IMG/VR virus record: IMGVR_UViG_3300033153_006798
Span: 1 to 41,934 of that record
Length of the DNA: 41,934 nt
DNA from: a virus
Reading direction: 5' to 3' (one strand)
Shown: in pieces, positions 1-41,934 of the stretch
How positions within the stretch are numbered: position 1 is the stretch's first letter
Layout of the letters: every line of letters begins with the position of its first letter
Notes under the pieces: model-generated
The model's database searches: none
What the model was told of the DNA's origin: nothing
What the model saw: only the letters and a program-made list of their open reading frames with translations
Translations under genes and position numbers: made by a program

Positions 1-114
1 GAAGCTCCAACTTCTCCCCCAGAAACTTCAATCCATGCTGAACCATTCCAATATTCAGGTATTATTTCACCAGACCCTTTAACTGCTGCAGTATTAACAA
101 AAGTTTTAATACCA
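1..114. repeat. Terminal direct repeat, left copy (assembly overlap of a circular genome)
   Basis: These 114 bases are identical to the last 114 bases of the window. The repeat lies inside one open reading frame that continues in frame across the join, with no stop and no regulatory sequence. The simplest reading is that a circular, or circularly permuted and terminally redundant, genome was assembled with an overlap. A fixed physical terminal repeat of the virion DNA would more usually lie between genes or near the terminase. The unique genome length is then 41,820 bases. Confidence 0.93.
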
Positions 115-1712
115 AAATGTTCTAAATAATCTATGCCGTTATTAAGAGAACTGGCAATATAAATGGCATTTTCTGCAGCTATCCCCGGAAACGTGAAAGT
201 TGAAGCACTTGCACTTCTGGCTGCTTCACTGACATCTGCAAACGTGCCTCCTGCTGTTTCTGTATAAACAAGCATTCCAATGGTGTAAGAGTCCCCACCT
301 CCAAAAGATGATTCTGTAGGCAGGAGAGGAGTTCCAACGTGCAATTCCCCTAATATCGTCAATCCTTCATCACCTTCTACAGCATCGAGAAGATACACAA
401 AGAATTTTGCACCAGGAATAATAGCGGCATTGCTTAGTTCAGTAAATCCATTCCCCAGCGTTTTGCTGTTTGGATTCAACACCCTAAAATTCAATGCCTG
501 ACATCCGGTAACTGACGTTGCAAACATATCAAGCCTGATATTTGTTCCAACATTTTCTATCCTAAAACCATCATTCTGGCAATTTATAATTTTCAATACA
601 TCAAACTTAACAGCCGTATCTGTTCCTGATAAAATCATTCCATCATAACAATTTTCAATTAAAGAGTTTGTCCCATTAATAGTGCATCCGTTTAAAGCTT
701 TAATTGCTGTAATTAAATTAGGACTTAGGGTTGCAATATCAGAAATATTAAGATGAGCGTTACTCCCATCACCTTCTATTAATGTGGTTATAGTTTTTGC
801 ACTAATAGGTGAAGTGTCAATCACTTTCAGTAATCTAATTGTCGCACTTCCAGATAGAACTCGAACTACTGTGTTGATATCTGAGAAAACCGCAAATACT
901 CCACAATTGATAATATTCATTCCCGCATTTACGTGATCCAATAATATCCCATTCTCACAATCGGTAATAACACAGTCATTGATCAGCGTTTCTCCTGCAA
1001 CATCTTGTACAGCTGCATATTTGCCAGCACCAGAAACACCTTCGAAAGAAAATCCTGTCAATGAAGAAACGTTTTCCATTATAAAAAGATGTTCGTCTGC
1101 ATTCCCAGCACTAATACGAGCACTTGTTCTACCTATGGAGTGACAAGATACATATGTCTTCATCTGAATAGGGTTATCTTCAACATAATTACCGGGAGCA
1201 ACTTGTATAGTCCATTTATCATTCGGTCCACTGACAGATATAGAGTCAAGAGCATCTTTTAATGATGTATAATCCCCGCCTGATTTAGCTACTGTGATTA
1301 CATGATCAAGAAATAAAGCTTCCCAATTAGTTTCATCAGTGTCAGGAGCTGTAGATATTTGTGCCCCTGTTAAATTCTTATATGTAATATTATTATATCT
1401 GAGGATATCTCCGATGTGAATATCAAATGAAAAACCTATATATTCAGCCCAATTCGTGATATTTAATAATGTCAATGAATCTTCTGCAACTTGCACATTA
1501 ACCGGGATTATTTCCCATACTACGGATGAATTTGGGGAGTATATCCCCTTAGGATATTTATATTTACCGACAACAGATAATAGACCACCGCTTCCATTCT
1601 CTACAAACCATAATTCACCTGTATGGATTGCTGCAGCAGGTAATGCTGCATAATTAGCTGCTGTTCCTGATATAAAGATCCCTGTACTTGAGGGAATGAA
1701 TGGTCTAGGCAT
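1..1712 (-). CDS. Beta-helix spike/adhesin protein, N-terminal two thirds (continues at 41820-41046 across the circle)
   Basis: Reading left from ATG at 1712, the frame stays open to base 1 and continues in frame from 41820 to a stop at 41046, giving 828 residues in all. A GTGAGGT Shine-Dalgarno sits about nine bases before the ATG. After an N-terminal domain of about 130 residues, a pectin-lyase-like segment begins with VAKSGGDYTSLKDALDSI and IQVAPGNYVE, the usual opening of right-handed beta-helix proteins. Short repeated rungs rich in Asn, Ile and Cys follow (INDCVITDCENGI, LIENCYDG, IINCQNDGFRI). Such folds are used by phage spikes to bind or cut host polysaccharide; I see no catalytic triad I can assign. 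The gene sits between two head-tail connector genes rather than in the tail-tip cluster, so a role as head fibre or collar spike is as possible as tail spike. Confidence 0.85.
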   Translation of the reverse strand, partial: MPRPFIPSSTGIFISGTAANYAALPAAAIHTGELWFVENGSGGLLSVVGKYKYPKGIYSPNSSVVWEIIPVNVQVAEDSLTLLNITNWAEYIGFSFDIHIGDILRYNNITYKNLTGAQISTAPDTDETNWEALFLDHVITVAKSGGDYTSLKDALDSISVSGPNDKWTIQVAPGNYVEDNPIQMKTYVSCHSIGRTSARISAGNADEHLFIMENVSSLTGFSFEGVSGAGKYAAVQDVAGETLINDCVITDCENGILLDHVNAGMNIINCGVFAVFSDINTVVRVLSGSATIRLLKVIDTSPISAKTITTLIEGDGSNAHLNISDIATLSPNLITAIKALNGCTINGTNSLIENCYDGMILSGTDTAVKFDVLKIINCQNDGFRIENVGTNIRLDMFATSVTGCQALNFRVLNPNSKTLGNGFTELSNAAIIPGAKFFVYLLDAVEGDEGLTILGELHVGTPLLPTESSFGGGDSYTIGMLVYTETAGGTFADVSEAARSASASTFTFPGIAAENAIYIASSLNNGIDYLEHFGIKTFVNTAAVKGSGEIIPEYWNGSAWIEVSGGEVGA

Positions 1713-1944
1713 AAACGCAAACCTCACCACTTACCAATTTAACATCAGTGAAAGATCCTGTAAGGAATGTACCTTTAACAAATGATCTTCCATCCCAAGT
1801 GCCACTTATCAATTTCTGGTCTGTAAGTGTCGTGAATTCTGTATCTTCAAGGAGTAAAACTGATATCCATAATCCAGAATGCAGGTCTGTATCTGAGATG
1901 ATTATTTTATTCCCTGTGTTCGTAATATCGTTATTGTGTAACAC
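1705..1944 (-). CDS. Small beta-rich protein preceding the spike gene
   Basis: A 79-residue protein that overlaps the start of the spike gene by eight bases and begins one base after the connector gene ends, so it is tightly coupled to both. It is rich in Thr, Ser, Gly and beta-branched residues. Its C-terminal half carries two similar turns (SGTWDGRSFVKGTF and TGSFTDVKLVSG), suggesting a small beta structure. There is no signal peptide or membrane segment. Proteins of this size and style often precede fibre genes in phage structural operons. It could be a small particle protein or an adaptor for the spike, but the sequence does not settle this. Confidence 0.7.
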   Translation of the reverse strand: MLHNNDITNTGNKIIISDTDLHSGLWISVLLLEDTEFTTLTDQKLISGTWDGRSFVKGTFLTGSFTDVKLVSGEVCVYA

Positions 1945-1945
1945 T

Positions 1946-2545
1946 TCAACATCCCTTATTGGTTATATCTTCACCGTGTCTTCTTAATTTCCCCGTGTCT
2001 ATGGATATACGCCTAATTCTCTTAATTGATTTTACCTGATTCCTTGGATATCCATATGTAGAGTCTATTGCAGCACCATCCCCAAAACTCTTAGAAACAG
2101 GACCAATTCCTTTAGATTTAAGATCCTTTACAGATCCTCCGGCTAATGCTGTACTATTCATTATTTTGAACATAACCATATTTGCTATAACAGGTTTTAT
2201 CTGTTCCGGTACTGCATTAAATGTTGCAGTTATTCCGGTTGCTGTTGCCGTACAGAACTTATTTAATTCTGATTGATATAATGTAGCATTCTGGACAATT
2301 GCCTTTGAAGGTATCCCAGAGCCAGAAACAGTTATCCCCTCAAATATATCATACTGTTCAACTGATGATGACAAAAGAGATGAACCTTGTACTGTATTAA
2401 CAGCATACTCAAGATCAAAGAACTGATTTGCCATGTCTTCAACATCTGCAGAAACAGCCTCTATATATGCGGCATACCCTGCATCATAGGCACTATCAGT
2501 TATTTGTAGATATGTTTTGAACTCTGCAAGGGTTATTAGTGCCAC
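1946..2545 (-). CDS. Head-tail connector (adaptor) protein, gp6/gp15-like
   Basis: A 199-residue protein that by size and position fits the adaptor ring bolted under the portal in HK97/SPP1-like phages. It opens with LITLAEFKTYLQITDSAYDAGYAAYIEAVSADVED, the helical start typical of this family (short helices with a conserved Asp near an I/L-T/S segment). The start codon is GTG at 2545, chosen because it shares a base with the TAG stop of the upstream gene (TAGTG) and no ATG fits. It stands directly after the capsid and SAP/HeH-like genes. The family call rests on the N-terminal pattern and gene order, not on a search. Confidence 0.72.
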   Translation of the reverse strand: MALITLAEFKTYLQITDSAYDAGYAAYIEAVSADVEDMANQFFDLEYAVNTVQGSSLLSSSVEQYDIFEGITVSGSGIPSKAIVQNATLYQSELNKFCTATATGITATFNAVPEQIKPVIANMVMFKIMNSTALAGGSVKDLKSKGIGPVSKSFGDGAAIDSTYGYPRNQVKSIKRIRRISIDTGKLRRHGEDITNKGC

Positions 2546-2814
2546 TATTCAGCCTCACCTATATCAACTATTTTCTCTTTGAAATTAAGCAAATCTTCAA
2601 GCTCATCTCTGCTTGCTCTTGTGGAAAACTTAATATTATTCTCTCGCAAGGCTTCCATGATTTGCGGTTTTGTCAATTTAGTTTGTGTATCAGTTTCTTT
2701 TGACTCGGCAGTTTTTTTCTTAATTTCTATCTTCTTCTGTTCGCGTTTACATGTTTTTACATGTATTGCATAAATCTTGAAGCATAACTCAGCACCACAT
2801 TTTTCACATTTCAT
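2545..2814 (-). CDS. Zinc-finger plus SAP/HeH-like small protein
   Basis: An 89-residue protein with an N-terminal Cys2His/Cys finger (CEKCGAELCF, then HVKTC), a basic linker of about 20 residues, and a C-terminal helix-extended-helix segment (LTKPQIMEALRENNIKFSTRASRDELEDLL, residues about 46-75). The latter resembles the SAP/HeH/LEM folds common in small proteins placed right after the major capsid gene. It probably binds nucleic acid or a capsid protein; its exact job is not known from sequence. The ATG at 2814 follows AAAGGGGGCA. Confidence 0.72.
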   Translation of the reverse strand: MKCEKCGAELCFKIYAIHVKTCKREQKKIEIKKKTAESKETDTQTKLTKPQIMEALRENNIKFSTRASRDELEDLLNFKEKIVDIGEAE

Positions 2815-2833
2815 ATTGCCCCCTTTAGGAAAT

Positions 2834-2851
2834 AGGAGGGTTTCCCCTCCT
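2834..2851 (-). terminator. Hairpin with GAAA loop after the capsid gene
   Basis: On the minus strand, AGGAGGG-GAAA-CCCTCCT forms a perfect seven-base-pair stem with a GNRA tetraloop about 25 bases after the coat-gene stop. It is followed by ATTTCC rather than a run of T, so it is either a weak terminator or an mRNA-stabilising hairpin that keeps capsid mRNA abundant. It lies before the next gene's Shine-Dalgarno. Confidence 0.55.
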
Positions 2852-2873
2852 GTATGTTATTTAAAGATTCTTA

Positions 2874-4034
2874 TCAGGTGCCTCCAATTACACGAACAGC
2901 CAACTCTGGAAACATTGTTTTAACGCCGAATAAAATATCATATCTCAGAATATTGTTATCGTTGTTAACATCGTAGTCCATTACAACTCTAACTGACATT
3001 CCTTTAGCTGACATAACAGCACCATTTGCACCACCAATAGGAGCCGCAAGCGGAGCCATTGCCAAGGCAAATGCTTTCTTCTGAAACATTAAGTTATCAA
3101 CGTGTGCAAGTGCTGTTTCATCAGCAAATGCGATTGTATCAGTATCCGCTGTCGCCCCTCTAAGAGCTGGATATATAGCTACTGTTACTTTCCCTGAACT
3201 TGCTGCTGCTGAAGTAGCAGTTACTACATACTGACCTGCTGCTGCTCCTGCTTCTATCGTGAAGATATCACCTTTAAGTACTGTATCTGAGGAAGTCCCC
3301 CCTGCACTCTCTATATCAAGAGTTACTGCATCGATTGCCTGGACCCCATCTGCTGTCAGGTCTGTTAATGCTGTATAGATTCCGGCAGTATGTGTATTTA
3401 CCTGCTGATCAGCTGCAAGTGTAATATTATGAACTCTTCCAAGTGCTGCTTCTCTCAGAGCTGCATTTGTTCCGGCTTTTGATACATCTGCTAGTGCATC
3501 AAGTGAAATAAATGCTGCTTCTGCGTCAGTATCCATGATAAAATATCTGTCCTCGTTAGGAGCCAGGTTATCCTGAAGCATTTTTCTCGATTTTGCAATA
3601 TCTGCTAATGTATCAGGGATTGTTCCGGCTGTTCCGTAGAAATAAGGAATATCAACAGCAAGCCCTAAAAGAGCATTATTGATATATTCGCTTAATGCAA
3701 CTACAGCACCTTTTGTGTATTTACGGGTAAAATCAGGCACAGATAACGTCAAGTCTTTACTCTTAATATTGACTGCTACTGATCTCTGGAAAGCTAACTG
3801 AATAGTTTCTGAAGTTTCTGCAATATCCTGAAAGCTTCCAGATATATCACCTGATCCGTCTATAGTTGAAAATCTCTGCGGCTTCTCAACCTGTATGCTA
3901 TCACCTTTCTGTTTTGGTGATCCGAATTCACTGTCAAAATTTCTCCAGACAGTCGGCATCATTGCCGTATTAGATGCTAATAGCGGTAACGTACTTGCCG
4001 CTATTGTTTTAACGTCGATAAATGCATTAGACAT
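2874..4034 (-). CDS. Major capsid protein, P22 coat-like
   Basis: A 386-residue protein placed directly after the scaffold gene, the canonical coat position. The N-terminus carries the pattern of P22 gp5-like coat proteins: an early arm (STLPLLASNTAMMPTV), then KGDSIQVEKPQRFS and a segment (FQRSVAVNIKSKDLTLS) like the gp5 family. Residues about 215-300 form an Ala/Thr/Gly-rich stretch that fits an inserted Ig-like domain within the HK97 fold. The ATG at 4034 follows a near-perfect AGGAGGT, the strongest Shine-Dalgarno seen in the head operon, consistent with the most abundant virion protein. The fold family is inferred from these patterns and gene order. Confidence 0.88.
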   Translation of the reverse strand: MSNAFIDVKTIAASTLPLLASNTAMMPTVWRNFDSEFGSPKQKGDSIQVEKPQRFSTIDGSGDISGSFQDIAETSETIQLAFQRSVAVNIKSKDLTLSVPDFTRKYTKGAVVALSEYINNALLGLAVDIPYFYGTAGTIPDTLADIAKSRKMLQDNLAPNEDRYFIMDTDAEAAFISLDALADVSKAGTNAALREAALGRVHNITLAADQQVNTHTAGIYTALTDLTADGVQAIDAVTLDIESAGGTSSDTVLKGDIFTIEAGAAAGQYVVTATSAAASSGKVTVAIYPALRGATADTDTIAFADETALAHVDNLMFQKKAFALAMAPLAAPIGGANGAVMSAKGMSVRVVMDYDVNNDNNILRYDILFGVKTMFPELAVRVIGGT

Positions 4035-4080
4035 TTAATGACCTCCTAAAATTGTTTAGGAAGCCACAAGACTTCCTTTA

Positions 4081-4818
4081 TTAAAAGTCCACTTTGGACA
4101 TTTGTTCGTTCATAACCTCTTCAACATCTCTTTCTGATTCCCCGGGTGCTGGAGGTGTTCCAGGGCTTACCCCGGCTGTTCTCATATCTTTTGTGAAATC
4201 ATCCCATTCAGTATTTATGTTCCCGAATTTCCCCTTTGTTGTTTCTTCATCAGTGCCTACATACATATGCAAGTTGTCAGTGATAAATTTAGGAAGTTTT
4301 CTATCTCCCAATTCATTCCTTCCAACGTTTACAAGTTTTTCCCTTGTTAATTCTGCAAGCTGTTTTTCTTCAATCGCTGTTCTTTCTGCCAACTGATTTT
4401 TGAACTCAATGTTATCAGCTCTCATATTTAATATTTCGCGCTTTGTTACATCGGGTTCATCGAGGGCTTGCGTTCTCAGCTCTGCCGGATCTGCTGACAT
4501 TGGGATTCGTGATTTCATGTTGTTGATGGATAATTCTAATCTGTTTTTTTCTTCTGCATTTTTCCGCTTTTCTGTATCAAACTCAGTAGATAAGGTTTTC
4601 TCTCTGGTTTGGATCCCTTCGGTTGTATGCAAATCAACAAATGACTTCAATGGTGTTGTACTCTCAACCATGCTTGTCATCTCTGACCTAGATAATCCTG
4701 AGAGTGCCGTGTTCAGCCCTGCCAGTGCTTCTTTAACCTTTTCGGTTGTAGTCCCATCCAGTAAAATATTTGATGCTTTGCCGAATACATAATTGGTTAC
4801 AAATTCATTTAATGTCAT
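4081..4818 (-). CDS. Capsid scaffolding protein
   Basis: A 245-residue, highly charged protein with a helical, coiled-coil-like centre (residues about 75-165, rich in Glu, Lys, Arg and Leu), a Pro/Gly linker (SPGTPPAPGESE, near 219-230) and a short acidic to amphipathic C-terminal tail. This is the layout of internal scaffolds whose C-terminus binds the coat protein. It precedes the coat gene by 46 bases and has its own promoter upstream at 4861-4890. No protease gene is seen nearby, so the scaffold would leave the procapsid intact, as in P22 and SPP1. Confidence 0.82.
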   Translation of the reverse strand: MTLNEFVTNYVFGKASNILLDGTTTEKVKEALAGLNTALSGLSRSEMTSMVESTTPLKSFVDLHTTEGIQTREKTLSTEFDTEKRKNAEEKNRLELSINNMKSRIPMSADPAELRTQALDEPDVTKREILNMRADNIEFKNQLAERTAIEEKQLAELTREKLVNVGRNELGDRKLPKFITDNLHMYVGTDEETTKGKFGNINTEWDDFTKDMRTAGVSPGTPPAPGESERDVEEVMNEQMSKVDF

Positions 4819-4860
4819 GTGTTTATCTCCTTACATCCCACGCGCACGTGTTATGATTCT

Positions 4861-4890
4861 ATTTTAATGCATCTTTTAGTATATTGTCAA
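4861..4890 (-). promoter_or_regulatory. Sigma-70-like promoter for scaffold and capsid genes
   Basis: On the minus strand there is TTGACA (4890-4885), an 18-base spacer and TAAAAT (4866-4861), ending about 40 bases before the scaffold ATG. Directly upstream, overlapping the end of the preceding gene, lies a dyad ATGGTA-N5-TACCAT (4897-4913) that could be an operator. An internal promoter here would boost scaffold and coat over the packaging genes. Confidence 0.65.
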
Positions 4891-5130
4891 TTATTTATGG
4901 TATATTTTACCATATTGGTATTGTTTGCCACCATACATTGATTGGCTTTGTATTCGTGACATCCTCTTTTTTTTAATCTTTCGGTCAAAATCTTCCTTTT
5001 TTTCTTTGTTTACTTCATTATATAACCCATTTGTTGCTGTTGTCTCAATGCTTTTTGGACACGTACATGTTACATCCGGATCATCTCCACACATCTGGCA
5101 GTTAACGCTATAATTGTGCGAATACACCAT
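4891..5130 (-). CDS. Small Cys-containing, Lys-rich protein of unknown function
   Basis: A 79-residue protein in the head operon, three bases from its upstream neighbour. The N-terminal third has a CxxC and a CTC pair (CQMCGDDPDVTCTCP) suited to binding a metal. The middle is Lys/Arg/Glu-rich and the C-terminus is rich in Tyr, Gln and Gly. I do not recognise the family. Position between minor head protein and scaffold suggests a small head or morphogenesis factor. Confidence 0.6.
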   Translation of the reverse strand: MVYSHNYSVNCQMCGDDPDVTCTCPKSIETTATNGLYNEVNKEKKEDFDRKIKKKRMSRIQSQSMYGGKQYQYGKIYHK

Positions 5131-5133
5131 TAT

Positions 5134-5388
5134 TCACCCCTTTGTCATTTTCTCTACCTTAGCCATTATCAATTCCTGTGCTTTCTCCATGATAGTCAGA
5201 TTCTCCTTTGATAATCTGACTGCAGCCTGTAAACATCTGTACCCGATTAGTTTCTTCTGTGTTTCTCTGATCAACTTAGCAAGGATATTAATTGTCTCTA
5301 TTCTGGTTTCTTTTGTGCGAATCCTGTTTTTGGGTTTCATGTTAATGGCTATGTTCACCATGCTTTCTATTGTTTTTATTTTCTTCAT
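5134..5388 (-). CDS. Small basic helical protein of unknown function
   Basis: An 84-residue, strongly basic, mostly helical protein (many Lys, Arg, Ile and Glu; no Gly-rich loops, no membrane segment). It starts three bases after the preceding gene and ends three bases before the next, so it belongs to the head operon. The even pattern of charge could suit nucleic acid binding or packing against the capsid interior. I see no recognisable domain. Confidence 0.6.
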   Translation of the reverse strand: MKKIKTIESMVNIAINMKPKNRIRTKETRIETINILAKLIRETQKKLIGYRCLQAAVRLSKENLTIMEKAQELIMAKVEKMTKG

Positions 5389-5391
5389 CCA

Positions 5392-5727
5392 TTACTTAAA
5401 CTCCTTTTTAAACTGTTTTGGTGATAAAGATATTATCCGGGACATTTCATTTTCTAGTTCGACTCTCTCCCCTTCTTTTGATTTTATTTTTTCAACCAAT
5501 TCTTTTGATGCTATTTCAATCAATTTATATAATGCTTCTAATGCATCTTCGTCTAGAGTCAAGCTGGCTATGTGATCATCCCCTATGCCTATTATGATTT
5601 CTTTATGCTTTGTGTAATATTCTGTTTTCTTCGGGGCATCTGATATTTTATTCTTCCCTATCAAATATGCTAGTAAAACATTATCACTAAACATCTTTAC
5701 TTTTAATTTTCCCACAGCTTCTGCCAT
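5392..5727 (-). CDS. Hypothetical head-operon protein
   Basis: A 111-residue protein, nine bases after the minor head protein gene. It has a mixed N-terminal half (KLKVKMFSDNVLLAYLIGKNK, then IIIGIGDDHIASLTLDEDALEALYKLI) that looks like a small alpha/beta domain. A charged C-terminal helix follows (about residues 75-105). I do not recognise it. The coupling to its neighbours supports expression with head genes. Confidence 0.6.
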   Translation of the reverse strand: MAEAVGKLKVKMFSDNVLLAYLIGKNKISDAPKKTEYYTKHKEIIIGIGDDHIASLTLDEDALEALYKLIEIASKELVEKIKSKEGERVELENEMSRIISLSPKQFKKEFK

Positions 5728-5736
5728 ATTCTACTC

Positions 5737-6789
5737 CTATTTAGTTGTTATTTTTCCTGATTTAGTGCGGGTTAAACTATTATCTTTCATCCATTTATCA
5801 AAACTTCTGTAACTCGTTACTCTTGTTTCACCTGTTGCCGGATCTCTTCCAGTTCTGAGTTGTGGGTCAAGATCATCTATAATATCAATTGAAGTACACC
5901 GGTCGTTTATGTCATATCTTGGAACCCCTGAATTCCCGACAATAAAAGCTTTCTCCCCGTTCGGATAAACAAATGGTTCATTAGGCAGAACTTCCTGCCC
6001 ATCCATCTGTCCCGATTGCGGTCTGGTTCTTGTGTCGAGTGTAGCAAGGTATCGTCTTTTTAGGTTTATCCCTGCTTCCTGCGCTGCCTGTGTGTTTGCA
6101 TATGCCCCGGCGTTAAGATTTCTATTCCCTTCTGTCCGTGCGATTCTGAGCGCGTTATTAGCAGTTATATTGAATATACCTTTTATTTCTTTGCTTGTAG
6201 CTGTATATGATTTCCCCTGAATCAATCCTTGTGTAATGGCCTGTCTTATTTTGATGAGATCTTTCTCTTTATTTGCTAATAGTGTTTCCAGAAGTGTTCC
6301 GTGTTGCGGTTGATATGGCAATAACCCGGGTCGATTTGCTTTCTTGATAGATTCCCATATTTTAGGTGTGCCGAATACTGATACGTCAATAACATTTTTA
6401 TTAAGTACTGTAAAAAAGGTATTATTATCTATCCTTGAAAACCAGTTTATAGCGTACATATTATTGTAATAAAGATTTGATATTGCTGTTTTTGATAGCT
6501 CTACCTGCCCTAACCCTGCTTTTCTTGCTGCCTGACTATATAATGATGCAATTTGTTTTTGTAGGTTTTCTAATCTCTGCTTTTGGATCACATAGTTGTA
6601 ATAATCCTCTGGTTTAATCCCTGTTAACGATTTCGCATAAAGGTCTTTTAATAACTGATCTATTTCATTAAAAGCTTTTTTGTACTGATCTGTTATTAGT
6701 TTAGTCTGCCCTGTTGGTCTGGCTGTCCATGCCCCAAGTATTGCCTCTGTGCGCTCTCTGGCAGTTTCTTCCAGTTCAGATAGATTCAT
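5737..6789 (-). CDS. Minor head protein, Mu gpF / SPP1 gp7-like
   Basis: A 350-residue protein directly after the portal gene, sharing a base with its stop (TAATG). The first half is helical. The C-terminal half carries the head-morphogenesis signature of the SPP1 gp7/Mu F family: NALRIARTEGNRNLNAGAY, then KRRYLATLDTRTRPQSGQMD and a final CTSIDII segment. Proteins of this family bind the portal and go into the procapsid, where they help DNA ejection or head assembly. No extra toxin-like C-terminal domain is fused, unlike in some MuF proteins. Confidence 0.88.
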   Translation of the reverse strand: MNLSELEETARERTEAILGAWTARPTGQTKLITDQYKKAFNEIDQLLKDLYAKSLTGIKPEDYYNYVIQKQRLENLQKQIASLYSQAARKAGLGQVELSKTAISNLYYNNMYAINWFSRIDNNTFFTVLNKNVIDVSVFGTPKIWESIKKANRPGLLPYQPQHGTLLETLLANKEKDLIKIRQAITQGLIQGKSYTATSKEIKGIFNITANNALRIARTEGNRNLNAGAYANTQAAQEAGINLKRRYLATLDTRTRPQSGQMDGQEVLPNEPFVYPNGEKAFIVGNSGVPRYDINDRCTSIDIIDDLDPQLRTGRDPATGETRVTSYRSFDKWMKDNSLTRTKSGKITTK

Positions 6790-8111
6790 TATTCAGTCTC
6801 ATCTATTAAATTAACTATTCCTGAAGGAAGTTCTTCTTTCTTTCTTTCAAGTATTTTATCCGGATCTAACCCGGGGATTCTTTCAATCATAGTTTCCGTA
6901 TCAACGTATGGAGCCATTAATTGATTTTCTTCTAATATTGCCTTTGTATTAGCTGGAAGGTTTCTCTTCATTGTAATCTCTAATTCATCAACACTAACGC
7001 CTGATAATCTCTTGCCACCTGATATAGTGTAATTGTTTATTATATTTGTAATCAATTCATAACGGTGTCTGAGAAACTCTAACCTATATGCCACTTTTTC
7101 TGAGGCTTTTAGTTCCATAGGGAATATTCTAAATCTTAAAGCAGTACCGGATGGGTCTGTCCCTAAATCTAATTTTGTAAAGTCAAATATACCAGATATT
7201 TTATGCAGCTCATTTATGAAATGTCCTAGCATGTATTCTCTCAAATCAGTATTAAGCTCCATAGATGCAAAATCAAAAAAGTCTTTTCCTTCTCCTGTAT
7301 CCCCTTTTTCCATATCAAAGACCATATTAAGGTTCTTTAAATCTTTTGCCATTTCTGCTGATTTCGGCAATGATGTTAATATTATAGCCCTTCCGTTTTT
7401 ATCCAGACTATTTAAAGTATTTGTCTGCAGGGCATCTATAATATTTATGTAGGTTTCTACCTGCTTGAAGTCTGGTTCCCATGATATATTATTTCTTCCA
7501 ATATTCCAGGGGACTTCTCCGTAAAGGTTCGGTTCTTCTTCATCCAGTTTTATCAGATTGCCTTTCACCATCGTATATTTTAAAGTTACATCTTCATGAT
7601 AAACCCATACAATACTTTTTTCTTCGCTCTTTTTTATAGTTCTTATCATTGCAATAAGTTTAGGATCAAGGTCGTCTGAAAATACAGGATAACATTCATA
7701 ACCGGGGACAGACACAAAACGGGGCATTATCTGATTATCCTCATCTATTTCTATAAAATGCAGCTCGTAATCTTCCCCTTGTATCCCACTTTCCCGAACT
7801 TCCTGATTTGTAACAGTCGGCTCTTTGTTTTTCTTGTTTATATCGTTGATTGTTTCTATGTAATCTTTGTTATCTGATGAATACTCAACATATCCAGGAG
7901 ATGCTATATAACCTGTCATTATGTCAACAATATATCTTGCATACCCAGACGGAGCAAAATTGTTAGGGCTTATTTGCCTTTGCCTTCTATTATTCCAAAT
8001 CTCATATAGCTTTGGATTGTTTGATTCATAATATGCTGTGTTCTTCCCATAATTTTGTTTTTTATTTGAAATTATTGATTTTATACTTTCATCATCTAAT
8101 CTGTATGCCAT
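6789..8111 (-). CDS. Portal protein, SPP1 gp6-like
   Basis: A 440-residue protein between terminase and minor head protein, the standard portal position and a usual length for the SPP1 gp6/HK97 portal superfamily. It has family-like features: an N-terminal NNRRQRQISPNNFAPSGYAR stretch, the wing region with FVSVPGYECYPVFSDD, the long helical stem region (SGTALRFRIFPMELKASEKV) and an acidic C-terminus. Twelve copies would form the DNA channel and docking site for terminase. Its ATG lies nine bases after the terminase stop. Confidence 0.88.
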   Translation of the reverse strand: MAYRLDDESIKSIISNKKQNYGKNTAYYESNNPKLYEIWNNRRQRQISPNNFAPSGYARYIVDIMTGYIASPGYVEYSSDNKDYIETINDINKKNKEPTVTNQEVRESGIQGEDYELHFIEIDEDNQIMPRFVSVPGYECYPVFSDDLDPKLIAMIRTIKKSEEKSIVWVYHEDVTLKYTMVKGNLIKLDEEEPNLYGEVPWNIGRNNISWEPDFKQVETYINIIDALQTNTLNSLDKNGRAIILTSLPKSAEMAKDLKNLNMVFDMEKGDTGEGKDFFDFASMELNTDLREYMLGHFINELHKISGIFDFTKLDLGTDPSGTALRFRIFPMELKASEKVAYRLEFLRHRYELITNIINNYTISGGKRLSGVSVDELEITMKRNLPANTKAILEENQLMAPYVDTETMIERIPGLDPDKILERKKEELPSGIVNLIDETE

Positions 8112-8120
8112 TGTAACCCC

Positions 8121-9401
8121 TTATCTTGCAAACAATGCTTCTGCCTCTTTGCTTCCTACAGAAAATCTTTTCTTGTTATATTTCCATCTAATCAGTGATG
8201 CAAACGAATCGGGAGCATCATCATGTTTCGCATTTTCATTATAATCCATAATTTCACTAATATATTCCATGTCGCTTTCTTCCATATCAAGTATAACACG
8301 ATTCCAAACAGATTTACCATAAGTACTAATTTTATAGTACTTATTCATTCTCTCATGATACCCATGGAATTTAATATTGCATCTTTTTTCTAATTCTTTT
8401 TTAAGAAATCCTTTATCTGCATTGTTTTCAAGAGAACATTCAATAGCCTGGAATCGTTCAAGCCTTGATATTATTTCATTATAGTGCTGGTCTATGTGTC
8501 CTGGCATCCACCACCCGACAGTATAAAGCTTATTATCCACTTCTGTTATTATCGTAAGCGTTGACGCATCAGTGCCGCCATAAGCAGCATCTATCTGAGC
8601 ATATGCTTTACCACCTATCGGGAATTTCCCATATTCCGGCTCATGGAATAATATATCTCCATCTGCTACATGTTTTAATTCATAGTTTGCCGCGAACAAA
8701 GAAGAAGTCATTAGGTCTTTTCTTTCCTGTATCCTTTCGGGTGACAATATGCCGGTCTGATATACTGTAAAAACTTCCGGCTTTGGCATTAGTGTAAAAG
8801 CATCGTTTTTGTGCCAAGGTGTCCCGGTATTAAATATCCTGTGGTTTTCTTCTGAAGCTATATTTATCAATTCCATATACTGGTTTTTAGTCTGCTCCCG
8901 TTCTGCCTGTGATATGCGGTCTTTCAATGTGACAATATCATCAGTAATAACTGATCCGTGCTTCCCGGTAATAGAAGATTTCAATCCCAACCCTAATATT
9001 TGCCTTCCCATCTTCCCCCGGTAATTACTTAATTCCAATTCTGTAGCATTATCAATAATAAACTTCGGGTATTCTCTGTATATATCTTTCATGAGATTCA
9101 TAACTATAGGGTTCTGGATATTCTTTGAAACTGAGCTTAAAACATCTTTTACATCTTCCTGTGATTTTCTTAGAAATATTATGTTCTCTGCAGGCTTTGC
9201 AATTATCCATAGTGTTAGTGCAATTATCAGACAAGTTGTCTTATATGACCCTCTATGAGCCTGTAGCGTGCCATTCTGCTTAAGATGGAACATTCTTTTA
9301 ATCCAGGGGTTATGGATATCTTCTGTGAGTTTATTATATCCAAGAGCTTTGGCAAACGGGACAGGATTATCTGTAATGCTCTTTAATATCTCTATGCTCA
9401 T
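8121..9401 (-). CDS. terL: Terminase large subunit
   Basis: A 426-residue packaging motor. The N-terminal ATPase has a Walker A variant AHRGSYKTT (near residue 48), in which the usual Gly before Lys is Tyr, as in one known terminase group. It also has a Walker B with acidic pair ITDDIV (about 150-155) and a coupling-type NTGTPWHKND. The C-terminal nuclease shows its acidic residues in YAQIDAAYGGTDASTL (about 265-280), SLENNADKGF and the closing KHDDAPDSFASL. The start overlaps the small-subunit stop (ATGA). It would cut concatemeric DNA and pump it through the portal. Confidence 0.93.
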   Translation of the reverse strand: MSIEILKSITDNPVPFAKALGYNKLTEDIHNPWIKRMFHLKQNGTLQAHRGSYKTTCLIIALTLWIIAKPAENIIFLRKSQEDVKDVLSSVSKNIQNPIVMNLMKDIYREYPKFIIDNATELELSNYRGKMGRQILGLGLKSSITGKHGSVITDDIVTLKDRISQAEREQTKNQYMELINIASEENHRIFNTGTPWHKNDAFTLMPKPEVFTVYQTGILSPERIQERKDLMTSSLFAANYELKHVADGDILFHEPEYGKFPIGGKAYAQIDAAYGGTDASTLTIITEVDNKLYTVGWWMPGHIDQHYNEIISRLERFQAIECSLENNADKGFLKKELEKRCNIKFHGYHERMNKYYKISTYGKSVWNRVILDMEESDMEYISEIMDYNENAKHDDAPDSFASLIRWKYNKKRFSVGSKEAEALFAR

Positions 9402-9853
9402 TTATGCCCGTATAACTCTTTTAACTTATCATAAGATTCTGAATCTATTGAATGCTGAACTTCTTGCTTATCTCTCCAATTATCAGGATCTCTATTCTTA
9501 AGCCATATAAAAGCTGCAGCCGTGTCCGGTGGATAATGTTTTATTGTCGGTACGACTAATGGGACACCACTATCATTAAATATTTTATCTTCTTCATGTG
9601 AATATCCACAAGCTCTTTTAAACAAAGCTTCTTTTACTTTTCCGTTTGAATATGCCTTGTCTTTATTTATGGAATCGCGAAACTCAGGATATTTAATTTT
9701 CCATCTCTGTATTGTTGCAACATTAACACCAAAGAAATCAGCCAGGTCTTTATCTATTGCACCGAGTCTGCAGAGTTTAGCCGCCTGAATTACATAATCT
9801 TTTCTATATTTCGGAGGTCTACCACCTGGATGCTTCTTTTCCTCATTTGGCAT
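9398..9853 (-). CDS. terS: Terminase small subunit
   Basis: A 151-residue protein directly upstream of terL with a four-base overlap. Residues about 15-60 form a helix-turn-helix (AAKLCRLGAIDKDLADFFGV, then ATIQRWKIKYPEF). The rest has the typical small-terminase pattern: VKEALFKRACGYSHEEDKIF and HYPPDTAAAFIWLKNRDPDNWRDK. It should recognise the packaging start site and recruit the large subunit. A headful mechanism is inferred from the circular assembly, not from this protein. Confidence 0.9.
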   Translation of the reverse strand: MPNEEKKHPGGRPPKYRKDYVIQAAKLCRLGAIDKDLADFFGVNVATIQRWKIKYPEFRDSINKDKAYSNGKVKEALFKRACGYSHEEDKIFNDSGVPLVVPTIKHYPPDTAAAFIWLKNRDPDNWRDKQEVQHSIDSESYDKLKELYGHK

Positions 9854-10079
9854 TGTTTTTATACTCTCTTTGCCTGATAAGTTTTATGAACTCTTTTTGT
9901 GCAGGAGCACTGCCCTGTTTAGCCTGAGTAAATAAAACTTTTCTGATTTCGGCTTCAGCTTTCAGCTGCCCTCTCCTAAACTTTTTCATTTCTTCTTTAG
10001 ATAATTTTTCTTTACCTACTATTATTTTAACATCATCAAGCAAAAATTGCAATTCTCCAAGCATTTCAATATCATCCAT
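9843..10079 (-). CDS. Small helical protein upstream of terminase
   Basis: A 78-residue helical protein overlapping terS by 11 bases and the preceding gene by 8. It is rich in Lys and Glu and ends with a helix pair (VLFTQAKQGSAPAQKEFIKLI) of the kind seen in small proteins next to terminase genes. It may assist terminase or bind DNA; no firm family call. Confidence 0.62.
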   Translation of the reverse strand: MDDIEMLGELQFLLDDVKIIVGKEKLSKEEMKKFRRGQLKAEAEIRKVLFTQAKQGSAPAQKEFIKLIRQREYKNNAK

Positions 10080-10671
10080 CGAAATAAGCTCCTGTTTCTA
10101 ATTCTCCATTCATCCATTCAAGATTGAAATCCGCTGTTCCCTTATCTGTAAATATAACACCTGCTTCTATTCTAGGGTTGTTTGTTAAATTAGCTGATCC
10201 GACTATTGTTATATTCCATTCTTTATTCTGTATTACTGTAACTTTAGCATGACAATTAACAAGCCTTATTTTTGCCGTATTATATTTCATAAACTGGTGC
10301 GCTTCAGGACATCTTATTTTCATTCTCCAATCAAATAGACCATTTAATTGTAAAATGTCACCATCTTCTAGCATTTTTGCTAATTTCGGTATTACAGGAG
10401 AGGAAACACTCCATGTAGATAATGTTATATTTGCAGGGCCAGTCTGTTTTAAGATATGGAATAATAGATCATGTGTTGACCATTCCGCCTTAGATACAAA
10501 TTGGATTACTGTATTTTTTTCTATATTCCCAATCACTTTTTCAAGTGTATCTTTTGAATTAGATTTTTTCATTAATATTTTTGGTTTCTTAATTCTAATT
10601 GCCTTAGATTCTATATTATCTTTTATAGTTGTTTCTTCTAAATCTGACAATGAAAACAATGAGTTTTTCAT
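10072..10671 (-). CDS. Phospholipase-D-like (single HKD) protein
   Basis: A 199-residue protein with one PLD-type active-site motif near the C-terminus: CHAKVTVI, then TIVGSANLTNNPRIEAGVIF (the HxK and GSANLT parts of the HKD motif). Upstream residues STHDLLFHILKQTGPANITL and LFDWRMKI match the pattern of small PLD-like proteins found near phage terminase genes. One HKD per chain implies a dimer, as in Nuc-type nucleases. Whether it acts on DNA or on phosphodiesters of lipid is not shown; the place next to the packaging genes favours DNA. Its ATG overlaps the stop of the small RHH gene. Confidence 0.8.
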   Translation of the reverse strand: MKNSLFSLSDLEETTIKDNIESKAIRIKKPKILMKKSNSKDTLEKVIGNIEKNTVIQFVSKAEWSTHDLLFHILKQTGPANITLSTWSVSSPVIPKLAKMLEDGDILQLNGLFDWRMKIRCPEAHQFMKYNTAKIRLVNCHAKVTVIQNKEWNITIVGSANLTNNPRIEAGVIFTDKGTADFNLEWMNGELETGAYFDG

Positions 10672-10808
10672 AATCCCAATTTCTCCAATTCTTTATTAAT
10701 AACTGATATTATCCATTGCGTTATATTCAACCCGCATTTTTCCGCTGCAGCTCTTACCCGATCTTTATATGACTGAGCAACTTTCATCTGTATCCATTTA
10801 TCTTTCAA
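10668..10808 (-). CDS. Ribbon-helix-helix (Arc-like) small DNA-binding protein
   Basis: A 46-residue reading frame that starts at TTG (10808) after GGAG and overlaps the next gene's ATG by its TGA (ATGA). The beta strand WIQMKVAQSY, helix KDRVRAAAEKCG, turn LNITQW and helix IISVINKELEKL fit the ribbon-helix-helix fold of Arc/MetJ-type repressors. A later ATG at the eighth codon would delete the strand, so TTG is preferred. It probably acts as a dimer on an operator; the site is unknown. Confidence 0.72.
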   Translation of the reverse strand: MKDKWIQMKVAQSYKDRVRAAAEKCGLNITQWIISVINKELEKLGL

Positions 10809-10853
10809 TGTTTTCTCCTATTTATTTTGTCTAATATAGATATCCCCTTATTT

Positions 10854-11030
10854 TTATATCTTAATATTATCAGATATTTCCTTCAGTCTCTCCGAATATC
10901 TTTTATCCGGTTCTCTTCTTCCTTGCTCCCAGTTTTTAATATTCCCTACTGGGATATTGTATTTTTCTGCAAACTCAGGTTGAGATAACCCAGTTTTTTT
11001 TCTAAGGTCTTTTATTTGTTGTGATGTCAT
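10854..11030 (-). CDS. Small XRE-type helix-turn-helix regulator
   Basis: A 58-residue protein that is almost entirely one Cro/CI-type helix-turn-helix: IKDLRKKTGLSQPEFAEKY, NIPVGNIKNWEQGRREPD. The phrase NIKNWEQGRREPD is the classic recognition helix and turn of XRE proteins. It has no C-terminal dimerisation or peptidase domain, so it would be a Cro-like regulator rather than a full CI. It lies in an operon of small genes just upstream of the packaging genes and could time late expression. Confidence 0.8.
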   Translation of the reverse strand: MTSQQIKDLRKKTGLSQPEFAEKYNIPVGNIKNWEQGRREPDKRYSERLKEISDNIKI

Positions 11031-11043
11031 AGTTCTCCCCTTT

Positions 11044-11247
11044 TTATATTATATTTTTATGTATCTCAAAACATAACATAATTGATGCCTGTAAAAATAG
11101 AAAATTGATCCCTATCACTTCATCTTTTTCGCCATCATCTATTGCAATTCTAATAGTTGGAATTAAAAACAAATCATCCCTATTAATTGTGATCCAAAAC
11201 AGCACTGTAAAATCTTTAAAATCCCAAAGTTTTTCATATTTGTTCAT
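11044..11247 (-). CDS. Hypothetical protein
   Basis: A 67-residue protein (start ATG 11247, inside the end of the previous gene, so translationally coupled; the frame is open further upstream without a better start). It is hydrophobic and mixed alpha/beta with aromatic residues (FTVLFWITINRDDLF, IGINFLFLQASIMLCFEI). It may be a small folded enzyme-like or membrane-associated protein, but no domain is recognised. Confidence 0.5.
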   Translation of the reverse strand: MNKYEKLWDFKDFTVLFWITINRDDLFLIPTIRIAIDDGEKDEVIGINFLFLQASIMLCFEIHKNII

Positions 11248-11398
11248 TACAGTAATTTTCCCATAATTGGTTAACCTCTTCAGATTCAGTATGTATCCCA
11301 TCATTTGAAATCTCTGCTTCATTCCCATTTTCATTTAACCATGATACAAATTCTTCGGCTTCAATTGCATCTGCTTCTACATAAATAATCTCGTTCAT
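11234..11398 (-). CDS. Small acidic hypothetical protein
   Basis: A 54-residue acidic protein (about a third Glu, Asp and Asn), starting with ATG at 11398 after AAGGGGAAAGA and ending in an overlap with the next start. It has two likely short helices and a closing aromatic stretch (VNQLWENYCNEQI). Highly acidic small phage proteins sometimes mimic DNA to block host enzymes; nothing here proves that. Confidence 0.55.
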   Translation of the reverse strand: MNEIIYVEADAIEAEEFVSWLNENGNEAEISNDGIHTESEEVNQLWENYCNEQI

Positions 11399-11410
11399 CT
11401 TTCTTTCCCC

Positions 11411-11728
11411 TTATTTTGAAAATATTTTTTTTGTGAATAATTTAAAATTATTTCTATTGTCTATAAACCATACTGATGATTCTTCGGATTCAACTTTATT
11501 TTTAAGAGATTTGAAAAGATCTATATTTCCCATAGCTGATTTATGACCTTTACATTCGGAAATATTTTTCCCTTTCCGCTCATATTTTTCTTCATAATGC
11601 ATCATTGATTTTTCATATCTTTTTATATACTGGACAATCCCCTCATTTCCTGCTGACCCATTTAATATTATTTCTCTTATTTGCTCTGCCCATACTATCT
11701 GTTTTTCTGTTCCGTTTAATTTTATCAT
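11411..11728 (-). CDS. Conserved phage-type protein of unknown function (TEKQIVWAEQIR motif)
   Basis: A 105-residue protein. I choose ATG 11728 because GAGGGAAACAAG precedes it; the frame also opens 18 codons upstream, but that part carries the promoter. The N-terminus LNGTEKQIVWAEQIREIIL matches a short motif common in small phage and plasmid proteins whose function is not known to me. The C-terminal part is basic. It is the first gene after a good promoter, so it may be made early or middle in infection. Confidence 0.6.
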   Translation of the reverse strand: MIKLNGTEKQIVWAEQIREIILNGSAGNEGIVQYIKRYEKSMMHYEEKYERKGKNISECKGHKSAMGNIDLFKSLKNKVESEESSVWFIDNRNNFKLFTKKIFSK

Positions 11729-11753
11729 CTTGTTTCCCTCACCTTCTATACTA

Positions 11754-11782
11754 ATTATACTGCTTATCAGCGTATACGTCAA
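11754..11782 (-). promoter_or_regulatory. Strong sigma-70-like promoter
   Basis: On the minus strand there is TTGACG (11782-11777), a 17-base spacer and a perfect TATAAT (11759-11754), 26 bases before the ATG at 11728. It begins the sub-operon of small regulators that leads into the packaging genes, about 155 bases after the previous gene. Confidence 0.75.
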
Positions 11783-11937
11783 AGGAATTAATAGTTATTT
11801 CCTGCGAATTCGACAGGAAAAGTGATTTATTTTCTCATTTCTACTTAACGGTTGTTTACTATAATAAACTATATCTTTAAAAATATTCGATAGATATCTT
11901 GAGGAACTTGGAATTACACTCCTCTAATTAAGTTTGG
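11783..11937. other. Intergenic region with a dyad
   Basis: This gap of 155 bases has no gene that I can support. It holds a dyad TTTCCTG-N9-CAGGAAA (11798-11820) whose loop contains the palindrome CGAATTCG. No T run follows on either strand, so an operator for the adjacent promoter is as likely as an RNA hairpin. Confidence 0.45.
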
Positions 11938-12150
11938 TCAAAGATTAGATTTTTGGGTCCAGTTGTCACATACATCTCTCCAATCAGGACAGACTGATTT
12001 ATTATTACAGTTATTACAGTTTTTCATATCTTCAATTCTATCAAGTAGAAAATGCTCTCTTGATTTGTGAAGAACTATTTTGTGCCTTAGTGTTACTATT
12101 TCTTTTTCCAGTTTTATTCGTTTTAAAAGTAAGTCCTCTGATTTAAACAT
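11938..12150 (-). CDS. Coiled-coil plus Cys-knuckle small protein
   Basis: A 70-residue protein with an N-terminal charged helix (LLLKRIKLEKEIVTLRHKIV) and a C-terminal metal-knuckle-like motif CNNCNNKSVCPDWRDVCDNW (CxxC-x5-C-x6-C-xx-W). The same motif, with one more residue in the last gap, occurs in the gene just upstream, so the two are likely paralogous. A role in binding nucleic acid or a host protein is possible but unproven. Confidence 0.65.
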   Translation of the reverse strand: MFKSEDLLLKRIKLEKEIVTLRHKIVLHKSREHFLLDRIEDMKNCNNCNNKSVCPDWRDVCDNWTQKSNL

Positions 12151-12152
12151 GT

Positions 12153-12587
12153 TTATTCTCCTTTTCTAGTATATTCCCCACAATTATTATTTTCATCACA
12201 GCCAATGCCATTATGGTCACATTGTCCAGCCCCTGAACATGTTATTGCAAGATCTCCTTCTGCTTTCCATTCGCCACAAATTGACTTTTTCTTTTTGATA
12301 CATATTCTAATTGATCCGCAATTGGAACAATTCTTATTTTTTTCTATTTGTTGTTCTAGCTCTTTGATTAGCTTATCATCCGACTCCAGAACATTATTTT
12401 TGTAGATTATTCGTTGTTTCAGCTCTTTAATCTCTACCTGATATTTTTGGGAGGCTGATTTGTAGCCTGCAAACAGAATATATTCCATCTGTTTCTTTTT
12501 TATTGAAGTCCCTGCAACCATCCACAATTCAATCGGTATTACTATCTCTGTATTTTCAAAAGCTTCTCTTATCTCTGATTCATTCAT
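12153..12587 (-). CDS. Coiled-coil plus Cys-rich protein
   Basis: A 144-residue protein with a long central coiled coil (residues about 45-85, with the heptad-like LESDDKLIKELEQQIEKNK). The C-terminus is Cys-rich: first CSNCGSIRICIKKKKSICGEW, like the motif of its downstream neighbour, then a further cluster (CSGAGQC, GCDENNNCGEY). The layout suggests dimers carrying zinc modules. It starts at ATG 12587 and is two bases from the next gene. Function not recognised. Confidence 0.65.
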   Translation of the reverse strand: MNESEIREAFENTEIVIPIELWMVAGTSIKKKQMEYILFAGYKSASQKYQVEIKELKQRIIYKNNVLESDDKLIKELEQQIEKNKNCSNCGSIRICIKKKKSICGEWKAEGDLAITCSGAGQCDHNGIGCDENNNCGEYTRKGE

Positions 12588-12654
12588 AATAATTCAATCT
12601 CCTTATTCGTTTTTATCCCATTTTTTGACGCTATACTATCATATGCAAGAGCTG

Positions 12655-12987
12655 CTATTTTCTCATTTTTAGCTGTATAGGTTTAAAATAATCTTTTGGG
12701 CGTAGATGATTTTTGCCTAAAACATCACGTATACAAAAATCATCTCCAATAGTGCAATAGTTGATATCAGATGAAAAATTAGTACATTCTTCTTTCATGC
12801 ATTTCTTTTCTTCCATTTGTAACGCTCCAATTATATCTTTTTGTGTTTCGGTGTATTCGGGCTGTATGCCTGTTCCATCCTTATGGCATGATGGGCAATA
12901 GTTATATTCTGAGCTATCATATTCTTCACCACAATCAAGACACCGTTCTCTATCATAATCAAAATCATCAAATACCATTTCACTCAT
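12655..12987 (-). CDS. Zinc-ribbon protein
   Basis: A 110-residue acidic protein with an N-terminal zinc ribbon (CLDCGEEYDSSEYNYCPSCH, two CxxC pairs near residues 16-35). A second Cys group lies near the middle (KCMKEEC, then YCTIGDDFC). Ribbon proteins of this kind often touch RNA polymerase or nucleic acid. It overlaps the upstream gene by four bases (ATGA). A role in switching transcription is only a possibility. Confidence 0.65.
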   Translation of the reverse strand: MSEMVFDDFDYDRERCLDCGEEYDSSEYNYCPSCHKDGTGIQPEYTETQKDIIGALQMEEKKCMKEECTNFSSDINYCTIGDDFCIRDVLGKNHLRPKDYFKPIQLKMRK

Positions 12988-13319
12988 TCTGATTCTCCTT
13001 TGAGTTGATTGAGGAAGCTATCAATATCATTTTCAACTGCTTTTCTCAAAGCATCAAAAGTTTGTTTTCTGACAGATTTTAGAAGTTCAACAGCAATCTT
13101 CAGCTTTTTCTCAAGTCTAACATTTTCATCATGATAAGCGTCCCGGTCAATAATCATAAGGTCTATTGCTTCAAGGGCTTCAGAATAATCTGATTCTAGT
13201 TCTCTGACTTCTGGGTATATCCTATCCTCAATCTCATCTATATAATTAAGAATGTTCCCATAATCTTTAGGGTCTAAATAATCTATCGGCTTTCTTTCTT
13301 TATTCATTTTCTGCTCCAA
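12984..13319 (-). CDS. Coiled-coil hypothetical protein
   Basis: A 111-residue, strongly helical and acidic protein: PEVRELESDYSEALEAIDLM and NVRLEKKLKIAVELLKSVRK suggest two coiled-coil helices, followed by another near the C-terminus. Its ATG follows GAGCAG and it overlaps the zinc-ribbon gene at its end. No enzyme motifs. It may be a dimer or partner of the neighbouring zinc proteins. Confidence 0.6.
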   Translation of the reverse strand: MEQKMNKERKPIDYLDPKDYGNILNYIDEIEDRIYPEVRELESDYSEALEAIDLMIIDRDAYHDENVRLEKKLKIAVELLKSVRKQTFDALRKAVENDIDSFLNQLKGESE

Positions 13320-13331
13320 TATTATAATTTT

Positions 13332-13691
13332 TCAAAACCAATTTTGCCGTATATGATTTTCAACTATTTTCTGCATATCAGAAACCGAGAAGACAATAAA
13401 ATATGGTTTGTTTGTTTTAATACACCGTAACTCAAACTTTCTTTGTTTCTCAGATTGCTTCCCCTTTTTTGGTTCTTTAACTTCTACATAAATAATAAGA
13501 TCAGTATTATCCGGAAGAGGCAACCAGACTTCAAGATCAGATACACCGGATCTTAAACCCATACTTATCATCTGCATTTGTCTTATCTTATTTCCTCCGG
13601 CTGCTTCGTTCGGGATTGAGAATGCGAAGATTTGGGTTTTTTGCAAATATTTAACTATTTCACATTGTATCAATGCTTCAGTATTTTTCAT
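13332..13691 (-). CDS. VRR-NUC domain nuclease
   Basis: A 119-residue single-domain nuclease. It shows the VRR-NUC pattern in order: N-terminal helix with Glu (EALIQCEIVKYLQ), SIPNEAAGG, MGLRSGVSDLEVWLP (catalytic Asp in GVSD), YVEVKEPKKGKQSEKQRKFE (catalytic E-x-K and the Gln that follows) and a last strand-helix. Stand-alone phage VRR-NUC proteins are structure-selective nucleases thought to resolve branched DNA. It lies downstream of the primase-helicase with another PD-(D/E)XK nuclease, four bases overlapping, fitting replication or recombination. Confidence 0.88.
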   Translation of the reverse strand: MKNTEALIQCEIVKYLQKTQIFAFSIPNEAAGGNKIRQMQMISMGLRSGVSDLEVWLPLPDNTDLIIYVEVKEPKKGKQSEKQRKFELRCIKTNKPYFIVFSVSDMQKIVENHIRQNWF

Positions 13692-14218
13692 TTATGATTC
13701 CAATCCTGACGAATTGATGGAAGCTTAAACTCTATATCTACAAATCCGCCATCTCCATCATAATGTCCACATATTCCGCAATGCCAATACCCGTTTTCGT
13801 TTCTAAGGAAAACTTTATCGCATTTATTGCATCGTGAAAAAATTCCTTTATCATCATACATCGTACGATTTCCATCAATATCATCTTTAAAGTTCGGCCT
13901 TTCTCCAAAATAAGTTATGTCTATTTCTCTACCATTAGAAACTGCATGAACAATCGAATGTTTTTCTTCTTTAAAGTGTTCTCTTGCTAAAACATGAAAT
14001 GCTTTTTCTCTACCTGGAATACTGTTTCCTTTAACTTCAAAATAAATATCCATATCCGGGAGATAAAAATCAGGTAAATAATCACCGTATTCATTACTAA
14101 TTAAAACAGGCTCATAAATCCATGAGATATTATTCATATCAAAAAATTTTGCGTGCATAGCTTCAAGCTTACTTCTAAATAAAACTCCTGCGTATTCTGT
14201 CTCTATTGCTTTTATCAT
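13688..14218 (-). CDS. PD-(D/E)XK nuclease with C-terminal zinc ribbon
   Basis: A 176-residue protein whose N-terminal half is a restriction-endonuclease-like fold: YAGVLFRSKLEAMHAKFFD (conserved R-S-x-L-E), then WIYEPVLI, DYLPDFYLPD (catalytic Asp) and YFEVKGN (catalytic E-x-K). The C-terminal part adds a four-Cys ribbon (CNKCDKVF, then HCGICGHYDG). This layout is common in phages near replication genes. It likely nicks or cuts DNA; substrate unknown. It is the first gene after the ATTACC-rich intergenic region and has Shine-Dalgarno ACGAGGTG. Confidence 0.8.
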   Translation of the reverse strand: MIKAIETEYAGVLFRSKLEAMHAKFFDMNNISWIYEPVLISNEYGDYLPDFYLPDMDIYFEVKGNSIPGREKAFHVLAREHFKEEKHSIVHAVSNGREIDITYFGERPNFKDDIDGNRTMYDDKGIFSRCNKCDKVFLRNENGYWHCGICGHYDGDGGFVDIEFKLPSIRQDWNHK

Positions 14219-14350
14219 TTTTCACCTCGTAATAATTTAGTTAAGTAACCTTGGTAATTGGTAACGCCCCTAAGGGCTGCGTTACCATTATTACCTAATT
14301 ACGGTACTTTTCTTGGATTTTGGTAATTATAAATATTACCGTAATATTAC
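14219..14350. promoter_or_regulatory. ATTACC/GGTAAT motif cluster with dyads: candidate replication origin or operator
   Basis: This gap lies between the primase-helicase and nuclease genes. It is packed with GGTAAT or its complement ATTACC: 14253, 14290, 14322, 14335 and 14346 (the last runs one base into the stop), one more just inside the primase gene (14355), plus GGTAAC/GTTACC variants at 14245, 14260 and 14281. They form dyads: GGTAACGC-N11-GCGTTACC (14260-14286, with an inner CCC/GGG), GGTAAT-N7-ATTACC (14322-14340) and the palindrome GTAATATTAC (14341-14350). No T tract follows, so it does not look like a simple terminator. Placement next to the primase-helicase fits iterons of an origin; an operator is the alternative. 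Confidence 0.6.
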
Positions 14351-16405
14351 CTAAATTACCTCCATTTTAGTAACTAGAATGGAAGATAGAACCATGTCGA
14401 TTATTATATATCCTTGACCTAATTTTTCGATATATTTGTCTTCAATCATCTTCTGCGCATTGCCTCCTTTATGTGATGGTTTTACTGTCTGACTTGCTGA
14501 GCCTCTAGTATATATATTGTTCTCTACAAGATGATCGCTCCATACAGAAGAAGCTATATAAGGCAATAACTCACCATCTCCGTTATGCTTCATTTCCTGC
14601 TTTGATGATAACCATGCTTTTTCTAGATTTGATATTATTATTGAAGTTTTTTTATCTGTTCTTTTTACCCTCTCGTCGTTATCTCCTATAGCAACACAAG
14701 TGCTTTTTGTATCCCCGAATTTACCTATACCCATTTCTATTATTTCTAATTTATATGGGATTTCATCTCCTTTGCTTCCTAATGCTCTTTGTTTTGTAAC
14801 CATGGCTGTTTTATTCCCACCCTCATTTATTACATTTATTTCAGTATCAATGTGAGCGTAAATAGAAGATGAACCACGGGCCCCTTTTGTTTTATCCTTT
14901 CCTGAGTGGTGGATAACTAAAACTGCTGCATTTGTTTTCTTGGCTATTATTTCAAACTTCTGCATTATTGGAGCCATATCTTCAGTTGAGTTTTCATTTG
15001 CTCCTGCGGAAATTTGAGCAAGAGTATCAACTAATATAAATCCTATTTTAGCGTTTATTTTCTTTTCTAATGCAGAAACAAGATCAATTACTCTGTGATA
15101 AGATTCTGGTTTTTCAAAAAAGTTAATAGGTCTGGTGGTTAAAATTATATCGTCAATATCACAATTATGATAATTTTTCATAGCTTGTATCCTCTCTTGA
15201 ATAGAATCCGGAGATTCGACGGCAAGATACAAAACGTGACATTTTTCTGTCTGTCTACCGTAACAACTCCAACCCATAGAAACATCACGGGCAAGAGATA
15301 AAGAAAAGAAGGTTTTCCCGCTGTTGGAATCACCGTAAATAATAGCAGTTCGCCCTTTGATTAAAAGCTCCTGTATTAATTCATCAGGAGGGATATATTC
15401 TTTCGGTATATCTCCACTAAAATATACCCCGAATTCATCGAAGATAGAATCTTCATTAAGCAATATTAAACTTATATCTTCCCCTGCTTCACGGCAATCA
15501 TTAAAATCTGATCCATCAGATCCAGGGGAAATTATTAAATCTCCACCTATATAATCTGCTGCCTTTTCTCCCTCACGTTCCCCAACTTCGCCATTATCAG
15601 CTGCAACAATAATTCTTTTATCTGGGTTTTGTTCTCTTGCCATTTTAGCAGTAAATGATAAATTCTTTGCAGAGAATCCGACATAACAAGCTTTACCAGT
15701 TTCTTCGTAGATAGTTGCTGCGGTTGCTATTCCTTCAGATACAAATATTATGTCTGATAAGGTTATATCTCCTATTAAAAAATAAGTATCAGTTGCTCTA
15801 CGACCGAACACATTTTTTTTAATCCATTTACCATCTTCATCTTTATTCGGTAAAATTCTCTGATAAGATTGAATGTCTCCAGTTTCATTTATTCTAGGGA
15901 TAATTAATTCATAAGCATTATTTATTTTTAGGCCATAAGATCCTTTTAATCCTTTCGCTGTTAAATATGAATGATTATTTGGTGCTGGTAAGAAGAGATT
16001 CCATTCATTAGTTGATCGATCAATTGACTGCTTAATGTATATTTTTAAGTCCGCTTCTCTTTTCTTTTTTGATATTTCAATTGATTCCCTTAAGTGTTTA
16101 AGTTCTTTTTTTGTCAATTCCTTCATAGAACTGTGTACTTTGTGAGATACACTTTCTCTATGATTACCAACTACACCGGCGATAAAATTAATATCCTGGA
16201 AGAAAACATACCATCCTGTATCATCGCCTTTCTTATCAGAAGTGGCAAATCTATGAATATTTCCGTCAGAAATAATATTCTTAGGTAAAATTATTCCTAA
16301 TTCACTGGATTTTTTTCTTATATTTTCTTTTGGATCAACAGGAAAATTAAAAATCTTAGGCGTATTCTCTATTTCTTTGAGAGAAATCGGTTTTGGTAAT
16401 ATCAT
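14351..16405 (-). CDS. Primase-helicase (TOPRIM plus RepA-like ATPase)
   Basis: A 684-residue replication protein. Residues about 120-310 form the primase part with a TOPRIM core: FVSEGIATAATIYE (Glu motif), then IIVAADNGEVGEREG, where AADN takes the place of the usual DxD region, and DFNDC. Residues about 335-590 are a RecA-like hexameric helicase of the RepA type: Walker A YGDSNSGKTFF, Walker B FILVDTLAQIS, and AAVLVIHHSGKDKTKGARGSS. The C-terminal 90 residues look like a winged helix that could bind DNA. No N-terminal zinc finger is present. With no phage polymerase visible, it probably loads host polymerase at the phage origin. Confidence 0.87.
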   Translation of the reverse strand: MILPKPISLKEIENTPKIFNFPVDPKENIRKKSSELGIILPKNIISDGNIHRFATSDKKGDDTGWYVFFQDINFIAGVVGNHRESVSHKVHSSMKELTKKELKHLRESIEISKKKREADLKIYIKQSIDRSTNEWNLFLPAPNNHSYLTAKGLKGSYGLKINNAYELIIPRINETGDIQSYQRILPNKDEDGKWIKKNVFGRRATDTYFLIGDITLSDIIFVSEGIATAATIYEETGKACYVGFSAKNLSFTAKMAREQNPDKRIIVAADNGEVGEREGEKAADYIGGDLIISPGSDGSDFNDCREAGEDISLILLNEDSIFDEFGVYFSGDIPKEYIPPDELIQELLIKGRTAIIYGDSNSGKTFFSLSLARDVSMGWSCYGRQTEKCHVLYLAVESPDSIQERIQAMKNYHNCDIDDIILTTRPINFFEKPESYHRVIDLVSALEKKINAKIGFILVDTLAQISAGANENSTEDMAPIMQKFEIIAKKTNAAVLVIHHSGKDKTKGARGSSSIYAHIDTEINVINEGGNKTAMVTKQRALGSKGDEIPYKLEIIEMGIGKFGDTKSTCVAIGDNDERVKRTDKKTSIIISNLEKAWLSSKQEMKHNGDGELLPYIASSVWSDHLVENNIYTRGSASQTVKPSHKGGNAQKMIEDKYIEKLGQGYIIIDMVLSSILVTKMEVI

Positions 16406-16407
16406 AT

Positions 16408-16581
16408 TTAAGGATTCTTTTTAAAATATTCGTTAAGTTTAATCATTGTTTCATAAGATGGACTTTTTGAAACTCCATAAGATATATTATAAATGCCTTG
16501 TCGGCTTAATCCCGTTTTTTCTGCAATAACAGAAATTCTCCTATCTTTTAATTTTTCTCTGACTTCTTTAACTGATAACAT
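16408..16581 (-). CDS. Small helix-turn-helix protein
   Basis: A 57-residue protein made of one helix-turn-helix: LKDRRISVIAEKTGLSRQGI, then a second part SPSYETMIKLNEYF. It resembles short Cro-like proteins. Its start overlaps the end of the HNH gene by 14 bases, and it ends two bases before the primase ATG, so it is co-translated with both. It may repress the nearby promoter pair at 17310-17344 or bind the ATTACC cluster. Confidence 0.75.
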   Translation of the reverse strand: MLSVKEVREKLKDRRISVIAEKTGLSRQGIYNISYGVSKSPSYETMIKLNEYFKKNP

Positions 16582-17308
16582 AATTTAATTTAGCTCCTTT
16601 CTTTAAATTATCTATAGCCCATAATGGTTGTAGATTTGTATAATGATTTAATCTTATTATATCTTCTTTTGTTTTTGCTGTAGCAAGTGGGATTTTGTGA
16701 TCAATATGCCATTCAGATCTATTATCCCATAACATACCAGATTTAAATTGATTTTCTATATATTCTTTAAAGAATTCAAAAGAGCATTCAAGGATATTTT
16801 CTGTTTTTGTATTTTTTCGTAATCCTTTTGATTTTAATCCTTCTCTTACCAATGTCCTAACAGAACAAGATAAACAATATAATTTATCTTCTTTTCTTCT
16901 TTTCTTGTTTTTAATTCTTATTCTATTTTTATTTTCTTGATAATAAATTTTTCTTCTTTCTTTTAATATTTCTTTATCTCGATCTCTATATGATTTATTT
17001 CTATTAAATATTTTTTCTTTATTTTTGCTGGCATATATTTTTTGGGTTGCTTTTATTTCTTCTTTTTTATCTTCATATCTTTTCATTTGTCTTTTTATTA
17101 TTTCTTTTTTATTTTTTTCATAATGATTTTTACTTCTTATAGAAACAATTGCTTTGTCAATTTGAATATTATTTAAACATTCAATACAACTTCTACTGGA
17201 AATATATCTTTCTGACATATGCCCTTTGCTACATGGAGTTCCTGTATAATATTTCTTCAAACCTAATCTTATAGCTTTTTCTTTTGTAACTATTTTTTTG
17301 CTTTCCAT
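16568..17308 (-). CDS. HNH endonuclease (homing-type)
   Basis: A 246-residue, very Lys-rich protein. The N-terminal finger has the pattern TGTPCSKGHMSERYISSRSC plus IECL. A long charged helical linker follows, and the HNH core is SEWHIDHKIPLATAKTKE with YTNLQPLWAIDNLKKG. The same layout of finger, helical spacer and HNH occurs in free-standing phage homing endonucleases. It starts at ATG 17308, close to the promoter core, so its mRNA would have almost no leader. Its extreme A/T and Lys content compared with neighbours suggests later arrival. Confidence 0.87.
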   Translation of the reverse strand: MESKKIVTKEKAIRLGLKKYYTGTPCSKGHMSERYISSRSCIECLNNIQIDKAIVSIRSKNHYEKNKKEIIKRQMKRYEDKKEEIKATQKIYASKNKEKIFNRNKSYRDRDKEILKERRKIYYQENKNRIRIKNKKRRKEDKLYCLSCSVRTLVREGLKSKGLRKNTKTENILECSFEFFKEYIENQFKSGMLWDNRSEWHIDHKIPLATAKTKEDIIRLNHYTNLQPLWAIDNLKKGAKLNYVIS

Positions 17309-17309
17309 A

Positions 17310-17338
17310 TTGACAAGTTTACAATGATACTATAATAT
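17310..17338 (+). promoter_or_regulatory. Rightward promoter for the recombination module
   Basis: TTGACA (17310-17315), then TATAAT (17331-17336) at a short 15-base spacing, or TAATAT (17333-17338) at 17 bases. A leader of about 45 bases with AGAGGAG precedes the ATPase start at 17391. It overlaps the leftward promoter in a face-to-face way. Confidence 0.7.
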
Positions 17339-17344
17339 TGTCAA
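17316..17344 (-). promoter_or_regulatory. Leftward promoter for HNH, HTH and primase genes
   Basis: On the minus strand there is TTGACA (17344-17339), a 17-base spacer and TAAACT (17321-17316). The expected start lies next to the HNH ATG at 17308, implying a leaderless or nearly leaderless first message. Each promoter's -10 box lies in the other's spacer, and the two -35 boxes form an inverted repeat TTGACAA/TTGTCAA. Confidence 0.6.
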
Positions 17345-17390
17345 CAGATGGTCGAACAGAAAAACTAAATGACCAGAGGAGAAAAATATT

Positions 17391-18068
17391 ATGAGTATAA
17401 AGCTCAAAAACACAATGGATGTTTTCATGAATGGATTCAAGTGTTTAATTTTTGGAGAATCAGGAGTTGGTAAAACCACGCTGATTGGAACATTAACTGG
17501 TAAAACTTTGATTTTATCAGCAGAAGCAGGTCTTCTTTCTTTATCCGGGAAAGATATCCCGTATATTGTCATCAGTTCAATAGATGATCTATACGAAGCA
17601 TATTCTTATATCATCGGAGAAGAAGGGTCAGAATTTGATACTATTGCAATTGATAGTATTTCAGAGATTGCAGACGTTCTTTTACATGAAGAATTAAAAA
17701 AATCAGCAGATCCAAGAAAAGGTTATGGTGAAATGCAAACAAAAATTGCAGATATAATAAGAAGATTCAGGGATATACCTAAAAATATTATTATGACTGC
17801 AACTCTTGAAAAAACTCAGGATGATCTCGGCCGCCTTCTTTATTCTCCTGCTATGCCTGGCAAAAAAGCAGGGCAGAAATTACCCTATCAATTCGATTTA
17901 GTTTTAGCTTTAAGAGCTGAAACGGATCAGGAAGGGCAGAGGATAAGAGCTTTACAGACTCAATCTGACGGTATCTGGTTGGCAAAAGACAGAAGCGGAC
18001 GTCTTGAGTTTTGGGAGTCTCCAGACCTTGGATCAATCATAAGCAAACTCGGAGAACAAAAATCATGA
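17391..18068 (+). CDS. Sak4-like RecA-fold ATPase (single-strand annealing recombinase)
   Basis: A 225-residue P-loop protein of the AAA_24/Sak4 type. It has a Walker A FGESGVGKTTLIGTL (residues 21-35), LILSAEAGLLSLSG, a Walker B-like DTIAIDSISEIAD (near 84-96), KGYGEMQTKIADIIRRFRD and the arginine-rich tail of the core. Length and order match Sak4, a minimal Rad51/RecA relative that anneals single strands in phage recombination. The paired SSB-like gene downstream supports this, since Sak4 works with a partner SSB. The start follows AGAGGAG; the stop overlaps the next ATG. Confidence 0.85.
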   Translation: MSIKLKNTMDVFMNGFKCLIFGESGVGKTTLIGTLTGKTLILSAEAGLLSLSGKDIPYIVISSIDDLYEAYSYIIGEEGSEFDTIAIDSISEIADVLLHEELKKSADPRKGYGEMQTKIADIIRRFRDIPKNIIMTATLEKTQDDLGRLLYSPAMPGKKAGQKLPYQFDLVLALRAETDQEGQRIRALQTQSDGIWLAKDRSGRLEFWESPDLGSIISKLGEQKS

Positions 18069-18421
18069 AAAACTTGTATGAAAAATGGATCGAGGCGAAA
18101 GTCGCTGAAGATTTCGCGAAAGAAGTTAGACGGGAACTTGAGGATAAAATCATTCTTGAGAGACCAGACGAAACCGGATTCTCAGTAAAGATTACCGAAC
18201 GCATAAACCGAAAAGTTAATAGTGATTTACTTCAGGAGATTGCTGCAGAAAATGGGTTGACTGACCACTTGTCTTCACTTTTCAGATGGAAAGCAGAAGT
18301 CAACTCGAAAGATTGGAAAGCAGCAGATAAGAAAATAACAGATCCTTTATCGGATGCAATCACAAGCACACCGGGACGGGCAAGTTTTAAAGTGGAAAGG
18401 ATTATAGAAGGAGAAAAATAA
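18065..18421 (+). CDS. Phage protein of unknown function linked to Sak4
   Basis: A 118-residue charged protein. The start is ATG 18065, which overlaps the Sak4 stop (ATGA); the longer frame upstream lacks a ribosome site. It opens with a helix LYEKWIEAKVAEDFAKEVRR. The pattern TERINRKVNSDLLQEIAAENGL, then LFRWKAEVNSKDWKAADKKI and TPGRASFKVERI, is one I associate with small proteins next to recombination genes in several phages; their role is unknown. It may help Sak4 or the SSB. Confidence 0.65.
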   Translation: MKNLYEKWIEAKVAEDFAKEVRRELEDKIILERPDETGFSVKITERINRKVNSDLLQEIAAENGLTDHLSSLFRWKAEVNSKDWKAADKKITDPLSDAITSTPGRASFKVERIIEGEK

Positions 18422-18422
18422 G

Positions 18423-18674
18423 ATGCTCTGTGATTGTATTGAAGATCTTGAAAAAAGAATGATTGAAAAAGGTTATCTTGAATCTAGGGTAATGAATATC
18501 GGACATGTGATTATTGATAATACTTTTGTATCAAAATTAAACATACCTGTAGAATACAGGGAGAACAAAAAAGATGGGACTCCGAAGAAAAACAAATCAA
18601 CAATAAGTGTTATGTCTTCTTTTTGTCCCTTTTGCGGAAAATCAACTAAAACAGAACAGGAGAGTGAAAAATGA
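18423..18674 (+). CDS. Small zinc-binding protein
   Basis: An 83-residue protein with an N-terminal LCDCIEDLEKRM and a C-terminal CPFCGK knuckle, giving four Cys that could bind one zinc. The middle is a charged strand region. Small proteins with this start and end are frequent in phage recombination clusters. It overlaps the SSB-like gene by four bases. Confidence 0.65.
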   Translation: MLCDCIEDLEKRMIEKGYLESRVMNIGHVIIDNTFVSKLNIPVEYRENKKDGTPKKNKSTISVMSSFCPFCGKSTKTEQESEK

Positions 18675-19147
18675 ACATAGGACAGGAAATTGACGTAAAA
18701 GACATACCAACCGAATCAGCATTTGCACCGTTGCCAGCAGGCTGGTATCAGGCAAGCGTGAAAGCTGTAGAGCTAAAGACATCGAATGCCGGGACAAGTA
18801 CTTATATGAATATACAATATTCAATTTTGGGGTCGACACATCAGGGGCGTGTAGTATTCGGGATGTGCGGAGTGTCAAATCAAGATCCGGAGAAGGAAGG
18901 AACAAGCCGGTATTTTATGGGTCAGCTCATGAGAGCTGCAGGAATTCAGAGATTGACTGATACTGATCAGTTGGTTGGTGCTAATCTGGAAATTAAACTA
19001 ACAGTAAGAGCTAAGACTGCAGAGTACGACGCTTCGAATAATGTGAAAGAATACCGGGCAATAAGTGGAAGTTCTCTGCCAACTGCTCAGAAAGTGGAAA
19101 GTGTAGCAGCTGCACCAAGTAGTGCTCCCCCGTGGCAAAAAAAATAA
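18671..19147 (+). CDS. DUF669-family SSB-like protein
   Basis: A 158-residue protein matching the DUF669 pattern: PLPAGWYQASVKAVELKTSNAG near the N-terminus, MNIQYSILGSTHQGRVVF, a central segment with GTSRYFMGQLMRAAG, and LVGANLEIKLTVRAKT. Members behave as phage single-strand binding proteins and are often paired with Sak4 or Erf-like annealing proteins. The C-terminal tail is Ala/Ser/Pro-rich and ends PPWQKK rather than in the acidic tip of bacterial SSB, so its partner docking would differ. Confidence 0.8.
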   Translation: MNIGQEIDVKDIPTESAFAPLPAGWYQASVKAVELKTSNAGTSTYMNIQYSILGSTHQGRVVFGMCGVSNQDPEKEGTSRYFMGQLMRAAGIQRLTDTDQLVGANLEIKLTVRAKTAEYDASNNVKEYRAISGSSLPTAQKVESVAAAPSSAPPWQKK

Positions 19148-19150
19148 TAT

Positions 19151-19178
19151 AAATTAGGGGCTTTAAAACCCCTAATTT
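19151..19178 (+). terminator. Rho-independent-type hairpin after the SSB-like gene
   Basis: AAATTAGGGG and CCCCTAATTT form a perfect ten-base-pair stem around a loop of eight, with the T-rich end as part of the stem and TTA after it. It stands between the SSB-like gene and the HNH gene, so transcription of the downstream nuclease and helicase must read through or start anew. Confidence 0.72.
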
Positions 19179-19191
19179 TAAGGAGTATTAT

Positions 19192-19689
19192 GTGAAAGAG
19201 ATATGGAGAGAAATAAAAGAGTACAATGGTGATTATTTAATTTCTAATTTAGGTAAAATTAAATCTATTAAAAATAATAAAGTGACAATAAAGAAGCAAT
19301 GGAATGACAAAGATTGTTATTTAAATGTTTCTTTATATTTTCTGAATAAAAAGTGTCAGAAAAAAGTTCATAGATTGGTAGCTCAAGAATTTTTATCTAA
19401 TCCAGAGAATAAACCGCAAATAAATCACATTGATGGGAACAAACAAAACAACAATATTGACAATTTAGAATGGTGTACTAATTCAGAAAACATGATACAT
19501 GCTTATAAGACTGGATTAAGAGAAATCAGAATAGGTGAAAATGGCTATAATTCAAAATTAACTGAATCAAATGTAAGATGTATAAGGCTTTCAAATGTAG
19601 ATATGAAAAATTTAGCAAATATTTACAATGTAACTTGTACCACTATTTTTAATATAAAAAAACGAAAAACATGGAGACATGTATCATGA
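19192..19689 (+). CDS. NUMOD4-HNH homing endonuclease
   Basis: A 165-residue protein. The N-terminus EIWREIKEYNGDYLISNLGK is a NUMOD4 motif. It is followed by an HNH_3 core: KVHRLVAQEFL, then INHIDGNKQNNNIDNLEWC and a helix-turn-helix-like end (NLANIYNVTCTTIFNIKK) that would bind DNA. The start is GTG 19192: AGGAG lies seven to eight bases upstream, and the adjacent ATG meets a stop at once. It sits just after a terminator and its stop overlaps the next ATG (ATGA), so it looks inserted within the recombination operon. Confidence 0.9.
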   Translation: MKEIWREIKEYNGDYLISNLGKIKSIKNNKVTIKKQWNDKDCYLNVSLYFLNKKCQKKVHRLVAQEFLSNPENKPQINHIDGNKQNNNIDNLEWCTNSENMIHAYKTGLREIRIGENGYNSKLTESNVRCIRLSNVDMKNLANIYNVTCTTIFNIKKRKTWRHVS

Positions 19690-20813
19690 AACTACAAACC
19701 CCGATTGACAATTCAATATCTTCACTTATCGATAAATATCATGAAGAAAGCAATACTAACCCTTTTCGTCCTCATATGGGAGTATCTTTAATTGGTAATG
19801 AATGCGAGAGATATTTATTTCTCGTTTTTCGCTGGGCTGTTGCTCCCAATTTTCCCGGTCGTATTCTCCGCCTTTTCCGTAGAGGCCAACTTGAAGAGAA
19901 TCAGATTGTACTTGATTTAAAGAACATTGGTATTTATGTACATGACCAGCAAAAACGGGTCAATTTTAATTATCATGTATCGGGTTCAATTGACGGGATT
20001 ATAAAAGGTGGCATTCCTGAAGCTCCGAAATCTGAACACCTTTTAGAAATGAAATCATATAATGATTCAAGATTTAAGAAATTAAAAAAAGAAGGTGTTG
20101 AAAAATCCGACTCTGTTTATTTTGTCCAGTGTAATGTTTATATGGATGGTCTTGGAATAGACCGGGCTTTATTTTATGCAGTAAATAAAAACACCGATGA
20201 GATTTATACCGAGCGCCTTCGGTTAGACAAAAAAGTTTCTAAAAAATATATAGAACGTGCTCAGAAAATCACTATGTCTGATCGTTTACCGTATCCATTA
20301 AGTACTGACCGCACTTTTTTTAAATGTAAAATGTGTAATATGCATGAATTTTGTCATAAAACAAATCTTACAAAAGAAGTAAATTGCAGAACCTGTGCAC
20401 ACTCTACAGCTGAACCGGATAATACTTTTCCCTGTGACCTGCATAAAGGAGAAATACCGGTTGAGTATCAATATCAGGGCTGTCGGTCACACGTGCTGCA
20501 TCCTGATTTAGTACCATGGAAACAGGTAGAAGAGAAAAGCACTGAGAAAACAGCTTGTTATTTGATTGACGGCGTAGAAGTGTTGAATGGTGAAGAGGGG
20601 AAAAGTAGTTTAGAAATATTGGAAGGGCAGGTGGGATTAGTAAAGTCAGTTTTCGAAGGGGTGGAAATAAAAGAAAGTCCTGAGGTGAAAAGGAAAGCGG
20701 AGATTATGCCGGAAGGGAAAACAGAGAAGGAAAAGAAAGAACCGAAAAATAAACAAAAAGAACTTTATCTTGCTCCAAAGCTATGCCCTGAATCGGATTT
20801 ACCTATATGGTAG
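19686..20813 (+). CDS. RecB/Cas4-like PD-(D/E)XK nuclease
   Basis: A 375-residue protein; ATG 19686 overlaps the HNH stop and has GGAG nine bases upstream. Nuclease motifs in order are: LIGNECERYLFLVFRW (a Cys and Arg at the fold's entry), VSGSIDGIIK (catalytic Asp), LLEMKSYND (catalytic E-x-K) and YFVQCNVYMDGLGIDRALFY (the QxxxY helix of RecB-type nucleases). A Cys group (KCKMCNMHEFCH, then CRTCAHS) may hold a metal cluster as in Cas4/AddB. The C-terminal 90 residues are charged and low in complexity. It would process DNA ends for Sak4-mediated recombination with the next gene, a helicase it overlaps. Confidence 0.82.
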   Translation: MKLQTPIDNSISSLIDKYHEESNTNPFRPHMGVSLIGNECERYLFLVFRWAVAPNFPGRILRLFRRGQLEENQIVLDLKNIGIYVHDQQKRVNFNYHVSGSIDGIIKGGIPEAPKSEHLLEMKSYNDSRFKKLKKEGVEKSDSVYFVQCNVYMDGLGIDRALFYAVNKNTDEIYTERLRLDKKVSKKYIERAQKITMSDRLPYPLSTDRTFFKCKMCNMHEFCHKTNLTKEVNCRTCAHSTAEPDNTFPCDLHKGEIPVEYQYQGCRSHVLHPDLVPWKQVEEKSTEKTACYLIDGVEVLNGEEGKSSLEILEGQVGLVKSVFEGVEIKESPEVKRKAEIMPEGKTEKEKKEPKNKQKELYLAPKLCPESDLPIW

Positions 20814-22399
20814 AACTCCGCCCCTATCAGCAAAAAACAATTTCATTACTCTATGAATGGTTTCAATCTAATAATGGAAATCCCTGTATTGATCTTCCGA
20901 CCGGTGCGGGGAAATCTCACATAATTGCAAAAATATGTGAAGATGCTCTGAAAAATTGGCCTGATACAAAAATTCTTATGCTTTGCGCTCAGAAAGAATT
21001 GATTGAACAGAACCGGGATAAACTTTTATCTCACTGGCCGGAAGCTCCGATCGGGATTTATTCCGCATCAATGAGAAAAAAAGAACTGGATTTTCCTATT
21101 ACTTTTGCATCTATCCAGAGCATAAAAAAAAGACTTACTCAATTAGGACATATCAATCTTGTTCTCATAGATGAAGCCCACCAGGTTAATCATAAAGAGG
21201 AGGGGGTTTATAGATTTTTTCTTAAAGCTCTTATGCCTGATCGGATTATAGGATTAACCGCTTCTCCTTTTCGTATGGGACACGGGCTTATTACAGATGA
21301 TCCGGCCATATTTGATGATTTGATAGAACCGGTGACGATTGAGGAATTGCAGAAACAGGGTTTTCTTTCCCGGCTGGTATCTAAACATACAAAACGCAAC
21401 ATTGATGTTTCAGGAGTTCATAAACGGGGCGGGGAATATATAGAAAAAGAACTTCAAAAAGCTGTCGATATTAAAGAAACTAATCTGGCAGTAGTAGAGG
21501 AAGTTATTGAAAGAGCCGGTAATCGTAAATCTTGGCTGTTTTTCTGTACCGGCGTCGATCATGCTACACATATCAGGGATATTTTAAGGGACAAAGGAAT
21601 AAAAGCTGAAACCATTAACGGGAAAACTCCAAAGGATGAGAGAGAACAGATAATAAAAGATTTTAAAGAGGGGAAAATTAAGGCTGTTACTAATAATAAT
21701 GTATTGACTGTTGGGTTTGATTCTCCGAATATTGATTTAATAGCTATGGTCAGACCTACTGAAAGCCCTGGTCTTTATCTTCAGATGGGTGGCCGTGGCC
21801 TCCGGTTAAAAGATCACACTGATCATTGTTTAATATTAGATTTTGCCGGAATAATCGAGAGACACGGCCCGATTACTGATGTACAGATTCCCGGTAGAAA
21901 ATCTGATGAACCGGGAATTCCCCCGTCTAAAATATGCCCTGAATGCGATTCTATTATTGCAGCTCAGTGTAGAGTTTGCCCCGATTGCGGTAATGTATTT
22001 GATTTGAATAAACAGATAAAAGAATGGAAACTGCACCATGATGACATAATGGGGCTATTGCCAAAAGAGTTCCCGGTGTCAAGTTGGGTATGGTGCAAAT
22101 ATACTTCACGCAAAAGCGGGATTGAAATGTTAAGAGTTTCCTACTATGGCGAAGCTCTGAGCGATACCCCAATGAATGAGTATCTGGCTGTTATGCACTC
22201 CGGGTATGCAGGACATAAAGCGATGGAGACATTAAGAATTATTGCAAAAGAATCAGGTGTAGATATAATGAAATATGACAGCCTGGATGCATTGTCAACG
22301 GCTATGACTGCAAGCTATAAACCTGATTTAATTGAGTATAAAAAAGACGGTCGGTATGACAGAATTGTGAATAGAAGATGGGAGCCGATCCCATTTTAA
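20807..22399 (+). CDS. Superfamily 2 DEAH-type helicase
   Basis: A 530-residue helicase. The motifs are: Q-like RPYQQKTISLLYEW, Walker A LPTGAGKSHIIAKI (about residues 29-42), DEAH box LIDEAHQVNH, motif III GLTASPFRMG, then the second RecA domain with TVGFDSPNIDLIAMVRPTES and motif VI LYLQMGGRGLRL. A zinc ribbon follows (CPECDS, CRVCPDCGN), with a C-terminal domain of about 150 residues. It resembles phage RecQ/UvsW-like branch-migration helicases. It overlaps the nuclease gene by seven bases, so the two probably work together on DNA ends or forks. Confidence 0.9.
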   Translation: MVELRPYQQKTISLLYEWFQSNNGNPCIDLPTGAGKSHIIAKICEDALKNWPDTKILMLCAQKELIEQNRDKLLSHWPEAPIGIYSASMRKKELDFPITFASIQSIKKRLTQLGHINLVLIDEAHQVNHKEEGVYRFFLKALMPDRIIGLTASPFRMGHGLITDDPAIFDDLIEPVTIEELQKQGFLSRLVSKHTKRNIDVSGVHKRGGEYIEKELQKAVDIKETNLAVVEEVIERAGNRKSWLFFCTGVDHATHIRDILRDKGIKAETINGKTPKDEREQIIKDFKEGKIKAVTNNNVLTVGFDSPNIDLIAMVRPTESPGLYLQMGGRGLRLKDHTDHCLILDFAGIIERHGPITDVQIPGRKSDEPGIPPSKICPECDSIIAAQCRVCPDCGNVFDLNKQIKEWKLHHDDIMGLLPKEFPVSSWVWCKYTSRKSGIEMLRVSYYGEALSDTPMNEYLAVMHSGYAGHKAMETLRIIAKESGVDIMKYDSLDALSTAMTASYKPDLIEYKKDGRYDRIVNRRWEPIPF

Positions 22400-22424
22400 A
22401 AAATATTATTTTATAGGAGATTTT

Positions 22425-22898
22425 ATGGAAAATGTAGTAAGAGAAGACAATGTAATCAACATTAGCAAAGAGGATTTAGCCAATGAGCAACCGTTATCTA
22501 TCACGGAAGAACAGAGATTAAAAAAAGTAAGAGAAGACAAAGTAATTGATAAATTGACCAGACTTAGGGACAGGGTTTTATCAATCAAAAGAGTTATTGA
22601 AGAGGATCAGTTTATTGAAATATTCGTTAAACCTATCCGGGGGAATATCGAGGATATTAAACAAGAGCTTGAAACAGTTGATAAGCCTAGAGAGCTGGCT
22701 ATAAGGCAGGGAGCTTTAACGGCATATAGGAAAATGCTTAATTTCCCTGACACCGCCTGTAATGCTCTTGCTGATGAATGCCGGGATATAGAAAGAGAAC
22801 TTCCTCTTTTCTATGGTGAAAATGAAATGGTAAAAGAATGTAGAAAGTTCAGATTTGATAGAAAAAAATATAAAATATTTACTAATTATTCAGAATAA
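22425..22898 (+). CDS. Hypothetical helical protein
   Basis: A 157-residue protein starting with ATG 22425 after TAGGAGATTTT. It has a flexible N-terminus, then a coiled-coil-like middle (KVIDKLTRLRDRVLSIKRVI, DIKQELETVDKPRELAIRQG) and a basic end. There are no enzyme motifs. It follows the helicase in the same operon, so a role in replication is possible. I do not recognise the family. Confidence 0.6.
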   Translation: MENVVREDNVINISKEDLANEQPLSITEEQRLKKVREDKVIDKLTRLRDRVLSIKRVIEEDQFIEIFVKPIRGNIEDIKQELETVDKPRELAIRQGALTAYRKMLNFPDTACNALADECRDIERELPLFYGENEMVKECRKFRFDRKKYKIFTNYSE

Positions 22899-22945
22899 AA
22901 ATAATATCCGCTCAGAAATGGGCGGGTGAACATAGAGAGGACTTA

Positions 22946-23110
22946 ATGACAACATCAATCATTATATTGATAATGCAATCTATTGCAGCAATCGGAATGG
23001 TTATTCTTAGTTTAGATACAAAAATGTCAATCCACAGTTTTGAGCATTCTATGAATATCGCGCAACATAAACGGTATTATAAATATACAGATATTGAGGA
23101 ATTGTTTTAA
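22946..23110 (+). CDS. Small membrane protein
   Basis: A 54-residue protein with one N-terminal membrane segment (TTSIIILIMQSIAAIGMVIL) and a cytoplasmic-type tail with His, Lys and Tyr. The start is ATG 22946 after AGAGAGG, and the stop is directly adjacent to the next ATG (23111). Such small phage membrane proteins can alter host membrane or exclude other phages; no evidence decides here. Confidence 0.6.
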   Translation: MTTSIIILIMQSIAAIGMVILSLDTKMSIHSFEHSMNIAQHKRYYKYTDIEELF

Positions 23111-23347
23111 ATGAAACAGCTTGAACTATTTACAATAACAGTATGTAAAGAATGTGATTTATTTGAATCAACAATGAGTAATTATGGATGGTGCCATAAA
23201 AAGAAAATTGGTTTAATGGATAGAGCTATATATGAAAATAGCAATTATTGTGAAATAGAAAGAAGATTATTTAATAATAGGCTTCTTGATAAAAGATTGT
23301 CCGGTTTAATATCACATATAGAAATGTACAAATCCTGGAAAAAATAA
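23111..23347 (+). CDS. Small Cys-containing protein
   Basis: A 78-residue protein with four Cys in two pairs (VCKECDLF, then a Cys in YGWCHKK and one in NYCE), a layout suited to a metal knuckle. The rest is basic and helical. It is the last gene of the rightward block and its end faces the leftward lipoprotein gene two bases away. It may belong with the other Cys-knuckle proteins of this phage. Confidence 0.6.
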   Translation: MKQLELFTITVCKECDLFESTMSNYGWCHKKKIGLMDRAIYENSNYCEIERRLFNNRLLDKRLSGLISHIEMYKSWKK

Positions 23348-23349
23348 TC

Positions 23350-23787
23350 TTACTCCAGAAACCCCGCATCTTTATATTTTTTAAATGCAATATCAAAATT
23401 ATTTAAAATGTCCCGGTAATTAAGCATACGCTTATTATATTTTTCTTCTGTAATAATTCCAGCTTTCCATTCAGCAAACGCCGCCCATTTTAACCATTGG
23501 ACGTCAAGAACCATAAGCCGATATTCATTTATCATATGTGAGACTTCGATAGTGTTAATATAATCTTCAAGATATTTAACTGCATCTTTCGGCTCTGAGG
23601 TTTTATATTCTTCCCCGATATCAGGTTGAACTATTAAAACAACGCCGTCCGGTTTATCTCCGAATATCGGCGGATCAGGATAAATATATTCAGTCGTTAC
23701 GCAGCTTGTTATAGTTAGAAATAATATCATCACGCAAAATAGCAAACTTTTCTTTATCTTCAGACTGGAATAATAGAACATCGTCAA
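23350..23787 (-). CDS. Lipoprotein, candidate outer-membrane spanin (second pair)
   Basis: A 145-residue protein with a basic start, a hydrophobic signal peptide and lipobox (FLTITSC, Cys at about residue 29), then a long exported domain with helices (SHMINEYRLMVLDVQWLKWA, YNKRMLNYRDILNNFDIAFK). The gene start lies inside the end of the upstream coiled-coil membrane protein gene in another frame, overlapping by 98 bases, the usual sign of an Rz/Rz1 pair. It differs in sequence from the other pair at 28525-29068. Alternative: an unrelated periplasmic or surface lipoprotein. Confidence 0.6.
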   Translation of the reverse strand: MTMFYYSSLKIKKSLLFCVMILFLTITSCVTTEYIYPDPPIFGDKPDGVVLIVQPDIGEEYKTSEPKDAVKYLEDYINTIEVSHMINEYRLMVLDVQWLKWAAFAEWKAGIITEEKYNKRMLNYRDILNNFDIAFKKYKDAGFLE

Positions 23788-24133
23788 TATTTTTTATTAA
23801 ATCTTTCTTTTCCTGTTCAAATCGTTTTACATCTTTTTGTATCTCTCCAAGTGAACTGTTCATCGTCCTCAAATCACCGTCAAATCTTGCATCCTGTAGC
23901 TCTAAAGCAGTAACTTTCTCCTCAAGCTTTTTAACTGCGCCTGTTGGTACATGGCATCGGTCATGTACTGCACCAATATCTTCTTTTACTTCCTCTAAAA
24001 TATGAGAATGTTTTTTAATCTTAGTATCTAGCTTATTTAGCCAGTTAACCACTGGAATTAATATTGTTATCATAATAACTAAAACCCCTGCGGCAGGACC
24101 ATATGTTTCTATTAATGTAAAAAAATCTAGCAT
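23690..24133 (-). CDS. Membrane-anchored coiled-coil protein, candidate inner-membrane spanin
   Basis: A 147-residue protein with one N-terminal membrane segment (AAGVLVIMITILIPVVNWL) and a long charged coiled coil (about residues 35-130, with repeated Leu and Glu/Lys heptads) ending in a short tail. This is the layout of an i-spanin. The overlap with the lipoprotein gene strengthens that reading. Length is close to lambda Rz. It is placed far from the endolysin, so a role other than lysis cannot be excluded. It starts at ATG 24133 after GAGAGGATAGAA. Confidence 0.6.
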   Translation of the reverse strand: MLDFFTLIETYGPAAGVLVIMITILIPVVNWLNKLDTKIKKHSHILEEVKEDIGAVHDRCHVPTGAVKKLEEKVTALELQDARFDGDLRTMNSSLGEIQKDVKRFEQEKKDLIKNIDDVLLFQSEDKEKFAILRDDIISNYNKLRND

Positions 24134-24154
24134 TTCTATCCTCTCAATTTATTA

Positions 24155-24183
24155 ATTATACACATATTTCCTATTTCTTACAA
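24155..24183 (-). promoter_or_regulatory. Leftward promoter for the second spanin-like pair
   Basis: On the minus strand there is TTGTAA (24183-24178), a 17-base spacer and a perfect TATAAT (24160-24155), about 22 bases before the ATG at 24133. Confidence 0.6.
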
Positions 24184-24198
24184 TTAACAATAAAAAGA

Positions 24199-24226
24199 TT
24201 GACTTTTATGTATAGTTAGATATAAT
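24199..24226 (+). promoter_or_regulatory. Rightward promoter for the accessory block
   Basis: TTGACT (24199-24204), a 16-base spacer and a perfect TATAAT (24221-24226). The ATG at 24234 comes only eight bases later, so its message would be leaderless or nearly so; the next gene at 24407 has its own strong ribosome site. Confidence 0.65.
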
Positions 24227-24233
24227 AATATAT

Positions 24234-24410
24234 ATGACAGTAAAAGAATGCGGTATTGAATCAGGTAGATCGGATCAAACAATCCGGTGGTGGATTAAGA
24301 AAAGAGGCTTGAAAGCTAAGAAGAAGGGATTCAAGGAGTTGTCTATTTCTCCTGAAGATTGGAAAGATTTCTGTGATGAGCATGGGATAGAAAGGAGGGG
24401 AGAGAGTTGA
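24234..24410 (+). CDS. Small helix-turn-helix protein
   Basis: A 58-residue basic protein with an N-terminal helix-turn-helix: TVKECGIESGRSDQTIRWW, then IKKRGLKAKKKGFKELSI. The layout is like MerR/excisionase-type or transposase-type DNA readers, in which the WW..K..GL part is a recognition helix and wing. It is the first gene of the rightward accessory block and overlaps the next gene by four bases (TTGA). It may regulate its own promoter or the divergent one. Confidence 0.65.
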   Translation: MTVKECGIESGRSDQTIRWWIKKRGLKAKKKGFKELSISPEDWKDFCDEHGIERRGES

Positions 24411-24610
24411 AAGATAAATATAAGGCATTTAATTATTATTCTGAAAATTGCCCTGTTGAATGGGTATACTGCGATGAATATGAAATTGTTGTAAATATGG
24501 AAACTAATGAAATAGTTTGCATGTTGGGCGAACCTGAAGATAGAACATTTAGTAGAGACTTGTCAAAACTAATTTCATTATTAAACTCAATATCTGTATT
24601 AGGGGATTGA
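24407..24610 (+). CDS. Small acidic hypothetical protein
   Basis: A 67-residue protein starting at TTG 24407, behind a strong GGAGGGG ribosome site and overlapping the previous stop. It is acidic and mixed, with two Cys (ENCPVEWVYCDEYE) and a last helix. Not recognised. Acidic early proteins of this size can act on host enzymes, which is only a guess. Confidence 0.55.
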   Translation: MKDKYKAFNYYSENCPVEWVYCDEYEIVVNMETNEIVCMLGEPEDRTFSRDLSKLISLLNSISVLGD

Positions 24611-24614
24611 ACAA

Positions 24615-24782
24615 ATGAGCAGCAAGAACGCTAAAAAATACAGACGGCTTGTTATCCATCAGCAAAATAAACAGGGGTTAAAAATCATTCTGAATTATAT
24701 TGATGGACTTATAAAAAATCCATTAAAACTCAGAATAATATTTTCATGGTCTATTATTCGGGGAAAGAATCCGTTTAAATGA
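24615..24782 (+). CDS. Small basic protein
   Basis: A 55-residue, very basic protein, with start ATG 24615 four bases after the previous stop and stop overlapping the next ATG (ATGA at 24779). Its middle has a hydrophobic helix (GLKIILNYIDGLIKNPLKLR). It could bind nucleic acid or membrane. Not recognised. Confidence 0.5.
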   Translation: MSSKNAKKYRRLVIHQQNKQGLKIILNYIDGLIKNPLKLRIIFSWSIIRGKNPFK

Positions 24783-25102
24783 GGGAGAAGGTTTTGATAG
24801 GTAAAGATTTAGCACGGCTAATTTATAATTGTCACACTCAGATTGAAGATTGTGACAATCTAATAGAAAAAATGTCTGAAGCAATTGAAAAAAACGGAGA
24901 TGAAAAACTCATAGATGCATTCGGGAGCAGGCAAGGATTTGAATTCGGTATTCCTATAGGACATAGAAGTTCTGGTGGACACCGCGTTCTTAAAAATGTT
25001 AGCCCTGAAATGGCTAACAAAGTAATAAATGAACATAAAGAGTTTAATCAGAGAGAATTAAAAAGATTAAATGGATTAGCTTTCATCCAATGTTCTAAAT
25101 AA
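24779..25102 (+). CDS. Hypothetical protein
   Basis: A 107-residue mixed protein, starting in overlap with the previous gene. It has two likely helices at the N-terminus, a Gly/His/Arg-rich middle (FGIPIGHRSSGGHRVLKNVS, residues about 59-78) and a basic helical end. The middle could bind a phosphate, but there is no complete P-loop. Not recognised. Confidence 0.55.
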   Translation: MREKVLIGKDLARLIYNCHTQIEDCDNLIEKMSEAIEKNGDEKLIDAFGSRQGFEFGIPIGHRSSGGHRVLKNVSPEMANKVINEHKEFNQRELKRLNGLAFIQCSK

Positions 25103-25129
25103 AAAATGCCCCTGCACGGCATCAGGGGC
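25101..25129 (-). terminator. Leftward Rho-independent terminator
   Basis: On the minus strand the stem is GCCCCTG-N8-CAGGGGC (25129-25108), followed by ATTTTTT. On the plus strand no T run follows, so it stops leftward transcripts, such as those from 25667 and 25446, before they run against the accessory block. Confidence 0.6.
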
Positions 25130-25156
25130 AAACGTAAAAAATAAAGGAGTTTTTCT

Positions 25157-25489
25157 ATGAAAAGAAAACTGTTATTAATAATATACTGTATAATATTGTA
25201 TATTGCAACAAGTTGTCAAAATCCGGTGATTGATGAAATCCCGGAAACAGTAGAAATACCAGAGACAATTATAGAAACACCGGTAATTATTGAAGAGGAG
25301 ATAAAAGAAGTGGAATTAAAACCGATTGAAGTATTTGAGAAATACGCCGTATCTGATAAAAAAGTTTTTGGACTTGAAGGGAATAGTTTAACTGCTATTG
25401 TATTAAAAGATTCAGAGGATAATATTGTATTGTTTAATGATTTTTTTATTGCTCAGGGGCATTATAAAGAACAAGCTCAATGCATTTAA
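25157..25489 (+). CDS. Small lipoprotein
   Basis: A 110-residue protein with a basic start, hydrophobic signal segment and lipobox (LYIATSC, Cys near residue 20). An acidic Glu/Ile/Pro-rich spacer follows (residues about 25-60), then a small folded domain (KYAVSDKKVFGLEGNSLTAI). A lipid-anchored short protein on a linker would suit superinfection exclusion, as with known phage lipoproteins. Its end overlaps the leftward gene 25446-25667 tail to tail. Confidence 0.65.
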   Translation: MKRKLLLIIYCIILYIATSCQNPVIDEIPETVEIPETIIETPVIIEEEIKEVELKPIEVFEKYAVSDKKVFGLEGNSLTAIVLKDSEDNIVLFNDFFIAQGHYKEQAQCI

Positions 25490-25667
25490 GCTTTTCGAGA
25501 AGATTATAGTTGTGTTCTTTTAATCTGCCCATCTCATCTAAACGCCTTATTCCTGCATTCAGTACTAATCTAACTTCCCTTAATCCAGCTCTAATCATTA
25601 TGTCTAAATCTTCGCTTTCTGATAATTTTGTTAAAAATTTAATTGAATCATTTATTCTCTTTTTCAT
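25446..25667 (-). CDS. Small helical protein, leftward
   Basis: A 73-residue basic and helical protein (SIKFLTKLSESEDLDIMIRA, LREVRLVLNAGIRRLDEM) on the minus strand. Its ATG follows GGGGAAAGAT. Its 3' end overlaps the lipoprotein gene by 44 bases in antisense, so the two mRNAs would be complementary there. Function unknown. Confidence 0.5.
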   Translation of the reverse strand: MKKRINDSIKFLTKLSESEDLDIMIRAGLREVRLVLNAGIRRLDEMGRLKEHNYNLLEKLKCIELVLYNAPEQ

Positions 25668-25736
25668 ATCTTTCCCCTTTGCCCCGATTAAGGGGCTTAT
25701 TTGATTATATCCGGCATCACACCGGATTAGTTTTAC

Positions 25737-25889
25737 TTATTCCCATTTAATATTGATTACAATATTTCCTTTACCAGAATTCAACATTAAAAAGTTTTCA
25801 TCTTCAGCAAGTCCACAATAACCGAACTCTGCTTGAAGTTTAGAAAGTAACTCTTTTTTAATTTCTTCTATCATTTTTAAATCTTCCAT
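25737..25889 (-). CDS. Small leftward protein
   Basis: A 50-residue protein; ATG 25889 is chosen for AAGGAG six bases upstream (the frame extends 14 codons further without a site). It has an N-terminal helix (MIEEIKKELLSKLQAEFG) and a short strand region. It is driven by the leftward half of the divergent promoter. In position it mirrors a repressor opposite an antirepressor, but it shows no HTH. Confidence 0.5.
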   Translation of the reverse strand: MEDLKMIEEIKKELLSKLQAEFGYCGLAEDENFLMLNSGKGNIVINIKWE

Positions 25890-25907
25890 TTCAATCTCCT
25901 TAATAAT

Positions 25908-25936
25908 ATAATATATCTTAACATGTGGCATGTCAA
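25908..25936 (-). promoter_or_regulatory. Leftward promoter of a divergent pair
   Basis: On the minus strand there is TTGACA (25936-25931), a 17-base spacer and TATTAT (25913-25908), 18 bases before the ATG at 25889. Confidence 0.7.
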
Positions 25937-25945
25937 GTGTTGACA
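25931..25945. promoter_or_regulatory. Dyad TGTCAA-GTG-TTGACA joining two -35 boxes
   Basis: The -35 boxes of the divergent promoters are back to back with three bases between them, forming a perfect 15-base dyad. One protein bound here would block both promoters, which suits an operator. Confidence 0.55.
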
Positions 25946-25968
25946 GTGGTTATTTTATGAAGTATTCT
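25940..25968 (+). promoter_or_regulatory. Rightward promoter for the antirepressor gene
   Basis: TTGACA (25940-25945), a 17-base spacer and TATTCT (25963-25968), 16 bases before the ATG at 25985 with AGAGGT between. Confidence 0.7.
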
Positions 25969-25984
25969 AAAGATAGAGGTAATT

Positions 25985-26614
25985 ATGTTTGATATAGAAA
26001 TAATAGATAGAAAAGGAATTAAGGTAATAGACTCAAAGCTATTGCATAAAAAATTAGAGGTTAAATCTTATCATGCTGACTGGATCAGAAGGAGGATAGA
26101 AAATTACGGATTCGTGGAGAAGAGGGATTTTTATATGGACCAGTTCTCAACCGTGAGAGGTGGGAGCAAGAGAAAGGTTTACTTGATGACCGTTGATATG
26201 TGTAAGCATATGGCAATGATTGAAAATAATCATACTGGGCAAAAGGTAAGAGATTACTTTATAGAGATTGAAAAACGTTATAGAAAAACTGAAGTTATTA
26301 GACTTGCAAGCAAACAAGTAAGAAAATCATTAACTGATTCTGTCCGTGATTCAGGAGAAAACGACCGGATGCATGGGAATGGATACAGCAATTATACAAG
26401 AATGGTTTATGAAATTACCGGATTAAAAGAAGAATATAAAAAGTATAAACAATTTGAGGCTGAAGGTGCTTTCAGGGATTGGATAGAACCGGATGAATTA
26501 AAACGTGTAGAACTTGCTGAATCCCTAATTAAACCATTACTGGAACTCGATAAACAATACAGCGAGATAAAGGAAACATTGAAGCCATTATTTGAAAAGA
26601 AGGAGATAAACTAA
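25985..26614 (+). CDS. AntA/AntB-type phage antirepressor
   Basis: A 209-residue protein whose N-terminal half is an AntA/AntB domain: IDSKLLHKKLEVKSYHADWI, RRRIENYGFVEKRDFY, then YLMTVDMCKHMAMIENNHTG and VRDYFIEIEKRY (residues about 15-95). The second half is helical and charged, with no KilA-N or BRO domain. AntA proteins bind or relieve phage repressors and help induction or superinfection. It is driven by its own divergent promoter and followed in overlap by the next gene (TAATG). No repressor with a CI-type C-terminal domain is seen in this genome. Confidence 0.87.
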   Translation: MFDIEIIDRKGIKVIDSKLLHKKLEVKSYHADWIRRRIENYGFVEKRDFYMDQFSTVRGGSKRKVYLMTVDMCKHMAMIENNHTGQKVRDYFIEIEKRYRKTEVIRLASKQVRKSLTDSVRDSGENDRMHGNGYSNYTRMVYEITGLKEEYKKYKQFEAEGAFRDWIEPDELKRVELAESLIKPLLELDKQYSEIKETLKPLFEKKEIN

Positions 26615-27111
26615 TGCACGATCCTATGACAGTTGTTTACAGAAATAATATATTTACAATTTGGCATGTTGACCCGATGACAGATGGTACAGATAATTCA
26701 TGTGGATGGACATTCTCAAAATTAACAAAAAAGGAAAATGAAATTCTTAAAAAAGATCTTGATTATAATAGATCTTCAATAATTAAAACCGTTAAAGAAT
26801 GGAAGAATGGAAATGAATTAAGAGTGGTTTATTCAGTTTATCATACAATTAAATGGAAATTTTATAAAAAACATTTAAATACAAAAGATTATCTTTATAT
26901 TTTAGATTTATGCCTAAACCCTTATGATGATCTAACTATTTATGATGATGGGAATGATGAACAAGAATTTGATTTATTTTATTGGAATCTTGCCAGACTT
27001 GTAAAAACAAAATATCGGAAATGGTGGAATCATCCTAAATATCATTTCTGGCATTGGAGCATTAAAATAAATAAATATTATTTGGAAAGAAGGGGTGGTA
27101 ATCCAAAATGA
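26614..27111 (+). CDS. Phage hypothetical protein (DGTDNSCGW motif)
   Basis: A 165-residue protein rich in Trp, Tyr, Lys and His. The start IFTIWHVDPMTDGTDNSCGW is a recurring opening of phage proteins of unknown function. The rest is helical with many aromatics, ending in a basic tail. It overlaps the antirepressor gene by one base and the next gene by four. Function unknown; early accessory. Confidence 0.65.
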   Translation: MHDPMTVVYRNNIFTIWHVDPMTDGTDNSCGWTFSKLTKKENEILKKDLDYNRSSIIKTVKEWKNGNELRVVYSVYHTIKWKFYKKHLNTKDYLYILDLCLNPYDDLTIYDDGNDEQEFDLFYWNLARLVKTKYRKWWNHPKYHFWHWSIKINKYYLERRGGNPK

Positions 27112-27257
27112 TAGATAAAATAGAATACTCCGAAAACAAATTATTAAATGATTATTATGATAAGCAGGACAGAGAGGAAAACGATAATAATGAAAATGAA
27201 AGGCTTGATTACCTGGACCATAAAGCCGTTGAAAGGATGCTTGATGAAAATTATTGA
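27108..27257 (+). CDS. Small charged hypothetical protein
   Basis: A 49-residue protein with many Asp, Glu and Asn (DREENDNNENERLDYLDHKA), starting in overlap with the previous stop (ATGA) and overlapping the next gene's start in another frame. Probably disordered to helical. Not recognised. Confidence 0.5.
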   Translation: MIDKIEYSENKLLNDYYDKQDREENDNNENERLDYLDHKAVERMLDENY

Positions 27258-27357
27258 TGAGCTTAAACGTAGTTCTAAATGGGATTATGGATACAGATTG
27301 TTTCTTCTGGTTGTAATTGTGTTGTTTATTTCTATTTTTATAATGGAGGTTGTTTGA
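27244..27357 (+). CDS. Very small membrane protein
   Basis: A 37-residue protein: a short basic N-terminus, then one membrane segment (LFLLVVIVLFISIFIMEVV) to the end. ATG 27244 is inside the previous gene's tail; its stop overlaps the next ATG (TGATG). A longer frame from 27148 has no ribosome site. Coupling on both sides makes it likely to be real. Confidence 0.5.
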   Translation: MKIIDELKRSSKWDYGYRLFLLVVIVLFISIFIMEVV

Positions 27358-27644
27358 TGGGTATTATTGAAAAGTTGGGAATAACTCCGGAGCCGTGGTT
27401 GCCTGCAAAAGATGGATCTGTTTATGCAGAATTAGGGACGTGGATAGCTGATGTTAGAGGATCTGATAATTTAATAAATTCTAACCTTATCGCCGCCGCT
27501 CCTGAAATGCTTGAGGCTTTGATTGAATGTAGAGAATTGTTATCCGGTTGGCCTGCATATACCCATATATGTGGTGTTATGAGGCAGGCAATCGAAAAAG
27601 CCTGTCATCCAAAATCATGGGAAGAAGTAAAGAAGCTATTATAA
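27357..27644 (+). CDS. Conserved small phage protein (LIAAAPEMLEAL motif)
   Basis: A 95-residue protein; ATG 27357 has GGAGGT nine bases upstream and overlaps the previous stop. The core NSNLIAAAPEMLEALIECRE is a very common motif of small phage proteins, with an N-terminal domain holding Trp and Gly. Function is unknown despite wide spread. Confidence 0.72.
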   Translation: MGIIEKLGITPEPWLPAKDGSVYAELGTWIADVRGSDNLINSNLIAAAPEMLEALIECRELLSGWPAYTHICGVMRQAIEKACHPKSWEEVKKLL

Positions 27645-27655
27645 AGGAATAGAAT

Positions 27656-28030
27656 ATGTTTAAAAAAGACTGTTATTTTTATTTTGAATGTGAAGGGCAA
27701 AGCGAATGTACAAGAACAAGATTACTGATTGACGCATGCCTCTCTGATTGTCCCGAATATAAGAAGTTATGTCCCGAATATAAGAAGTTATGTCCCTGTA
27801 AAGGGAAGAACCCAGAGGAGGAGAAAGTGAAAATAGATTATTCAAAAGACGAATTTCAGGGATGCAATCATTATGGAGTAGAAACTTCAAACCCTAACGA
27901 TACCCCTATAAAGTCAGAGGAGCGATTATATTCTATCTCTGAGATAAAAGATGCTCTACTTAGCGCTCTGATAACAAACAAAGGGTGTTTGTCTTGTGAG
28001 TTGGTTAGAAGGCTGAAGGGGTTGGAATAG
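27656..28030 (+). CDS. Cys-rich protein with internal repeat
   Basis: A 124-residue protein with eleven Cys, nine of them in the first half (DCYFYFECEGQSECTRTRLL, then a repeated CPEYKKL and CPCKG). A perfect 21-base tandem repeat in the DNA (27749-27790) doubles CPEYKKL. The C-terminal half has an acidic linker and a helix (SISEIKDALLSALI). Its last codons lie in the first part of the 69-base repeat. It may be a zinc protein; unknown function. Confidence 0.6.
   Translation: MFKKDCYFYFECEGQSECTRTRLLIDACLSDCPEYKKLCPEYKKLCPCKGKNPEEEKVKIDYSKDEFQGCNHYGVETSNPNDTPIKSEERLYSISEIKDALLSALITNKGCLSCELVRRLKGLE
27749..27796. repeat. 21-base tandem repeat
   Basis: Two perfect copies (27749-27769 and 27770-27790) plus six bases of a third. 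The period of 21 keeps the frame and adds one CPEYKKL unit to the protein. Confidence 0.9.
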
Positions 28031-28161
28031 TGGAAGAAGATGGAATAGATATAGATTTTATTAAGAAATGTGTTGAGAAGGCTGAAGGGTTTGGAATAGT
28101 GGAAGAAGATGGAATAGATATAGATTTTATTAAGAAATGTGTTGAGAAGGCTGAAGGGTTT
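28007..28161. repeat. 69-base tandem repeat across a gene junction
   Basis: About 2.25 copies with period 69 and a single mismatch (28021 against 28090). The unit includes the stop of the upstream gene and the GTG start of the downstream gene, so the second copy carries a second TAGTG junction (28097-28101). The period keeps the frame. Confidence 0.9.
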
Positions 28162-28512
28162 ATTTTTAGGAAAGGATATAAAGATCATAACTTCTTAATA
28201 ACTCCATTAAAGCATTTAATAAATCTTGATAATTTAACGCCAGATCATCCTAATATCTTAAAATGGACTAGGGAATATTTCCCTCTCCTCCTTCAGCGAG
28301 CTATTGAGGGTGTGAACAATCTACACCTCAATGATGACAAATATCCAACAATTTTATTTGACTGTTACGAAATCGAAATAAGATATAATAAAACAGAATG
28401 GAAAGATAAAAGCTTTCATTTCGATATGTTTGACTCAATCGACCAAGCCAAAGAATCAGCATTAAAGTATGTCTTTAAAGACTCCCTATCGATATCATAC
28501 AGAGGCATATAG
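28030..28512 (+). CDS. Hypothetical protein with duplicated N-terminus
   Basis: A 160-residue protein starting at GTG 28030, which shares a base with the previous TAG. The first 46 residues are two copies of a 23-residue unit (EEDGIDIDFIKKCVEKAEGF and three linking residues), from the 69-base repeat. GTG 28099 in the second copy could also start it, giving 137 residues. The rest is mixed alpha/beta (DKYPTILFDCYEIEIRYNKT, FDSIDQAKESALKYVF). I do not recognise it. It is the last gene of the rightward block and faces the leftward lysis genes. Confidence 0.6.
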   Translation: MEEDGIDIDFIKKCVEKAEGFGIVEEDGIDIDFIKKCVEKAEGFIFRKGYKDHNFLITPLKHLINLDNLTPDHPNILKWTREYFPLLLQRAIEGVNNLHLNDDKYPTILFDCYEIEIRYNKTEWKDKSFHFDMFDSIDQAKESALKYVFKDSLSISYRGI

Positions 28513-28524
28513 TAGGGAGCCAGT

Positions 28525-28875
28525 TTAATCTATCAAATCAATTCCGGTAGATATACTTTCCAGCCAGTCCAAAACTTCCCGGCAATATTCTATTTCGTAA
28601 TCGATATTTTCAGATATAAATAATCCTGTAGATTTAGCGGATAATAATAGTTTCAGGTGTGCTGAATATAAATCGACCTGTGTTTTTAATATTGCCCTGA
28701 GTTCTGGATTATCTTGTGTAAAAATAACAATTTCCGGCGTAATCCCTGCAATTAAATATTCACTTCTTGCGGGTTCTTCTTTTGGGCACGTTCGGCAACT
28801 TCCCAGCGTAATTGATAGCAAGCTCATCGTCAGACATATTGTCAAGATTTTTGTTAATGTTTTTATTTTCTTCAT
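28525..28875 (-). CDS. Outer-membrane spanin lipoprotein (Rz1-like)
   Basis: A 116-residue protein with a signal peptide and lipobox (ITLGSC, Cys near residue 27), then an exported, mostly helical domain (LRAILKTQVDLYSAHLKLLL). Its start lies within the i-spanin gene in another frame, overlapping by 116 bases. Position at the end of the holin-endolysin cluster fits Rz1. It is larger than classical Rz1 and lacks a Pro-rich tail, so it may span the periplasm in a different way. Confidence 0.72.
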   Translation of the reverse strand: MKKIKTLTKILTICLTMSLLSITLGSCRTCPKEEPARSEYLIAGITPEIVIFTQDNPELRAILKTQVDLYSAHLKLLLSAKSTGLFISENIDYEIEYCREVLDWLESISTGIDLID

Positions 28876-29068
28876 CGATTGCTTTTTTCTCCCCTTCTAA
28901 TATTGCCATTTCTCTTATTTGTTCTCTTAGGTCTCTGATAGTATTCTTTTTCTCTTCATTATCTTTTTCCAGTTTCTTGTTATTTTTCCCAAACAATACA
29001 GAGCCACCGATACCGACAACAGATAAAACCCACGGTAATATTTTCATTATTAACAGAAATGTATTCAT
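28760..29068 (-). CDS. Inner-membrane spanin (Rz-like)
   Basis: A 102-residue protein with an N-terminal membrane segment (LPWVLSVVGIGGSVLFG), a charged coiled coil (residues about 30-75) and a basic tail. It is next to the holin and endolysin, with the lipoprotein gene nested at its 3' end. This is the spanin layout for disrupting the outer membrane at lysis. Confidence 0.75.
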   Translation of the reverse strand: MNTFLLIMKILPWVLSVVGIGGSVLFGKNNKKLEKDNEEKKNTIRDLREQIREMAILEGEKKAIDEENKNINKNLDNMSDDELAINYAGKLPNVPKRRTRKK

Positions 29069-29070
29069 CT

Positions 29071-29307
29071 TTAATCCTTTATTATTATTTCAAGCCCTTT
29101 TCCAGACTTAATCGATATTTCAGAAGGAAGGATAAACCATAAAATCGCTATGCTGTTGATAATAACGACAGTCCAGAGCTGATTTACTTCAACTATAACC
29201 CCCCTGTAAAGTTTCCATATAGCCCACCCATTAGCAGGACAGGCAAATAAAAACCCTATAATAGTTGCTATCTTTCCTTTTTCTTTTAATAGATTCCATA
29301 ATTTCAT
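29071..29307 (-). CDS. Holin-like two-segment membrane protein
   Basis: A 78-residue protein with two membrane segments (KIATIIGFLFACPANGWAIW and LWTVVIINSIAILWFIL), a short loop and a charged end. Size, topology and place between endolysin and spanin genes suit a class II holin or related membrane protein. Its ATG overlaps the endolysin stop by four bases. Confidence 0.72.
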   Translation of the reverse strand: MKLWNLLKEKGKIATIIGFLFACPANGWAIWKLYRGVIVEVNQLWTVVIINSIAILWFILPSEISIKSGKGLEIIIKD

Positions 29308-29762
29308 TCTATCACTCCTGTAAAATGCATACCATCAGGGTTATTCCAGTCACCGCCCCATAAGAACCCTCTATTTTTAAATGCCTGTACTACGTGATAC
29401 GGCAACATAGGCGGGTTTCCAATTTCTCCCATTTGCGGGAGGTAATCAACAGCCATTCCCCATGAATGGACTGATTTTCTTTTAGATCCTCTTGAGTCTC
29501 TATCTTCAAAACATCCACCATACCAGTCAAGTTTATTATTCTGTATAAAGTTGATTCCGTATATATCAAGGATTTCTTCTAATGCCTCCATTACAGGTCC
29601 TGCAATAAGTGCATTTCCATAAAAATTATAACATATTAGATTTTTACTACCATTGAGTTTTAAAGGGAAAGGGAATTTCTTTTTAATCATCATTGTTTTT
29701 GAACCGGGTTGGCCGCATACAATCGATAGATCAGAATATTTGATTAGATTTACTTTTTTCAT
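29304..29762 (-). CDS. Endolysin, M15-type (VanY/L-Ala-D-Glu-like) peptidase
   Basis: A 152-residue enzyme with the M15 zinc site: SVHSWGMAVDYLP (His and Asp of HxxxxxxD, near 93-100), then FLWGGDWNNPDGMHF (last His of the site near 146). The family cuts peptide crosslinks or stems in peptidoglycan, here from inside after holin action. No signal peptide or wall-binding domain is present, as is usual for globular Gram-negative endolysins. The start follows AGGGGACCT. Confidence 0.88.
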   Translation of the reverse strand: MKKVNLIKYSDLSIVCGQPGSKTMMIKKKFPFPLKLNGSKNLICYNFYGNALIAGPVMEALEEILDIYGINFIQNNKLDWYGGCFEDRDSRGSKRKSVHSWGMAVDYLPQMGEIGNPPMLPYHVVQAFKNRGFLWGGDWNNPDGMHFTGVIE

Positions 29763-29776
29763 AGGTCCCCTTCTTG

Positions 29777-30376
29777 CTAGTTATGTATCCCCTTTTCTTC
29801 TACGGTTTTAGCAATATCATCAACATATCCATCCATTAACATATGAATATCATCAAGCTTTTTATGCATTTCATCATCTGAAAAAAAGATAGAATAAACT
29901 ACATTCAATAACTTAATCCAATTGATTTCATCCTGTAGGATCTCGCCCATATTCCCACAAACCGATTTACATTTACTTAATTTTTCTGCTTCATTTGTAG
30001 TAATAGATTTAAATCTGCGTTCGATATTGATTTCAATCTGTTCTCTTCTTTCGATAATATTATTTCTATCTAATATGCTTTTTAAGAACTCCAATTTCTC
30101 CCAGATATGTTCAGTCATTATAGCCCGGAAAAATATAATTGACTGATCAACCGGCAACTTTGATGTTACTTTTTCTGCTAAAAATGCAATAGTAGTCGTC
30201 AATTGTTGTAATTCCAGAGCTAGATTTTTATTATTATTGCTTGACTGTCTAGAAATTACAGCTGCTACAACAATAAATATTATTATCAATAGGACTAATG
30301 ACAATATTAAAACTGCTCCTGGTAATCCTAATAATTGTACAAGCTCTTTTATCTCTGTTATCCATGTTATTTCCAT
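29777..30376 (-). CDS. Membrane-anchored helical protein
   Basis: A 199-residue protein with one strong membrane segment near the N-terminus (AVLILSLVLLIIIFIVVAAV) and a long helical cytoplasmic-type domain. It stands directly before the endolysin, so it could be a holin partner or antiholin. It is long for a holin. Alternative: a tail-cluster or membrane protein of unknown role. Confidence 0.6.
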   Translation of the reverse strand: MEITWITEIKELVQLLGLPGAVLILSLVLLIIIFIVVAAVISRQSSNNNKNLALELQQLTTTIAFLAEKVTSKLPVDQSIIFFRAIMTEHIWEKLEFLKSILDRNNIIERREQIEINIERRFKSITTNEAEKLSKCKSVCGNMGEILQDEINWIKLLNVVYSIFFSDDEMHKKLDDIHMLMDGYVDDIAKTVEEKGIHN

Positions 30377-30582
30377 TTTATTAACTCTTCACGTAATACT
30401 TTTGCTTCATCTTCCAATGATTTTAAATAATCAAGATCTCTTGGGTCCGGTGTGTCTGCTGACAGCACAGCTCTTAATGGTCGTGCTGATTTCTTATCAA
30501 TCTCAGCAAGTTTTTGCAATGTTTCATTCTTTAATATTTCTTTATCCTGTTGTTCTTTAGTTATCCCTGTTTCAAACATCAA
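30367..30582 (-). CDS. Small fibre-cluster protein
   Basis: A 71-residue helical protein (KEQQDKEILKNETLQKLAEI, then ARPLRAVLSADTPDPRDLDY and LEDEAKVLREELIKW). The second part matches a common type of small phage proteins behind tail fibres (xLRAxL...D...L..LE...), which may help fibre assembly. It overlaps both neighbours. Confidence 0.65.
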   Translation of the reverse strand: MMFETGITKEQQDKEILKNETLQKLAEIDKKSARPLRAVLSADTPDPRDLDYLKSLEDEAKVLREELIKWK

Positions 30583-30925
30583 GTACCTCCTGATTTATTA
30601 CATTTCCGTTAATAACTTCATCTGCTGTCATCGGTTTTGAAAGATCCCATTTAGAATTAGCCTGATATTTAATACCGGCCTTCACACAGTTTCCAGATTT
30701 ATATGGTTCGAGATCAGTTACAAATAAAGTGAGATTTACAATTACTTCATCTTCAGTACGATAACATCTAGTAATTCCAAGGGCTTCTGTTTCTTCATCA
30801 ATGTCATATTCAACAATATCTGTGTTTGTTGGTTCTTCGATTTTAATCTCATTTATTATTAAGATCCCATCTTCTACAGAATATTCAAATCCTGATTGGT
30901 TTTTAATACTTAATTTATATTTCAT
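30572..30925 (-). CDS. Small beta-rich protein after the tail fibre
   Basis: A 117-residue protein; I prefer ATG 30925 because it overlaps the fibre stop (ATGA) and lies eight bases after AGGA, whereas the ATG two codons before is too close to that site. It is acidic and beta-rich (LSIKNQSGFEYSVEDGILII), with a C-terminal domain. It could be a small fibre accessory or receptor-binding piece. Not recognised. Confidence 0.6.
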   Translation of the reverse strand: MKYKLSIKNQSGFEYSVEDGILIINEIKIEEPTNTDIVEYDIDEETEALGITRCYRTEDEVIVNLTLFVTDLEPYKSGNCVKAGIKYQANSKWDLSKPMTADEVINGNVINQEVLDV

Positions 30926-32592
30926 TTCCATTTTCCTTTTGAAACTGATGTATATTCAACAGTTGATGCAGTAATTGACACTGGCGAGGTTGCTACCCAA
31001 TTCCCAGCAGATAAATCTGCATTTGATCCACTGGCAATATATATGAAATGAGATGCCGACATTACTGTTTTTAAAACACTGATTGTCCCCGTAAATGATT
31101 CAGGGAATAATACACCTACATTTGTTGCTGATTTATACTCTGAACCTATTGCCGTAGTTATAGCTAATGACGATATAAGTTGATAATCGCGTATCTCCAT
31201 ATCCCCATTACTCCACTTAGTAACAGTTTGATCACCAATTGTGTATTGCTCAACAACACTATAAGCATCCTCTCCTTCAGTAGTTATCGTATCACCAACA
31301 ATATTATTATATTTATCAATATATGCCCCGTATTCCGCTTCAATCACATTCTCAGGATTTGTCCAAGGTTTATTTAGAGTATAATGAGTATCAGTTATAT
31401 CGGCTGAAGGACGAATCATTATTTCGGAGATGTATCCGTTTAATAAATCTATACTATTATATCTGTCAAAAGTAATTAAAGGCTCTAAATCTGTATATAC
31501 TGGAACATTTATCGTTATTGTTGCTCCCAATGATCCATTTACATATATCCTTGTTCGTGTGCCACTTTCATAAACAATTTTACAATGAGAATATTGCGAA
31601 ACTACTGGAGTAACCGAAGAGTTCACTGATGTAGCAACACCACCTGCAATTGTTGCTATTTGGAAATTCCCAGATGACCACGCAACAATAAGACCCTCTT
31701 GACCACCGTTTGCACGAGTATCAAAAAGAACCCCTGTATCTGTTTTTTCAGGCTTAAACCACATATCAATAGTCCAATCTGTAGACTCATTCCAGTTAAC
31801 AGGATGCACCCATGAATCGGCTGTATGTATTCCTTTGACGTATGGGACAGGGTAGTCTATGCCTCCAATGCAAGAGATTTCTTTGTAGTATGTGTATAGT
31901 CCAGAAGTTGCGGCATTTGACGCAAACACCCTAAAATAGTCTGTTCCGCTTGCTGAGCCCGTCACAACCATCTTTATTATAACTTCATCTGTACCATTGA
32001 TTTGTGTTGAAGTTATTGAGTCAAAATTGCCGGGAGAACCAAAAGATCCAGTTGAAAATGTGTAAGATGTGTTATGTGTTAAACCACCTTGACGTAAAAC
32101 AATATTTATATCATCAGTATTTCCCTTCTTGGCAACGAACGAGCAATAGACCTCATCCTGTGCAGTTGATAAAGTTACTAGAGCATATCCGGCAGCAGCA
32201 GTAGTGTTTTCAATCTTCTCCCATTCTCCGACATCAGTTAATGTTGCGTTACTTAAAGACGGACTCTGCCAGAGATTCTCATATTCTCCAAAAACCCCTG
32301 CTTCACCACGGTTAAACTTTAATAATCCTGCCGTCTTCTTCCATTCTTCATACGGATTCCAGCTAATCTTTTTCTGTACTGATCTGTTGTTCTGAGAGTC
32401 TTTAATCCCGTTAACCGGAATTAAAATATCATCTGTTAATATTGGATCTCCGACATATTTTTTTATGGATAGATTTGAAACTTTAATCTTTCCGTTCGTA
32501 TCTGTCTCACTGTCCCACATCTCTATTAAATCATCATCTATTAAATTAGTTTTTTCATTAGTCAGATCTCTCGGGGTTACTTTCTGAGCCAC
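30922..32592 (-). CDS. Tail fibre with LamG-like domain
   Basis: A 556-residue protein. The N-terminus (DLIEMWDSETDTNGKIKVSN) is like phage tail-fibre attachment regions. The centre (residues about 260-400) has the jelly-roll of a concanavalin/LamG-type domain: ESTDWTIDMWFKPEKTDTGV, HCKIVYESGTRTRIYVNGSL and NGYISEIMIRP. Such domains bind sugars. The C-terminus is a further beta region. It is downstream of the tail-tip genes, so it is likely the main receptor-binding fibre. Confidence 0.8.
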   Translation of the reverse strand: MAQKVTPRDLTNEKTNLIDDDLIEMWDSETDTNGKIKVSNLSIKKYVGDPILTDDILIPVNGIKDSQNNRSVQKKISWNPYEEWKKTAGLLKFNRGEAGVFGEYENLWQSPSLSNATLTDVGEWEKIENTTAAAGYALVTLSTAQDEVYCSFVAKKGNTDDINIVLRQGGLTHNTSYTFSTGSFGSPGNFDSITSTQINGTDEVIIKMVVTGSASGTDYFRVFASNAATSGLYTYYKEISCIGGIDYPVPYVKGIHTADSWVHPVNWNESTDWTIDMWFKPEKTDTGVLFDTRANGGQEGLIVAWSSGNFQIATIAGGVATSVNSSVTPVVSQYSHCKIVYESGTRTRIYVNGSLGATITINVPVYTDLEPLITFDRYNSIDLLNGYISEIMIRPSADITDTHYTLNKPWTNPENVIEAEYGAYIDKYNNIVGDTITTEGEDAYSVVEQYTIGDQTVTKWSNGDMEIRDYQLISSLAITTAIGSEYKSATNVGVLFPESFTGTISVLKTVMSASHFIYIASGSNADLSAGNWVATSPVSITASTVEYTSVSKGKWK

Positions 32593-32604
32593 TTTTTACT
32601 CCTT

Positions 32605-34515
32605 TTATATAACATTTACTATTGCTATTTTCTCAGTTCCATCAGGTAGTATTTTTATAAATCCGTCCGGTGTTATTTTAACAAATCCGGTCGGTACAGG
32701 TAAAGGTGGCAAGTCTTCAAAAAATACAGCCTCACAAGTGTTATCAATATTGTTAATACTGATAATTTTATATATTGCATTTGTAAATATTTCTTTCTCA
32801 CTATCCAATGTTTTACGAATAACAGAAAATGATATAAAATCAGTCAATCCTGCTGTAAACGGGATTGTTCTGTCTATTGTAACAGTACGTGATATATTGA
32901 TAAACCTCAAATAATATTCTGTATAGATTTCTTCTACATCTGAAAGTACAGTAAGATTAGTATTAAAGTTCTGATCAATTGCTTTTCTGTTATTATCCAG
33001 TGCTGTAGTTTGTTCTGAATCATCAAAGTATTTTAATGATAAATCTGTTCTGTAATCATGACTATATTCTACAGTGATTGATTTAATTGTATCTGTACGA
33101 TTGTTACTCCATGGCGGAGGATTCAGTACAAACTCATGTTGAGGGATTTCTTCTGTTACAGAACGTATAGTATTAGCTGCCCGCATCGTCAAAACAGACC
33201 CTTGCTGAAATAAATCTATTTTTATATCATCTGCTAACTTTTGGATGACTTCAAATAGTTCTAATCCCGATGTATCAATATTTACATGGGTTGAATAGTC
33301 CAGATCCCTGACAATCTCAACTTCTGTTTTATTAAAATTAGAATCAATATAAGCAACTCCTGCAAACTCATTAAGTAAAAACAATATAATCTCAACTGTT
33401 TCGGACATAGCTGTAAAAATACCATATACCCAGACATCGCCCTTATTAACATTATTTATTGTAATAATACCAGTAGACAGATTTACACTATACTCTCCAC
33501 CTGTTAAAAATCTATCTTCTTTTGTTCCGCTTATCTCACCTTTAAAATATACCTGTGAAACACTTTGTATATCTCCATACTGTATATCAGTAATAAAATA
33601 GTCAAATGAAGCTGCTGCACCATTAGCCCTGAGAGGTATACATTTAGCACCATCTACAGCACCAATTAAAAAAGGTTTCCTAGCGTTTACAAACTTATCC
33701 GGCAATCCTGCAAACTCTGTTGTAGTCAATAAATCAGGTGCAATGGTTTGAGTCCAATCCGATCTTATATCAATAGCTGATATTGCAGGGCTGGAAGGAT
33801 CAGAATAATCTACATCTTCAACTATTCCCTGGCGTACGACATTAAAGTCCTCTGGATCTGCTGCAAGTTTGAATGGAAATCCTGTTGCAATCTCTTCTTC
33901 AGGACTATCAGAAATATCTGCAATCAATAATCGTGCTGTATTCCCGGTTATATCTGTTCGGATACTGTCAAATTTCCCATCTGAATTATCTATTGATGCA
34001 TTTAAATCATCGAATACAAATATCCCATTCTGTTGATCATCTACACTTTCTGATATGGATATATCATTTAACCTCGGTTCGTAGAATACAGAGCCAAGAA
34101 AAGCAGACAAAGGATAATTTATACCGTTTATCTCTGTTAATTGTGCTTCTGAGATAAACCCTATTATTTCACCTATAGCTACAGAATCATTTACAATAAA
34201 ATTAGTGTATTCATTTAGAGCAATATACAATATCTGATTATTAAAATCATAATAAAATGATGAAGGTTGTAAATATAGTTCAGCAATTGAATTAACTTCT
34301 GAAAAAATAATTCCACCAACAGATACACCACCAATATCAATAGGCTCAGAAGGCAAATCAGGGTCCCATGGAGCACCAAAAATAGTTTCTACTGGTGACG
34401 CTACACGTTCAGCATTTGAAACAGATATTTTACCCCATAATATGCCGGCTGCATATGTAGAGAAATCTTCTTTAGTTACCGTCTGCCCTACTTCAAGAAG
34501 TTTTATTTTTCTCAC
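32605..34515 (-). CDS. Large tail-tip / baseplate hub protein
   Basis: A 636-residue protein after the distal tail genes. The first part is beta-rich with a stretch like SYSDPSSPAISAIDIRSDW; residues about 370-450 include EIILFLLNEFAGVAYIDSNF and ELFEVIQKLADDIKIDLFQQ. This is the sort of hub fold seen in tail-associated proteins. No lysozyme or peptidase motif is visible. It would form the tip ring that carries fibres. Confidence 0.65.
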   Translation of the reverse strand: MRKIKLLEVGQTVTKEDFSTYAAGILWGKISVSNAERVASPVETIFGAPWDPDLPSEPIDIGGVSVGGIIFSEVNSIAELYLQPSSFYYDFNNQILYIALNEYTNFIVNDSVAIGEIIGFISEAQLTEINGINYPLSAFLGSVFYEPRLNDISISESVDDQQNGIFVFDDLNASIDNSDGKFDSIRTDITGNTARLLIADISDSPEEEIATGFPFKLAADPEDFNVVRQGIVEDVDYSDPSSPAISAIDIRSDWTQTIAPDLLTTTEFAGLPDKFVNARKPFLIGAVDGAKCIPLRANGAAASFDYFITDIQYGDIQSVSQVYFKGEISGTKEDRFLTGGEYSVNLSTGIITINNVNKGDVWVYGIFTAMSETVEIILFLLNEFAGVAYIDSNFNKTEVEIVRDLDYSTHVNIDTSGLELFEVIQKLADDIKIDLFQQGSVLTMRAANTIRSVTEEIPQHEFVLNPPPWSNNRTDTIKSITVEYSHDYRTDLSLKYFDDSEQTTALDNNRKAIDQNFNTNLTVLSDVEEIYTEYYLRFINISRTVTIDRTIPFTAGLTDFISFSVIRKTLDSEKEIFTNAIYKIISINNIDNTCEAVFFEDLPPLPVPTGFVKITPDGFIKILPDGTEKIAIVNVI

Positions 34516-34525
34516 TTAATCCTCT

Positions 34526-35362
34526 TTATAGAGTAAAAACATCAAAATTTGACATCATGTCAACTGCATTAACAATATTGGAAGCTCCATCAATTATGTC
34601 TAAAGAAACAACTGTACCTGTAATAACGTCCACTCCTACCATTTTTATAGTAGTTGAATTAGTTCTTCTAATAGAGGTAACAGAGATGCGCGCTGTAGAC
34701 TCACCGTATTGCCCGTGTACTGCTAGCCAATTGCCATTTGATGGAATCCATGATTTAAGAATATCAAATACGTCGTCTCTAGTAATTGAAGAATCTTTGT
34801 AATAATGTTTCCATTTTACAAGACCAGTTGCAACTATAGTTCCAATAACTGTTAAACTACCATTTAGCAATAAATCTTTAGCTAAAAACATACTTCCATC
34901 AATAAAAGTTTTTATATTCTTATTCTGATTTGTCCATTCACTTTTCTCAGTATAAACAGCACTTGTCTTAACCATTTCAAATGTTAAAAACTTATCGTCT
35001 GAATCATACCAGCCACCCTTTACGGCATCCCATGCAGGAATAGAATCATTTGTCAATGTCGGCACTACTGAAGCGCCGCCACCAGCCGGCACAAGTTTAA
35101 TATGTACTGTTCCGTTTGTGAGCCCACCCTCGTCAGTTAGTGCGGTGTCTGCGTCTGCCTGATAAAATGAGCCACCTACTTCGATAATGCTTCCCTCTGC
35201 AATCTGGGGTTTTGTAGTCCCAGTGACCCATTCTGTCAGTGTAAATATAGGTATAGATAATCCATGACCTATCATATTTTTACCTGATCTATTTACAAGA
35301 TCAGTCCAATCGCTGGAAACGACTAATGATGTTGGTGGATTTGTTATTAACAATAATGCCAT
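34526..35362 (-). CDS. Tail-tip / fibre-associated protein
   Basis: A 278-residue protein between the distal tail gene and the hub. It starts in overlap with the distal tail gene. It is beta-rich with a repeated mixed pattern; the segment FIDGSMFLAKDLLLNGSLTV looks like part of a trimeric fibre shaft, and the C-terminal part (SWIPSNGNWLAVHGQYGEST) is a folded head. No clear family. Confidence 0.6.
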   Translation of the reverse strand: MALLLITNPPTSLVVSSDWTDLVNRSGKNMIGHGLSIPIFTLTEWVTGTTKPQIAEGSIIEVGGSFYQADADTALTDEGGLTNGTVHIKLVPAGGGASVVPTLTNDSIPAWDAVKGGWYDSDDKFLTFEMVKTSAVYTEKSEWTNQNKNIKTFIDGSMFLAKDLLLNGSLTVIGTIVATGLVKWKHYYKDSSITRDDVFDILKSWIPSNGNWLAVHGQYGESTARISVTSIRRTNSTTIKMVGVDVITGTVVSLDIIDGASNIVNAVDMMSNFDVFTL

Positions 35363-36108
35363 TAAAATCTCTCCTCAAATTCCACATTTAAATTATATGT
35401 CAGTGGATCATTGACCATAGGATATGGATAACTGTCTAAATGCAGTACGCCGTATTTCGGTCTATATAAATCTAATTCATATGAGCCTTCATATTCAACC
35501 AATAAAACCGGATCTATATTTTGTTTCCCTTGTATGATATTTAATATATCTACTAAATCATCATATGATATACCAGAGAAAATAAACGCTACTGTATTGG
35601 CATTATAAAACTTGCTTCCGTATCCCTGCCCACTGGCATTTACTGATGGATTTGATACTACATTTAAACCAGGAGTATGAGGGAATTCAACTGTATTAAA
35701 CTCCAAATATTTACCGATATATATATATCCGATAAATAGAGTGGTTAATGATGAATCTTCAATTGTTATTCTCCAGAACTTTTTCTGTATTACTGAAGTT
35801 AAAAAGAATACCTGATTTAAGGTGCTGAATTTCGGCAATACAATACTTGCGTCCGGGCTTTCTATATCAGTATCAGAATACGACAAGGTAATAACTGCAT
35901 TTGATGTTAGGTTGGTTCCACAAAGAGCTACACAATTCACCTCTGGCTCTGTGGTATTAAAAGTTAAATCTATTACTGTACTGTTTGCAATAGTATTCAT
36001 ATTGTCAACTAACTGAAATGTTTTAAGCTTGTCTGTAAATGTTGAGGATACTATATCTGTCGCTGTTATATCAGCTAATGTTATGTTTGAATATCCGAGT
36101 ATCCGCAT
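35362..36108 (-). CDS. Distal tail protein candidate
   Basis: A 248-residue beta-rich protein directly after the tape measure gene, the usual place for the distal tail (Dit) protein that starts the tip in siphoviruses. The C-terminal part has a galectin-like strand pattern (KFYNANTVAFIFSGISYDDL). It shares one base with the TMP stop (TAATG type). The role is assigned mainly from place and size. Confidence 0.65.
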   Translation of the reverse strand: MRILGYSNITLADITATDIVSSTFTDKLKTFQLVDNMNTIANSTVIDLTFNTTEPEVNCVALCGTNLTSNAVITLSYSDTDIESPDASIVLPKFSTLNQVFFLTSVIQKKFWRITIEDSSLTTLFIGYIYIGKYLEFNTVEFPHTPGLNVVSNPSVNASGQGYGSKFYNANTVAFIFSGISYDDLVDILNIIQGKQNIDPVLLVEYEGSYELDLYRPKYGVLHLDSYPYPMVNDPLTYNLNVEFEERF

Positions 36109-38342
36109 TATTTAACACTCCTTGCATCAATTATCAATTTACCTGTTTTTGTTCCGCTATGAACCGCTTTAAGTATAACAGAACTATCAAGATTTACAAT
36201 GATTGTCTGGGCTCCTGATCCTCCACCCCTTGCAACTCGTAATAACTCTAGCTGCATATCCTGAGTTAAAACCACTTCCTTTGAGTTTAGATTTGCTGTT
36301 ACATTATCACCTGTAAAACTTGTGCCTGGAACAATACCCCCATTTTCGAATGAAGGTCTCGGTGGTGGCTGCTGTGCTGCTATTAATCCAACCTGTACCC
36401 CGGTTAATACGCCGATTGCTGCAGCTGCAATCCCACCCAATATCGGACCGACTACTGGTATTCCTGCTAATGCGTTAAATGCATTTATTGCAGCAGTTGC
36501 ACCGGTTATTATAGTTTCAGCAATTTTTAAAGCTTTGTTAGCATTAAAAGCGTCTATTTCTCGATCATATTTTTCTTCTGCCAGCCTTTTTTCTTCATCA
36601 TTTAAAGACTGTAATCTTGTTTTCTCGGCTTCTGTTAGCCCTTCTTCTGTTTTTGCTTTTGCTTCGAGTGAATCAATTTCCTGCTGGTTTATTCCTAAAA
36701 ATGCATCAAGGGCAGCTCTGGCATTCTCTACGCGCTGATCCAATATATCACTAACTGTATTCGCAATAGACAGTGATACATCCAATAACGCTCTGGCTTC
36801 TTCCCTGTTAATTTCTATTCTTTTCTCTGATTCTTCTTTTACTTTCTCTGTATATTCTTCCTCATTCTCTGCCCTAAACTCTGCGAGGGATAGAAGGAAT
36901 TCTTTTTCATCTTCTCTATTTTCAAGGGTTTCACCCAGAACAACATTAAATCTTTCTGCAAGAGCTATACTGTTTTGTATGCCGGTATCTTCTGTTTGAA
37001 ATCCTTCACTGATTAAATCATTAAGCAATGTTACTAATGCCGCTTTTTTCTCAAACTCTCCGTTACCTTCTATTGTTCCGGCTATAACTTTCTGATCAAT
37101 CTCTGCAATTTCTTCAAGGAATTCTGCGCGTTCTTTATTCAGTATTGTTTGTTTATCTGCCTGGATTATCTGCGCTTCTAATCTTGCCTTTTCTTCTGCG
37201 TCAGCTTTTGCAAACTGTTCAGCAAATTGTGCCCTGGCTGCTGCCTGTCTGGCTTCCCCTGTTGCTATTGCTCTCTGCGCCTGTAATTGTGCAAATATAA
37301 GCGCCTGTTGTCCTTCGAGAGTTTTAATGACTTCTTCGTTTGCTTTTATCTGTGCGTCAGAGACTTTAAGCCCTCTTGATTCAATCTGAGCAATACCTTG
37401 TAACTGGTTTGCCTGTGTTGCTGTTATTTTAGAGCCTAATTTGTCATATGCTGCTTCCAGGTCTTCTATAGATGTTGATTGAGTTTCACCGGTTCCGGTA
37501 ATCTCTTTCATTATCTTGTTTACTTCACGGGATTTATTTATCCAGTCTGTAAACCTTACTACAAGATCAGTTGTTGCTTTTCGCATCGGGGTCATGCCCT
37601 CTGCGATGTTCTCCCCTATGGCTTCCTGTAAATCTCCCATAGCGTTAACCATTTGAACTTGTACACCTGTTGCTGTTTCTGCTGCTGCTTTTGCAACTCC
37701 TCCAAACTGGCTTTCTAATTCATCAAGGATTATCCCCTGAGCTTTAGCTACTTCATTGTTTTCAACAAATCCTTTTATTAAATCTTTCTGGGTATCTGTA
37801 AATTGTATTCCGACACGGGTTAATGCAGCTATCCCACCAATAGGGTCATTTAAGGCTTTACCTAATTGTATTGTCGATGATTTTAAATCTGTCCCCATTG
37901 CTTCGGAGACATCAAGTATTGATTCAAGTGCTCGCGGGAATGTATCCCGACCAATATCTTTAAATGTCAAAAGAAGGCTTTCTGCCCCGATTATCGCTTC
38001 ATCACCGAACTTTGTCATAGTCTGCAAAGATGAAGCCATATCAGTTAATTCATTTGCTGTCAGCCCTGCGGCTTCTCCGGTTGCTTTTATTGTCTGGTTT
38101 AATTTAGCTTCGGCTGTTTCCTGAACCTGAAATGCCTTTTCTGCTGCTTTACCTACATCTATAATTTTCTTTGCGACAAATGCAAGCCCGATACCAGCAA
38201 AAACTTTCTTTAATGTTGCTCCAAGTTTTGTTAGATTTTTACCGCTTTTCTTGACTTCTTTGTCTGTTTTTTTAACACTTTTATCAAGCTGTGAGGAATC
38301 ACCAATTATTTTATATATTAATTGACCTATTATCTGATTCAT
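36108..38342 (-). CDS. Tail tape measure protein
   Basis: A 744-residue protein, by far the longest of the tail genes, after the frameshifted chaperone. It has long helical and coiled-coil regions (residues about 280-560), a hydrophobic Ala/Gly/Ile-rich segment (PVVGPILGGIAAAAIGVLTG, near 655-675) and the closing FENGGIVPGTSFTGDNV and NSKEVVLTQDM found in many prophage tape measures. At about 0.15 nm per residue the tail would be near 110 nm. The ATG at 38342 follows GAGG five bases upstream. Confidence 0.92.
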   Translation of the reverse strand: MNQIIGQLIYKIIGDSSQLDKSVKKTDKEVKKSGKNLTKLGATLKKVFAGIGLAFVAKKIIDVGKAAEKAFQVQETAEAKLNQTIKATGEAAGLTANELTDMASSLQTMTKFGDEAIIGAESLLLTFKDIGRDTFPRALESILDVSEAMGTDLKSSTIQLGKALNDPIGGIAALTRVGIQFTDTQKDLIKGFVENNEVAKAQGIILDELESQFGGVAKAAAETATGVQVQMVNAMGDLQEAIGENIAEGMTPMRKATTDLVVRFTDWINKSREVNKIMKEITGTGETQSTSIEDLEAAYDKLGSKITATQANQLQGIAQIESRGLKVSDAQIKANEEVIKTLEGQQALIFAQLQAQRAIATGEARQAAARAQFAEQFAKADAEEKARLEAQIIQADKQTILNKERAEFLEEIAEIDQKVIAGTIEGNGEFEKKAALVTLLNDLISEGFQTEDTGIQNSIALAERFNVVLGETLENREDEKEFLLSLAEFRAENEEEYTEKVKEESEKRIEINREEARALLDVSLSIANTVSDILDQRVENARAALDAFLGINQQEIDSLEAKAKTEEGLTEAEKTRLQSLNDEEKRLAEEKYDREIDAFNANKALKIAETIITGATAAINAFNALAGIPVVGPILGGIAAAAIGVLTGVQVGLIAAQQPPPRPSFENGGIVPGTSFTGDNVTANLNSKEVVLTQDMQLELLRVARGGGSGAQTIIVNLDSSVILKAVHSGTKTGKLIIDARSVK

Positions 38343-38349
38343 TTAAACC

Positions 38350-38544
38350 TCAATATATTCCAAATGGCGTTCTTTCTTTTATCCATATCCAATCAATCAT
38401 CTCTTTCGTAAATCCAGAAACACTGATTGCATTATTTGTGATCTCGGCATCCATTTTAAACCAGAACTCAAACTCTGTAACAGCTCGCCAGTACTTATTC
38501 AATGCTACTATAAGCCTCTCATAATTTAGCTTGCCTGAAGTGCT
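38350..38544 (-). CDS. Tail assembly chaperone extension made by -1 frameshift
   Basis: This reading frame has no ATG near its start and is joined to the chaperone gene by slippage at the A9 run. The joined product is 192 residues (128 codons from the first frame, then 64), and the codon count is exact for a -1 shift. The added part is helical and aromatic (ERLIVALNKYWRAVTEFEFW, FTKEMIDWIWIKERTPFGIY), which fits the T part of G/GT-type chaperones that binds the tape measure. It ends seven bases before the tape measure ATG. Confidence 0.8.
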   Translation of the reverse strand, partial: STSGKLNYERLIVALNKYWRAVTEFEFWFKMDAEITNNAISVSGFTKEMIDWIWIKERTPFGIY

Positions 38545-38927
38545 TTTTTTTTACTTGAATATGTTTTATCTTTCAATGCACAAGCTGCTATCATATTTTC
38601 TATATCTTGCGGATCTGCTCTATTATCCCACCATTCAGAATCAAACTCATAATCATTAGCAATCATCAATGTTTTTATCAGTCCATATTTATTATTAAGT
38701 ATTTCCTGTAGCCCGAATGCCTCTATCTCTTTTTCGATCTTGTTTTTATCTTCAATTGTTTTAGCCTGTTGATATTTATCATTAAGTTTAATTACATCTT
38801 TTGCATCTTCTATATATTTTGCATAATCAACATTAAATCTATTCGGTACAATATGTATAATAAATTCTTTTTCTTTCTTAATGTGCATTTTAACGTAATG
38901 TACTTTTATTGTTATCTCTTTACTCAA
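38526..38927 (-). CDS. Tail assembly chaperone (G-like)
   Basis: A 133-residue protein between the major tail protein and the tape measure, the position of lambda G or HK97 gp13-like chaperones. It has a beta N-terminus (EITIKVHYVKMHIKKEKEFI), a helical middle and the acidic ending region DRADPQDIENM. Its last codons carry nine A, the slip site. The short form would be the majority product, the long form a few per cent as in other phages. Confidence 0.82.
   Translation of the reverse strand: MSKEITIKVHYVKMHIKKEKEFIIHIVPNRFNVDYAKYIEDAKDVIKLNDKYQQAKTIEDKNKIEKEIEAFGLQEILNNKYGLIKTLMIANDYEFDSEWWDNRADPQDIENMIAACALKDKTYSSKKKALQAS
38544..38552 (-). promoter_or_regulatory. Slippery A9 site for programmed -1 frameshift
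   Basis: On the minus strand nine A in a row are read as AAA AAA AAA in frame zero. The last seven (38550-38544) make A-AAA-AAA, a classical -1 slip heptamer, followed by G. A stable pseudoknot or hairpin downstream is not obvious by eye. Confidence 0.8.
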
Positions 38928-38948
38928 TTTGTCCCCTTATGTCTCCTT

Positions 38949-38990
38949 AAAAAAACCCCAGACTGCAAGGAGACAGGAAGCAGCCCGAGG
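38949..38990 (-). terminator. Strong terminator after the major tail protein gene
   Basis: On the minus strand CCTCGGGCTGC pairs with GCAGTCTGGGG (11 pairs, some G-T) around a loop of 13, then seven T. It lies just after the major tail protein stop, so it would lower expression of the chaperone and tape measure relative to the tube protein, as in many siphoviruses. Confidence 0.8.
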
Positions 38991-38997
38991 TGATAAA

Positions 38998-39846
38998 TTA
39001 CATTGCGCCGTCTTCAACAGTCCATGCAAATAGCTGGTCTCCTGAAGTTCTGGAAGTATCGATCTTAGCAGTAAATGAAATCGGCATTTCTTCCACGCCC
39101 TCTTCATTTGCTCCCTTAAAATTAAATGCAAATCCTGCCGAGTTAACGTCAACAGCATAAAGCTCTATCTGTCTTATTTTCCCGTTGTCATCTGTATGAG
39201 TGATTTTAATAGCACTTGCATCAACAACTACGGTTGACGCTCCACCGGTTATTTTTGTGGAGGCAATCGCAGTAATAGAATTGTAGTCAATCACAATATC
39301 CTGTACTATTGTTGTCAGATTGGTTCCTGCTGTATTAAAAACTATACTATATCCACTCGGTGAATTTGAATCTACAATTAGTGTGTAGTCATCATCTGCG
39401 GTTAATGGTCCGTCAGTGCCCCCTGTAACGGATGTTAAGGAAATAGCTGAAATCCTAACTGCAACACCTGCTAAAGTAGTTGGCGCTATATTGACCGGGG
39501 AAACATCAGTCCAATCACCACTTAAAATTGTCTCGTCCGGAGCATCTACAAATGGTGAAGATGTAGTGACTGATTTAGTCAGCATACCGCCTGACATTCT
39601 CTCAATTGACTCCGGGTTCAGGGTGATAAGAGTAAAAGCAGATTCCATTTTCATTGCTTTATACTGTTTGTCAAGTTCTCCTGCATTTGCTGTGTCTATT
39701 ACGTTTTCAGTCCATGTAAGACTGTTTGTAATTACGGAACTAATGGCACCTACATCTGTAAATGATCCTTCGCCTTTTGCTTTAACTGCTAATAAAGCAC
39801 CGTCAGGATAATAAATATGTCCTTTTTTCGTGGTCTGCTTTGGCAT
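38998..39846 (-). CDS. Major tail (tube) protein
   Basis: A 282-residue beta-rich protein before the chaperone. It begins KKGHIYYPDGALLAVKAKGE and has a strand pattern with VITNSLTWTENVID and a closing EEMPISFTAKIDTSRTSGDQ, as in tube proteins. The middle (residues about 95-220) is Thr/Ser/Val-rich and may be an added Ig-like domain on the tail surface. It is followed by a strong terminator, in line with high expression. Assigned from place, size and composition. Confidence 0.75.
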   Translation of the reverse strand: MPKQTTKKGHIYYPDGALLAVKAKGEGSFTDVGAISSVITNSLTWTENVIDTANAGELDKQYKAMKMESAFTLITLNPESIERMSGGMLTKSVTTSSPFVDAPDETILSGDWTDVSPVNIAPTTLAGVAVRISAISLTSVTGGTDGPLTADDDYTLIVDSNSPSGYSIVFNTAGTNLTTIVQDIVIDYNSITAIASTKITGGASTVVVDASAIKITHTDDNGKIRQIELYAVDVNSAGFAFNFKGANEEGVEEMPISFTAKIDTSRTSGDQLFAWTVEDGAM

Positions 39847-39873
39847 ATAATGCCCTCCTTAATATTTTTCGGA

Positions 39874-40254
39874 TTACCTGATCCGTACTAACACCTCGAC
39901 AGGTGCATTATAGTCCTCGGCTGTTCCAGGTGCCGGGATTACCTGCTGTTTACTACAGAGAAAAAACGCATCGTTATCCCCTGCTTTCCTGTTTAGTGAT
40001 GTAAAAACCTCGTGCTGAATTGTCTTTACATCATTCCATTTTTTAGCAAAACAATTAACCGTAATGCCAAATTCATTATATTCCAAACCACCGTTTATTG
40101 GTAGTGAATTATACATAGTGATACTTTTATCCGGGAATTTGTCCGGTGCTACAGGCCTACCATAGATAGCCGGTTTAGTTTTGTATGTTCCTACGCTTGA
40201 GACTACTGCAACTGTATCTAATAATTTTGCTTTTACTTCTGTTAATCCATCCAT
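39874..40254 (-). CDS. Tail terminator / completion protein
   Basis: A 126-residue protein before the major tail protein, the place of the tail-to-head joining terminator (gp17/U-like). It has a short helix, then alternating strands (KSITMYNSLPINGGLEYNEF, TVNCFAKKWNDVKTIQHEVF) consistent with the alpha/beta sandwich of that family. It shares a base with the preceding gene. Confidence 0.68.
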   Translation of the reverse strand: MDGLTEVKAKLLDTVAVVSSVGTYKTKPAIYGRPVAPDKFPDKSITMYNSLPINGGLEYNEFGITVNCFAKKWNDVKTIQHEVFTSLNRKAGDNDAFFLCSKQQVIPAPGTAEDYNAPVEVLVRIR

Positions 40255-40712
40255 TAAATAAAAGTCTCCCTTTGCTGCCCTTCTCTTAAACCCCCTCTTG
40301 CCATTTCATCATTGATTTTTCTTATTACATTTTGCGCATCCTGCCCCTTAGTCAATGCTGCGGCAGGACGCAAAAAAGGTTTAGGTGCCATCTTTCTTGT
40401 ACCAAATTCCTGATAAACTGCATAATCTGCTGTAGACCCGACAACGGCCTCATTCGGTTTTAATTGAAAAGTTAATTTATTAGCTTGTTTATTACTTCCA
40501 TCACTATTAAGACCACCGGCTTTATTGTCACCCGTGATATATTGTTTGCTGTTGTTTAATAGTCCTGTATCATTTACAGCCCCTAACGTTTTTGCATTAG
40601 CTGTCATCCTGATAGCGAACTCAAGGACTCCCTTCTGTGCTGCTGATAGTGTTACTCTATTAAAATTTCTTGTGCTGAAAAATTCTACACTAGACTGTAG
40701 TGCCATAATCAA
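40254..40712 (-). CDS. HK97 gp10-like head-tail joining protein
   Basis: A 152-residue basic protein. It has KGVLEFAIRMTANAKTLGAV (helix), NEAVVGSTADYAVYQEFGTR and KMAPKPFLRPAAALTKGQDA, the phrase YAxYxEFGTRxMxPxPFLRPA being the hallmark of the HK97 gp10 family. That family sits in the neck or tail-completion complex. It overlaps the upstream closure gene by 23 bases. Confidence 0.87.
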   Translation of the reverse strand: MIMALQSSVEFFSTRNFNRVTLSAAQKGVLEFAIRMTANAKTLGAVNDTGLLNNSKQYITGDNKAGGLNSDGSNKQANKLTFQLKPNEAVVGSTADYAVYQEFGTRKMAPKPFLRPAAALTKGQDAQNVIRKINDEMARGGLREGQQRETFI

Positions 40713-41046
40713 CCGCCTTTACTGCAATAACCAGTATATCGCCTTGAAACATTACATCGTCAGCATTGACAACAATAAACTCCAAGCCGTTATCTAATAC
40801 AATCTTTGCCCCATCCGGCACCGTTCCAATACTAGACACTACTACACCGGAAGCTTCTGTTTTATATCTATCTGATATTAAATTCTCTGCTGCTGATCCT
40901 GTCCAATATGCACACTGTATACCAGTTAATGTTGCTACTGCTGCAAATCCTTCGTTTACTTCATCGTCACCATCAAGTGTAGTCAATTTTGGGTAGACAG
41001 AATATGTTCTGTTCATTTCTTCTGAAAAATCGCTTAAGAATCCCAT
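40690..41046 (-). CDS. Head closure (stopper) protein
   Basis: A 118-residue beta-rich protein that fits the SPP1 gp16-like stopper by size and place before the gp10-like gene. It has the small-barrel strand pattern: GIQCAYWTGSAAENLISDRY, then VPDGAKIVLDNGLEFIVVNA and ILVIAVKAVD. It shares a base with the end of the spike gene. So the spike lies between adaptor and stopper genes. Confidence 0.7.
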   Translation of the reverse strand: MGFLSDFSEEMNRTYSVYPKLTTLDGDDEVNEGFAAVATLTGIQCAYWTGSAAENLISDRYKTEASGVVVSSIGTVPDGAKIVLDNGLEFIVVNADDVMFQGDILVIAVKAVDYGTTV

Positions 41047-41934
41047 TAAATATGACCACCCTCACACCATTTTGTATAAGTTACTTGTGAACTTGTCAAA
41101 GTAAAAGTGCCATTCAAATCAGTTGATTGCATTGATATCCATATTTCATCTCCAAATCCCACAGGTCTTCTACTTCTCATTTCTTTAACATCAATTAACG
41201 CTTCAAACATACTGACCTCTGCTGCTGTTATAGCCTTTGTAATGACAACAGTCTTGATGCCGGGACTCGCTCCTGGCTCAGTTAAATAATATAAATCTAA
41301 TCCGTTATCTGTTACCCAACCGACTCTTATTGTCCATTCAATTGTCTGAGTATCTGTAGCTCTCCCTGCCCATTGAAGGACTAAAGGGCATGATGTATCA
41401 AAATCAAAAGGCAAGAATCCGGCAACTCCGGTTTTATCTGTGTCTAATGTGAATTTATTCTGAGTAAATCCTACTCCAACATCTTCATTTATATAAATAG
41501 TTTGAGATTGCATATTCCCTTCAAACGGTCTTGCACTGGAGAAATCTAACCCAAGCTGCCCGATAGGTCTTGCTTTTCCCCGATATTCAATCCAACCGTC
41601 CGCATTAGGTTCAAATGTATTATCGTGCAGTTTAAACTGTTCAAATATTGGGGCGGTTGTAATCGTTGTTACTATTCGATATCTTATCCAGAAGTAATCT
41701 GTTCCTATAGATGGTGTTATGGGATCATTTTTAACCCAATCATCCATTCTATTAGTATATCGGATCTGAAAATCTCCAGTATCCTCAAAATAATCATTTG
41801 CATTTGGAAAATACTGCCCAGAAGCTCCAACTTCTCCCCCAGAAACTTCAATCCATGCTGAACCATTCCAATATTCAGGTATTATTTCACCAGACCCTTT
41901 AACTGCTGCAGTATTAACAAAAGTTTTAATACCA
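41046..41934 (-). CDS. Beta-helix spike/adhesin protein, C-terminal part (continues from base 1)
   Basis: This is the last third of the 828-residue protein that starts at 1712. The internal ATG at 41747 is not the start, since the frame is open through the circle join. After the beta-helix comes a domain that includes YWNGSAWIEVSGGEVGAS, YFWIRYRI and a C-terminal module with WIEYRGKARPIGQLGLDFSS and an ending TKWCEGGHI. I have the impression that this C-terminal module recurs in phage particle proteins, but cannot name a family. It may trimerise the spike or attach it to the particle. Confidence 0.85.
   Translation of the reverse strand, partial: GIKTFVNTAAVKGSGEIIPEYWNGSAWIEVSGGEVGASGQYFPNANDYFEDTGDFQIRYTNRMDDWVKNDPITPSIGTDYFWIRYRIVTTITTAPIFEQFKLHDNTFEPNADGWIEYRGKARPIGQLGLDFSSARPFEGNMQSQTIYINEDVGVGFTQNKFTLDTDKTGVAGFLPFDFDTSCPLVLQWAGRATDTQTIEWTIRVGWVTDNGLDLYYLTEPGASPGIKTVVITKAITAAEVSMFEALIDVKEMRSRRPVGFGDEIWISMQSTDLNGTFTLTSSQVTYTKWCEGGHI
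41821..41934. repeat. Terminal direct repeat, right copy
   Basis: Identical to bases 1-114; see the left copy. Bases beyond 41820 should not be counted twice when the circle is closed. Confidence 0.93.

Follow-up and report, generated by a model that had tools for sequence, protein, structure and literature searches.

A candidate adhesin with a mobile beta-helix module, encoded between the adaptor and putative stopper genes of an environmental siphovirus-type phage

Lactococcal phages provide the closest described precedent for an adhesin-like protein at the phage neck. In about two thirds of the 936 phages, a gene for a neck passage structure (NPS) precedes the major tail gene, and immunogold labeling places its product between the capsid and the tail (PMC4759559). 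Two of the seven NPS groups (D and E) end in a predicted beta-helix, with HHpred hits to 1gq8 and 2pyg (PMC6669499), and the NPS of phage TP901-1 is associated with the portal vertex and is non-essential (PMC4493119). Given this lactococcal precedent, a beta-helix at the neck is not new. Head-proximal adhesion has also been described for RcGTA: its head spikes, mounted on capsid pentamers, attach to capsule (PMC7296036). Neck fibers are known from Anabaena phage A-1(L) (PMC10966104).

Here we describe a spike gene from an environmental viral record (IMG/VR IMGVR_UViG_3300033153_006798); the window, that is, the whole stretch of DNA that was analyzed, comprises 41,934 nucleotides. What is new here is an unannotated module family, spread over podo-, myo- and siphovirus-type phages, with repeated placement in head clusters.

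Gene structure and neighborhood of the spike

Bases 1–114 of the window are equal to bases 41821–41934, forming a 114-bp terminal direct repeat, and the record therefore closes into a circle of 41,820 unique bases. Read across the circular join, with the duplicate 114 bases left out, the spike frame on the minus strand stays open for 828 codons, from an ATG at 1712 to a stop at 41046–41048. This confirms the sequence-only reading, which had proposed an 828-residue protein crossing the contig join. The span it cited for this protein, 1–1944, does hold the neighboring 79-aa gene but covers only the first 570 residues of the spike, and the ORF listed at 41046–41747 (233 aa) is merely the in-frame tail of the same protein. 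The 79-aa gene overlaps the spike start by 8 bases, and the spike stop overlaps the ATG of the next gene by one base (TAATG), the latter as had been read from the sequence.

The genes are arranged in the order TerS, TerL, portal, MuF-type minor head protein, capsid protein, adaptor, 79-aa gene, spike, 118-aa putative stopper, Neck1, further genes and tape measure. Unlike the gene of an ordinary tail-tip receptor-binding protein, the spike gene is not downstream of the tape measure gene; it sits between the adaptor and the putative stopper. The adaptor assignment was borne out by a PHROG head-tail adaptor match, and a separate LamG-domain protein was indeed found at the normal tail-tip position (Table 1). 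The stopper supposed to lie beside the spike is less firm: a gene of fitting position and size is present, but its 118-aa product gave no family match. A search for relatives of the 79-aa gene found none.

Table 1. Features of the spike locus and its surroundings in the window.
Feature	Coordinates	Strand	Basis or remark
Terminal direct repeat, equal to 41821-41934	1..114	.	circular assembly mark
Spike gene, first part, residues 1-570 (ATG 1712)	1..1712	-	continues at 41820
Spike gene, second part after circular join, to stop 41046-41048	41046..41820	-	
Spike residues 1-137, presumed virion anchor and short fiber-type module	1302..1712	-	no confident model
Spike residues 138-424, right-handed parallel beta-helix (pectin-lyase-like)	441..1301	-	AF2; VIA-align; hmmsearch match to 1gq8
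Spike residues about 476-570, first part of conserved domain II (GGGDSYTxGM, EYWNGSAW)	1..287	-	alignments, homolog model, conservation
Spike residues about 571-642, remainder of domain II (APxFEQFKLH motif)	41607..41820	-	alignments, homolog model, conservation
Spike residues about 643-828, C-terminal beta-sandwich/jelly-roll-like domain ending WCEGGHI	41049..41606	-	alignments, homolog model
79-aa gene between adaptor and spike	1705..1944	-	weak phrog_34166 match, 0.004
Head-tail adaptor, 199 aa	1946..2545	-	phrog_442, 2e-8; 81% identical to L007 adaptor
Major capsid protein	2874..4034	-	phrog_283
Putative stopper (head closure), 118 aa	40690..41046	-	position and size only
Neck1 / HK97-gp10-like protein	40254..40712	-	phrog_5, 2e-15
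Tape measure protein	36108..38342	-	
LamG-domain protein, usual tail-tip position downstream of tape measure	30922..32592	-	PF13385, 1e-13

One strain (L006) is 99.9% identical to the window over 10 kb. We rejected a premature stop in this strain as biological, since it depends on one base located 10 bases from a contig end. Six of the ten differences between the window and L006 fall within 55 bases (10521–10575), just upstream of the start region of the gene at 10072–10671.

In the closest relative with an intact region (L007; its capsid protein is 63% identical), the slot holds an unrelated 275-aa phrog_8198 protein in place of the spike; this family otherwise occurs mainly in cyanophages, where it is annotated in part as a tail fiber. 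Judged from this one close relative only, the presence of the spike in the slot varies among close relatives. In L010, the adaptor and head closure genes are adjacent and a 173-aa phrog_5335 protein precedes the adaptor, while in L015, which shares the capsid family, the region between Neck1 and the tail terminator encodes an 847-aa protein that matches LamG twice and has cadherin-like segments. The contents of these three genomes indicate that extra surface-type proteins are a recurrent feature of head-to-neck clusters in this phage group. The 847-aa protein (L015:10193-12736) has an apparent signal peptide. Between the capsid and adaptor genes of another genome lies a 443-aa ORF rich in Thr-Pro repeats and mucin-like in character (L014:7449-8780).

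Spike anatomy and the module family

AF2 was run on residues 1–570 of the spike with 19 relatives, and the C-terminal domains were seen in the model of a full-length homolog. Residues 138–424 form a right-handed parallel beta-helix, with a pLDDT mostly above 90. VIA-align matched this helix at Z 25–27 to alginate epimerases, polygalacturonases, the Pam1, Sf6 and HK620 tailspikes and phi29 gp12, in agreement with the pectin-lyase-type fold recognized earlier, and the family profile matched the pectinesterase 1gq8 (hmmsearch, 1e-4). Since the Z scores are tied, the fold is no guide among enzyme, tailspike and neck appendage. Conservation peaks in the three motifs of domain II (GGGDSYTxGM, EYWNGSAW and APxFEQFKLH) and is low in the helix, which beyond its first coils retains only glycines and one cysteine; a shared active site is therefore not evident. 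Within the helix no acidic residue is conserved in 80% of relatives and, with no catalytic acidic residue conserved, we neither claim nor reject enzyme activity for the spike.

The full-length homolog, a 757-aa protein of a P22-like phage (L017), was modeled with a mean pLDDT of 81 and consists of a helical N-terminus (low confidence), a beta-helix (73–360), a beta domain (405–571) and a C-terminal beta domain (572–757). The best predicted viral structure for this model (m6704d4498e47; L017:6807-9080) was Mimivirus LCMiAC01 A0A481Z030 (784 aa; 20% identity over 738 columns; E 2e-37), and Marseillevirus LCMAC201 matched it as well; either giant viruses also possess the module or contigs were misbinned.

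The N-terminus of the spike stands apart. Residues 1–134 gave no confident AF2 model (pLDDT below 50), residues 1–136 matched no PDB sequence, and searches for relatives (residues 1–92 in viral contigs, residues 1–136 in phage records) yielded nothing beyond the near-identical strain and two Vibrio phage matches at chance level. A resemblance of residues 17–67 to part of a huge-phage fiber-like protein was detected by blastp (5e-4). Residues 1–137 are thus a putative anchor, in which neither a neck anchor nor a tail adaptor was recognized by sequence or by a confident model. A Pfam search with all 828 residues yielded no family at E 0.1, including no head-binding domain, and the sole PHROG match of the spike (phrog_17251, ‘membrane protein’, 0.002, 47 residues) was judged to be due to chance.

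Together, the beta-helix and the two C-terminal beta domains constitute a module for which Pfam gave no match and PHROGs no useful one. Among 50,697 phage records, searched with the whole protein and with its C-terminal part, no full-length relative was present, and part matches came only from huge-phage metagenome records. Scans of environmental viral contigs placed the module in about 25 viruses; the last scan round yielded 28 loci, duplicates included, and a further contig came from an Omnitrophota bin. It is always C-terminal and is attached to very different N-termini, including collagen-like, T4-like, DUF2793 and helical ones, among others; the module body is 54–57% identical in podophages and about 40–48% identical in P2/Mu-like tail-fiber genes. 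Strain L006 and the T7-like podophage L021 (C-terminal module 57% identical) both originate from metagenome 3300033148, as if sharing one host surface. With its beta-helix, GGGDSYTxGM domain and WCEGGHI end, this is a name-worthy family of large environmental virion proteins unannotated in Pfam and PHROGs. It offers a natural comparison of one exposed module on different anchors, which bears on what sets the position of an adhesin on the virion.

Gene order in relatives, which the sequence-only reading had proposed as a check, proved to be divided. A tail-fiber slot holds the module in two phages with a P2/Mu-like baseplate (L025 and L027, after two baseplate wedge genes), in a siphophage (L029, after the large tail-tip protein) and in L021 (in the last structural gene); in L017 it directly follows a gp10-like hub (phrog_578), with another spike-type protein further down. 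Head clusters hold it in L031, where the order is portal, spike, ClpP-type head protease, decoration and capsid protein, and in L035, where portal, protease/capsid, two small genes and the spike are followed further on by tail terminator-like, tail tube-like and tape measure genes, with a separate LamG/DUF2341 protein after the tape measure. The portal gene of the latter contig (L035:3022-4581) is apparently split into two ORFs. As other phages carry the module body in an ordinary tail-fiber slot, a role of the spike in host contact is likely.

A maximum-likelihood tree built on domain II and the C-terminus placed the window spike beside P2/Mu-like tail fibers (96/89), L031 outside the group formed by the window and these tail fibers, and L035 in another well-supported group. 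The hypothesis of a single lineage of head-cluster copies was rejected on this tree. Given its well-supported branches, the head-cluster label must have changed three or more times, with the proviso that few contexts could be judged and that losses could account for some of these changes.

Candidate positions of the spike on the virion

The location of the gene between adaptor and stopper, its overlaps with both neighbors, the separate tail-tip protein and the repeated capture of the module into head clusters favor head-proximal display. With moderate confidence, we read the spike as a mobile adhesin module captured into a head-proximal slot, fitted with an N-terminal anchor of its own and displayed at the neck or portal vertex. 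The earlier proposal of a second host-contact device at the neck or head is partly supported, by the adhesin module, the position among neck genes, the LamG protein and the head-cluster copies in L031 and L035; the neck is a candidate placement, since neither a neck anchor nor a tail adaptor was recognized in the N-terminus. Gene position is not proof of virion position, but a head-proximal adhesin is a plausible and the most economical reading.

According to this reading, the spike would serve on the virion as an adhesin whose body is a beta-helix and which, like beta-helix spikes already known, probably forms trimers. The mobile module (residues about 138–828) would be its exposed portion, one that unrelated phages also employ as a tail fiber or spike; in this siphovirus-type phage it would have been joined to an N-terminal anchor private to the protein and inserted into an accessory slot that separates adaptor from stopper. 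The protein would be made together with head and neck proteins and most likely attached by its N-terminus to the neck or portal vertex, where it could add to the tail-tip LamG protein a second contact, reversible and probably directed at polysaccharide; sugar contact as its function is suggested by its fold and company. Several points count against this reading: the nearest module relatives on the tree are myophage tail fibers, the putative anchor has no recognizable relative, the fold does not require a neck role, as tailspikes share the beta-helix, the helix keeps no catalytic acidic residue that would speak for sugar cleavage or binding, and the neck structure is non-essential in one well-studied relative system (PMC4493119).

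The same adhesin might instead be mounted on the capsid shell, for example at the vertices, as the capsule-binding RcGTA head spikes are on capsid pentamers (PMC7296036). Such a head fiber would fit a gene that adjoins the head genes, as well as the module of L031, encoded between portal and head protease beside a decoration protein. In the window, however, the spike gene is found past the adaptor, to the neck side of the capsid gene, and we regard a head fiber as unlikely. Still less credence goes to an ordinary tail-tip spike with a gene displaced to the head cluster. Tail fibers of P2/Mu-like myophages and a T7-like podophage are indeed the closest relatives of the module, and the similarity of residues 17–67 to a huge-phage fiber-like protein points the same way, but the tree implies three or more origins of head-cluster placement, the tail-tip position is already taken by a LamG protein both here and in L035, and the spike N-terminus is unlike those of all tail-fiber relatives. 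Tail-tip relatives, which the sequence-only reading had named as evidence against its proposal, do exist for the module by gene position, yet they bear other N-termini, so their position does not decide the location of the spike. A non-virion protein, accessory or free and polysaccharide-active and made late in infection, is very improbable: the fold is common to polysaccharide enzymes and no anchor was recognized, but the relatives are encoded as structural fiber genes, the spike has no apparent signal peptide and its gene lies within the morphogenesis operon.

Beyond this locus, head-proximal display of the spike may exemplify a wider pattern, which we put forward tentatively: a module unknown to curated libraries moves among phages of all tail types and, through at least three separate captures into the head/neck cluster, combines with a private anchor to give a second adhesion organ close to the head. 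The search for receptor-binding parts usually starts past the tape measure gene; if the present reading is right, host-range predictors confined to that region would miss head-cluster adhesins.

Comparison with known systems

Like the window spike, the NPS proteins of lactococcal 936 and P335 phages are accessory, adhesin-like proteins of 500–900 residues with a modular C-terminus, encoded by variably present genes that lie in the head-to-tail connector region and precede the major tail gene. NPS groups D and E share with it a C-terminal beta-helix module, and 1gq8 and 2pyg were also returned here by Foldseek and hmmsearch. The NPS N-terminus is predicted to be BppU-like with a coiled coil, whereas neither was recognized by sequence in the spike, whose corresponding region was modeled below pLDDT 50. 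Moreover, the NPS gene immediately precedes the major tail gene and the spike gene lies between adaptor and putative stopper, and the neck position of NPS has been seen on particles, whereas the spike is known from genes alone.

The phi29 gp12 pre-neck appendage, displayed at the neck, has the same beta-helix fold (3gq8, Z 26.4, 2.9 Å over 296 residues; 3suc, also Z 26.4), but this likeness is tied with those to many tailspikes and enzymes and indicates no special kinship. It differs in belonging to a podovirus and in its C-terminal region. phi29 gp12 has a C-terminal self-cleaving assembly domain. Tailspikes of the P22/Sf6/HK620 type share the right-handed parallel beta-helix (Z about 25 to Sf6 and HK620) but have other C-terminal domains; no head-binding domain was recognized by Pfam in the spike, and its gene does not follow the tail genes.

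The neck fibers of A-1(L) (gp80-gp82) are analogous as neck-anchored trimeric fibers with a distal carbohydrate-binding-like domain, but differ in genes located far from the structural genes, in a bead-chain architecture and in that no host binding was measured (PMC10966104). The RcGTA head spikes (Rcc01079/Rcc01080) differ in comprising two proteins and in sitting on capsid pentamers, and their head-proximal, reversible capsule binding provides the working analogy to the spike.
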